In this document: positions 1 through 64,000 of the stretch, piece by piece | Position numbering within the stretch: position 1 is the stretch's first letter | How the letters are laid out: each line of letters opens with the position of its first letter | Assembly: GCF_000003815.2 (NCBI RefSeq) | Contig: NC_049996.1 | Span: forward strand, 9,822,010 to 9,886,009 | Direction of reading: 5' to 3' | Source: Branchiostoma floridae | Taxonomy: Eukaryota > Chordata > Leptocardii > Amphioxiformes > Branchiostomatidae | DNA length: 64,000 nucleotides | Notes under the pieces: generated by a model | Told to the model about the DNA's origin: nothing | Seen by the model: the letters and a program-made list of their open reading frames with translations, nothing else | Databases searched by the model: none | Program-made: the position numbers and the translations under genes

Positions 1-2010
1 AACTACCAGGAATTGTCTATTCCATTTCGACGCGCATAGCACTAAAATAGATCCTCGCATGCAGCGTTTATTTCATCCTGCCAGAAGTAATCGCAAGGAC
101 ATTGGTAGCGGTCAGTGCGCGTAATCCTTGGAGTCACTCACGCTGACAAGCCTGGCTTATAACAGCTTATTCCATCCTGCCCGGGAAATGGGATTATTCA
201 TCTACCAGTCAGAAGCAATCGGAGGCATTGAAGGGTAAAAATGATGACTGTACCGCCAGCTCTGTAAAAACTTCATCGAGCATGTGGGAGGAATGATGAT
301 GGGCGCCACGCCCACTATACATGTATGTGTACTTGTCTCATTGGAAAACCTTGAAGTTGGCTTGAATAATTGCTTTGTGATTGCAATGTCATCGATTGAT
401 TAGTTATGTGTGAAGGGGCAACTATTTTGAGCCTATCGTACGTAATTCATTTTGATATACAGAAAAATCCATGGAATGCTGTTTTTCCGGAGGAGTACAG
501 GTATGGTAAAGGAATTTTTCACTTGCATGATTTGTGCATCTTGTTACTTCTAATAGTTGTATTGAATGTATATCGTGCAATATCATCATTCAGTTCACAT
601 GACTTCTCAATAGAAGGATATATTTTCTCCAAAACAGTAGATGCCATTCTAAATGAATACGATAAAACATACCTCGGTAGAACGGTTTCTACACTTGTGG
701 GTGTCAGCAAAGATGGTTGTACTTCCGGGGCACTGGTTGATGTCAACCGAAGAGAGGTCAAAGTCAGCTTGAACGGCGCCGCTGTAACAATACGTCATAT
801 CCTGTTATGAATATTAACGTAGCAAATCAATATCATAATTCCTTCAGCATCAATCATCTCACATATGACATGACTTTATGATCTTTGTATTTTGTTTAAT
901 TTTCCAATGCTGGCATCATGGGAAGCAAACTTTAAAACAGTGTTTATCGAGATGAGATAAACTCCTAGGGTAAAACAATTTTTCTACATTCTGTTCTGAC
1001 ATCTTTAAAAAACTTCTGATTACCCCTCGGAGCAATTGCACGTCACAGATTCCTATGAACATCTATAGCTATTCAAGTACACATATGTAAATTGACCGCT
1101 TGAGCATTTGAGTCTCATCTCTGTATGCCAAACAACCATCGGCGAATACAGTAGCTGAACAGTACTGTAGGCAGAAACAGGGATGAACAGAATCAATTTG
1201 ACACTGGAGAATCCCGATAAGTTATCCTCCCGTGCACAGTTCTAGACATTAATGAAGAGACATCTTCGTTTTAAATGTCGTTATCGAAGTTCCACCCGGC
1301 TTCCATCGATGCACTTCGCTCCATGCCCCCCGTCAGATAACCAAATGTTTCTCTGGGCGGCCAAGATTACAGTTGGATAGGTTCCGCAGGCCCCATTCAT
1401 CGCGATTTGTGTCACGACTCGGTACATTCAGCCTCTCCATACGCACATAAAAACCCACTTCAACTGAAGATCCTAGGACTACTTGTGTTTAGTGTATTGG
1501 AAAAGTAATCATGAAATTCTCTAGATAACCTCTTGTGTCACTTACATTTAGTGTTAAAGCTTTTCTTCGAATCATATTAGGATTGAAAGTTGTCGGCCCA
1601 AGGTTGGCGAGTGCAATGATCTGGTGGGTTATATAACCTGATGCTTTGAATTGTGCATGGGTGAACAAAGTAGCAAATACCGTGGATAAAAAGTTGTAAA
1701 TTTTATGTACGACTTTGAAAACCAAAGACTACATGTATATGCACGCCAAGGTTAAGTATGACGTTTTTGAAAATAAAAGTAATGATAATTTGAAGTGAGT
1801 GGGTTGTTTGCATTGCACGTTAAATGAGAATTTGTTTCTCTTTTGCTCCATTAAAACACTAAACCACTGTCAAATGTGAGCTATAACAACTCATTCTATC
1901 ATTTTGATACATCGGTTAGATCAAATTACGAATTCAGGCGATTGTTCAAAGCCATCAAGCATCCAACTTAAGTTCTTTTGAAATTCCGCCAACGGTGTTA
2001 GATACAAAAT
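1..2010. other. no gene recognised
   Basis: AT-rich sequence. The longest open frame is on the plus strand at 406-810 (134 codons). Its middle has a hydrophobic stretch (LCILLLLIVVL) but it resembles no family I know and has no clear splice sites. I see no RNA gene or clear repeat here. Confidence 0.5.
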
Positions 2011-2440
2011 TGGCCACTCCTGTGAACAATTGTGATGTTGGTCAAAGTTGAAGCACTTAATCGCTAAATTAGTTTTGATGCATCATTCTTAATAGCCGAC
2101 AATGCGTGAGTTACACAATTATAACACCAGACACCGAGCTTATTACTAGTAAATACAAATTTGGCCACCCCCTGTGTACAATTGTGTTGTTGGTCAAAGT
2201 TGCAGCACTTAATCGCTAAATTAGTTTTGATGTATCATTCTTAATAGCCGACAATGAGTGAGTTACACAATTATAATACCAGACACCGAGCTTATTACTA
2301 GTACATACAAATTTGGCCACCCCCTGTGTACAATTGTGTTGTTGGTCAAAGGTAAAGCTAAATTATGTTTGATTTATCATTCTAAATAGCCGACAATGAG
2401 TGAGTTACACAATTATAGCACCAGACACTGCGCTCTTTAG
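2011..2440. repeat. tandem repeat, about 145-bp unit, three copies
   Basis: Three consecutive units each begin with TTGGCCAC followed by CTGTGTACAATTGTG or a close variant. They continue through TTGGTCAAAG, an AATCGCTAAATTA segment, AGCCGACAATG and GAGTTACACAATTATA, and end near CCAGACACCG. Units start near 2011, 2161 and 2311; the third has an internal deletion. A fourth, shorter copy lies 1.4 kb away at 3812-3935, beyond a different repeat block, so the two repeat types are interleaved. Confidence 0.85.
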
Positions 2441-2559
2441 ATACAAAACTAGAGTTCCACGAACACATACCTTTGCCAAATAAACCAGGTTTGTTATGTA
2501 GAATGATGTCTGTAGACATAAATGTGTTACTCATTACATTTTATTTTATATGCCCGGAG

Positions 2560-3480
2560 TTGGTTCATAACATTTCGCCATTGCTTATACAAATTAGATC
2601 CCTATTTACATAATGGTATTAAATTGTATCAAGCATCACTTAAGCTATCAGCATACCAAAAATCATGATGATCCTTTCATCCCTTTTTGACTTATTCTCT
2701 TTCAAAGTAGGAAACTAAACCGGCTCCTGCAGTTCAAGAAAAGATGTTACCGGACCCAAATATACACCTCTTACTCTCTGCCATCTTTCTCAGTTCCATA
2801 TGTGTCAAGTTTGAAAGTCCTATCACGGAATGCAGTGGATTTATCAACTTTCCGCATTAATTATGCAAATTGTTAATTTATATAATTATTATCTCATTGT
2901 GTAAGTTGTTACTTAGGATATCTACATACCAAAAATCATGACGATCCGTCAACATGTTCATATTTTGCCATTAATTATGCAAATGAGATCATCATCTGCA
3001 TTAATATATATATAAATATTTCTTTCTTTCTCAGCTACAAATGTGACAAGTTTGAAAGTCCTATAAAAGAATGCAGTGGATTTACAAACTTTCCTCATTA
3101 ATTATGCAAATTAGCTGTTGATTTGCATAATTTGAATTCCATCATGTAAGTCTTCCCATTGGCTATCTACATACCAAAAATCATGACGATCCGTCAACAC
3201 GTTTATATTTTCTCATTAATTATGCAAATGAGGTCGTCATTTGCATAATTAATATGGATTGATTTTTCTCTCTTTCTCATCTATATATGTGACAAGTTTG
3301 AAAGTCCTATCATGAAATGCAGCGGATTTATAAACTTTCCTCATTAATTATGCAAATTAGTTGCTGATTTGCATAATTTGTATTTCATAATGTACATTGT
3401 TACTTGGGCTATCTACATACTAAAAATCGTGACGATTCATCAACACGTTCTCGAGTTATTCTCGTCCAAAGTTTGAAAGG
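2560..3480. repeat. tandem repeat, about 245-bp unit, with octamer motifs
   Basis: The phrase AAAAATCATGACGATCCGTC or a close variant recurs near 2657, 2931, 3176 and 3422, and AAGTTTGAAAGTCCTAT near 2808, 3048 and 3296, giving a period of about 245 bp. Each unit has an ATTAATTATGCAAAT box followed in most copies by an inverted ATTTGCATAAT box. Perfect octamers (ATGCAAAT or its complement) lie at 2863, 2977, 3104, 3121, 3222, 3239, 3350 and 3367. The block resembles satellite or internally repeated retroposon 3' sequence; its identity is unknown. Confidence 0.85.
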
Positions 3481-3549
3481 AAATCGGCGACTGCAGTTCC
3501 AAACAAGCCGCCAGGGGGTCTAAACTTATAGTACTTACTCTCTGCCCCA

Positions 3550-3780
3550 ATGGCTATCTACCACTCAAAAATCATAACCACAGCATGTCCAGAACACGAG
3601 ATATCAAAAATTGAGATTCTGCTGCAGTACCGTAGCAAGCCGCCAGAAGGCCCATTATCGAACTTGACCTTCGTTTTCCCGAACCCTACCCACCTACCAA
3701 ATATTATCGGGATTCATCCAAGACTTCTTGAGTTATGCTGTTAACACACACACACAGACACACACACAGACTCACAAGCC
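3550..3780 (+). mobile_element. retroposon-like 3' end followed by (CA)n
   Basis: The segment around CTGCTGCAGTACCGTAGCAA, then GGCCCATTATCGAACTTGAC, CCTACCCACCTACCAAATAT and a CACACACA tail, matches a second copy at 34331-34450 over roughly 100 bp. Two dispersed copies, one ending in a simple-sequence tail, suggest the 3' end of a non-LTR retroelement. No reverse transcriptase coding sequence is next to either copy, so family assignment is open. Confidence 0.5.
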
Positions 3781-3789
3781 TAAAACATA

Positions 3790-6700
3790 ACCTTAGCCAT
3801 TCTGGCAAAGGTAATTAGCCACTCCTGTGTACAATTTTAATGTTGGTCAAAGCTGAAGCACTTAATCGCTGAATTATGTTTGATTTATCATTCGTAACAG
3901 TGAGTTACACAATTATAACACCAGACACCGTAATTGTGGAAACTCCAATACAATTCCCATAACATGTCATTAAAGTAATAAAATTTATCTTACACAACAT
4001 ATGACAATGGGGTGTCCTCAAAACGAACTATGGTTACCTTAACTATATACAGTTCGGTTCAGTTCTTAACTATATACATTCCATGACGTGCAGAAGTTCA
4101 TACAGTGGAGTTCTGTTACTGGACTTGGCAAGAACCTCAGATAAAGTCAGATAAATGGACATTGATTTGGTGATAACAGCAAAAGAGAGACGGCATCTGG
4201 AGACGAGCCAAATGCTGTTAAATTGCTCTTGTTCAGATACAAGCATTTGGGCATGCTGTTTCGATCGGTTGCTACCATACTCGCGCTGTTTTATGTACAG
4301 TGAAGTGTCACGTTTCATCTACAAGATGATTCTTTCGCCCTCATCTTGGTGTTTCAAGTTCTCTCACAATGTATATGCTCTGTAGTTGTAAATTTGACAG
4401 TAGAGGTTATGCAACTGACTTATCTAAAAGTTGCAAGTCCAAAATATTTTCCTCAAGTTGCAAGCAGGTATGATATCAATGAGCGGGCCATGTACGAAGT
4501 GTTGAAGCTGATGTGTATGTTATACGTGTTAGAAGAAAGTTCACAACAGTTTCTGTGAAACCTGTAAAAAGAATCCGCTCAGAGTTCATAGACGAAACCA
4601 TGTCATATATAGAAATATGTATTGCTTTGTAAAATGCAAATGCAAAGTTTCAGCTTCCTAGGATCCTACAAGAACGACAAGTATGTTACAGTAGCTCTAT
4701 CTTGAACTGCCCTCTTAATTGGCAGTAATAGCAGTTAGGTCAGCGCATACTCAACACTGTCTGGAAAAGTTCTCAGGTCTTAGTTTGAAGGACGGCTAAT
4801 AGAACTGTTCTGACGGACCACTCTCAAAGAGATAAGCTGATAAAAGCACCAACGTCTGCACCAATAACGCTCTTTGATGGCTGAGGCAGTCTTTTAAGCC
4901 GCTGTAGCAGTCATTTAGGTGATGGAAAAGGCCCTGAAGAAAAAGGAATCGGCTAGGTCAGCATTGAAATCGTTAAAGTATAGCAAGATTGAAATAGGGC
5001 AACTATGTTATTCGTGCTCTTACCGTTACCTTTAAAGCAGTAGGCGCATTGCCAAAAATAAAGTTGGTTCTGGCGAGACGAATTCGTGGCCCTAAAATAA
5101 CTTTGTTTACGCTCCTTATCTTACCAAATTTATATTTACATCTCTTCCTGTGGATGCCATAATGTAGTAGTCATTTAGGACGCAATAACAGTATCGCCAG
5201 TATTCCCCAAATGTCTCCGGTACGATCATAAAAAGCTTAAAGTATTGAATTTGCGGCACAATTTGTTCTGAATCCAAATAGTGAGGAAGCAAAGGCTATT
5301 AATCTTTCTCTGAAGAATGGAGAGACTTTATGATGTCTTTTCAAGTAGGGCTCAAGCCTTTCTTCCTAACCTTTTCAAAACTATAAAAGCAGCCATAGAA
5401 TATAGACACGGTCTGAGTGCGTGGATAATTCAATCATAACCCGCGGAGGCGTTTTGTTACACACTGGCGCCATTTTATCACTGGGACAGCTCACACATTT
5501 CCCCTAGGTACCAATCCTGCGGTCAATGGCTAAAACGCAGTGTAACGTCTTATAAATGTGTATACCCCCAAGGAACCCGTGCAGTGTGTGATAAGAAACT
5601 GTCAGGGTCGAATATAGCACGCGTGTTGTGGTAACAAATGGACAGGTTATAATTCCCAATTCTAGTACGTAGCTCTTATCCGATACCTTAAAGAAATTGG
5701 AAGAGCTCGGAGTAAAAGGAAGCTTAGTTCATTAAAGGGTGTTAAGGCGCCTTGCTGAAAAGTCGTGGTTTTAAGGTATGTACTTTACGAAGCTTGGAGA
5801 TGCAGCTGTGTCAAGAAGACTAAGTCTTGTCGGTGAAGGCGTCTACCGCTGGCCATCACTCAACGTAGGCGAGAGTAAGCGAAGCCCCGTTGTAAGACCA
5901 TGGGCATAGTCACTGCTATGGGCAAACTCCCGGCAAAGAAAGGTAAACAATAGCAAAAGAAGATGTACTTGGGTCTGTACAAGGAAGGACACGTTTGTGT
6001 TGAATGTTTTCAATGATTTATGTCGAATTACTTAAAAGTTATGTTACCTGCGCATAAGATAGCACACCTGGCCCACAGACAAACATAGTAATGCCCATTC
6101 GTTTGTCATACTGATCTCCTGGGTGAAACCCAAATGATGTCAGCATAGTAACAGAAATTTCATTATGATATAACATGGCTCAGGGCAAAGTGCAAAAGAT
6201 TTGACACGAAGATTTGGTGAACATTTATGATGCGTCTTTAACCCGAAGGCATTGGTCAGTATAACATATTATCATATAGCCAGATGGAGTTGGCCAATCA
6301 GAGGCCCCCATTTCCCATGGGTTATCAGGCAGTAACCTCAAAAGTGGTCGGTTATTCTAATAACCGACCACTTTTTGGACCGCACCATTATACAGGGGAC
6401 AGTCATGAATTTTTTTTGTACTGTTGTTTGTGTGTAAACCATGCATAACTGTCAAAAATATTATGATTGATTGGTTATGTTAATTAGGGCTCCACATGGG
6501 GAATATAGGGATACTTGAAAAGGAATTATGCTGATTTTACACATTTTCATTATGGCTTTCTAACGTGATTAAGCCGGTACCTTCCTAAATCACTTCATAT
6601 ATACGTACTTTGTCGTGCCCAAGTGAAAAGGCTCTGCATGGGGGGTACCAGGACTCCACTTAATACATGTAGTTTGTATTGCAAATAAGCCACATGTTGA

Positions 6701-6908
6701 TGCTGATATGCTATCTCACAAACAGATGATTAGTTAAGATTATTAGTTAAATGATGATGATGAAATAGTTTAATGTTTGTATTATATATAGACACTATTG
6801 TACAATATATATATTGTAAATGTATTTTATGTAATGTATTAAAGTGTTTATTTGTTATAAAGGAATTTGTGCGAAATAACTGTCAGTTGGATAGGCTATA
6901 TGATAATA
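3790..6908. other. no gene recognised
   Basis: Contains the stray 145-bp repeat copy (3812-3935) and a short perfect hairpin at 6340-6375 (listed separately). The remaining open frames are short, overlap on both strands and resemble nothing I recognise. Confidence 0.5.
6340..6375. repeat. perfect 17-bp inverted repeat with 2-nt loop
   Basis: AAAAGTGGTCGGTTATT at 6340-6356 is followed by CT and then its exact complement at 6359-6375. The arm is perfect and the loop minimal, so it would form a stable hairpin or cruciform. There is no neighbouring gene for which it could be a terminator or UTR element; a small transposon remnant is possible. Confidence 0.9.
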
Positions 6909-6910
6909 AC

Positions 6911-7980
6911 GTTAATGCCCCGCCTTATCCTCTGTGTATATGGTGAGATAATCCCTGGTCAGNNNNNNNNNNNNNNNNNNNNNNNNNNNNNNNNNNNNNN
7001 NNNNNNNNNNNNNNNNNNNNNNNNNNNNNNNNNNNNNNNNNNNNNNNNNNNNNNNNNNNNNNNNNNNNNNNNNNNNNNNNNNNNNNNNNNNNNNNNNNNN
7101 NNNNNNNNNNNNNNNNNNNNNNNNNNNNNNNNNNNNNNNNNNNNNNNNNNNNNNNNNNNNNNNNNNNNNNNNNNNNNNNNNNNNNNNNNNNNNNNNNNNN
7201 NNNNNNNNNNNNNNNNNNNNNNNNNNNNNNNNNNNNNNNNNNNNNNNNNNNNNNNNNNNNNNNNNNNNNNNNNNNNNNNNNNNNNNNNNNNNNNNNNNNN
7301 NNNNNNNNNNNNNNNNNNNNNNNNNNNNNNNNNNNNNNNNNNNNNNNNNNNNNNNNNNNNNNNNNNNNNNNNNNNNNNNNNNNNNNNNNNNNNNNNNNNN
7401 NNNNNNNNNNNNNNNNNNNNNNNNNNNNNNNNNNNNNNNNNNNNNNNNNNNNNNNNNNNNNNNNNNNNNNNNNNNNNNNNNNNNNNNNNNNNNNNNNNNN
7501 NNNNNNNNNNNNNNNNNNNNNNNNNNNNNNNNNNNNNNNNNNNNNNNNNNNNNNNNNNNNNNNNNNNNNNNNNNNNNNNNNNNNNNNNNNNNNNNNNNNN
7601 NNNNNNNNNNNNNNNNNNNNNNNNNNNNNNNNNNNNNNNNNNNNNNNNNNNNNNNNNNNNNNNNNNNNNNNNNNNNNNNNNNNNNNNNNNNNNNNNNNNN
7701 NNNNNNNNNNNNNNNNNNNNNNNNNNNNNNNNNNNNNNNNNNNNNNNNNNNNNNNNNNNNNNNNNNNNNNNNNNNNNNNNNNNNNNNNNNNNNNNNNNNN
7801 NNNNNNNNNNNNNNNNNNNNNNNNNNNNNNNNNNNNNNNNNNNNNNNNNNNNNNNNNNNNNNNNNNNNNNNNNNNNNNNNNNNNNNNNNNNNNNNNNNNN
7901 NNNNNNNNNNNNNNNNNNNNNNNNNNNNNNNNNNNNNNNNNNATTATCTCACCATATACACCTCGGGGCGGGGCATTAAC
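6911..7980. mobile_element. TIR-bounded element with its interior lost in an assembly gap
   Basis: 6911-6952 begins GTTAATGCCCCGCC and ends TGTATATGGTGAGATAAT. The sequence right after the N run, 7943-7980, is the inverted form of both segments (14 bp and 18 bp perfect). The run of N at 6963-7942 is thus bracketed by terminal inverted repeats, as expected of a fold-back or DNA transposon that was hard to assemble. The length of N need not be the true length. Confidence 0.75.
6963..7942. other. assembly gap (980 N)
   Basis: Unresolved bases. Any open frame drawn through it is an artefact. Confidence 1.
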
Positions 7981-7983
7981 CCT

Positions 7984-10900
7984 TTATTAGTTTACAGATA
8001 TATAGACCCGCTATGTATGTTATTATGCCCAAAGGGTTATTTCTATCAGCAAGGGATGATACAACATACATCTCTTTAGACATTTTGGGGACAAACAGAT
8101 ATTCGACTTTCTTGATAGAATAAATGTCATGTCTGAGTTATCATATTGATGGACCATGTACCTAAGCCATTTGGACAGGGTACCAAGATGAAACGTCTTT
8201 TTATCAAGAAGACACACGCTCCAAACACAGGGTTGTTTAAAAACAATGTTAAAGAGTCCCACGGGGTGTCAGACACTTTTCAGAAAATTGAAACTTCATA
8301 GATGCTAAGGAAAAACAAACATCAAACCAAGGTAACTGTCAAATCAAAACTACCCTGTAGAAATTGACAAAAAAATGAACGTTGCCATTGATGAGCAACT
8401 CAGTTGATGCTGCTTTAGGCACGTTGTAATAAGATAGGTGATATCATATATACTGCTAGGCTATGAAACAATGCAATGTTCAAGCTTAGTGTATTTTCAC
8501 TGGAATAAGAGGACAACAAACTTTAATCAAAATATTTTTGATGGAAATATTGAAAATACTGCAGTGTTTTAACTTATGTTTTCTCCAGTACACAGGTATT
8601 TTGTTGTGCCACAGAAATGGCACGGCTTGAATCAATTAAAAATGCTGGCAAAGTTGGTCTACATTTGATGAGGTCCATACAACTGTCTGATTGCAATACA
8701 AATTACGTTTGCATCTTTTCCCTTGGGTATGGTAATCTTGTTAATTTTTGATTAGCATTCAATCTTCTTCTTCTATAGAATTCGATCACTTCTCTTATAG
8801 GTCCATGTAACAAGACATTGTGTCAACCTGCTTTTTAATAGCCTGCTGAAAACAGACCTAAAGCACAGAGGGCAAGCTTTTCCTAGTAAATGAAACTCCA
8901 AGGGCTAAGGAAGCTTGCATGATGCAAAGCACAGTGGAGAAAGATGGAGAAAGACTGAATGCAGCTACAGGACTCTTCATGACTATAGATGCAGAATACA
9001 GAGACTGATAATGATGATGTAACAAGTGGGGTTTTATCTAAAAGATGTTAAAATAAACATATTCTTCTATTGACAGCTCATTGCATCAGGCATTCCCTGT
9101 AATTAACGGGTATTTTTTGTGTGTACTATGCAGTTTATGTAATTTCGTATCTGTTAGCATTGTAATCTTTTGTCGTTAAGTTCTACAATGACACTCTCTT
9201 GACATAGTCTGGAAAAGACTGACAGAGAGAGAGAGAGAGAACTAACAAGGAAATAATGAAACGTAAGGGAGATGCTGTTTTAATGATGTTTGTTGAACTC
9301 TCTGCCCCAAAGTGTCTACGTTTGTTCATCTTACTCTCACCATGGAGGTAAATTAGCCACAGTAGATTTCCATAATGGCACCCAATGGGACGGACGAATT
9401 CAGTGATGCGGCAATCAGTGACCTTAATGACGTTTCAAAAGTGTTGTTTAGGAATTGATACTGAAGTCAGTCACGCATTCATCGTTTACCCATTCGCATT
9501 TGCTGACAAGCATAATTGTTCGGACTAATTGAATTTTTGTAGGTCGTTCTTTTAGATATGATTTGCATCATTTGGGTTAACGGAGATGCATCACCAATGG
9601 CTTCCTATGGCTTACAGTATCGATAGTAACGTTTAACTACCATAATTCTTGAACGTTTTGAATATTTCAAACATTTATGAGGAACATCAGCTTAAGAGCA
9701 GGTACCAACTGCAAACGCAAATGAGTGCCTTTTCGTACTGTACTCGAAATCAAGAGAGGTCCAGGAAGTCCTATTAACTTTTATTGATTGCATCATAAAT
9801 GTAGAAGGAGGATTTAATGTTGAGAGGCTGAAACCTGGCAGTTAAATTTCAAGTGTTAAAACATCATTATATCTTTTATTTCAAAAAGGAAAATCCCGTA
9901 CTTTCAGCCGATGAAAAAAATGTGTCATTCTCCCATTGACCGATACTATCTTCCGTATTAACTGTAAATAGACAGAAACTGACTAGAAATATTCAAATGA
10001 AATAGGACCAAATATGTATGAGTATGGAATATATTATCCTAATACCATAGGAAGATGAAGATAGATCATCATATGTGTACATCCTTTTTGGATCATAAGC
10101 CTATAGTTTGGCCATCAATTGTGACAAAATTGCAAACCAAACATCCCTTGTAATGGAATACCTCTACGGCATGACTAGTGCTGCTAGTTTCTCCAAAGAT
10201 GCATAACAATCTATCCGACGAAATTTTAGTACAGTTGCTTTTAAAAGGATCTTCTTTTCTGTCCTCTGCAGAAAACTCCAAAATATTAATGTCTGTTCAG
10301 ATTTTCTTAATAGATACCAATCGCTTCAATAATGACTAAACATCATCCTACCAGTCTTAAGGGACTTAGTTAATCATCATATCCTCAGTTTATATCTTTG
10401 AATCTTCATTTGTTGTTTTTGCTTCAGTGCTTTGCTTACTTGTTATTTTGTTATCTCGTTTTTCTTATTTTGTATTTATTTACTCATTTGTATTCTTTTG
10501 CGGTGGTGGCATGAATATAAGTCATGACATGAGTGTGCCGTCACCATGTCTTGTAAATACATGTTGCAATAAAGAAAATGCATAAATCTTGCTCTAACTG
10601 TGGTTTACATTGGCAAAGATGTACTGCTTTGTGTAAAACTATGGTAGGGGACACTGTTTGCATTCTCCAAGTCACCAAGGTCATGATTAGTAATCTCGTC
10701 ACACGGAATCCACCCCCAGCCACGACGTGCTTTGCATTGAGCCCGGATCAAGCGAACCAAACGTGCCGTGAGTCAGAATTTGATCACTTTAGGTGCCAAT
10801 AAGAACGTGGGTGAGGTTAAGTTCGTTGGTGGCACATCAAACGACCTTTCTGCGGCTTACTGTATCGACAGTAACGTTAAACCAACGATAGTGCAATTAA

Positions 10901-11600
10901 ACTGTCAGAGTAGCAGGTAATTCTGAAACCCAGATGTACTGGAAAGAACGTAAATTACGATTTAAACTAAATAGCAAGTACACTACAACTTTGTACAGAA
11001 TCCAGATAGAAAACATGGCAACGTACATAGATTTGATATCAAACCAGCTACACACGCTGAATCAGAAGTAGGCTTACTGACAAAGTCGCGGATATGGGGC
11101 GTGTTCTGATCCAGAATAGGGTGATTTAGATGGGGAACCTTTGACGGACAAAATGAGATAAAACAGATAAGATAGCATCTCTGTGCAAGTGTTTTTAAGG
11201 TCATTGAGCTGGATTGCGTCTGTATATCAAACCGTCGCAAGCAAACTAAGTTGAAGAACTTGTTCAAACAAATTCAATATAATAATGTGTTAGACGTATC
11301 GACCACGACAAGCCGTTCGAACCGCCTTTTGGCACGTTGAAATCAATATTCTTACATGACTGCTGTACGTCGTAAAACCATGCACGCATCATCAATCAAG
11401 ATGGCGGACCACAACTCCAATATACGTCTTTTGGAAACGTAGCCAACCAAACGTGTCTTGGTGGCAGACTTCAAGACGCGACCCAACGTGCAAAACGATT
11501 TCTGCAGTCTCATTTCTACATGGGTATGTGACCAGAATTGAAACATGCTTCAATCCAATTTCGCCCGTCTCCGTCAGAATCTCCTATGTCCTATGTATGT
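7984..11600. other. no gene recognised
   Basis: A (GA)n tract lies near 9225-9240. The stretch around 10500-10575 (CATGAATATAAGTCATGACA, ending in a GCAATAAAG box) looks like a retroposon or gene 3' end, but nothing coding leads into it. Short similar phrases around GTATCGATAGTAACGTT (near 9618) and GTATCGACAGTAACGTT (near 10862) suggest old duplicated sequence. Confidence 0.45.
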
Positions 11601-11758
11601 TAGCCTGGATACCAGAATCCGGCCCGGTCTCAATAATATCTATCGTGCATGGGGTCTAACTCAGGGGGCCTGCTATAGAACTTTTTTGGGGGAATGCTGG
11701 CCCATGAGTCGAGGAGTTAGGCTGTATAGGTCCTGGAAACAGTCTGGCATCCAGACTA
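11601..11758. mobile_element. MITE-like inverted repeat
   Basis: TAGCCTGGATACCAGA at 11601-11616 and TCTGGCATCCAGACTA at 11743-11758 are inverted copies (14 of 16 positions). They bound about 158 bp with no coding capacity, which fits a small non-autonomous DNA transposon. No clear target-site duplication was seen. Confidence 0.5.
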
Positions 11759-11759
11759 T

Positions 11760-14700
11760 ATGTATGAATACGGCACCTACGAGTTAGTTTAAGATATCAT
11801 ACTTGATCTAATTATCTTTCATAGAAAACATATTACAAAATGCGTTATATCATTGTTTTAATTATTTTGTAACGTGTATATTTGATGCATGGTATTTTTT
11901 AGTTACTTCGCATCAATTGTTATTTGTGTAAATTTCTCGTACCGTCGATGTTGATAAGAGTTTTCCCTATGGAACATTGAAAAACACCAACAAGCAATAT
12001 ATATGCTTCTTCCGGTGAAGTAAACAAAACAATAAACAACACACTTAATGTCAACAACCAGCTACATGTAAATTTTCCCATGGTCGACCGATCACAGTGT
12101 TATCTGACTAAAATTTATGATAACACAACATTTGATTGACACTGATATGTGTTTAGCACCACGGCAATCGATATCTATCGAAAAATCAATCCCAACAGCG
12201 ACACGAGTTGATCTTCCTCGCACGGTTTCAGATACTATCTGCTATCTTTGATACCCTTTGACGTTTATTTCGCGAATGTGACCTCCTAAATGCAGTAGAC
12301 ATAACTGTTAATCGACAAATGCATCATTCTTGACATGGAAGATGTATAGGTTGTGGCTAATCCTCTATTTGTGATGCGTCTGGTGTCATTGATATCACTT
12401 AGATTACACTAAAAATTTTTATTGTTTAAATTTTTTACTCCGTGTGTAGAATCTCTGTTTCATGTTCAGCCTGTCTGTTATGTTGGTATATGTACGTAGG
12501 TATTTCAATAATAATAAGTTGATTGCAAATTCTTGCCCGTGGGCTAATTACAGGTAACATGTGAGGTTTTTAACAGTAAAAAACAATATCACAAGTATCT
12601 ACTCTAGTCTGAAAGCTGACTCTAGATCCGGGGTTATTGGGTTCGACTTCTAATTTTGGAGATAGTGGAAGACGAAAGATCCCACCTTTTCTATTATGTG
12701 AATAAACTGTCAAAAGAGTGTCATAAAGTGTGTGGAAAGTTGACCGCAAAAGTCAGGCTTGTTGGAGAGGCAGGAAATAGAGCTCAAAGGTGATGGAACT
12801 AGTCATTATACAAACATGGACACCCAATCACGTGCAAATGTAAGATTTATATGTGTATATAATCAGTTATGTATTTTGGACAGATGTGATGTTAATAAAG
12901 ACATTATTTGCATAATCAATAAACTGCAAATAAACATGTCATACGAAAAAACTCTTAAATATCTCTTATAATGTGTCTTGTTTAATTCCAATCGGAACGA
13001 ATATTTCTATTTCAGTGACTCTAACTTTTACATGTTATCCGGAAAACAGTGTTAAATGAAACTTGTTGGGCCGTGAATGATCGAATTGCAATCAAAATCA
13101 ATAGTGCAAATATAAATCCACTGAGATACAACAACAACTCTCTTGATTAGACGGTGCCGATAAGCAGTCTTCACTAATACCATGCGTAATAAAGCAGGTA
13201 AAAGCAGTACAGAAGCACAGAAATCAAGCTAACAATGCGATTCAGTCTGGAAATCCGCCGCAGGCAGCGAACTTTATTCAAATGTATCGTTTCAATGACA
13301 AAGAATAAATCATATCTATAATATCCTGAATGATGGACTACACGTGACGCCAGTTGATCTAACGTAATCAGTATCCATTCATTACTGCCTGAAACAACGT
13401 TTCGCCGTTTCTAAGGGGATCTCTAATCAACGTGAATCATTATCCCATGGAGAAAATGATACCGCTTTTATTTTGTATCAGTGCTTTGTAGCAGCACACA
13501 CACCATGCATAATTCCAAAGATGACTTCCCAGAGGGACCTTTCGTTTAAATTATGAGCAAGTGGTATTTTCTTGATCGACAGGCTCAGAAGGAAAACAAT
13601 ATCAGCAGGATGCAGTACCTTTCTCAGTGTCTTCGGTTTCGTCTCTGTTGTTGTAATTTTGGCACACGCACCCTTTCGATCTGTCTTATGTTTGAAATGC
13701 CTGTGATAAGTCTACAATAACAGGTGACACTAGAAATTTGGAAAGACAGTCTAAATCCAGGAAACGTAAATTTTTGTCTAGGTAGATTAGCCAAATGACT
13801 GAAATCCTACAAGTATGCTATTAATATCAAGGTAACAATTAGATGTCGCCTTGGACACAGCAGTTTTGCAGCATTCTGAGAAGGTCAGCTAAAATTTTGG
13901 AGCATTTGGGAGAATTCTGGGGACCTCAGGTAGAATTTGGGCAAGCTGTATGTAAGAAAATATGTTTTTCCCTTTAGTAGTTATTTCATTATGTAACATT
14001 ATCAGTATCAGATGATGTAACTGTCTTCCAAGTACTAACTCCTTGAAGTTTTCCCTTAGACTATCATTCCAGATTTATAGTGTCGCCAGTTGAATAATTA
14101 ACGTTACAAACGTGTTCGTTAATCGATTGTGACCAACACATCACATTAGCCCTAATGCTATTGCCATCTCGTGACTGCACTACAAAGCTTGAATAAACCA
14201 TTCGCTATCGGTAAGATGTGAAATCAGCAAGACCTGGCCTGCCATTTATTGACCATTTGCTTTTCAACACGATACTGGTGACATAAAACTTCCCAGAGGT
14301 AACGGCAACAGAAGGGAGTTAAGCTTTATTGATTTTTGTAATGTCCCTCTGAGGGGAAGGATAGCTACGGAAAGCCGCTTTTCTCGGGCACAATAGTACA
14401 CATTAACGAACTATAACAGCAACTCATTTGCCCCTCTATTTCAAGGTAGAAAATATTTCACAAGGTTTCATTATCGGCACGGTCTTAAACACTAATGGAA
14501 AAATGTAGATAAACTATCAAACCATGAATACAGCAAACAACTAACCATCAACAACCCAGACAAGCAACCAAGTAACCAGCTATCCAAGCAACCAAAAAAT
14601 TCTATCATCTGTAGCAATTCAGATGTTTTGTTGGTCGTCGTTTACACTTTTGCTAAAACCAAAGCAAACCCATTAAACCGAGTATACAAACAACCGAGAC

Positions 14701-16750
14701 TAATATATAAAATAGGAAAAGACACCCTGGGTAGGCTTATTCAAATAAGGTGAGGGGTAAATCAAAATAACAACTACTTGAATACATACTGAATGGAATT
14801 ACGGTACGAATGATGACCATGTGATGCTGGTGTGATGCAAACGTATTTTGCTTATAATTTACACTAATGAGATATTTGGGTCAAACTGCAATCGGTTGCT
14901 ACACAGTCCTATAGGCTACAACTACATCAAGCTCTTTTGTTGGCAAACCTATGGGTGGCACTGTGCAATTCAAATGTTCTGCAATGTATACGTAATGGAT
15001 ACCCGCTTCTTTAGACATCAGTAGACAGAGACTTTTGACTGGGGGTATACCTATATATCTAAATGTATGTATGAACGTGTGCCACCCATCCATTTATAAG
15101 TATGAAATACAAAATAATATTCGGCAACACCAGAAAACCATTAGTCACAGATGAGCAAAGTTACAAACAGATTCCAAGTTTCAAGGCCTTGCGGCGTCCA
15201 TTTGAAGATTAAATACCGATAGGAATCATGTAATGACAGTAACGTATTTGCTTTCTTTCCTCCAGGCAGCAACTGCTGAAAAGGTCATTTCATCACAGGC
15301 AACCGTTCTTAGACATAAAAATTTCTCCACATCAATCAACAGTGCTCATTGTAGATTTTCGTCATGTCCAACAACTTGCAGCATATTGCCATACATTGCC
15401 GTCTCTGGCTGATGAAGAGTTTCCCTTTACCGGCCTCTAGAAAGAGCAATTATCGTACTTGAGTGAACACTCAGTCTAACTAATGACGGCTATCATTATA
15501 TTCTTAAAAGAAAGACTTCAGCCATAAGACATTTCATCACCCGAAGAAGAATTGAAATGCTTAAAAGATGTGGTACGTAATTCTGCTAGCTAGACAAAAC
15601 GAGCATATATCTAGGAAGATTTAATAGCGCCTACTTCATCAGATCTGCTCTAGCGATGACTGAGTCCTTCAGCGCTGAGCGTAAATGATTGCCCGTCATA
15701 ATTTCCCTCCTAGCTGTGCAATAACGACTTTAGAATTCTTCATCGGTGCCAAGTCTGTAATATTGCCGCGCGGAGATTGCCATCGTGGCTAGATGTAATT
15801 TCCCACTTCAATGGATTTTAATTCGGGTTCTGAATCAATGGTGCATCGGGCACAAAGGTAGAAGAAGTAAAAGTCTTTCATGTAGCGCGGTAGCATCTGG
15901 GTTCCTTCATGCATTAATTGCTCACCGAGTCTATAATATTGTCCCAGCTACTACTAGATAATGGAGGACCTTTTACCAAAGGTGCAATTTTCCAAGACGT
16001 CTATTTTGAGAAACAAGTGAATTGGTTTTTGCCTGCTAATAGCCCTGTTCCAACAGTCCCCAATGTCAGGCCTATGCTCTCACTATCAGTCCCAATGCTT
16101 ACATTCCGACAGTCTCCAAACGCAAAGCCTATACATTCACAGTATTAGCCCAAAGATCGAAGTTCTAAGTTCTTTTAACAGTCCCCAATCTCCAGGCCCA
16201 TAATCTCGCTATACCTTACGAGATTTGAGAATCCTCTAATGATTCAAGAATCATCTGAATTCAGATCTCTCACTGACTACAAGTACTTAAGGTATTTTCT
16301 GTCTGGACCAAGGTCTACTCATACAACATAGATAGAGAATTAAATACCACTTGAGTTATCATGCATAAAAACAAAAAACAAAAACAAACAAACAGACAAA
16401 CAAACAAACAGAAAAATCGACTAAAACATTTGGCTCCCGAGAATGTAACCATATTCGAAACAACAAAAATGAGTTGGCTGCATGGCAGCTTGACTAAAAT
16501 GTGTTGAACAGATAGAAGACCTGACGGGTCAACTTAATTCCCGAAGAGTTCCAGACAGTTAGAAAACAAATCCTGCCAAGTTTTGCGGAAATTCCCAGAG
16601 GGGTGCCCCGGCGAACACGAATAGCTATCGATCGGACCTGATATCTGCGTGCGGCCTCCATTAAAACTTACGTCCCATAACAACAGGTTAGTTGAACATA
16701 GATTCCCATCAGGCAACGTTTAACTATAAATACACAGGCGCATTCGTTAT
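11760..16750. other. no gene recognised; one dispersed repeat
   Basis: 12514-12705 is a dispersed repeat also present at 47250-47440 (listed separately). An A/CAAA-rich tract lies near 16370-16415. Short open frames on both strands (for example minus 14899-15093) have no recognisable domain or convincing splice signals. Confidence 0.45.
12514..12705 (+). repeat. dispersed repeat, copy 1
   Basis: Shares with 47250-47440 the phrases TTGCAAATTCTTGCC, a GGTTAATTGCAG/GGCTAATTACAG box, TAGTCTGAAAGCT/TAGTCTAAAAGCT, GGGTTCGACTTC/GGGTTAGACTTC and GAGATAGTGGAAG, in the same order and spacing over about 190 bp. It is probably a retroposon 3' end; the family is unknown. Confidence 0.7.
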
Positions 16751-16986
16751 ACCCCCTTTCCACTAGGCGCTCTCGCCGCGCTCTCTCTGCGACCTCAAAT
16801 TTGACAGATCGCTCAACGAATTCTACAAAACAGAAACGAATCTTTTACACTTTGTGTGCTTTGTTGTCTCCTCACTCACTCTTTTACGTTTTATATGATA
16901 TACCCAGTGTGAAATTGAAGATTACATATATCCTCTTTAGGTTGCAGTGAGAGCGCCGCGCGATCGCCGTCTTGTGGATAGGGGAC
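16751..16986. mobile_element. MITE-like element with GC-rich inverted ends
   Basis: The left end (CCCCCTTTCCACTAGGCGCT, followed by CTCGCCGCGCTCTC) mirrors the right end (GAGAGCGCCGCGCGATCG, followed by CCGTCTTGTGGATAGGGG) with a few mismatches. The AT-rich interior of about 140 bp has no coding capacity. This is a typical non-autonomous DNA transposon layout. Confidence 0.65.
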
Positions 16987-18470
16987 CTTACGCCGTGATC
17001 CCAAAGTGCTTCCTTAAGGCGTAGCCATATCTATACATCGTCCTCAACAGTTAACAGATATAAACTTTTGATGGTTCGAGGACAGGTCGTTTCCTTAAGA
17101 AATGCGTCGTATAGAAGCGATGTATGAAATAATATACGACACCTCGTGAAATGCTTTTCCGCTTTATTGTAAAAGCTGGATGGCAATATTTTACGACAAC
17201 TGGCCGTGAATCGGTATGGTATGGTGATAATGTCGTCGGCAAAATATAAAGTACATCGCAATAGGGTATCGAAGGGGTGGAGGTGGTCAGGTAGATAGGA
17301 TAGAGCGATGGTTGATATATGACCTTATTGCGCACCAATTGTACGAGGTACAAAGCATGGCATTTACTGAAATATACTACAGTTCTACAAGGCTCATGTA
17401 CGTAATACTAGGGTGTGAAGTATGGGATGAAAATGGTATTTTACAGTCATTGGACGGATTTCTAGCGTCTAGACATTCTTTAATGATATGTGGCTTATTT
17501 TACTGTCTGGTGTATACGGGCTTGTAAGCTTGTGGTAAAAACAGACCACTCCTACCAGCAAGAGTTTAGCCAACCTCCTCGGCTAAACAGCAACGTATGC
17601 TGAGGGTAAACTTTAAGGGAGGGGGCCAACTCTGGGATCGGGCGGGCGTATGTTGCTTCTTTAGCCGGCGCGATTAGCATGGATGCCCCTGGGGGTTTCG
17701 CTCTTTCCCGTAACTTTGACAAATGGACATTTGTATTATGTGAAACAACGGAAGACTACAAGGACCGTTGATAAATCTTATTTGCCCTTCTATGAGACAT
17801 TGAGCAAATCTCATCACTGAAAAGGATGCGCCATGTCTGAAGAAGCTTTGATATGCAGCCTTGTTGAAAATATCATTGCAGCAATGTAGGCATAACGTAG
17901 TTATGTATACATCAATACAGCAGATATGATAATCCCGCGATCAAATGCTATAATATTCCTTTTGGGAACTCCTCAATGATAAATGATGTCGTTCGATTGC
18001 TGCGAGAAAGTCCCTGCTGTTTATGACAGATTAGACAGAGTGCCTCGTAGCGCGCAGCAAAGAGGTGATCAACAGGTCAAAAATCGATGTGTCGCCCCCA
18101 TACACGACCTCCTGGTCTCACAGGGTCTGACCCCACAACCTAACGCCAGTCTCTGGACATTTAAACCGCTTTGAAATATGACATTTCGGAGACGCTTTGA
18201 CGAGGGTTTCAGATTTCTACTTTACGATGTTTCCTGGAATCTTCCCTCATGGAAAAGTTCCAAGAATAACAACAGAGGCAATTCATATCCAATGCTGCGC
18301 CCATATTTCAGGAAAACATCCCATTCGATGCACTACTTATACAATGACAAGTATTTCAGTTTGTGTGACTTGTGTAGCTTTTTCTGACAAAAGCTCATCC
18401 AATACATTCTCAAAAATGTACTAACAAAACAAACATCAAACAATCACAAAAGATCGGTGAACAACTTTAC
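16987..18470. other. no gene recognised
   Basis: Lies on the 3' side (minus-strand sense) of the receptor exon that ends at 18471, so it is probably the start of that gene's next intron. Open frames on both strands overlap and show no recognisable domain. Confidence 0.4.
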
Positions 18471-19270
18471 CTTTTGAGTCTGCCATCTCCTTCTCTGTAG
18501 ACCGGGGTAGAAAAGGTGATTTTCCATTTCCGTTCTTGTCCGCAGACCAAGGTGATGTTGGACCAATAGTCACGTCCGACGGCAAAACTTCCTTGTCCAA
18601 CTGCAGGGGTGTTGTTTGCTCCCAGCAAAGACCAAAACCATTCATGTACCTCTGATTGAGTAGACGCGTCTGTGTCACCCCCATTGCCCGTACTATTGTC
18701 AAACTGTGACTTTCTGTCCACGCAGGTGTATGTGGCCATCGTGTCATTGAACTGGGAGTCTATTAGCCCCACACAACTCTTCATTATGTTGGAGTGTCGG
18801 AGTAATAACGTGTTCAGTAGAGCGTTGTACATATCGTTCCTCCCATCTTTCATTTCACCTCGCAGAGACCTTTGCAGTCTTGAGATAACGCCTGCTGCAT
18901 CGTAAATTGATTTCAGTTCCGGCCCGAGGTCGGACGCCATCTTGTCCATCTCCGAGCCAGAGGAGGTGTATATCGCTAAATCGGTTGTTTCGCACGTTCG
19001 AGAAGTTCTGGCTGACTCCACAGCCTCCAGCGCTAACGATTTCTGGTCCACGAAATGCGATGAAGCTCGGTTGGTGATCGTTAGAGCCGGGTTGGCAGTA
19101 GTTATGGATGTGGTTGTTGAAGTGGAGGGAAAGGTTTTGGAGCCGGAGGCCGTCATAGATGATGGAGTCGTACCCAGCACTGATGCCGTACTTTTAACAG
19201 CTGTCATTTGGCTCAGGACTACAGGCAGCTGACACCACAAGAGTGGCAGAAGTACTGGCAGTCTCCACAT
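18471..19270 (-). CDS. first coding exon of a GPR158-like class C receptor (partial)
   Basis: This open exon encodes 266 residues plus two bases and ends at a good donor (AG then GTAAAG, GT at 18470-18469, phase 2). I chose the Met at 19270 because it starts a classic signal peptide (MWRLPVLLPLLWCQL); an upstream in-frame Met at 19393 lacks one. Residues about 22-66 are Ser/Thr-rich and probably O-glycosylated. Residues about 75-265 follow the N-terminal Cache-like region of GPR158/GPR179: a helix with MYNALLNTLLLRHSNIMKSC, then EVHEWFWSLLG, then a YWSN...CGQERKWKITFSTPVY strand like the vertebrate segment ending in TLSSAIY. Family knowledge: these are orphan or glycine-sensing seven-helix receptors at the plasma membrane. 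The EGF-like and seven-helix exons were not found and may lie beyond the window, in gaps or in short exons I missed. It could also be a lone secreted Cache-type protein or a pseudogene fragment. Confidence 0.55.
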
Positions 19271-19589
19271 ACACGTCCCTGTCCCGTCTTGATACATGAT
19301 GGCTTTCAGAATATTCGATATGCGGAAAGGGAACGTATTTTCAGGATTACGCCATGCAGTTGATATATGTCTTCTGTAACCACTTGGTATCAAAATGCAG
19401 ACACAGAAATAGTCAACGAAGCTACATTTGCTGGCATTACCGTAGACACCTCTGCGATGTCTGTAATGTCTTCTCCTCTAATCTTATACCGAGTCTGCTC
19501 ACATGTTTTCTGTAGAAACGAAGAGACATGATCAGATTAGGAAGATGCGTACGTAAGGCTTTATGACGCTTGCTATGACGTGCGGCCGG

Positions 19590-20157
19590 CAGTAATCCAT
19601 ATGCACTGTCAGTCATCATGCTTTGCTTAAGTCACGATCCAATTCTTCCATGACGACTGAGCTTTTCACTAGGTACTTAGGCGTTGCTCTACATAGCAAT
19701 CCTATTCGCTGAAACGCTATATTTCTTTCAATTTTGTTGAAAGCTAGAAGTCCAGGGAAGCATTAAAACGGTGACCATCCAAAGACATATGGTGAACATG
19801 GTGGAGTTTCTGTAAAGCGTTTTTGAAACATCATTACTCCTCTGTTATTTTGCAATGTTCTTTACTTTACAGTAATCCATATGCACTGTCAGTCATCATG
19901 CTTTGCTTAACTCACTACTCACGAGCAAATTCTTCCTTGACGACAACCGCTTTTCACTGGTTACTTAAACCTTACTCTAGATAACAATCCGGTTCGCCGA
20001 AGCACCATATTTCTTACACTTTTGCTGAAAGCTAGAAGTCCAGGGCATCAGTAAAACGGTAAATCATCCAAAGACATATGGTGGACATGATGGACTTTCT
20101 GTATAGCGTTTTTGAAACATCATCACTCCTCTGCTGTTTGCAATGTTCTTTACTTTC
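19590..20157. repeat. 280-bp tandem duplication upstream of the receptor exon
   Basis: CAGTAATCCATATGCACTGT starts both copies (19590 and 19870). They remain alignable through AAAGCTAGAAGTCCAGGG, CCAAAGACATATGGTG and TTTTTGAAACATCAT to TGCAATGTTCTTTACTTT. The copies differ by scattered substitutions and small indels. The block begins about 320 bp upstream of the receptor start codon on the minus strand, so it may cover its promoter. Confidence 0.9.
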
Positions 20158-23100
20158 TTATTTATGACAGGACACCAAAAGCAAACAGCACTCATAATAT
20201 GTTATGCCTTACATTTGATAAACATTTAAAACTGGTATCATCCTGTTTAGAAGCCTTTGTTGTCAAACCGCAAAGATTTGTAGTATTCTGAAGTTCATGG
20301 ATCAATAAGCCGTTTGCACGAAACAAAACGCTGACTTTAGCGGTTCCGTATATAGCACTCTCTAGTAAAGTAGACCCCCTCTAGTCTGCCAGATGAAGTG
20401 TGTACTTTGTCCATGTCAAACCAAAGCTGTTGCAAGGAAATGGAAATTGTGCTTGACTACGTGTATGCATCACATCGGACGGCCCAAGTGTGAAATCATA
20501 TGTACATCCATTAGAACGTGGGAAGAATGCTTCCAAACATGTACGGCTTGACTCTAACCCTTCTGGCTTTCTACGTCGCCCTACTCAGAAGGTAACGATC
20601 AACGTAAACTGGCATATACATTAAGTAAATCTTATGGGTCACTGTAAGCATTCATGCTCTTTCGCATGGCTTTGAGATCTTTGATCAATCCAATCGGTGA
20701 TACCGTGTTGATCTAAGACTTCCCCCGCATCTACGAAGCTTTCTTTTCCGTTACCGTCACACCTAATTGCACAGACACAAAGCGGCTTTCCTTGAATCCT
20801 TGTCTTTGACGTTAATGTCAAACTACGTGGTTGAGATCTCGCTACAGGAAGTGTTCCTACGGAGGCAGATATGATATTAACTGGTTGCTAGAGCTTTAAA
20901 ATCCCGTTAAGGCGTCTAGATGTGACTCGCAACAACATCACTGCGTATGGTTGCCATGGACATAAGATACTACCCTAGCGCTTTGCTTGATGCTATACAT
21001 ATACAGTTTACATGAAATTTGTTGCCAATAGAGCCAAGTCTATCCACCAAAAAAAGACCAAAAGATTGGCTCTAGTGTAGAATACTGCCATAGCTATGAT
21101 CAAAGGCGATGGATCTTACCTTTTGAGTGCTGAACTGCTTTCAGCTGAACCGTTTGTGACATGCTCAACAATGTCTATCCGTAAATACACCGTGTAAAAT
21201 CCCACTATCGCTCAGACGACATGTAGCCGAGTGGCAAACGCATGTTGGCCGTCAAACGCTGTTTAGTTCCGTTGACAAGGACACGCCCGCTAGCATCCCT
21301 GCAGTTGGTGGGCACATTTGATGTTAGGTTTGCGCGGCGCAACATCCTTCGCAACAGCGAACATTTAGCGCTACCGAGCTCCGAAAGCGCTTCCCCATTC
21401 TTGCAACGCCAACCCCACCCTGAGATCCTCCTTACGATCTCTTTATGGGATGCTCCGAGACGAAGATGACACTTGCTGCCGCCCCTCTTCCATCCTCTTA
21501 TTTTCCGGGTTGGATGCCGTGTGCATCCCCGTCAGTCCTTCCGGCGAGGCACTAAAACGTCGCACGACTGGGTAATTAACGGCACCCGCTCACGAAGTGG
21601 CGGCCCGGCCTCGATATCAACCGGACAATTAATCACGGATCTCTGCATCAATATCAACTTCTCTTCACGAACACAATTAACGACACAATTACATGTCAAA
21701 TGAATTTTTTCGGAGCAGAATCCCGTGGCTGGGGTCCACAAGGATCAGCGCAGCCTGACACCACAGGATTCACGGGTGTATATTCTACCACCACCACGCA
21801 GCTTACATGACTGGAATTGGTAACTCCTTACAGCACACGTACACAGCCTCCACTCCTCCGTTAGCTATATCAGATGCATTAACACGACAGCAGCTAGAAA
21901 CAGACAAGACCGTTGTAGAATTAGATCCCTGATGGGTTTGATAACCCTCCGTCATTCCGAGCTGACACCGTGTACTGTATCGTACCACATGATGTCCTTG
22001 GCCATATAAACCCTCTGCATGGCTCTGCCTTCCAACTCGAATGAATCTATCCACCTTAATAACTTTTTGATAGTGTGTCGTTGGGTGATTACATCTAAGA
22101 GGAGACGTGTCGCATCTTTCTGATGCCCCGGGCTGTGCTAGAATCTGCACCGCTGAACTCTGTCTGTAGATTGCGCTGATTGCGACGATAAATCTTCCGC
22201 CCACGCCGCGACCGTCTGACGGCGGGGCACCTCTGTAATCTCCGCAGGAAATCTCAGCCAATTTTCGGCTATGGTAAACCGCTTTTTACCAGAGATTGGA
22301 AGGGACTGAAAGCTTGGCTGGGAGCTGCAAAGAACGATTAGAAGATACCACTAAACGCACAAGGGGAAATGGATTCTTCGCTAGAAGAGAACTAGAAAAA
22401 GCCCCTCAGTACCTAAACAAAACAACGTACACAGATACACTCAGCATCACCGAATAGCGCATCTATATCACAATAATTTAATTGCCAGTCACCCTACTAC
22501 CTTTAAAAAAAGGGCATGCATAAGTATATATACCAAGAACATGTAGCGTTTAAATATTCCCAGTCAGTTTTCTAGTCCACTGGAGCAAAATGGGTTTTAT
22601 ATTCCCCATCGACTCGGTGTTTTGGGATGTCGTAAACGAAGCGAAGACTGCAATCAGTTGGTTCCAGCACGCCTCATCCATCCGAAAGGTCACCCCAGTA
22701 AAGTGGAGTCCCGGCGGCATGAGTACCACGTAGTCACGTATATATTGGGAGCTTGTCCCGGGGATGTGGATGGACATTTAGCGTGGCCTTTAACTGGTGA
22801 TGAAAGCCATTTGGAACGAACGCTGTCTTACACGATGGGAACGGAATGGAGGACGTGCCGGGTCTCAATGAGAGCTAGAGGAGACGGATTTTCACGAGAA
22901 AAAGTAATCTTCTCTTACGTACACCCCAAGGTCACAAAGGAGGCATTCTTGAACTTTCGTGGTCATGCTTTTAGCTGGAACTACGACTAACAGGAGTTAC
23001 AGTACATTACCGACCTAAAACATCTATTTATCCATGATGGAAACTTCTGATGTTTCTATGTTCTCCATGACATTGCCGGCTAGACGTGGGGACGAAGCAC

Positions 23101-23340
23101 CTTACTCAGAAATCGCCATAACTCAAACCTTTGTGACGTTTACAAATAATGCCACTTCGCTACAAAGAAATCTGTTTTGGGTAGTATTCGACTCCCACTG
23201 GCTTTTTTAAAATCCTACAAAGCTAACTGCCTCTGTACGATTGACTGTAAAAGTTGGCTGAAATTACTATAGACTCTACTCTACTTTGGTAGGGCCAAAA
23301 CGTCTGAATTCCTGATCATATAATCTGTTCCACCGAATTA
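20158..23340. other. no gene assigned; GC-richer open-frame cluster at 21.2-22.3 kb
   Basis: From about 21240 to 22260 the sequence is richer in CG and has longer open frames than its surroundings: minus 21803-22261 (152 codons, Cys-containing), plus 21242-21469 and plus 21473-21703. Just beyond is minus 22550-22777, with a stretch reading GLHFTGVTFRMDEACWNQLI. None matches a family I know, and I could not find convincing splice sites joining them. A real but unrecognised gene, or a decayed one, is possible. Confidence 0.35.
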
Positions 23341-23435
23341 TTTCAGGTCCGGTTTTCTGGACCGGTACAATAAGAAAAACCGGTTTTGTACCGGTACACC
23401 GTACCGTACCGGTACCCATCCCTAATCATGAGTAT
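23341..23435. repeat. ACCGGT-rich palindromic sequence
   Basis: Repeated ACCGGT/CCGGT blocks occur (GGTCCGGTTTTCTGGACC, AAACCGGTTTT, TACCGGTACACCGTACC). Dense palindromes of this type occur at the ends of some DNA transposons. No matching second end was found. Confidence 0.5.
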
Positions 23436-23445
23436 TTGGTTTCTG

Positions 23446-23760
23446 ACATCAAGTGTGTGTCCAAGATTAATCTGCATATCAGAAAAAATGTGTAAAGTTG
23501 TGTCAACAAGAGTGATTTTAGACAAATACTTGAAGAATAGCAATTAGGGACTTTCTCAACCTTACAAATCTCATTTGTTGATTAGCATTTCACGGCATGA
23601 ACTGATAGGTCTTTTCAATCGTAACAAGTATGCTACAAATTTGTAATTAGAGCTCTTTGATCAGGAACCTCTTGTATTGGCTATTTGAGATATGTTGGCT
23701 CTATGAGATATGTTGGCTCTACGTCAATAGTTTCCTGGGTCACCATAGTAACGTTAAGAT
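23446..23760 (+). repeat. direct repeat copy A, 5' of the LRR-Ig gene
   Basis: Shares with 27118-27400 the phrases GTGTCCAAGATTAA, AGCAATTAGGGAC, CAACCTTACAAATCTC, TGATAGGTCTTTTCAATCGT, TATGCTACAAATTTGTAA, TTTGATCAGGAACCTCTTGT and TACGTCAATAGTT, in order and in the same orientation. A short internal duplication (GAGATATGTTGGCTCTA twice) is private to this copy. It ends about 220 bp before the LRR-Ig start codon. Confidence 0.85.
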
Positions 23761-23982
23761 AAATTAATATTAATGCTTGTGCTGAGATTAATAGTAGGAG
23801 AGAGTCTACTTCGAAGCATGAGGTGGTGGAGGAAGATGGAGTCCGAGCATTCGACAACCACCGCCGTATGTCTACTCCTATCTTAATATGACCAAAGTTC
23901 CTACAATGCGTACTTATCAATTCAAGAGGTTGTGATGTTAACAACTACTCATTGGACATCTTTATGAAGACACGGCTCTGAG

Positions 23983-26520
23983 ATGGTGAACCGAAGGCGC
24001 GTAAGTTTGTACGTTATATTACTTCTTGTGGCATGGAGTGGAACAAGCTACACGACCATCTCCTCTAGTTTGGAATGCTGTGAGACATTTCCTGGGCATG
24101 CGGGTATTCCATCGCGAGGCCTATGGTGTTTAAAAGCTTGCCGTTTCCAGCACATCCCCACTGCGATGTCACCGAATATTCAAGAGTTATCGCTTCAGCA
24201 TCAGAATATCACGAACATCAGGGTGGGAGACTTTCACGGTCTAATGTCTTTGACAGATCTGCGAATACAGGACAGTCATGTTGTGAATCTACAACCAGGC
24301 TGTTTTGAAAGCTTGACACGTCTGAACAAAGTAGATCTCCGTAGGAACAGTATCAAGCGACTGGAGGCAGAAACGTTCAAGGGACTGGAACAGCTTAGAT
24401 CTCTGAACTTGGACGATAATGAGATATATCATATTGACAATGTTGCTTTTGCGGGGCTCGTCAAACTAAGATCCTTGTCTATCAAGGATAATTGCCTTTC
24501 TGGCATTCCACAAGGTATGGAGTATATAAGTTATGTCTACTTGAATAACAATCCCATAGCATCGGTGGGAAATGTTGGAGAATTGAGGCACCACTTAACG
24601 TTGGCTTTCGATTACAAGATTCGGTGCGACTGCAGTATGAGAGAAGTCAAGAAATGGGTCCTTGAAAATGAGGAAATGCTATGGAGAATTGCGTGTATGG
24701 ATGGTGAAACTGGAAGCTTCAAGCCAATTCAAGATGTCCGTTGGGATGACCTGACGTGTGTCTCACCTGACGTGTCTATCATCACAGACAATGGAACCGT
24801 CACAGGTAACGTTTCCCTCACCTGCCAGACAGACTGTCAGGAAGGTCTAGAGTTCTCATGGGTCGCACCAAATGGAGACTACAGATCATCAACTTATGAG
24901 TTCTCCAAAAAAAAACACCCACGTCAGCAAACTGTCGTGTAAAGGGTCAAACATCGCAAGACTAGAAACGAAGAGAATGTGCTACTCTGTGTTGAGCATC
25001 CCTACGATAGGCAATGGCACTGAAGGCACGTACAGTTGTAAAGTGACGGCTAACCATACCGAGAACGGAAGTGCATCTGTAGTGTATCAGGACATAGTAG
25101 CAACTCAACAAGGCAACCTTTACATGGCTCAGCCTGACAATATTACGACAAAACCAAGTGAGAGAAGCACCGGGAAGTACAACCCTCAGCGTCTAACAAC
25201 AGTCCGGAATGCCATGGTGCCAGTAGATGGCAATACCGTTGAAAATGATACCCCAAATCGACCTCCTCCGGGACTGTCTATCGTAGAGCTTGTCTTTGCT
25301 GGACTTGCATCTTTCTTTGGAGGTTGCATTATCATTGCAGCAATAGCCGCTTGTGTTCACAAGTTTCAAGGACATAGAGCAGTAGATGGAGGCTCCGAAA
25401 ATGATGACCAGTGTTCGGGGGTGGTTGGTAGAACGGAAAGCCACTATGAGAACGACAACCAGTCTTCGGACACGGTCGCAGACACAAGTGCCAGAGGTGG
25501 CCACTACGAAAACGATGACCAGTTTGCGGCCACAGGAGGAGCTGACGGTGGACACTACGAAAACGATGGCCAGTTCTCAGACGCAGGAGGTGCCAAAAGT
25601 GGACAGTATGAGAATGATGACCAGCTCTCAGAAGCAGGAGGCGCCAGTGGTGGTCACTACGAAAATGAAGACCAGTTCTCTGAGGCTGACCCACACCACT
25701 ACGAGAATGATGACGACGACGACTTCTTAAACGCTGAAGCTGAGGGCCGGTATGATAATGATGATCAACTTTCCGCCAGTCACGTGGGCAAGAACACACA
25801 AGGGACGATCCGAGCTAAGACCACTCGGACCAAAAGCAGAATAAGTCGTGCTCACAAGAGTGATCACTTGATCAAAACAAGAGCTCTCTCCAACCACCCT
25901 AAATCAAACTTACTCCGAGTATGGTAGCATTTCATATCAAAGCACAATCACATGGACACTATGACAACGAAAGTGACGTTACCAGCAATGAAGCTCACAC
26001 ACCTTCGACCAATGGGCTATCTACAGCCACAGAACTATCGCCTGGGCATTATGATAACGACAAGAACACCAAGGATCTTGCTGCCAGCTCTTCTAACGCT
26101 ACAGGAGAGGAAGACTCAGATCCAGAATATATGACGTTCCCCGAAGCTAGCACAGAACAAGAAGCCGAAGCCAGGGAGGGAAATCTACAATGTGAGAGAG
26201 AAACCAAAGGCAAGGACACCGTCACCAGGTCTGCAAGTGATAGTGACATGTCAGATCATGGTTATATGACGTTTCCTGGGACGAAAAACGCTGACGATCA
26301 GGACATAGATACAGAAAATTGTAACGATAAAGAGCCAGAGATGGACATTGCTTCGGTTAATGAAGACGACTGTTTAGAACACACTTATGTGAAGTTTCCT
26401 GATGCGGAAGATGTTGAAGAATATCAAGAGGAGAGGGGACAGAAAAACAGACTAACATATCCAGCTGATAATGATCACGTTTACGTGACATTTCCAAGCT
26501 CGGACAATGTCAAAGAGTAA
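23983..26520 (+). CDS. single-exon LRR-Ig transmembrane receptor with tandem tyrosine motifs, frame broken twice
   Basis: About 845 residues if the breaks are ignored. Domain order: signal peptide (1-28, core VILLLVAW); Cys pair; about five or six leucine-rich repeats (60-200, e.g. LRSLNLDDNEIYHID); LRR C-cap (RCDCSMREVKKW to DLTC, about 214-263); Ig-like domain (VSLTCQ, FSWV, GTYSCKV); membrane helix (about 430-458, GCIIIAAIAACV); cytoplasmic tail. The tail has seven YEND/YDND-type motifs in roughly 17-residue repeats, two more YDN motifs and four YMTFP/YVKFP/YVTFP motifs. pY-x-N is the known GRB2-SH2 binding pattern, so an immune or adhesion signalling role is inferred. Break 1 is a run of nine A at 24907-24915; the frame that continues the Ig domain corresponds to eight. 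Break 2 lies between about 25890 and 25960, where a TAG (25925-25927) closes one frame and coding-like sequence resumes in another. It could be sequencing error, an allele or a young pseudogene. An AATAAA lies at 26973. Confidence 0.8.
25385..25780 (+). repeat. in-gene tandem repeat encoding the YENDDQ units
   Basis: Roughly 51-nt units, each centred on CACTACGAAAACGATGACCA or a variant, encode HYENDDQ plus a Gly/Ala/Ser spacer. At least seven Tyr-containing units and one degenerate unit without Tyr (SENDDQ) can be counted. The tyrosine and asparagine are kept while spacers vary, which suggests selection on the motif rather than on the DNA repeat. Confidence 0.85.
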
Positions 26521-27117
26521 CAATGGGAACAAGAACTGCAACATCTTATTAGCTAAAGAAACTGACGATCACTTTGCTCAAGTGACTAATTGTAATATTT
26601 TCTGTAAGCTACTCAACTGCTGTCAAAAGTAGTATGTCTATGTGAGTAAGCTTTCACCATAGATCTGGCCAGCTAACCGTAGTTTTATCATTCTTGTGCT
26701 TTAGCAAGTGTTGTGACTGTTATACGTACATGTAAATAAGCAATTTTTGGTCATTTATTCTTCTTAAGCTGCTTAAGCTGCAAAGGACACCCTAGAGTAT
26801 ATTGTAGCAGGTGTCAAAAATTTCATTTTTTAAAACAATTGTTTGATCAAATTGGTGATTTTGAAAGCAAATATGCTTGGCATTACGTACAATGTCATGA
26901 AGGGTATTCTGTTAAACAGCGTTTGTCACATATGATTGACTATCGTTTGTAGTGAAAGCGTATCGGATACAAAATAAAATGTTTCTAAACATGAATGGCT
27001 GACTTAATGACTGTAGCCACAGTCTCCCAAGTAGACTAATTTGTTACCGCATTGATTATCGATGATGAAAATCAGAATCTATCTTCACCAATGACTGCTT
27101 GTTTCAAATCATACAAA
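26521..27117 (+). other. 3' UTR and flank of the LRR-Ig gene
   Basis: Runs from the TAA (26518-26520) through a polyadenylation signal AATAAA at 26973-26978. No other feature was seen. Confidence 0.6.
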
Positions 27118-28260
27118 TGGTGCGTGTCCAAGATTAACCTTTATTTGAAAAATCGTATAAACTCCCCAAGAGTGATCTCAGACAAAAGACTAGCAATTAG
27201 GGACCTGCCCAACCTTACAAATCTCGTTTGTTGATTAGCATTTCCAGCATGAAATGATAGGTCTTTTCAATCGTAAGAGGTATGCTACAAATTTGTAAAC
27301 AGTGGTCTTTGATCAGGAACCTCTTGTATTGGCTATTTGAGATATGTTGGATCTACGTCAATAGTTGCCTGGATCACCATAGTAACGCTCTTTGATCAAG
27401 AACATCTTGTATAGGCCATTTGAGATACAGTATGTTGGATCTGCGTCAATAATTGCTTGAAAACCACAGAAACGATAAAAGAACTACCTGGATAGTAGAC
27501 TCGTATACATCTTTAATGTCCCTGCAGTGAATACGGCAACACTAGGAGTAAGGGGTATTCTTCTATATAATGATGAGAGTTTGTTTCTTTTTCATTCCAG
27601 TCTTTACATTATATGCGCGCAAATTTCTAAGAAAGTTGAAAGAAAAGGCGCAGCGATTTTCACACAAACAATCTGTAAAATGAAGACAGTCTACTACTTT
27701 TAATTTCTTCCCAGTCTTTCTTCTTGATCAACATTCCACACCACGAAATGGCAGGTCTCTACATCTCTACCTCCATTCGAGGTATGCTACAAATTTGCAC
27801 ACAAAACCCTTTGATCAGGAACCTTCTGTATTGGCTATTTGAGATATGTTGGATCTGCGTCAATGAGAACCATAGTATCTTTTGATATTCAGATCGTATT
27901 TTTCATGTCATTTGTCATGTTTAAAAAAAAACTACAATAAATATTGTGACAACAGGATGAAATGATTTTCTCCTTTTGTGATAAGGGTGGTTTGATTTCC
28001 TTTCCAAATTGCAAGCACCATCTTCACCTATGCCCACTTCCCTCTCGACATTTGTATAATGTAACTTGGTGAACCTTTCCTCAATCTTCCAAAGTACATG
28101 GCTAACCAATTATTCTTGTATTGGCTATGTTGAATCTGCGTCAATAGTTGCCTTGAAAACCATTAACAAGAAAATAACTCCTTGGGTGGTAGACTTTTAT
28201 TGTTTATGATACTACGAGCAAAGGGTATCATTCTATAGTGATGAAATGTTGTAATCAATT
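27118..28260 (+). repeat. degenerate direct-repeat array (copies B-E) 3' of the LRR-Ig gene
   Basis: Copy B (about 27118-27400) matches the upstream copy A along most of its length. Partial copies follow at about 27391-27480, 27725-27870 and 28105-28175, all in the same orientation and sharing GTATTGGCTATTTGAGATAT and GATCTGCGTCAAT. Between them a second conserved phrase (AGTAGACT...GGGTATTCTTCTATA versus GGTAGACT...GGGTATCATTCTATA) shows that the repeating unit is longer than the A/B core. Confidence 0.8.
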
Positions 28261-28745
28261 GAATTATATATGTGCGCTAATTTCATAACTTTTTGCAGAG
28301 GCAGCCATATGTTGTATAGACGCGTTTATATTCACCGCACACTTTTGACAGGCCTTGCATTTGTAACACACGACCTTTTCACTAGTCTCCTTCTGTGACG
28401 CTTGCTTTGGCCTGACGTCTTTATGACGCACATGAATAGGCACCGTGGTGTGATTGACGGGGGCAGGGCGTGCGTCGTGTGACCTATGCTGGTCCAGTGC
28501 ACCCTTACGCCTACAAATTTTATAAAGGAAAGATAGCACCAGTACGTCAATGAAGGTTAGACATCCAGGTAATAAGATACGCCCAAAAGCAGTTACTCAA
28601 GCAACTTGATATGGTTTTGGGCACGCTCAGGCGACTAGCATCCACTGTTTTTGCCAGTGACACAGATAGCACTGGTAGTATAGTAATGCCACTCCGGACC
28701 ACATGCACGTTTATCAATTTCAATGTTTGTGAGCTCATCGTATGC
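28261..28745. other. no gene recognised
   Basis: A minus-strand frame at 28264-28550 contains a Cys cluster (VCYKCKACQKC) but has no partner exon or known domain. I do not call it a gene. Confidence 0.4.
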
Positions 28746-28895
28746 AATCTCCAAGCAGATCCTAGCTACGGTAGTATATAAAGCTGCCAGAGGAGTGAAG
28801 CCGGCCTAGGAATGTGTTTGGCTACCGGGGTAAATAAATGTACACCTATTGGCTGACCACACTTCTTATGCCATCGCAGGATCTGCTTGGAGATT
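28746..28895. mobile_element. 150-bp MITE with perfect 18-bp TIRs
   Basis: AATCTCCAAGCAGATCCT at 28746-28763 is exactly inverted at 28878-28895. The interior has no coding capacity. Short length and perfect ends indicate a recently active non-autonomous element; the target-site duplication is unclear. Confidence 0.85.
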
Positions 28896-29127
28896 AAGGG
28901 TATGGCCTGTCAGCTGGTTCATAGAAACATGATTTACAAAGTCCTAGAAGTCTGACACGAGGATTGAAACCATCATATCAACTAGATTATTCAGTGGGAT
29001 TTTGCACTATCTAGACAATTATAGATAAAACTAGTAGACGGGATGTAAATTGGAGTGAGACGGATATCCCCCGTCTCTGCTCTTATCTGCGACATCCTCT
29101 CAAAATTAGTGCATAATGAAAAAGTGT

Positions 29128-29625
29128 GGGGCCGCGCAGCACAGTGGTAGTGTATTCGGCCCGTGACCGAGAGGTCGCCGGTTGGAATCCGCCTGCCGTG
29201 TTGCCGGTCTTGTGCCCTTGGGAAAGGCACTTTACACGACTTTCCTCACTTTACTCAAGTGAAAAATGAGTCGTCCCTCGGATAGGACATAAAATGGAGG
29301 TCCTGTGTCTGGGGAGAGCCACACCTCATGCACGTAAAAGAACCCCCACACGTGCGATGGTGCGGTGTGCGTTGGTGCAAATCCTTCTGTCGGGAGTTGG
29401 TGATTCACTTCAAATCACCCGGATGGAGGCCTGGCGAACCCCTGTCTCGTATCAGCCACATGTTGATCTACATCATTCACCCGGACGGGTGTGTCACCCC
29501 GTAAGGGGCGGTATAACCCGTCGTGTGCGAACATGTACAGGGTTAGCCCTTGACAATAGCCTACGGCTAGTTGGGCAGCCCTGTCAGTTTGTAAACAGCT
29601 GAACAAATAAATAAAAATAAATAAA
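29128..29625 (+). mobile_element. full-length tRNA-derived SINE
   Basis: The head at 29128-29200 carries a pol III A box-like GCACAGTGGTAGTG and a B box-like GGTTGGAATCC at tRNA spacing. Next comes the core phrase CTTGGGAAAGGCACTTTACA, a long tRNA-unrelated body, and an AATAAATAAAAATAAATAAA tail, about 498 bp in all. Family knowledge: deuterostome SINEs with a conserved core are described in amphioxus; assignment to a named family needs a library search. Open frames inside it are not genes. Confidence 0.8.
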
Positions 29626-30550
29626 GTGTTGCTGCAAGATTAAACAGGATAATTATGTGCAAGATGCAGACAGTTCCCAGCTAGAAATGATCTTTTCTCT
29701 CACGTGTATTCAGGTTATCAAAAACTACATTAAAGCTGCAAAAGTATGTCGCGCGCCCCTTATACATGGAAATCACAGCACCATGTAGGTGAATACAGTT
29801 TCGATCTATTTCTTACGAGAATAATCAAGTCACAGATTACAACAGCGATGGGGGATATCAGTCTAGGGTGACCTTTCTTGTACTCCAATCTTCCATCCCG
29901 TCTTCAAGGCGTCTTGGAGGATTGCAGGAGCAGACGTCTAGCTGACGTCTTCCCACCCGTTTCAATCCAAGAGGTGCACTATGCATGCATCTCAGATGTT
30001 TGGCAACTATCCCAATCCCGGGAAATTGCACATCGCAGCAGAAATGTCATGATGTATATACTTAAGAAATGTAAACTCTTTGGAGTTCGTGCGTAGCTGT
30101 GTTAAAACACGTATACCCGAACGTGCAGTCATCTAAATGTCACAATATTTGAACGGTACAACACCCTCATGTATGTTGCTTGTAGCTGTGTTAGAAAATG
30201 TAGACAAGAATTCAAAGTGCAGTCATCTAAACATTCCAACATTTTAATGGTACCTCACCATCCAGTAACTTGTTAGTATTGCATACCACTTAAAGCTTGC
30301 ACCAGGTTTGCAGGCTACATGTAGCTGGAAGGAAATTCACATCGGAGTACCATTTACAAATTTTCACATCGTCACATCAGTCAAAGGTGATCCGTTGGAA
30401 TCTGACGTACGCCAACATCCGAAAACGTGACGTCAGAATGGGGTCAAATGTGCCCAAAAGTCAATACCGCCAGCCAGCCTCTCTGAATATTATTTTCATC
30501 TGGGCATCCAACATATCCATACCATCCAACAGTTTCTAGAAACGCATGCT

Positions 30551-30700
30551 CAGTTTACTCTCCAAGAAGAGGTTGATGGGGAAAATCGTGACATTTTTCT
30601 TCTTTGCTGTCTATTTATGTCAGCTGAAAAAAAGACAGCAAATAAGGAAAAGGCCATGATTTTCCCCATCAACCTTTGCTTGCTGGAGAGTATGCCCAGT
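30551..30700. mobile_element. fold-back MITE, about 150 bp
   Basis: GGTTGATGGGGAAAATC at 30571-30587 is perfectly inverted at 30658-30674. The pairing extends outward (ACTCTCCAA versus TGGAGAGT) and inward (TTGCTGTCT versus AGACAGCAA), so nearly the whole element folds into one hairpin. No coding capacity. Confidence 0.75.
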
Positions 30701-32365
30701 TGCCCTTACCATTCTCTCTGATTGACTACAGACTTACACATAATATAAAGCTTTTAATGTGAAGCTTGCGATGAAGAGCCTCCGTCAGTAATAGATACGG
30801 TGGGAGGCGGAAACTATTAACTGTCTGCATATCAGTGCAATTGGCTGCAAAGGCTGGGGAAAATAGACCATTCCCAGTCCTGGTTTATGAGCTTGGCTGT
30901 TGCAGAAATCGCTCGAAATGGTTAGTACCGTTCTTATCATTAAGGCAAGGAGGCATATGAATCCCAGCAATAGTCTACTTGCATCCATTATTCAAAATGG
31001 GATACTACCGGTATCCTCTGTCTTCATTTTGTTGCACATTGTTGAAGGAGTCATCTCGCTGGTTCTAATGATGAGGTTCCACAGACATTAGATTTCTGTA
31101 TGTTTTGACCTGAGGGTTAATCTATCTTATTCTGATACAAAATGCAATGTTTTAATACCTGCTGTTCATAGGATTGATAAAGTAACCTTCCTAAGAATCA
31201 AACCCAAAACGTAGAATTCAGTTAAATTCAGGAAAAGACAGACTGAGAAACAACAAATTCAGGTATTTGCCCGTTCCCGAGTGCAATAAATTCCACCTGT
31301 CTTTCCCCCGTCCTTTACGGATTGTGCTCAATTCCAGACCTCATTCCATCTGGAGTACTTGGAATTAGAGCGGCCATTACTGGGTACGCATGAGGAATAC
31401 AAGCAGGGATGGCGAGCCTTAAGAATACAGGAGGGCGTCCTTGCAGAAAATAGCACAATTTCCGGGCCGGCTTTACCCTCTAGAAAATGTCGTACATGTC
31501 ATAGATATCGTGTCATGCTTTTAATAATTGGATAACACAACACAGACAGTGGAATACATCAACTGAGAGCAGAGGTTTTGCTAAGGCCATTCTGGATCCA
31601 TCATAAAGCGGCAAGGCCGCTCTGATCCTAAAATTTATGGACCATGGATAGGGCCTGTAAAAGAAGAGAGGACCAGTTCAAGTTAAGGTGGTGGATGTTT
31701 GTACGTGGTGGGTGTTTGTAATAAATAACGATTGCGGTAAAGTTTCGCTGCCCAGAATGGTAGTTAGGTTGGAACTTACTCAAAGAGAGCTAGGGCTGAT
31801 TTTCCTGAATCACCTGGGGCTATCGTTGGCAGTTAACCTTTATTGGCTCGTAAACCAGGCTGGTTTTATGAAGTGCATTATCGGCTATACTTGGTGGATT
31901 TGATAACTGTGCTGAACACATGAGAAAAATGTTGCATTTCAAATATCACAGGAACAAGATTCCAACTGGTGCATGTGCACATGCAAAAGGGGAAAATCCA
32001 AGAGTTTAGAATTCAAAATTGACATTGCCTTACACATAGGATATGATGTGTGTTGCTTGTATGATTAACACTAGACTCTATGAAACACAAAATACTTACT
32101 GTGAGTGAGTGAGTCACATTTACTCTGTAAGTTATACAAGTTGAATTCATCTTAACTGCTGGATACTACATTATTTATTCACATGTTTCAGACAGTATCT
32201 ACTGTCTTTCATCAGAGAAATCAAAATAAAAGTATACAAGACTTTATGAAACAAAGAATACTTCTTATTGTAAAAATCATATTCAATTTCCTGGATGACT
32301 AATCTGCACAAACTCATTTACAGAGTAATTCACTGAGTCACACACCTACATATACTCACAGACTT

Positions 32366-32368
<3 letters not shown>

Positions 32369-32399
<31 letters not shown>
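32369..32399. repeat. (CA)n microsatellite
   Basis: About fifteen uninterrupted CA dinucleotides. Confidence 0.95.
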
Positions 32400-32401
<2 letters not shown>

Positions 32402-33544
32402 GATCATTGTCAATCACCTACTGTCACACACTCAATCCTCTTGTACTATAGGTATACAGTCATGTAAGAAAAAAACAAATCAGGTGAAATTCTGACAACC
32501 AACAAGTGGGTTGGTGCAGCCTAAAACCATGGATTTGCAAAGCATTTCTATAGGGTGCTAGAAACGTTCACCGAAGCTCCAATTTCCCCAAAGAGAGCCG
32601 TGCATACGCACTCCCGTAATCTGCTGTGCTGAAATGAAGATTCCGCGTCCGTCCCCTGGCAACATAACACCAGCATTAGAGCCTATCTGTCTACCCATGC
32701 TCATCCATGGGGTTTCACAGCAGCTTGGACTGCATGCAGCATTCATTTCCTACCAACTGGAAGAGGAAGCTGGAATATGTTGGGACAAATCATGAATGAT
32801 TGTTGGGTGGAGGAAATTTTTCCTTTGAATGATTAAAGATGGAGATTTTACACTTAATTAGTCCTGCTATTTGCTGATTAACTGGATATTGTACGACTTT
32901 TACTTCAAAGATACAAATTGGGATGAAAAAAAAACAACAAATCTGATGAAAAACTGAAAAAGATGCTACAGTTTCCTTGTACCTTCGTTCTATGTTTTTA
33001 TTTTTGCATGATTTGGCTGCATGTGTGCATGTATAATTATCACCGATGCAGTTAAGAAGCACCTCTGGATTTGATGATAACAATGGAAAAATGCACAACA
33101 TATTAAAAACTATCTTTGACTGGAAGTGGGATTTGTATTATACTGGCTCATTGACCAAAGGTACACTCAGACAACTTTACCAACTGATGATGCAAGTAAC
33201 AGTATAACTATTGTAGCATATAGGTAGTGTAGTCTAGAAGTAAGTAATATTGCCTGTGTAACAAGACCACGGCCATCAGCATTCTGGACCATGATTTTTA
33301 TGCTGTCAGTTTTAAAAGTTTAAAGACTTTTGGATGGATGAAATGTCACATGTTTGAGGAAAGCATATCTAAGATTCCACCACTCTTATTGAAAGGATAA
33401 TTAATATCCCTTGCACAACTTGTACTTACAAGTCATACATACAGTAGGTCTGATGGCAGTTTATATGTTATGCCTTGCAAAACCAACCAACCAACTGACC
33501 AGCAAACAAACAAGAATAAATAATGTTTTTAACAAACACACTTA

Positions 33545-36500
33545 TTACAGAACTGCTCGTGATGTTCCAGGGGCGAAAAAGGAGACGTTTCGTTCCTCCA
33601 CTTTGTATTGTAGTCTTCTCTTCCTTGTCTGTGGTTGGCTGGGGTCCAGGACGTTCCGGAAAGTAACCGTCACCTAGGATGTTCAAAAAAGTTGTTAGAG
33701 CTTTGAAGGGGAGATCCCAATACTTTCTGGATGGGGGAAGCAATCTTTTCTATTTGTTTTATATATCAGACTTTTTGATAATTTCAGTTATATAAACATA
33801 GACTCAATAAAAAATCTAATTAATGTCGGCTTTTTCCATGGGGTTTTGCATGTTCTCAAAAATTTTCCAAAATATGCTAGTAGATCTACAGGCCATATCT
33901 AAAAAAAAAGGGACTGCACTAATGTTTAGATAAAGTTACCAGCTGCTTACAGAGTTTTCACTTGTCACAAAGGAATGTGTAACATTGTGTTAATGTACCA
34001 GTAACTATGACATTATGGCACCTGATTCTGAAAATATAAAAAAAAATCAAAACCAGAAGTTCTTATGAAGTACCATAGACATCTAGTACCATAGGAGACC
34101 ATTTGCTAAATAAAGATGGGGGAAATTAAATAGCCCACCTGTCCATGTACATCCCTACTGTATCCACTAGACAACCCCTCCACTGCCAAATGGACTGTGC
34201 TATGGTATGCCATGTGTCGGAATAAGCTGCTATATTCCTCATCCTCCACGTCTGCATCCTTGTGTACAAGTGTCACCATGGCTCCCTGACTCTGAAAATA
34301 TAACACAGCCACATATAAAATCAGAACTTCAGCTGCAGTATCATTAAAGCTGCTAGGTGGCCCATCAGTGAACTTGATCTTCATTTTCTCAACCCCTACC
34401 CATCTACCAAATATCACACCAATTCATCTGCACAAACAAACATCCAAACAAATGGCACTGAAAATACATTGTCAACCTTTTGTCAAAGGTAAAAGAACAA
34501 AAGTAGTTTACATGCATTTTCCTCCCTCCTATATTGTACATCAGGAGGGAAATATAATAATACGGTCACGTAAAATTTCATCTAAGTACAAAACTTATGT
34601 ATGTTCAATTGTCCTAAAATGTATAGAAACATCTTTATGAAACAGAATAACCAAAGGTGATATTACATGCACAGATGATTTATTCAACACACAAATCCAG
34701 GTAGGTTTACATTCAGAATCTATAAAGTGAATGCATCAATATCAAATTGCTCTTGGCATGAAGTGAGGGAAAAACTGCAATTAATCACTGCCAACTTATA
34801 CGCGTAGGCGATGGCACTGCTGATATTGAAGATTGTCTACCTGTATCTGGTCATGTCTTGTTGAGAATGTAACATACTTCAATATGAGGATGAGGTATGA
34901 ACATGTCGGTATTTTAATGTTTCCCTATTCTTGAGTGACATGATTTCAGAATTCAGTTCACACATCAATTTCTGTGAGCATTGAAAAGTGCAGAGAAGTG
35001 TCAAGACGCTACAGTACCCCTGAAAGGTTTACAATGATAAGTGCAGAGACTGTTATCTGTTTGGTAGGGCCCGACAGTACCTCTGTAACTGTAAGATTGC
35101 AGAGACAGTTGAAAGGTGAATATGAGTGTATTGTGTAAATATGAATGTGTAGACCGCAGGAAGAATAGCCTCTTATGAGGCAATTGTGGATCTAAATAAA
35201 CTCAAACTCAAGTATGTTACCTGTTGGGCACTAGTAGGGCACATCGCTTGATGTCTTAGAAGGAGGCTAACCCCTGTAAGGTTTACAATGATAAGCACAG
35301 ACAGCAGAGACAGTTACCTGTTGTGAGGGGCACATTAAGACCCGGCAGTAGTGCACAAAGTCCGACACATCCTTGACAGACATGCCAAGACTCAAAAGCA
35401 CACTCAAGTCATCCACAAGGAGCAGGGTGGGCCCTTCTAGAACACCTTCTTCACCACAGACGTGCGTCTTCACAAGATCGTACAAAGGTCTAAGGGTTGC
35501 TTTCTTGTCCCTGCAACAAATAGAAGAAGTCTCATTTCTTTATTTCTTTCAAAGAAATCTATTACTAGTATTAGTAATGATATGCAATTATCATACAGTC
35601 AAACCTATACTACTGACCACCTCTACAAAAGGACCCTAAGGTGGTACCTAAGAATACTTTTTCCATTTGACACAGGCATTAAAAAGCCTGTCTATAATGA
35701 CCACCTGTCCACATGGACAAGATTTTATCACTCCCTTCCTGTGCAGTTATTCCTGTAGTATTTTACTACTACCCCCAGTAGCACTGATAAAGTATCCAAG
35801 CATGTAACTGTCATGTTACAGGTGAACTACCTGTAATTTCCTACCTAAGACATGTGAGTGGATTTTTGTCCTGCCCGTCCTCTGCTGTAGATGTGTATGC
35901 CTGCAGGGAATGGTTCAGGCCATCTACGAACCTCAGCTGACCCTTCTCCCTCGCTTGAGTCAGGTGAACTCCCTGAGAAGGCACAAACAAAGATTAAGAA
36001 ACTGTTACTGGACCTTTGTCAATCAAATGCCAATGATTCATCAAAAGCTGAAGAAAGCTGTTATAAAAATTGAGAACTGAATGTGGCATTCTGTGTCTAC
36101 AAAATGTATTGGAAACTACAGAAACACATACACTCACAAACACACACACACACACACACACACAGACAGACAAGTAAAAAACAATACTTGACTCAGTTGA
36201 AGTGACATGAAAACCCTGTCTTAAAAGTGACTTTGACCACCAAGCCAAATTCTGTTTGCCCCCTTATAAAACGTTTTTCTACAAATCATTTACATTTTTG
36301 TACGAGGGGACACAACAACCATACAGTGGAGAAGATTTGCCTCAGCTCATCATGATTTCAGCCACATAGCTGGCTTGGCAAGACTTCCAGACTTCAGCAC
36401 TGCAGACACATATCTGTTTTGCATTGCAACAGATTTGAAGGTCAATGCTTTGGCCATCGGTTCTGCTGGACTCGGTTATGGAAAGCATTTGTCAGGGCGG

Positions 36501-39500
36501 TGACACCAAAATGGCAGAGGTCAAAGAAATCTTGGAGGGTCTGGGTTCCTTGGGAACTCTGAATATTTCAAAACTCTGAAACACTTTTTTTTGCATTTTT
36601 GAGAGAAAGTTTTGAATTCAAGAACAATGAAAGTACACACAATATAACACATATCTTTTTGTTGCAACATTCCAATAATGTTTTGCGATGGCATTGATGA
36701 TTACAATATATATCAGATGCCCATACATATAGTTAAAGCCGCCAACTGCTATAAAAGTCTGGTGTCGACTCCTATAAAGTACGTCCAAAGATGCTAAAAT
36801 GGCCACTAAGCACATACCATTACCTTAACCAACGACCATTTCATCAGATCTAACAGTCATTGACTCCATCGAAATCGGAAAAGCTAGAGGCGACGTCCGT
36901 CTGCATTTCTTACGCTTCTCCAAACTGCTAACCCTGCGTGAACCCATTTCCTGGTATGCCACTCACGTTGAGTCACCTTGGCTTGCCCTTGACTTAAGTC
37001 GTGCACAGCTCTTATCCAAAACATCCCCTCCCTCTCCGAGGTGATTACATTTCCCATCGCTGCTTAACTTCATTAACTTCAGAACAATCCTCGAGTAAAA
37101 AGGTCACAGGCAGTTTAGATATGACAGCCTAGCCAAAGCTGAGATCACTGGAGACACAATTCTGATGCCCGTCCTGTAATGCTGTCAGACAGTCGCTGCT
37201 AGAGAGGAATTTTAAAGGTCATTTTATAGTGTCTGACGTCCAGAAGCAATTTGATAAGGTTTCTGGCTACGTGCATCATATTAGTAGATGAAATGACACA
37301 GGGGTTATTGAATATGCACTAAAAGTGCTTCAGATGATACAATTACACTGATCAGTAGTCTGGATATAATGTAAGGACATAAAAGACTTGAAATACCAGC
37401 TGCTTATGCAGGTTAGTGCAGGTAGAATTGGAGCAGTGCAGTGGTATTTCTGCTGTCTAACTACACCTAGCCTGTATTGGTCCATAATGAAACCAGACTC
37501 CAACACTATAGGATGATACAGACATGTACATGTATCATGTAGACCAATTTAAGTTAAAATATTTCACAAACCATTCAGTGTAATGGGGCGACACCCATCA
37601 CCATTTCTAGAGTACTCGGACCACATAGGGCACTACAACAGGTGGCTAGTCCACTGATAGTGGTCTGTGTACTCCTTCTCATAAGTGCTGGGTTCAGAAA
37701 TGATAGTTACCATTTCTTAAGTCTTTGGTATGATCAGGTCGGGTTTGAACCTCAACCTACCAAATGCAAGGGATATATTCTCTAAGGACATATGGGCAGA
37801 AGGGTCCACATGAAAATCCACCTATAAGTAGCATACCTTAGTATGGCATGTAACAATACCCAAAATAATATTTCGATCTAGTTTTCACATTATTCTCACC
37901 ACAAATATCCAGTAACACAAAAACATACACATGCACTCAAATGTACCCACATGCAGTCACACAAACTTGTACACATCATAAATACCTCCATTTTTATGCA
38001 GGTAAAAAATAGGACATTGAATACAGCCTGCAATTTGTAATCACAAATTTGCCAAAACAAAAAAAGCTATTTTTGTAAGCTATCAGAGCATTTTATTTTA
38101 AATCATACATGTAAGCAATGTTACGAACTAAAACGTACAAGCTTCTGTCCAACAGTGTTGTAGTGGCCAAAAGACTGAGCCAGGGCAAGGAGACACACCT
38201 TCCATCCACCTGTAAAACATGTCATCAAGTTCCATTGATTAAGGTTAGACAAGCAGGAGATACCATTAGGTCACTTGTACACTACAAGGTCAAACAATAT
38301 TCAAAGACAACTCAATACAAATTGATACGTCGGAGATTACATCAGGATTTTTTGAGTGACATCCATCACTCATCTTTGGCATCATCAGAATGAAAGTTAG
38401 CAGAAAGAGTCAATACTAGTACATAACATGTAACTGGAAAAGTAGGTAAAACAACATAAAAATTACTACAACAGCTTTCCGTGTGTCTACAGTATCAACA
38501 ACATGCATATGCATATATGCTGTCTTTATGCATAATGTGCTCATAGTCATACAAATATACAAAGATTAAGAGGAAGCCACAGATTTACATTATATAATTC
38601 ATACAATGTACAATGTATATCACAGTCTTTATGCATCATGGATATGGTGATTAGGGATTTAGGGATTCTTCTTGTTATTTATCAGCCACTGACTACAATG
38701 AAACACCTTAAATTATAATGGCACAAATGTACAAACAGGTCTCAATGGTCCAATATCATATATGGTACATGTATCTGTAGGTAACAGCACAGAGATGAAC
38801 TGACACTATTTCAATGAAAAACAACAACAACATAGATATGGAAATGTAGGAATGAATGAAAGTATATGTATATAAAAGAATATTATCATCTTATCTACAT
38901 AAAATGAAAGTATATGTATATTATAAATGAATATTATCATCTTATCTACATAAAACATGTTTGAACAGGATTGAGACTTGTCTACAATCAGCTAAAGTTG
39001 AAACCCTCGCTAATGTATATACATCAATCCCTTTCCCCCAGGGACCATTCACTAATTATCCTGCTGTGGTTTGGTACCTTTGATGTAGAGAGACAAGAAG
39101 TGGTGGATGAGGAAACTACCATCTGTCAGGCTGTCAGAGATCAGGACAAACTGGCCCTGAGGGAGGGGGGAAATAAAGAGCAGTATGTCAAGCACTAATC
39201 CAGCCTAAACCTCCTATCTGTCACTCACTAAGGGGAGTATTAAAGCTTTTAATGCTTTCAGTAGCATGGTAGGCTAAAAGCCTGACACATGTAATGATGA
39301 TTGACACTGGGTTATAGCCCATATGCTACTGGCTACGTATACCCTGTTACTAGTTCTCATTTATTGTGTGAAAAAAGATAACATGGTGGAAGAGAGTGGT
39401 TCCGTGCTACATGTACATTGTATAGCAGATATGAGAATAGGGAACTGCACTACGTGCTGTTAAGTGTAAGGATCGAGACAATTTAGCCCTATACCAACTC

Positions 39501-40391
39501 ATCAGCCCAGTCAACTCGGCCCAACAAACTGGTCCAGGGCCAGGGTTAGGGTTAGGTGTTGGGCAAAATTGACTTGTGTGATTTGACATGGGCCCATCAC
39601 GTGTCGGTACTAGTTTTTGGCCGAAATGTCCAACATTCTGTGTAGTATCTATACATGTACATATATCAATCAATCAATCAATCGTTTGCATGCATCATAC
39701 GTTGATGCGTGGCGGCTACAGACAGTTCAGACAGTTCTCGCCACGTTGTTCTACACTGGGGAAAACAAATCTTTGATACATAAGTAGAAGAAAAATATGG
39801 TTGTATACATAAGAACACATATACTATATTAACACATATATTTCAATGAATCATTGGTCATTGAAAGAAAACATACAACATCTCAAAGAAAGAAAAGTAA
39901 ATAAAAGTCAAATGTGTAATTGATCTGTCAAAAATGTATTTTATGTTATATTCTCTGAGCCCATGTATAGAAGAGCCAACAAAAACGACACAGGAACTAA
40001 TTTACTGTCAGAAATGTTGCCAACAAATCAATGTAGACAAGTCAGCAAGAATGTCAAAATCTTCATATCCACTTCTTCTGCAGCCTGCAAAATACCGCTA
40101 GATGGCGCTCGTAAGCAGCTATCCAAAACTCATCTCACATCAACTTCACACGTTTAGCAGGTATATTCGTAATATTACACCACAATCACTGGCATCAACA
40201 TATCATAGTTGGCCTAACCCAAGGGATGCTCTCCTTATCAGTGCGAACAAGAGGTAATAAACGACGATAAACAGAATATTTTGCAACGAAACCCCGAGCT
40301 CTAGCGTTTCCCGGAGAAACTCGCACAAGAAACTTACCTTTGGGGGCTTTAAATGGTCGAAACCAAGAATTACATTCAACTCAGTAAACAT
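33545..40391 (-). CDS. ELP6: Elongator complex protein 6, complete, 7 exons
   Basis: Exons: 40391-40338, 39156-39078, 38209-38139, 35972-35845, 35510-35318, 34291-34139, 33673-33545 (TAA 33547-33545). All junctions are GT/AG and the phases close, giving 268 residues against 266 in human ELP6. The start MFTELNVIL matches the vertebrate MFVELNNLL. Other landmarks: SLTDGSFLIHHFLSLYIK, LALAQSFGHYNTVGQKLG, LLLVDDLSVLLSLGMSV (hydrophobic strand plus DD, in the Walker B position of the RecA-like fold), HKDADVEDEEYSSL, SSGYSRDVHGQV, and the C-terminus VSFFAPGTSRAVL. ELP6 forms a hetero-hexameric ring with ELP4 and ELP5 on Elongator, which modifies wobble uridines of tRNAs in the cytoplasm; like its paralogues it lacks a canonical P-loop. 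It is head-to-head with ODAD4. Intron 3 is long (about 2.2 kb) and repeat-bearing. The retroposon fragment at 34331-34450 abuts exon 6. Confidence 0.93.
34331..34450 (+). mobile_element. retroposon 3' fragment in ELP6 intron 5
   Basis: Second copy of the 3550-3780 element: AGCTGCAGTATCATTAAAGC, GGCCCATCAGTGAACTTGAT and CCTACCCATCTACCAAATAT align with the corresponding phrases there. It stops about 40 bp from the 5' edge of ELP6 exon 6. Confidence 0.6.
35595..35760 (+). mobile_element. dispersed repeat beginning ACAGTCAAACCT (in ELP6 intron 4)
   Basis: Begins ACAGTCAAACCTATACTACTGACCACC and continues with GGACCCTAAGGTGG and CTGTCTATAATGACCACCTG. A related copy starts at 63285 with ACAGTCAAACCTGTCTATAG. 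The shared terminal phrase and repeated 'gaccac/ggccac' steps suggest one DNA-transposon family. Confidence 0.55.
36123..36166. repeat. (CA)n microsatellite in ELP6 intron 3
   Basis: Interrupted CA dinucleotides within the intron between the 38139 donor and the 35972 acceptor. Confidence 0.9.
38835..38957 (+). repeat. two-copy tandem repeat, about 58 bp, in ELP6 intron 2
   Basis: GAAAGTATATGTATAT, followed by GAATATTATCATCTTATCTA and CATAAAA, occurs twice in a row. Confidence 0.85.
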
Positions 40392-41090
40392 CTTCTCGTT
40401 CTTTTCTGTCAGACAGTATAAGTAAAACGGACGGAAACAAATTAAAAGTGTTCTGTGACTTGAAAAGCGTGGAAAATGTCACTAAATTTCTGAAATTTTG
40501 TATGGGCGCCGCCCTCTTGGATATCCCGTCATGCACGGCCCTTAACTGCGCAGAACCGCTGCGCAGTGGCGTTGCCAGGGNNNNNNNNNNNNNNNNNNNN
40601 NNNNNNNNNNNNNNNNNNNNNNNNNNNNNNNNNNNNNNNNNNNNNNNNNNNNNNNNNNNNNNNNNNNNNNNNNNNNNNNNNNNNNNNNNNNNNNNNNNNN
40701 NNNNNNNNNNNNNNNNNNNNNNNNNNNNNNNNNNNNNNNNNNNNNNNNNNNNNNNNNNNNNNNNNNNNNNNNNNNNNNNNNNNNNNNNNNNNNNNNNNNN
40801 NNNNNNNNNNNNNNNNNNNNNNNNNNNNNNNNNNNNNNNNNNNNNNNNNNNNNNNNNNNNNNNNNNNNNNNNNNNNNNNNNNNNNNNNNNNNNNNNNNNN
40901 NNNNNNNNNNNNNNNNNNNNNNNNNNNNNNNNNNNNNNNNNNNNNNNNNNNNNNNNNNNNNNNNNNNNNNNNNNNNNNNNNNNNNNNNNNNNNNGGCAAC
41001 AAGGCAAACACGTCATTGTGATGACCTGTAGCCAGTGTTTTGGGCAAACTACTCCATTTTCCTCGATTAGAAACGCTCCGAACTAAAAAT
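40392..41090. promoter_or_regulatory. shared divergent promoter interval of ELP6 and ODAD4
   Basis: Only about 700 bp separate the ELP6 ATG (minus, 40391) and the ODAD4 exon 1a ATG (plus, 41091), and 414 of these are N. The visible part includes the CG-containing hairpin ACTGCGCAG/CTGCGCAGT (40543-40567 region, resembling NRF1 half-sites). RFX-type half-sites stand on either side of the gap: GTTGCC at 40571 and GGCAAC at 40995. RFX control would suit a motile-cilia gene such as ODAD4. No TATA box was seen. Confidence 0.5.
40581..40994. other. assembly gap (414 N) in the divergent promoter
   Basis: Unresolved bases. Open frames drawn across it are artefacts. Confidence 1.
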
Positions 41091-44000
41091 ATGTACGAGA
41101 AAGAGGAAGGAGAGGAAGGGCCAAAGAGCTCCTTCGTAACCTACCTGTCCGAGGGAGACAAGCTTTTCGACAATGGAGAATACAGAAAAGCTCTCGAGAG
41201 CTACAGCACGGTATGAAATCTGGAAAACCACTCAAGGGGTCATTCATAACTATGGAGTGACCTCTTCTATTTGGTGTGCTCCTGTCTCTTCTGCGTCTGT
41301 CTTGTCCTTCGCAACGCTTCTATGGTTTCTATTGTTGCCCTCTGACCATCTCGGTAGCAACGGAGTCACGAAAATGAACTTATTCCAGGCGATTATCAGA
41401 GTATAAATATTTAAAACCCAAGCTCCCCTCCCTCCTTACCCTAACACAGGAATCCACGATACCCTGGATGAAAACTTTACAACCTGTACAGAATTGCGTG
41501 CCGTGGTTGTCACTTCTGATAATTGGTATCACCAATCAATTCATTAACGGCTTAGATGTCGTATCAAAGGTTTGTGTATTGGTCAAGCCTTCATAAAGGA
41601 AAAGGTAGTCTCAGTAATAATTTAACACATGATCCCTTTGATTTTGCCATAACAACCAAAAGGCAGCCAGCGACTATGCATAACCATGAAAATTAGAGGG
41701 TAGGGCTTAGCGAGAGGAAATTGTGTTGGTTGTTGAGAGGCGTTTCCACGATCCCCGTGACTAAGTAACCGCGGTAGGTGGAGAGTGGTTTGAATGGGTC
41801 ACTTCATCGGGCGACCACGAGACATGGCGGAGACCCAGGCGATCTTTCGTGCAAATGTGTACCCAGAATTCTCCAAATCAGACCCGAAATCAGTGGAAAA
41901 GAAAGAGGAAGAAGTCAAACCGAAGGTGGTTTATGACCCGTTGACGGAACAGCACAGGTTTGATTCGTATGTCGGCGAAGCAGAGATTTTCTACAAGAGA
42001 GGGGAGCATGATAAATCCATCGCCAGCTACTCTTCGGTAATCTGTCTTCTTCTTAAGTAATCCTTCCCATCTTCTTAAATGGCTGTCTTGCTGTGACAAT
42101 AGAAATTTCCTTGGAATTTCTTACAGCTATAACCTCCAGGAAGGTGATTTGAATGCAGGGGAAATTTTGTACCACATTGATTTTTCTCGAGTTGTGAAGG
42201 ATTTTTGTTTTACCAACTTTTGGGTGTGTTCTGTTTTGTTTTGGACTTATATTTTAGACCATCATTGACAGTGATGGAATGTTGCCTTATCATTGGGAAA
42301 AATCTTATTGTGGGCCTGGCAGAGACTGGACAATGAAGTCAGACTCACTGTAACACACCAGTGGTAGAGTATGCTGTTTGGTCGATTCACAATCAAAAGG
42401 ATATGGCTACCTTTAAAGTACCTTATGAAGGAAAAAGTTAGAAATGATGGGTAGAAAATTTAAGTTACTGTCTGACTCCAACCAATAAATGATGTGTATG
42501 TAACTGATACTTGTACTGTACAGATGAAATATTTCATATGTTGACGAACATCTGTTTTTTTCTTCTTTTAAAAATGTCCCTCAAAGCATGTCAATTGCTA
42601 AAAGTCTCAATGTAATCTCACATCCAAGAAACAGGGTGGTATCATAGTAACTATAAGAAAATATGTTGCTGGTGCAATTATAATCTAGCTGTAATAGTTC
42701 TAGAAAAGCTGATTATAATGATGTAATTTAAGTAACCAATGGTTTTCCCAGGAATTTTCCCAGGGTTTGAATAGATGGATCTGGTTTTGTAAACACTGTA
42801 CAAGGCCAGAAATCCTCATTAATATTTCAGTACTAATCCTTCCTTTGTGATTGTGTCTAACAGTCTCTTTTAGACAGAAGTTAGTTCTGTGACAGTCTTG
42901 CATTTGAGATAAATATCTGCACTGTATCATTCAGCGCAACTGTGTCACTGTTCATAATGCATTTTTCCATAAGGTATTAATAGATACCACAGTCAACAAA
43001 ATAGGAATAGAAAAGACAAGCTGTTTTCCAAATAATTTTAGACTTGCCCTATGTGTTACCAACATTCTGTACCAGTAATTTATGCATGTGCCACTGGTGA
43101 AAACACTACATTCTGTGCACTTAAAATGTCCTCAAGATCTCATGCCAAATCTAGTCCCTAGCAGTGCATGGATATTGTTGTTTTAAAGCCTATCAGGAAT
43201 TTTGCTGGCATTATACAAGTCCTTCTTTGCTTGACAAAACAGACTCAGCGATTTCAATATTTTACTCTCTCAGTATGTGACATTTTTCTGATATTTTTCC
43301 TACACATGTACAGGCACTGGAAATTCAGCCAGAGGACAAGACATGTCTGGTGGCCAGGGCGAAATGTTACCTCGCTCTCGGGGACTCGGATGCAGCGCTG
43401 CGAGACGCAGAGGCAGCACTGAAGGATGACAAAGAGTACATCAAGGTACGGTTACACAGTTTCCAAACTGAGTGTAAATCCCCCAACAGGGACTCTTGAT
43501 AAATGCAAGTCATGCATGTTGAAAAATTTGCAGGGAATTATTGCAAAAGGGGCAAGTTAACAGTGCATTGTGCTTCTTTACTGGCTATCAGTTTTGAGCA
43601 ATTTTTGCTCACTTTTGCACTTTTGAGTTTTAAGAGAATTCTGTACAAACATGCTTGGGTAATAATGCCCCTATGTTCCAACACACCCCAATGTTCCGAT
43701 ACCCCTAGTATGTTCCAACAAAAAAAAAAAAAAAAAAAACACCCAAACTATGTTACATACATTGTAATTAACATGCATGTTGGGGCACCAGAACAAATAA
43801 GTATTGGGAGAGGGGAATGTCTGGCATAGTAATGCCCCCTCATGTTAGTGTATCCTAAGCTCCATTTCCACACTTCATTGTAAATTTTCTAGAACCCCAA
43901 GACATTTTGTTGATTTTCCTCATATTTCCACAGGGTTTGCTGATGAAAGCAGAGGCTCTGTACTCCAAGGGTGACTTTGAGCACTCCCTGGTGTTCTACC

Positions 44001-47000
44001 ACCGCGGGCACAAGCTGCGTCCTGAAGTGGACGAGTTCAGACTGGGCATCCAGAAGGCACAGGAGGCCATCAACAACTCTGTCGGCAGTGAGTCACTAGC
44101 ACACAATGATCTAGAGTAGTAGTAGTCCACTGTGTCCTGCTGCTGCAGTGGTCTGGACACCCTGCAGCTGCAATCAGTCTTTCTTCAACTCTCTCCACTT
44201 TGTTCTGTTCATCGCGAGCTTCCTTAGCTCCCGTAGTTTTCTTTCTGACCGCAATGGTCCTAATTCTGCTGGGCAGGTGTGTTGGTTGGCATTCTCAGTA
44301 CGTGTCCAAACGTAGCCCATCTTTCGTGTTTCACTTTTGTTGACAGCAGGCTTGTGTTGCACAGCTTATGATGATCTAGTTTTAGCCTTCTGTTGTCTAC
44401 CATCCAATGCTAAGGGCTTGTTTGAACCTTTGCCATGGTATTTGAAATTTGTAAATGACTACAAATATCTATGGCCTTACTGAAGCCTTTGGCTGAAGCT
44501 GTTGAATATTCACTTTTTTTTTTCTTTTATCCATTTAGCTCCAAGTTCAGTGAAGCTTGAAAACAAGGGGGACACTTCATTCCTGAACAAGCACGAAGAT
44601 GTAAGTACACAAACTCACCACATCCTATGACAACTTTCTTAACTTCATTACTTATAAGACTAAGGATCTAAATAAAAGAGACTTTTACGAATCAAAATTT
44701 TTTGACATCAATATGATTAAGTTAGGTTAAAAGAATACTTAGGAGCAAAAACAGCAGGTTAAAAAAAACCTTCAAAGTGAAAATTGTTAATCATGATAAA
44801 AAAATTGTTGTTACAGAATAAGAAAGCAGCTCGGCGACCAGCGTACCAGAAACCACAGAAACAAACAACACAGAAGAGCAACAAACAGAAGCCAAAACCC
44901 AAGGAAAACCAGAAGACAATCAAACAGCTCCTTGGAGAATTGTACGCTGACAAGGAGTATCTGGAAAAACTCCTCAAGGATGAAGGTGAGACATCTTTAG
45001 GAGGAAGCAAAGAATAAGCATACCATGTAAAAAAATATTTAAAAAAATCTGTCATTTTCAACTGTGTTTTTGTGTCATATATCTACAACAGTTGATTTGT
45101 TAAATGCTCTCCTTAAACCATTTTGAGATATTTTGTATCATCTTAATGTACGGAATATAGCAGTTTTTTCTTCTGAGATATGAACTTGGTATGCACTATT
45201 ATTTTTATCAAACTATTCATTACAAACTATTTCCAAAACTGTCATCAAAGTATACTATATGCATGTAGCTGTATGCTTTTAAGAGATGAAGGGCAATTCC
45301 AACCAAAGCTTGGAGCTTAACCAGAAACTTGTTGTCACTCTTCTAAACAGACTTGATCAAGGGAAGCTCGCAGACTGGCATGGCAATCTACGAGCTTGTC
45401 ACGGACGGAATCCAGTACTTGGACACGAGAACGGAGTTCTGGCGCCAGCAGAAGCCCATGTACGCCCGGAAACGTGACAAGGTGGTCGCTCGCCAGGGCT
45501 TCCAGAGACAGAAGAAACCACGAGTGAGGGAAGCCGCGGCTGACCCTGCTAACTACATCCTGAAAAACCTGGAAGAAATCGATCAGGGTAAGGGATTAGT
45601 GGTTATCTTTGTATGAAACACAAGATGAGTAAGGGATTAGTGCTTAGTTAGTTAAACGCACGACAAGGGGGCCCTTTGTCTTCGGAAAGGGAAATTTTAT
45701 TTTGACAAAAAGATTTAACAACAGTTTCAGCACCAAGGTCAGTACACACTTTGAAATGGCCTTGCAACTGATGCATAAGATTGGAGCCTTCAGCTATCAT
45801 TTGATGCTGCACATTAGCTAAGGAAATTAAGCAGCCCTTCTATACACACAGATTTTGACACTACCAACCCAAAAGATCATGTCAAGAGCTTGAACAAGGC
45901 TCCAATACCTACAGATACAGCCGTACAATACCCATCCTTTCAACTTTGTATTGTAATGATTGCAAGAAAATCTCAATGTGCACTGTCCTTGGTGCTGAAA
46001 ATGTATGTATAACTTTTGTGCCTGCATGAAAATTTCACGTGAGAAGACAGTGGACCCACAGTGAAATAATGATAACATGTTGAATATAATGATATCATAC
46101 AAATCTTGTTTCTCAACATGATATAATCTTGTACCTATTGGGAGTTGGACCCATGTTTGTAGAGTTGAAGAGTGTGCAAGCTACCCCTGCATCCTGACTA
46201 CTATCTAACAATGTGCTGTTCTCTATAGCCCTGGCAGAAGGCAAAGCAGAGGAGAGTCTGAAGCAGGCTGAGAAGACGCTGAAGACAGTTGACAGTTGGT
46301 CGGAGGATGACGTCCCCAACAAGCCTGATGTTGTAGGAAATCTACACAGCTGTATAGGTAAGGAACTGTTCTTTATACTACCACCTCCCCATTCTTCTTG
46401 TAATTGTCCTTCCATTATTTGTTCAGCTGTTAACAAACAGCTAGGGTTGCCCAACTAGCCAGGGGCTATTGCCAAGAGCTAACCCTGGGAGGAAAAGTAC
46501 ATGTTACATATTATATACAATCACTAACATTAGCTATTAAACAATAATGGTTACAAATTTACATCATATATTACATGTATACAATCTGTACATGCTAAAG
46601 TCCTTCCATTAAGTCTGGCTCTTTTCATTGTTCATCTTAATAACTGTGGTATTTTTACTGATTCTAACAAGGATTTGTTTGTTGTGTTTGCAGGCAATGC
46701 ACTGCTGGAGTTAGGAAAGATGGGAGATGCTTTACAACATCACCAGAAGGATATGGACATGGCAGAGAAACAGTGAGTAGTCTTTCCGTCATGCATCTCC
46801 TCATGGAAAATATGATATTTTGGATGATCTTTTACCTACAAATCAAAGTACAGAGGCACATTTTTTTGTGTCTGCTTCCAGAAGTAACATGACACGAATT
46901 GGTTTCAATTTTTTCTATTCTTAAGTTTTGTAGACTAGCTTGCTGTAGAATAGGTTAGAGTCAATATCGCATTAAATCCAGTATTATACCTTACCAGAGA

Positions 47001-49168
47001 CTTCTTGACCTTATTTGTGCGAACAGAAGTTTTATTCAGTTTTTACGACAGCCACTAGATGTAATTTATGTTGATTAACAAATCCTGTATCTTTGTGTTG
47101 CAGTAATCTGGAGGATGCCCGATCGCGAGCCCTCGACAACCTCGGCAGAGTGTACGCAAGGATGGGCAAGTTTGAGAAGGCAATTGAAAAGTAAGATTTC
47201 GGAAGCAATGAAATCTTCTTGTGGAATTACATCATATGTAATGATATATAGTAGTTTATTGCAAATTCTTGCCTGAGGGTTAATTGCAGTTAACATAAGA
47301 AGGGGACAAACATGTAAGACAAACGAGTAGAACAGTATCGAATATGTCAACTTTAGTCTAAAAGCTCTAAACTGTAACTTGTTGGGTTAGACTTCTTTTC
47401 CTGAGATAGTGGAAGCTACTTTTTCTATAATGTGTGGGTTCTGTGATGTTATAGCATGAATAATAGCATCCATGAATGCTTATTACCAGCACCTCCTATC
47501 AAAATATCTTTGAACTGCACTTGGATTCATTTGCATCATTCATTCCTTTTCTTTCTATAGCTGGGAGCGCAAACTACCTATGGCAAAGACTCCTCTAGAG
47601 AAGACCTGGCTGTACCATGAGATTGGGCGCTGCAACCTGGAGCTAAACGAGAACGACGAAGCTCACAAGTACGGTGAGATGTCCTTTGCTGAGGCCCAGG
47701 AGGCCGAAGATGATGTCTGGCAGCTGAACGCAAGTGTTCTGATCGCTCAGGCAGAAGGTTGGTACTGTCATGTTTATTTCATGTAGCGTTAGTTCACCTT
47801 TATCCGCGGATAACCTATATCCGTTGTTTCTAAAAACACGGTACTTATGGACATTATGTCGACGGATGGCGGTTCCAAACTATACAACTGTGAAAATGTT
47901 GCAATTTGACATTGCCGTCCATTTACTTGATGTCCCTACATATCTTATGTTTAGAAACAACGGATATAGGTTACCCCGCGGATAAAGGTGAATTAGCGTT
48001 AAGCATGGAATGATAATGTTTCATATTTGTTTTCCCATTTATGTTTGTACCATAAGGATGTACACTGACTTTGATTGATCAAATGACAATCATTGTAGAC
48101 CTTGTCCAATGCAGGATATTCTTTTCAAGAAGTGCATCTTTCATGAAAACATGGAATGATATTGTCGGATACTTAGTTTCCTATTTATGTCTGTACAATC
48201 CACAGGAGACCATGCCAATACTGCCAAAAATTTGTCTTACAAGCAGCGACAATATTTGTGAATGCATAAATCACTTGACTGTGTTGACAGAAATTTGGGA
48301 ATGTGTGAATTATCCTGTAACTTACATAGCTCAACATACAGATTAAGAATTACATGACTTTGTATCTCCGTCTTATTGTTTTTAATTGTGTCCCATTTCT
48401 GTACAGTGAGACAAGGACAACTAGAAGGAGCGGTGCAGTCGTTTGAACGTTCGCTTGAAATGGCACAAGCACAGGGAGACACGGCCGCAGAAGTCGCCAT
48501 CAAGAGAGCTTTGGATGACGTCAACAACCGTATTGCCAAGAAAGAGAAGGACAGTCGACCGTCTTCCGCTGCAAAAGACCAGAAGACAGAGGATGATGAC
48601 AAGAAAGAACCAGAGCCAGAGCCAGGTAAGAATGACTTGAGCAAATCACATATTCAAGAAAAACATGTTCAATCTGACTAGGTTTCAATCTTATTGAATG
48701 ATATTACTCTGTACACATGACAGTATAACATGTGTATCTTGTAGATAACATTGCTGTGATAACGTGTTATATTCAGATGTTCACATGATGTTTTAGTATA
48801 AATTCATAGTCCTGCTTACTTTTTGTTCTGAATTTTTAAAAAATCATATCATTGTATCCCTGTCAATACATTACGCAGTCACGTAGCTTGTCTTGGGGAG
48901 TTAAAAAAAGCTCTACCATTTTTGCTGTCACTTCAGATTTGATGTGATTTATCCATTTTAGACCCCAAAAGTATATGATTGTAATTTCTTGCTTTCTACA
49001 GAAGCAGATGCTAACTATGAAGAAGACTTTGACAAGGAAGATGACGTCAAAGAAGAAGAACCAGTTAAGGAGGAGACAGAGGAACCTCAGGAGGAGGAGC
49101 CAGCGGCAAAGGAGGGCGGGGCATCGCCTGTCCCGGAGTTTGAGGTCCAGGAGAAGGCGGATGAGTAG
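41091..49168 (+). CDS. ODAD4: outer dynein arm docking complex subunit 4 (TTC25), 12 exons
   Basis: Exons: 41091-41210 (1a), 43314-43445, 43934-44087, 44539-44600, 44817-44985, 45351-45587, 46229-46357, 46694-46772, 47104-47190, 47561-47757, 48407-48625, 49002-49168 (TAG 49166-49168). All junctions are GT/AG with consistent phase; 583 residues (human 672). N-terminal TPRs: YLSEGDKLFDNGEYRKALES, LVARAKCYLALGDSDAALRD, GLLMKAEALYSKGDFEHSLV. Next is the family signature LVFYHRGHKLRPEVDEFRLG with IQKAQEAINNSVG, then a Lys-rich linker, TIKQLLGELYADKEYLEKLL, FWRQQKPMYARKRDK and a second TPR set including EDARSRALDNLGRVYARMGK and KTWLYHEIGRCNLEL. The C-tail is acidic. Family knowledge: it docks outer dynein arms on axonemal doublets of motile cilia. 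Exon 1a best matches the vertebrate start; 41794-42036 is an alternative. In-frame coding-like sequence follows the TAG. A polyA signal lies at 50049. Confidence 0.93.
41794..42036 (+). CDS. ODAD4: alternative first exon 1b of ODAD4
   Basis: Open from ATG 41794 (or the second ATG at 41824, MAETQAIFRANVYPEF) to TCG at 42036, followed by GTAATC. It ends in phase 0, exactly like exon 1a, so it can splice to the exon starting at 43314. It encodes 71-81 residues: a charged Lys/Glu-rich leader, then YVGEAEIFYKRGEHDKSIAS followed by YSS. This is the same TPR helix position as YLSEGDKLFDNGEYRKALES in exon 1a, with different sequence. The two look like duplicated, mutually exclusive first exons with separate promoters. 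Use of 1b would give about 614-624 residues. It may instead be an exon of a separate, lost paralogue. Confidence 0.7.
43720..43739 (+). repeat. poly(A) tract in ODAD4 intron 2
   Basis: About twenty A, after a CCCCTATGTTCCAAC-type imperfect repeat. Confidence 0.95.
46413..46490 (-). mobile_element. truncated SINE 3' end in ODAD4 intron 7
   Basis: Reverse-complement match to the tail of the SINE at 29128-29625: ATTTGTTCAGCTGTTAACAA, GCCCAACTAGCC, GGGCTATTGCCAAGAGCTAA and CCCTGG. Only the last 75 or so bases of the element are present, as expected from 5'-truncated retroposition. Confidence 0.75.
47250..47440 (+). repeat. dispersed repeat, copy 2, in ODAD4 intron 9
   Basis: Second copy of the repeat at 12514-12705, in the same orientation. 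Confidence 0.7.
47784..48001. mobile_element. fold-back MITE family M, copy 1 (ODAD4 intron 10)
   Basis: The left end reads TAGCGTTAGTTCACCTTTAT then CCGCGGATAACCTATATCCG. The right end is its inverted form (CGGATATAGGTTACCCCGCG then GATAAAGGTGAATTAGCGTT). The interior continues as an imperfect palindrome (GTCGACGGATGGC versus GCCGTCCA). 218 bp, no coding capacity. Two more copies lie at 52873-53073 and 56960-57156. Confidence 0.9.
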
Positions 49169-50670
49169 GGGGGAGATGAGTTCTGGGATATGGACATTCC
49201 TACAGAAGACGACGAGGACAACAAAAAGAAACAGAAAATATAAAAACAAATTGAAGTCATACGATGACCAAAAAACACTAAGCAATCAGTTATTACTGTC
49301 ATACAAATAACATTTTGTACAGAAATCCATCTGTGCATTCATTGAGAATGTCATCTGTAGCATTTAAGAGCCAGACAGCCAACTTTGAATAATTCAAAGC
49401 CCATAAAAATGCTCTTGTTGTGTGGGGACCGTTCATTTGACTACATAGAGAGTAGTGACCAACAGAACCACTTGATTAGAGTACTGTTACAATGTTGCCT
49501 ATCCTCCTCTAATGTGTTGTGAAAAATGAACAGTCCCCTTTGCTTAAGACAGTCCTAACTTCTGTATCTCCCTTTACTCATTCCAGTCCCAAGAACAATA
49601 TAGGAACTAGTCAGCAAGAGTGCTATAGGATTCCGAAGTGCTTGGATCTAGTATCAACATTGTATTTTGTAAATATACTGGTTATTAAGTGATCAGAAAG
49701 ATCTATGCAACCGGCTATTGTGAAATGTTTGTACAGAATATAAGAGCCACATTCAAGTGAAGACTAATAATCAGATATAACGTTACTAATTATAACCAGT
49801 GCTGAGCAATTTGGAGAGTTTGAATTCTACAATTACCTCCAGTTATCATTGCCAGAAGGCATTTACTCCTTGTTTATGCTATGTTGATAATCAACTGTAT
49901 TTTCTTATATCTTGTGGTGGATTTTCCAATGAGATGCTGCTTGGGTGATGTGAATATTCAATGAAAATCTCAACTTGTATATTGCAAAATCGTTTTGCCC
50001 TACTTCAGTTCTGTTTGTTCACATGCAGTTTCTGTACACATTATGCAAAATAAAATTTATTTAGAACATATTTCTGTTGCATATTTTTGCTTGGGTGATA
50101 TTTGCATACATGTAGTAAATGTTAAGTTGCTTTGCAATGTACCATACAGGAGACGTCAGTTGTGTTGACGTCATGTCACCAATAAATCCAGTTATTCACT
50201 GACCTTAAGGTAACAACTCATGTTACCTTTACTGTCATAGACTTCAACCACTATTTGTATATCATATCCCCTTGAACATACCTGATAAGTGTGAGACAAC
50301 TTTGTCACAGACATTTACGCCAGTAAAGCAACAGCAAAGTTCAAACCCATCTTACCTGTCAGTGACAAATTTCAACCACTATTGCATATTCAAGAGAAAT
50401 ACCCGTTAACTATGAGACAAATTCTCATTTTATGTACAGGACTTTCAATCAACATGGCACGTTTGCTGTATCATGGGGACATGTGCTGCAGATTGCGCTC
50501 GCCTCGACATAAGAGGAGTCTTTCTATTGGATAGAAATTGCCAGTTCGGACTTAGTAGAAGCGTTAGCCAATAGCAGCTGAGTTTGTAAATACTGAGTTT
50601 ATGGACACCTTCTCAGCCACAATATCCCGTGACAACATTTTAGGAGGTTGGTCACCTGTTCTTTAGCTGG
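49169..50670 (+). other. ODAD4 3' UTR and short intergenic region
   Basis: After the TAG the same frame runs 24 further codons (GGDEFWDMDIPTEDDEDNKK and a basic end) to TAA at 49241-49243. The polyA signal AATAAA is at 50049-50054. The rest (about 600 bp) precedes the next gene and includes a CCAAT-type ATTGG near 50528. No other gene was seen. Confidence 0.6.
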
Positions 50671-53600
50671 ATGGCAAGTGGCATTAACTTCTTGACGGTG
50701 TACATAGTAGAAGGCGGCGAAGCTGAAGACGTCGAGGAAAAGGAAAAGAAAGAAGAGGACAACGCAGAGGAAAAGAGCGAAGGCTATTTAGAGGGCCTAG
50801 AAGTTATTTCCGAAGACGAGGAAAACGTAGAGAAGGAAGAAGAAGAAGACGAGGAGGAGGAAGGACGAAGGACTGCTAAACAAAACGCCACTATCGCCGT
50901 CATGGTCGTTCTTAAGGTTTTCGGGTTCGCCTTATTTATCAACTACATTGTCAACGTCGCCGGCCAGAAGGGTAAGTTGATCTATAGTATACAGTTATTT
51001 TCATTACGCCAAATACTCAAGCTGGATGTGATTTTGGAAACACTCAGGAAATTTTGTTGGAGAGCAGGTTTTGTACCCTATCGATTTATACGTAAAATTA
51101 TTACACTACTTTACTTTGACCTCCAAGAGTTCAAGGAGTAAATGCTGTTATTTTGAAATTAAGAGTATCAAGAAACAGCTCCGCCTAGACTTTGTGGTCT
51201 TGGACGCGAATAAGAAAACAACTTGAATATTGAGAGTAAAGGCTAGATCATGGTGCTATTTCGTGTGGGTGCAAAAGTGGTATGGACACATTCCATACGG
51301 TATGGAATGTTGTGTTTCTCCGTCAAGTTTCCGTTTTGAGAATCAGAGATAGAATTAGTAGAGTTAAAATCACACATAACAAGTCACTACTTGTCTCACA
51401 TATAGTGCCTTTTATGTTTTATTGCCCGCTATTTTGTAGTTAACGTACGTCACGTACGTCACAGGTGCTTTAAACCCCTGTCACACGTAGGCGCCAATGA
51501 CCATATGGCCTCCCGTGAACAGGCTTATCTCTTGTTTGGAGTTGTCAATCTTTAAAAGTCGTCTGCGTCAGCCGACTACGAAATTTAAAGAAAAGTAAAA
51601 GTCTTATTCTTGGATCTGGAATAGGCTAGGATGGATACCGGCTACTTGTAACACTCCGTTGGGGAGCGGTCGGGAACATGAGAATCATGAGAAGGCCCCG
51701 AATGTGTGACTGATAGCGGCGTTAGAAATGTTTTGTCGTTCAGGTTGGGCATGCCGTCTGTAATACTACTTTGAAGTGTACCAAATTCTTAGCTTCAGCC
51801 AAGAAAAGAATCCCATCCGCTTTTATAGTGTGGCTGATTGAGCCTGAGTTTTACAGAATGGTGAAACACAATTTTGCACTGCGTCACAGAGTGCCGTGAG
51901 ATGATAAACTATGGAGTTGATTGGACGCATTCTTGGCCTTATCGTAAACAAGTACGGAAGAAATCTCCTTGATTGGAATTTATGGCACTGTCTGCTCCTG
52001 ACACACACATGCCCAAATACGTCATTAATGACGACATTACACTGATTACAGTGAATTTGCCCCTTTTGGGGTATAGTATGGCGAAGGTTGATCACTGTTC
52101 TTGGTGCTGATTGGCTGTTTTGAATCGTGAGCCTGTCCTTTATTCTGAATGATTGTTTACATCTGAACACCACGTTGAGTAACGTTTCGACAGAACGTAT
52201 CGTATAAGGTAGTTTTTGCGTATTCACGATAATATCTATAACGTTATACGTTTAAAATCTTGTGTCGGAATTTCAAAAGATATGACATGCAACGGACGAA
52301 ATTCTGATGCAACGTCGACCAAACACCCATCGAAAACTGTGACGAATTCTTTAGCACTGCAAGACAACTCCCGTAAATGTCTGATAACACGTTACAAATA
52401 AGGAACCATGCTGGTCAGGGGTTAGAGGGTGTCTAGTTATTGTTGACATTTGACGTGACACTGATAAGTCCCACTGACGTGACACTGATAGGTTGGGCCC
52501 TGTAATTGGTGCTGATTAGCTGGTTTGAATTTTGGGACCTGTCCTTGGTGCTAATTGGCTGGTTTGAATTTTGGGACCTGTCCTTGGTACTGATTGGCTG
52601 GTTTGAATTTTGGGACCTGTCCTTGGTGCTGATTGGCTGGTTTGAATTTTGGGACCTGTCCTTGGTGCTGAATGTGCTATTACCAACCATGAGGAAACCC
52701 ACGTCGTTTTTACTGCCATGAAAATACTCCCTGAATAACACTACAATCTTTCATTGTAGAGAAATTAATAAGTATGAAAGAAGTGAGACTGATTTATATG
52801 TCAAACATCGCAGCCTAAATTCTGATTTGCGTTGTAGGGATAAACACTAAGTTCCTAGAGGTTGGAGGACTGTAACCTTAGTTCACCTTTATCCGTATGG
52901 TAACCTATATCCGCTGTGTTGCTAAACAGGGTATCCTGGGATATCGAGTCGACGGACAATAGTTTCAAATTGTATTATTTTCAAAATATTGCAGTTTGAA
53001 ACCACCATCTGTCGACTTGCTATCCCTAAATACATTGTGTTTAAAAAGAACGGATAAAGGTGAACAAGGGTTAACACGTTAAAGTCCTCTTCTTCAGTAT
53101 TTCAACCACGTTTCCTGAAACTCTGCCCGTGTAGCGTACGACTCGTGCAGCGTGCCGGGAGAGAAGCGGCAGGCCTGCGGTAGCTGGAAGACCAGCGAGC
53201 GGGAGTGTATCGACATGGGGTGCTGCTACCGCTCGCCCTTCAGCGTGCCGAACGCGCCCTGGTGCTACCATACAGCATCAGAAGAAGAAAGTGCGTTGGA
53301 ATCGACATTACATTTCATAGTTGAAACATACTCATCTAATACAAAAGTATCTGATCTTTCCACTTTTAGAGGACCTAATGTTAACGTTATACCTGGCTGG
53401 TGAAGTCGTTAAATTGCACACCCCATTTGCCAGCGTAGTTCGTGCATTTATCATGTTGGTGCAATACTGCGAAGTTATCCAGCTGGACTGCACCGGATTG
53501 GGATTCGGGGATTCAGTGCAATTTGAGGAAGTGCGCGGTAATCCGCTATGCAATTAATTGGCTTCTACAGTATTTAGATTTGAAGTTCACAAATGATTTT

Positions 53601-56083
53601 ATGATACAGTTTAAAGTGCCCTTTACTGAACAAAAGAACGGAGAACAAAAGTCTGGGCTGTTCACAAACAAGCTTATTGCACGTACTACGACAGAATACA
53701 GATTTCTTCAACTAGTTCATGGCTCCTCATTTATCGTTTGATAGCTGTGATTTAATGAAAGGTATGCATCTATTTGAGTGTTGAAATATCTTCCGTTCTT
53801 CCAGCCAACAACTGGTTCCTGGGCTCCTCATCTGAAGAGGACGGTAGTGAGGAGAAGGGCTCAGACAAGGACACCGCTGTTGGATTAGGTAAAGATGAAC
53901 AAATTAGTCATTTCTTTGAGAGATAGGAATATTGCACCTTAAATATTCAACATACTTACCAAATAGATTGACGCTAATATCGGCGGTCAAGCTGCTATAC
54001 TTTGATTTTGTTCAAGTCTGTCTGGCAAAAAAAAAAAAACTGCCATAAGATGTCCAAAATTCGAACCATGTCTAATAAGACTGTAGTTTGGTAGTTTAGA
54101 TCAAAAGCATGCTGTGATTTGACAACGTATTCTGACAAGTCATTTTTGTACTTTGTGACTTTTTCCTGTGCAGGATCAATCATGGATCGGCTGTTTGGGC
54201 GTGAAGAAACTGTGAGTGACTGTTCAGAATCAGTATGCGAACATTTGTCTCTGTAAGATGATTATATTTAGTCGTCAATAGAAGTTTTTAAAAAAAGTTT
54301 GGCAAGCCCAATTTTCACACTATTACAAACATAAAACCCTGTGCATTGCAACAATTTTGGTATTACCCTTGGCATACACTTTGAATCACTGATTGTGATT
54401 TATTGTAATATGTGCTATGATGGTGATGTGAAACTGTTTGGTAACTTACCATTTAGTACACAGTGGAGATGTGACAATCATATTGAACTGAAACAGCACT
54501 TTATTGATGTCCAATTCAATGCTGTAATTTCTGCACAACAGGAGGATCCTGCTTTGGCCAACCCTCCTGACAAGCCTCATCACAGCTTGCACCGGCGCTC
54601 ACCTGATGGGCATGATGGGATGCCTCCCAACCATCGTGGGGACACAAATATCCGCAACTGTGACAAAACTCCCCATCATGGCAGCCCTGGTCATCCTCCC
54701 CATCATGCCCCTGAGACTCCTCCCCATCATGCCCCTGGTCATCCTCCCCATCATGCCCCTGAGACTCCTCCCCATCATGCCCCTGGTCATCCTCCCCATC
54801 ATGCCCCTGAGACTCCTCTCCATCATGCCCCTGAGACTCCTCTCCATCATGCCCCTGGGAATCCTCCCCATCATGCCCCTGGGGATCTTTCCCATCATGC
54901 CCCCAACAATCCTCCCCATCATGTCCCTGAAACTCCTCTCCATCATGCCCCTGAGACTCCTCCCCATCATGCCCCTGAGACTCCTCCCCATCATGCCCCT
55001 GAGACTCCTCCCCATCATGCCCCTGAAACTCCTCCCCATCATGCCCCTGAGACTCCTCCCCACCGTGACCATGGTCCCTCACAACATCCCAACCCTCCTC
55101 CTCAGCATGATCCCGCACTTCACCCAAAACATGAACTAAAGCCCCCACACAATGATCTCAAACACCCTCAGAAACCAGCCTCTGGCCACCACCCCCCTCC
55201 AGCCAAGACACACCATAAAGAATCGAGGAATGAGGAAACGCCGATTGACTGTCATCATAACATGATGTGTCGTCTGGGAGCATTTGAGACTGGACATGGT
55301 AAAGCACTTCTAAAGTTTTATGTTTGGTCACTTTAAAAGCTCTGTTTGTGAAATGTCTAACGTTATAATTCAACATTTGCTCTCATCAACAAATTTTGAC
55401 AGGGATCTGATGAAAGTATTGTAATGTTGTTGCTAACAAATTGATGCATATGTCATGTAACTTTCAAATATCATAATGAAAGCACTTCATACAGTCTATT
55501 CATTATGCTATCACAATATTTCTTCAGTGTGTGTGTGTGTGTGTTGTATGTATGTGTGTGTGTGTTTGTTTATGTGAGTCTGTGTGTGTTTGAGAGTCTA
55601 TCTGTATGTGTGTGTGTGTCTGTATGTATGTATGTTTGTGTCTGTGTGCATGTATATTCCACAAATATACCAATTCCCAAACCTGGAATAACATCTGTAA
55701 ACCATGACACATCTGTTCTTCCAGCTGTCATCAACGGCCTGCCAGCTAACCCAGCCGTGCGCCGCCTCCTCCTGGGTCTGTCCTACGCTTTCATGATCGG
55801 GATAGTGGGGTTTTTCATCCTCCAATGCTACTGCTTCTTAAAGAAGACTCCAGAGGATGAGGAAAACAAAGCGCCGGAATCTGACGGTACTGAAGACAAG
55901 AAGGGGCCGCCTGCGACTTTCTGTGTGGAAGCTGAAGGGAATGAGAAGGTTCTACCTGTGACGATTGTGGAGGCTGGGGACTACGCCGACCCCTGGAGCG
56001 ATCGTGATGATGTCATCATCAGCCCTGAGGAGCTGAAAGCACTGATGACTAAACTCCAGGAGGAAGAAAGCAGCAAGGGATAG
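50671..56083 (+). CDS. predicted two-pass membrane protein with trefoil domain and His/Pro octapeptide repeats, 6 exons
   Basis: Exons: 50671-50971, 53135-53290, 53805-53888, 54174-54211, 54542-55298, 55725-56083 (TAG 56081-56083). GT/AG junctions and phases close at 564 residues. Residues 1-70 are strongly acidic (Glu/Asp/Lys). A membrane helix follows (about 73-95, VMVVLKVFGFALFINYIV). Residues 106-148 are a P-type trefoil domain with all six cysteines (DSC, QACGSW, REC, MGCCYRSP, APWCYH), in a symmetric phase 1-1 exon. Next is an acidic Ser-rich linker, then exon 5 with fifteen HHAPETPP-type octapeptides and a His/Pro-rich extension. A second helix (about 461-483, YAFMIGIVGFFILQCYCF) precedes an acidic C-tail (SPEELKALMTKLQEEE). 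Trefoils fold outside the cytosol, so the loop is inferred to be luminal or extracellular with both ends cytosolic. Histidine-rich loops can bind metal or sense pH; that role is speculative. I know no protein with this architecture. PolyA signal at 56642. Confidence 0.75.
51444..51463. promoter_or_regulatory. tandem CGTCA (CRE half-site) repeat in intron 1 of the trefoil gene
   Basis: ACGTACGTCACGTACGTCAC carries two identical 9-bp steps, each with a CREB half-site. It lies about 470 bp inside intron 1. No other support for function. Confidence 0.3.
52500..52672 (+). repeat. 39-bp tandem repeat, four copies, with CCAAT boxes
   Basis: Four near-identical units read CTGATTGGCTGGTTTGAATT then TTGGGACCTGTCCTTGGTG. 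ATTGG (the complement of CCAAT) is intact in three units and in an isolated related unit near 52105-52140 (CTGATTGGCTGTTTTGAATC). It sits in intron 1 of the trefoil gene. Its frames are open on both strands only because the unit is a multiple of three; it is not coding. Confidence 0.9.
52873..53073. mobile_element. fold-back MITE family M, copy 2 (trefoil gene intron 1)
   Basis: The left end TAACCTTAGTTCACCTTTAT then CCGTATGGTAACCTATATCC is inverted at the right end (AACGGATAAAGGTGAACAAG then GGTTA). The interior palindrome is shared with copy 1 (GTCGACGGACAATAG versus CATCTGTCGAC). It ends about 60 bp before the trefoil exon acceptor. Confidence 0.88.
54673..55064 (+). repeat. 24-bp coding repeat (HHAPETPP units)
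   Basis: About fifteen copies of a 24-bp unit (CATCATGCCCCTGAGACTCC then TCCC) encode octapeptides HHAPETPP, HHAPGHPP, HHAPGNPP and variants. The arrangement of ETPP and GHPP types suggests expansion first as a 48-bp dimer, then as single units. The unit has no stop in several frames, so long open frames on the opposite strand are by-products. Confidence 0.92.
55526..55650 (+). repeat. (GT)n-rich microsatellite in trefoil gene intron 5
   Basis: Interrupted GT/TATG-rich low-complexity sequence upstream of the last exon. The frame that runs through it into exon 6 is not coding before the acceptor at 55724. Confidence 0.9.
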
Positions 56084-58523
56084 AGGCCTGGAAACAGCAA
56101 CCCCAAAATGCTGAAAATCCCATATCAGATGACATGGAAACACTTTGCATGTGACATTAGTTACTAAATGCTTTTAAAGCAACTGAAAGTCCAGGCTTAT
56201 GTTGTTACATATTTTCTCTTCTAAAGAAATTATTCAAGTTCAAAGGTAGATCTAAGTGAAACTAATATTAACACATTATCCTTAAAGTTTATGATTTTGA
56301 AATGTATAAAATCTGCACTTAGCTGTGATGAAAGGTTTCATTTTGTTAACCTAAGAGTATCATATTATAGAATGGAAGTTTTTAATGGCACAATAAGTTG
56401 TCAGGCTCTTAGCCAACAAGGTTTAAATCTTCATCTTTTCAAACCTGCTGATATTACAATAACTTGAACATTAATATACAAGCAACAAAGAACAACAATC
56501 TGACAACACTTGGCACTTCACAAAGACTTGTATTCAAATTTTCACAAAATACATTTCACATCAATACAGATATATGTTACTAGTAACATCTAGGGGGTTA
56601 AGAAAATACTGATAACCATGATCACAGATCTAGGAATATGCAATAAACACATTGCTACATACAAAGTAATTCTTGTATCTTTTTCCACAAAGTGGTTCAA
56701 CAAATTTTAGGATTTTCCTCGTGATCATTCTGGCGATAGGTACTTTGTTTCGACTGAAGGAAAATTTACATTGCCTGTGGCTATCCAACTGGTGTATGGC
56801 ACACATTTGTTCTGTATTAGGGTCTCTGACAAAAACAAAAAATTTAGCTTGGACAGAGTAATGTTGTCTGCTATATCCTAGCCTGGTCTGATTGCAGCAG
56901 GACCAGAAATGTCCCTCTCAAACCTTTAAAGACTGGTTTCCCTGGTGAACAAACCACGCTAACGTTAGTTCACCTTTATCCGTGGGTTAACCTATATCCA
57001 AAGTATTACATGAAACGGGTATTTACGTTTAAAATGCCAAAATGCTGTATTTTGAAAATATTGCCCATTTGATATCCATCCCCTGACATACTCTGTTACA
57101 ATACCTTATAAAGAACGGATATAGGTCACCCCGTGAATAAAGGTGAACTAGCGTTACACGTACAGTGGAAGTAAGTTTAAAAACACTCCTTCCCAAATTT
57201 CCTGTCTGATTATTACAATCTTCTATCCCATCCATACATAGACTAGTTGGTCCCGTAAATTCACAAACTTCTTTGATACAAAAATATACAGCCTAAAATT
57301 AGATCACATACACAGGAACATGTAGTGCACTTATTGATATAGACACAGAGTGGGTTACAGGCACACACTGGACACTTCATACTCAGTCTATATTCTATGG
57401 TCTCCCATATATGGGATAATGTCTTGAACAATACCCCTTAAAATGACAGGTAACATTTAGGATTTTTGACAAGAGATTGCCATTGTGACGATTGTCTACT
57501 ACATATAGATTTACCCAAGGGGTTTTCATATTGATAATTATGTGCAAATATTGCACATTACATTTAATGCAAATTAATAGTACACAGTCACCTTTTTCAA
57601 TTTCCAATACATAAGAAAACACTTTAAGATTCGACATTCAAGATTTCAGAACTGATAAAAAAGATCTATTTGATTTTGATAATGAATATTAGATGTTGCA
57701 TTAAATAATCGTGAGAAATTCAATGTACACGTTGTATCGCCAGGCCAACATAAGTCAACGTTGTGATCTTAAAGAAGACCAAAGACATTTTTTGCTTGTC
57801 AATGATAACATGATTGTACATGTAACTTTAACTTATAAGCTACCACAGTCCCTGACCCTCAAGATGGGGATGGAACAAGGTGAAGATGATATAACATTTA
57901 GTCACCAAATTTGGCAACACTTCAACTCCAAATGTAGGTTAAAATCACAATTTCCATTTGTAGGATGAGTGTCATTTTTGCTTTAGCCCTGTATCACTGT
58001 ACATGTATCTATGGACAGTATGCAACAATATTTTTCATGGCTATGTACCACACTTTTGACAACACTGACATGTTAAAGTTCCACATAAAGAGCATAATCA
58101 AACCTTACATTTCAACTACATCACTGGAAAATACACACTTACAGTCTACAGGTTATGATATACATTGTACATGCATAACTCATCACTGGACATAACATAT
58201 AAGACAAAAACATACAATCTAAAAGCATCATGGCATTCCACATTAGACAATACAAAAGTTCTGCATTTCACTTGCAATAAATATTCCAGGCCTTTCTGTG
58301 GTTGTTCATTATTTTAAGCTATTAAAGATATTACACTTTTTCTCTATATTTCATATGTTAGATATTACTTGCAAAACTTCCCAAGAAATGGCAGGTTACA
58401 TTTAAGAATTTTGACAAAAGATTGCCTTTGTGACGATATAATTTCAGCCCAATCATCATTCAGCCCAAACATTTTGAAAATCAAAATTTTAATGTTGCTT
58501 GGTAATTAGAATGTCAAGTGGTT
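56084..58523. other. convergent intergenic region between the trefoil gene and PRMT2
   Basis: Includes the trefoil gene 3' UTR (polyA signal 56642-56647) and MITE copy 3 (56960-57156). No further coding sequence is recognised. AGGTTACATTTAAGAATTTT near 58391 echoes AGGTAACATTTAGGATTTTT near 57450, a small duplicated phrase. Confidence 0.5.
56960..57156. mobile_element. fold-back MITE family M, copy 3
   Basis: The left end TAACGTTAGTTCACCTTTAT then CCGTGGGTTAACCTATATCC is inverted at the right end (AACGGATATAGGTCACCCCG then TGAATAAAGGTGAACTAGCG). 197 bp. Its interior is shorter and more diverged than in copies 1 and 2. Confidence 0.88.
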
Positions 58524-61500
58524 TCAAAATCCCCACACAGGGTTCACCTTCATCTCCATAGTAAGAACTGTTTCTGCTTCTGGGTCCCCTGAAACAGAAA
58601 GAAGAGCAACAGACACAGTGATTACATTGTTAGTAAATAATAGGCAGGACTGCCAAGCTGTTCTTCTCCCTCAATTAATCATGCCAACTTTCTGTCTGGT
58701 ACAGAAGAACAAATTTTCTAGTTTGTTTCTGAGGAAAAGTTAACAAGTACAAAATAATGTAAGGTACATTTGTATACTGTTTGGGATTTCATTTTTTCAA
58801 AACTTAATGTTCTCAACAACAATTAGTTTGGCATGGCAAATGGCACATTTCTGGAATCAAGAAGTTGTTTTCCATTGTTAAATGTCTTTTGAAGCTTATG
58901 ATGATATACGTTCATGATTGTCATGAATTTCAGTTGTTTTTTTTAAATACATGTACCGACAAGTAAACTTCCATCCTAGAACGGAAGGATGGGCCTAAAG
59001 ACAGCCTCTGTAATTAGTAAAACCACAATGCAAAACATTTCCTGATTGTATTCAAGATGTTGACGAAACACCTACCCATCTAACTCCAGCCTTGAGCACC
59101 TCCCATGTAAACATGACCCTGAGGTGTCGCCTCCACTCCGGGTTCCTCTTGATGAGGATGCTGCCCACGATGCTGTCCCCCTCCTCCACTGCAGTGGGCT
59201 GGTCCATCATGAACAGGTCCTGCTTCCAGTGAGTCATCCTGACAACAAGGAAAATTATCATTTTTTAGGGATGGATGAAAAAGTCGCTAATCTACATTGA
59301 GCAAAGCCATATAGGCTGATGCTTGTGGCGTGCATGTGCCAGCTTTGTATGGAGCTACATTAACATGTACAACAAGCAACATTACATCAATGGATGATAT
59401 TATGTGCATACATGGTTTATTGGAGGGAATCCCCTGGTGTGTGAGAGTATGTGTGTGTGTGTGTTTGTGTGTGTGCGTGTGTGTGTTTGTGTGTGTGCGT
59501 GTGTATGTGTTTGTGTGTGTGTGCATTGTATGTTCTTTTTCCATGGTACAATATAGCTTGGCTGTAAGCCCTCTAGTAAAGGTAGTGAAGATGGCGATCA
59601 TGAAATAGCTTTGTAATATGTTCCACTCTGTACATAGGTTAAAATTAGTCACATTTTATAAGCATACACCTTATCTAATTTTTCCTCTAAGACTATATGT
59701 TCTACTGTTGGATATCTTGGTCTTAACGTACTCATGCTCAGGTCCAGTGTTTAACACCACCGGTGGCTCTGAGGAGGGAAACCCTCCAAAGTCTACACTG
59801 AACCAGGAAGCAAAGCCATGGAAGGTTCCCTCTCTTGTCACTTGGAACTCAAATTCCTGGGTGATCTCCTGAAAAATATAGTAAATTCTTTATTGGCCAA
59901 TACATGTCATGTGAAAACAAAATTGGTAAAATCTTCAGTCTTAATTCTGTTACAGCATATAACAGACAATAGCATCTTGATTGTCAATTACTGTCGTATT
60001 GAGGTCACTTGAGTGGCGCCAAATGGCAGCTCACTCCAGACCCTTGTGATTCAGCTGCTAAGCTGAGGTCAGGGTAGACATAGAAAAAAAAGTACCTCCA
60101 GCTCCTCCACCCTGAATCTCTTCATGTCCATGACTAACACAGTTTCCCACTCTGCCAGACAGTCCTGAAGATCCAGCTCATGGTTAAAGACAGGGCGGCC
60201 AAAGAACTCCTTCTTAGCTGATGGACTGTAAAAAACAAGAAAGATAAAGTTACATGTCTTTGTTAACATGTTAACATCCATTACTACAATACCGCCACTA
60301 ATCATAATACCGCCAAATAAGTTGAGCAATGAATTCAAGGAGATCTCATCATCATCTACAGCAACAGCATTTTCCAAGGTATGCACACTTCAGATACCTA
60401 ATAAGTATGTGTTCAGCACATTTTTCAAAGGCTTCAATAATGATGCACTCATCAGGACAACCAGGTCAAAGACAACGAGTTCCTTGCCAGAATAGCCAAT
60501 AGTATATATTCCTCAATACAATATCTATTTTCCTCAATGAATTATCCCAACATCATTCCAGGAACTTACAGGAACTTACATGAGTGGTGAGAAGTCAAAC
60601 CCGTACTGGTCTTCCCAGCAAGCAATTTTCTCATCGTACTGCTTCTGAGCGCGACAGGGCACGAGGTAGAGCTTGGCGTGGGACGGCCACATCACCCCGC
60701 CTCGGGCCAGGAACTTGTCTCTCGCTATCAGCACGGATTCCACCATGAGTTCAAACTACAGCATAGGATTATGAAAAAAATGAGATGTGTTGGTAGTAAT
60801 CATAGAACAACTTTCTTCTAACCAGGGCTGTAGCCAGCCAGAAAACATTTTCCGTCCCCTCGATTTTGAATGGCTTTGGTGAAGCATTCCTAGGGGGGTC
60901 TGGGGGTATGCTCTCAAGGAAAATTTTGAAATATAGACCCTTTGGAACACTATTTCCTGCATTTTGAGGGTTAAATTTTGCTCACAGAGGACAGAATGGG
61001 CAAAATTTTTTCCGTCCCTTGATGCAAAATTCTGTCAAAGGACGGAAGGACAGGTGCTGGCTACAACCCTGCTTCCAACACAAAAGTAATAAATACGGAT
61101 CAAATCTTCAGAACATAAACTTGGTGTAGTGCAGTTTGACAAATGGCTGTTTATGGTGCTAAGATGCTGGGTTATGTATGGCCCTTCTGAGGCTGTGTGG
61201 GTGATAATCTATCATGCACAGTATTGGAAGATGATGCCCACCACTCATCTTCCACCACTTTTCAACTTCCCAGCCTAAGTCTGATACCCATATTACGGTC
61301 ATGTAAAGTGCCTTTCCCAATAGCAAAACATGTAGTCTGGAATGCCAGGAATTAAGACCAAGACCTCTCAATCTTGTGTCTGTTAGCCTCTAAGCCACAC
61401 GCCCCAGTGACCCCACATGTATGTGTCAAGATGAGTTATGTACCAGGAGAAGTGTGCCCATCCACTCAGAAATGATGAGGTCGACCTTCTCAGGCAGAGT

Positions 61501-63253
61501 TATGTTCTCCACTCGGTCGTGAACGACCTTCACCACATCCCAGTACCCGTTATACAGCATCAGTTTCTTTGCCTTGTCTGCCATTCGACTGGCCTCCACC
61601 GCATAGATCTACAGTACAACAAGGAAAAACAACAAGGAAAGTCAATAGGACTGCAGACTTCTCAGACATTATTGTAACAAATGTAAGGGAAAGAATAATT
61701 TAAAAAGCAATCACTGAGAAGATTTTTTTCATACATCAAACTCACTTCTAATCAATGAACGGCACTTTATCTGTCAATAGGCTTGTTACCTTTTTTGGCT
61801 GTGCAAATTGTGCACAGAACAGACTAAGGCCGCCCAGACCACAGCAAAGCTCCTTTAGCTTATTCTTCAGCAGTCAAAGATGAGAAAAAAGAAAGATAAG
61901 AAGGAAGGAAGGAAGAAACAAGAAGCACATGTAAATTGAGGCAGTGCAGTGGCGAGGCAAGAGGGTGGGCATAGTTTAGGGAATTGATTAGGGAAATGTT
62001 AATCAGCATTTGAAGTAAGTTTGCCAATCAGCGTTAAGTATCTAGAAGCCGATGAGAAAAAAAGGCATTATGATACGAGATATTATACAGAACAAAATGT
62101 TTCATTTTCATGGTCACCATAGCTTTATGTTTCTTCCTATAACTCTTAACAACAGTAAGCCTCACAGAGATCAAAACGCATGTACGGTGACAGAAATTCT
62201 AGGTAATATGTCAAAGGTAAAGCGTAAAGGCCCCGAAAATAAAAACAAAACCCGTCTGGATATAGTTATGCAAATTGAAACAATGGTCGAGACAAGGACT
62301 GTTTTCTCTTTTGGGGACTTTACCTTTGACCTAGAATTCCTGTCACAGCACATGGGTTCTGATCTCTGTTAGAGGGCTTACAACAGGACTCGTAACTATA
62401 GATTATTGTAAGAATAAACAGAAGACACTGCAACCTTATTTGGTCTTCCATATCTTGCACAGAAGAGACTGAGGATACCAGTTCCACAGCCCAGGTCCAT
62501 GATGACCTTGTCCTTCAGGAATTCCGCGTTCTTCTCGATGGCCGTCCTGTAGGCCAGAGTCCGTGGCTTGTCATTCAGCATCTCCAACTGAAGTTTCTAC
62601 AGTTCAAAGTATTTTATTTAGATAGTGCTTACAAAAGACATTCTGAACCAAGTACTAAAAGACTATTATTATAATAGTTCCCCTTATAAGATAATCTAAT
62701 TCTAACTTAGAATAAGTAATTCACTAAATGAGGAGCCATTCACTGATAGACAATAAGATGGTACACTAGCAGGGATAAAGAATTTTGAAAATTGTTGTTT
62801 TGATAATCCAATAAAACGTAGTAGATCTAGATCTAATATCTAGAAACAATTACAAACCATAAAAAAAAATTCTATCTGTAATGAACAGGAGATAATCTTT
62901 TAATGGAATATGCTGCATTAAGTTTAGCTTACAATCTATGACATTTCTATTCAAGCATCTATGTCATCTTTCACTAGATATAACCTTCATCTTGCTAATC
63001 ATATAATATAGCCATTTGTACCAGTTACGGGCTTAGGCAGCAAGGTTAAAAATAATCCTCAGTTCCTCACCAAAGAAGAGTAGGAGCCAAAGTACTCATC
63101 GTCTTGCCAAAGTTCACTTTCCAGTTCCTCCAAGGTCTTAGGGCTGACATGATTGACAGGTATGTAACCATAGCAACCATTATGCTCAGCCCACCACCAC
63201 TCTTCATTGTTTTTAGAGATGACATGGATTTGGTCCCCTCTCTTAAAACTCAG
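58524..63253 (-). CDS. PRMT2: protein arginine N-methyltransferase 2, 8 exons seen, 5' end outside window
   Basis: Exons: 63253-63071, 62596-62435, 61608-61444, 60755-60580, 60225-60096, 59868-59732, 59238-59072, 58588-58524 (TGA 58526-58524). Phases close over 394 residues; human PRMT2 has 433. The first seen exon carries the C-terminal half of an SH3 domain ([31 protein letters not shown]), which among PRMTs marks PRMT2. Then [19 protein letters not shown] (SAM motif I), YAVEAS (post-I), [16 protein letters not shown] (double-E loop) and [14 protein letters not shown] (THW loop), so the catalytic residues look intact. It methylates arginines in the nucleus and cytosol and, in vertebrates, acts as a nuclear-receptor coregulator. 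The exon at 59072 uses donor GTGTTT, chosen because it alone keeps the frame into the last exon ([14 protein letters not shown]). The N-terminal exon(s) before 63253 were not found. An extra motif I-like exon lies at 61864-61790. Confidence 0.92.
59445..59525 (+). repeat. (GT)n microsatellite in PRMT2 intron
   Basis: Interrupted GT repeat (GTGTTTGTGTGTGTGCGTGT and similar) in the intron between the exons ending at 59732 and starting at 59238. Confidence 0.92.
60824..61070. mobile_element. MITE-like element with AGGGCTGTAGCCAGC ends in PRMT2 intron
   Basis: AGGGCTGTAGCCAGC at 60824-60838 and GCTGGCTACAACCCT at 61056-61070 are inverted copies (14 of 15). Inside, two TTTTCCGTCCC boxes are in direct orientation. 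247 bp without coding capacity. Confidence 0.7.
61185..61405 (-). mobile_element. tRNA-derived SINE, 5' part, in PRMT2 intron
   Basis: On the minus strand it starts GGGGCGTGTGGCTTAGAGGC (A box-like), has GGTCTTAATTCC (B box-like) at tRNA spacing, then TTGGGAAAGGCACTTTACAT, the same core phrase as in the SINE at 29128. The body then diverges or is truncated. Confidence 0.7.
61790..61864 (-). pseudogene. duplicate motif I exon of PRMT2 (degenerate or alternative)
   Basis: 75 nt bounded by an AG at 61866-61865 and a GTAACA donor. Read in phase 0 it gives [20 protein letters not shown] then AQPKK, which aligns with the end of the upstream exon ([20 protein letters not shown] then YGRPNK). Both end in phase 0. 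The Gly-rich SAM loop DLGCGTG has become ELCCGLG, losing the Asp/Gly pattern needed for SAM binding. Used in series it would insert 25 residues; used instead of the upstream exon it would drop most of that exon's N-terminal part. It is most likely the decayed remnant of a local exon duplication. Confidence 0.6.
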
Positions 63254-64000
63254 CTGGATGAGAAAAATAAGAAAAAAATTACATACAGTCAAACCTGTCT
63301 ATAGCGGCCACTCAAGGGACTGGTCAAAATTGGCCACTATAGAGAGGTGGCCACTATAGAGAATATGCTAATTAATTGACCACAAGCAATAAGTTACACA
63401 TGGTTTTAGTACCCACTGATCTTTATTCACATAATACAGTACTGTACATGTACTGCAATGATTTTACACTATATGTATTAAGAAAACAAAAGCTATAAAA
63501 AGTTTTAAATGTTCTACAGTTGATATTGTCTGAAGAGACCGTTATCGTCATATTTCTTTGATCTTTCGTCTTGTATCCTTTGATACTTCGCCGTCCGTGT
63601 GTTCCCTCCCGCGTTCACACGTCAGGTTCGCCCATTATTATGCTAATGTGGTACTCACAAGAAAAGTCTCGTCATTTTAGACTTATCTCTTAATAAATGT
63701 AAGAATAAAATCCACCATAGTCTGAAGTTCATATCATTTTGTCTTTGTAACAATTCATTTAGAAAGTTTTTGTGATAAAAATTAACCTAAGCGATAGTGT
63801 ATTAGAACGTAACTTTAACGCAATTTACCTCTGTAATATTGGTGTCGTCTATTGACCTTATAAGTTATATGACCTCGCTTGTCGGCGGGTATGGGTAGCG
63901 CCAGTTTACGAAGTTTTGTTTTGAAAATAAATCAAAGAGGTTTTAAATCCGGCATAGGGTGACGATACGGCAGCTGTATATGGCCGAACGCGTGCCGAAA
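63254..64000. other. PRMT2 intron and upstream flank, no exon recognised
   Basis: Contains the dispersed repeat that begins ACAGTCAAACCTGTCTATAG (63285-63375). I looked for the N-terminal SH3 half and the start codon of PRMT2 here and did not find them. Confidence 0.45.
63285..63375 (+). mobile_element. dispersed repeat beginning ACAGTCAAACCT, copy 2
   Basis: ACAGTCAAACCTGTCTATAG then CGGCCACT, followed by two ATTGGCCACTATAGAGA-like steps (GGTGGCCACTATAGAGAATA). Related to the copy at 35595-35760. Confidence 0.55.

Follow-up and report, generated by a model that had tools for sequence, protein, structure and literature searches.

A predicted two-pass membrane protein with a trefoil and a His/Pro-rich loop in the lancelet Branchiostoma floridae

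Results

A six-exon gene model between ODAD4-like and PRMT2-like genes

We analyzed a 64-kb stretch of contig C18 of the Branchiostoma floridae genome, referred to below as the window. Positions are numbered from its first nucleotide. The features of the locus are as follows.

Upstream: ODAD4 (TTC25)-like gene; PDB match to ODAD4 from two joined ORF pieces (E 2e-39)
50671-50971, forward strand: exon 1, encoding the acidic N-terminal tail (aa 1-71) and the first predicted membrane segment (aa ~72-98), ending in phase 1
50902-50904, forward strand: internal in-frame ATG (Met78), an alternative start with G at both -3 and +4
53135-53290, forward strand: exon 2, trefoil exon, phase 1-1
53146-53271, forward strand: trefoil (PF00088) core, 36.6 bits in a whole-genome scan
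53805-53888, forward strand: exon 3, Ser/acidic linker, phase 1-1
54174-54211, forward strand: exon 4, 38-nt linker, phase 1 to 0, the weakest of the six exons
54542-55298, forward strand: exon 5, His/Pro-rich loop, ending in phase 1
54701-55060, forward strand: octapeptide array of fifteen 24-bp units (aa 247-366)
55725-56083, forward strand: exon 6, second predicted membrane helix (aa ~455-485) and acidic C-tail with a predicted helix at its end
56081-56083, forward strand: stop codon TAG, in exon 6
Downstream, reverse strand: PRMT2-like gene; joined pieces match PRMT2 in the PDB (1e-61)

The PRMT2-like gene also had SH3 and PRMT_C above the Pfam cut-off in two of the ten pieces scanned. When the ORF lists were read by eye, no further forward-strand gene was seen in the interval between the ODAD4-like and PRMT2-like genes. 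The human TFF/PRMT2 region is on chromosome 21.

It had been proposed that the six exons belong to one gene, and the model bore this out. All borders are GT/AG, the phases close over all six exons, and splicing gives a single 1695-nt frame of 564 codons plus the stop, in which exons 1 to 3 each end in phase 1 as predicted. We scored the splice sites with a textbook matrix. The exon 1 donor ranked in the top 0.14% of all GT, and the acceptors of exons 3 and 4 in the top 0.27% and 0.51%; the remaining seven of the ten sites were ordinary (top 3-9% of all GT/AG). A competing exon 2 acceptor at 53097 was ruled out, since the reading frame of the trefoil opens no earlier than 53119. Downstream of exon 6, a polyA signal motif occurs at 56642.

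Coding potential was assessed as the mutual information (MI) between base and codon position, compared with a resampled null and with 88 overlapping 231-nt windows over the five introns, among which the largest value was 0.072. The segment encoding aa 1-77 reached 0.179 (resampled mean, 0.018), exceeding every one of the 88 equally long intron windows. The sequences flanking the octapeptide array were also periodic (left, 0.178; right, 0.112), as were the C-tail (0.101), the second helix together with the tail (0.063, with 0 of 2000 resamples as high) and the trefoil (0.093, p 0.006). The linker exons 3 and 4 showed no significant three-base periodicity (0.049, p 0.20).

The ordinary splice sites and the non-periodic linker exons would fit exons that do not share one mRNA, or a main product that omits the trefoil; exons 2 and 3, being symmetric, could be skipped as cassettes without a frame shift. 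We regard this as highly unlikely, given the closing phases and the lack, by eye, of another forward-strand gene between the neighbors. Moreover, the exon 1 frame runs on for about 55 codons beyond its donor before it meets a stop (51139-51141) and exon 6 has no Met upstream of its membrane helix, so neither exon could easily be an independent gene.

Searching the genome with exon 1 returned one match, itself, while with exon 6 the only hit besides itself was not significant (E 0.58). All eight genome matches to the exact DNA of an array unit pair were at this locus, in a search that diverged copies would escape. Judged from sequence, the locus is a coherent, apparently single-copy gene prediction whose parts are familiar and whose arrangement is unusual.

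The window also contains a MITE-like element of about 200 bp in three copies (47791-47994, 52873-53073 and 56960-57156) with terminal inverted repeats around AGTTCACCTTTATCC. This motif had 6 matches in the window at up to 3 mismatches, against 0.17 expected, and the copy at 47791-47994 was placed from motif matches alone. One copy stops 61 bp upstream of the trefoil exon. Intron 1 carries a 39-bp minisatellite of 4.6 copies (52493-52671), and a run of undetermined bases at about 40580-41000 gives X in the translations.

Two membrane segments and two possible translation starts

Hydropathy analysis of the 564-aa product passed only two segments, aa 69-99 and aa 455-488. On a membrane-insertion scale, the second helix scored about -1.7 and the first a marginal -0.2, with the next best segment at +2.2. 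AlphaFold, run without an alignment, placed helix 2 at aa 455-485 with a block pLDDT of 83-96. It also modeled a short helix at the C-terminal end of the tail; the middle of the tail fell below 55. The two segments bracket the trefoil, in line with the predicted placement of this domain between two helices. Because each helix has positive charges on either side, the charge distribution does not discriminate between topologies. Trefoil disulfides require the secretory lumen; consequently both tails would be cytosolic if helix 1 is an anchor, and the C-tail alone if translation starts at Met78.

By the start-codon context rule, the ATG contexts favor Met78 over Met1, which has T at -3. With Met78 as the start, the first helix could instead serve as a cleaved signal peptide. 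The protein would then be a type I single-pass protein with an N-terminal extracellular trefoil like that of secreted TFFs, though tethered by helix 2. The hydrophobic stretch that begins right after Met78 and ends shortly upstream of the trefoil exon would suit such a protein, as would the marginal score of helix 1 as an anchor. Against this, the periodicity of the segment encoding aa 1-77, more than the intron maximum, indicates that the acidic tract is probably translated, and favors a start at Met1 and an uncleaved anchor. This argument is weakened by a 24-bp short tandem repeat within the acidic tract (50812-50870), whose period, a multiple of three, may inflate the periodicity there. Taking both sides together, we consider the single-pass protein distinctly unlikely and the two-pass membrane architecture likely.

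The acidic N-terminus that had been predicted is evident in the composition of aa 1-71, which include 29 Asp or Glu. A short similarity links the two tails: aa 8-20 (50692-50730, LTVYIVEGGEAED) and part of the exon 6 C-tail (LPVTIVEAGDYAD) are identical at 7 of 13 positions, a match that was picked after inspection and was reached in 24 of 5000 shuffles. Because these 13 residues were selected post hoc, we treat the match as a lead only. The best score between the whole tails was not significant, being equaled in 587 of 5000 shuffles.

A recently homogenized array within a His/Pro-rich loop

The loop between the predicted helices (aa 99-455, ~357 residues) contains 56 His, 72 Pro and 9 Cys, six of them within the trefoil and three (233, 430 and 436) standing alone in exon 5. 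When 846 overlapping 60-residue windows were taken from the open frames of the 64 kb, the 21 highest His+Pro counts all fell in the exon 5 frame, which upholds the description of this loop as His/Pro-rich. The same scan turned up an open frame on the reverse strand, at about 25360-25730, with repeated GHxFRS-like His-rich stretches.

The array had been described as fifteen HHAPxxPx octapeptides. Fifteen units are indeed present and all 15 open with a His pair, but the strict motif holds in 13 of them; the other two begin with HHVP or read HHAPGDLS. Within the HHAP half of the unit, minor letters occupy 2 of 180 cells even when third positions are counted, and codon position 2 is the most variable, with 14 minor cells versus 5 and 6 at the other positions. 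Changes in the coding frame comprise 22 non-synonymous and 3 synonymous (dN/dS ~2.4), and the other five frames gave 2.82, 1.06, 1.77, 1.14 and 0.64, the lowest being a reverse frame. As the ratio of the coding frame is not the lowest of the six, the array offers no support for this frame over the others. We likewise rejected the open frame of the array as coding evidence, because the repeat period is divisible by three, because further frames also stay open across the array, and because changes in this frame lack a synonymous bias. The array is the product of recent homogenization without purifying selection.

It follows from the non-synonymous excess and the ratio not being the lowest that the octapeptides need not be functional. 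The array might be a neutral, recently expanded minisatellite that arose in a prior His/Pro-rich disordered loop and has no sensing role of its own. Its near-uniform HHAP half, the variability at codon position 2 with a high dN/dS and its use of CAT for all 32 His codons all fit such an origin, the right flank having a mix of CAC (7) and CAT (8). The left flank also uses both His codons (CAT 6, CAC 2), and Pro in the right flank is spelled in four codons. These His/Pro-rich flanks with mixed codons imply that the His/Pro loop is probably older than the present array. That the flanks are also periodic suggests that the composition has been kept, which, with the His pair opening every unit, counts against a neutral array. 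We consider the neutral array somewhat unlikely. Judged by composition, the His/Pro region may sense metal or pH.

A divergent trefoil lacking a TFF ligand residue

The prediction of a complete six-Cys trefoil was confirmed with PF00088, which scored 31.8 bits in the whole 564-aa protein and 37.6 bits in the exon alone (curated cut-off, 21) and also exceeded the cut-off in the genome scan. Trefoil was the sole Pfam family above cut-off in the 564-aa product. The genome scan covered 431 contigs (513 Mb) and found at least 44 stretches above the cut-off, 41 of them distinct. The trefoil of this gene is at most 41% identical to any other of the 44 and has the longest end branch in the 44-row tree (1.64 versus a median of 0.12). 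It had no well-supported partner in this tree, which is built on few columns and leaves most forks unresolved.

We examined the residues that correspond to the TFF ligand site. According to PMC7221086, the disaccharide bound to TFF3 is touched only by the side chains of Asp20 and Trp47, the affinity of TFF3 D20A for mucin is barely detectable, and an Asn-to-Ala change at the matching position of TFF1 lowers mucin affinity. In PDB alignments, the residue before Cys2 that aligns with TFF3 Asp20 is Ala in this gene, while the residue before Cys6 is Trp. Among the 44 trefoils of the genome, the residue before Cys2 is D in 27, E in 6, P in 6, N in 4 and A in this gene alone. Trp precedes Cys6 in 24 of the 44, this gene among them, and 20 combine it with D or N before Cys2. 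Given Ala at the position of the TFF3 ligand Asp, a TFF-type lectin action is unlikely and another ligand is possible. We therefore rejected a TFF-like lectin on the Asp-to-Ala change, even though the ligand Trp is kept; lectin function has probably been lost in this trefoil. With 564 aa and two predicted helices, the product also departs from the small, secreted, helix-free form of a TFF.

A single-sequence model of the trefoil exon had a mean pLDDT of 55.7, so that structural matches to it are weak support. Foldseek against the PDB up to E 10 returned three matches, none significant: TFF3 (0.056), TFF1 (0.18) and a chain of an egg-coat (ZP1/ZP3) filament (1.8).

We also compared the predicted splice sites around the trefoil stretches of the genome. 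Among the 36 stretches whose donor passed the threshold, 31 had a phase 1 site as their best-scoring donor, and for the best acceptor the count was 23 of 25; the donor fell below threshold in 8 of the 44 stretches, this gene's included, and the acceptor in 19. Phase 1-1 is thus usual for the trefoils of this genome, and this fits the suggestion that the trefoil exon was gained by exon shuffling.

Elsewhere in the genome, six near-identical trefoil exons (L035, L036, L037, L038, L040 and L041; five on contig C2, one on C11) carry Pro immediately ahead of Cys2 and Ala ahead of Cys6, and so are without both TFF ligand side chains. In L030 (about 4632-5141), three trefoils whose Cys spacing is altered (GCMWC/GCVWC/GCFWC) follow a possible signal peptide in one open frame.

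Discussion

A close likeness to the order of parts in this gene is the N-terminus of the type II membrane glycosidases sucrase-isomaltase (SI) and maltase-glucoamylase (MGAM), in which a charged tail and a membrane anchor are followed by a lumenal trefoil. The lancelet genome has three exons of this kind (L020, L024 and L029), each encoding a charged tail, a helix and a trefoil, within about 90 kb on contig C12. The L029 exon matched MGAM (3e-31), SI (5e-12) and also GAA in the PDB; Pfam found only the trefoil in the L020 and L029 exons. In these three, helix and trefoil share one exon, whereas in the gene described here they are on separate exons, and the 44-row tree placed its trefoil apart from theirs with weak support. 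In SI and MGAM, moreover, a glycosidase follows the trefoil, while here we found no enzyme family and the loop ends in a second helix. Membership in the SI/MGAM (GH31) group was rejected because Pfam detected no glycosidase family in the product and the helix preceding the trefoil is encoded by an exon of its own. The arrangement was originally called unfamiliar, and this needs dividing: a helix followed by a trefoil is known from the SI type and from L020, L024 and L029, but the second helix, the absence of an enzyme and the His/Pro loop are new.

Other trefoil proteins resemble the product in part. TFF1-3 are its nearest solved relatives and share the ligand Trp, but they have Asp or Asn where it has Ala, and it is by prediction a membrane protein. 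Concerning ZP1/ZP4, Pfam found no ZP family in the 564-aa product. P-domain mucins, such as the frog integumentary mucins, also place a trefoil beside a Pro-rich tandem array, but the array here is His-rich, has only 11 Ser/Thr in 120 residues and is accompanied by predicted membrane helices. Histidine-rich glycoprotein also has tandem His/Pro repeats, and its His/Pro-rich region responds to metal and pH; its repeat and its membrane context are unlike those of the lancelet gene. A literature search, most subscription papers being outside its reach, returned no membrane-held trefoil of this kind, and the trefoils mentioned in six passages of PMC8878817 are beta-trefoils. Three mammalian trefoil clades are distinguished in PMC7221086: glycosidases, TFFs and zona pellucida proteins.

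We propose, tentatively and as a plausible account of the whole, that the gene encodes a single-copy lancelet two-pass protein with cytosolic ends, a non-lectin trefoil and a proton- or metal-responsive His/Pro spacer. Helix 1 would act as an uncleaved signal anchor and place the trefoil in the lumen or outside the cell, allowing its three disulfides to form, and helix 2 would bring the chain back to the cytosol. The trefoil might serve as a membrane-near protein-binding or structural knot rather than as a lectin for alpha-GlcNAc. The His/Pro stretch would be an extended spacer taking up protons or Zn/Cu, and this uptake could lead to a change of charge or a cross-link on an acidic, mucin-like or granule matrix, while the acidic tails may provide cytosolic anchorage. 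The responsive-spacer step, read from residue composition, is doubtful when taken by itself.

A bolder version is speculative and quite improbable. It would make the protein an invention of the lancelet lineage, in which a phase 1-1 trefoil exon entered a two-pass protein and the trefoil, its sugar binding lost, became a disulfide anchor for a lumenal His/Pro brush. The brush would sense pH or Zn/Cu and signal through two acidic cytosolic tails with a common short motif.

If confirmed, the gene would represent a trefoil architecture outside the three mammalian clades set out in PMC7221086, and would provide a testable example in which exon shuffling carried a trefoil into a membrane loop and the lectin Asp was lost. 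It would then offer a route to ask what roles trefoils have beyond sugar binding, and whether a His/Pro brush senses pH or metal at the membrane.
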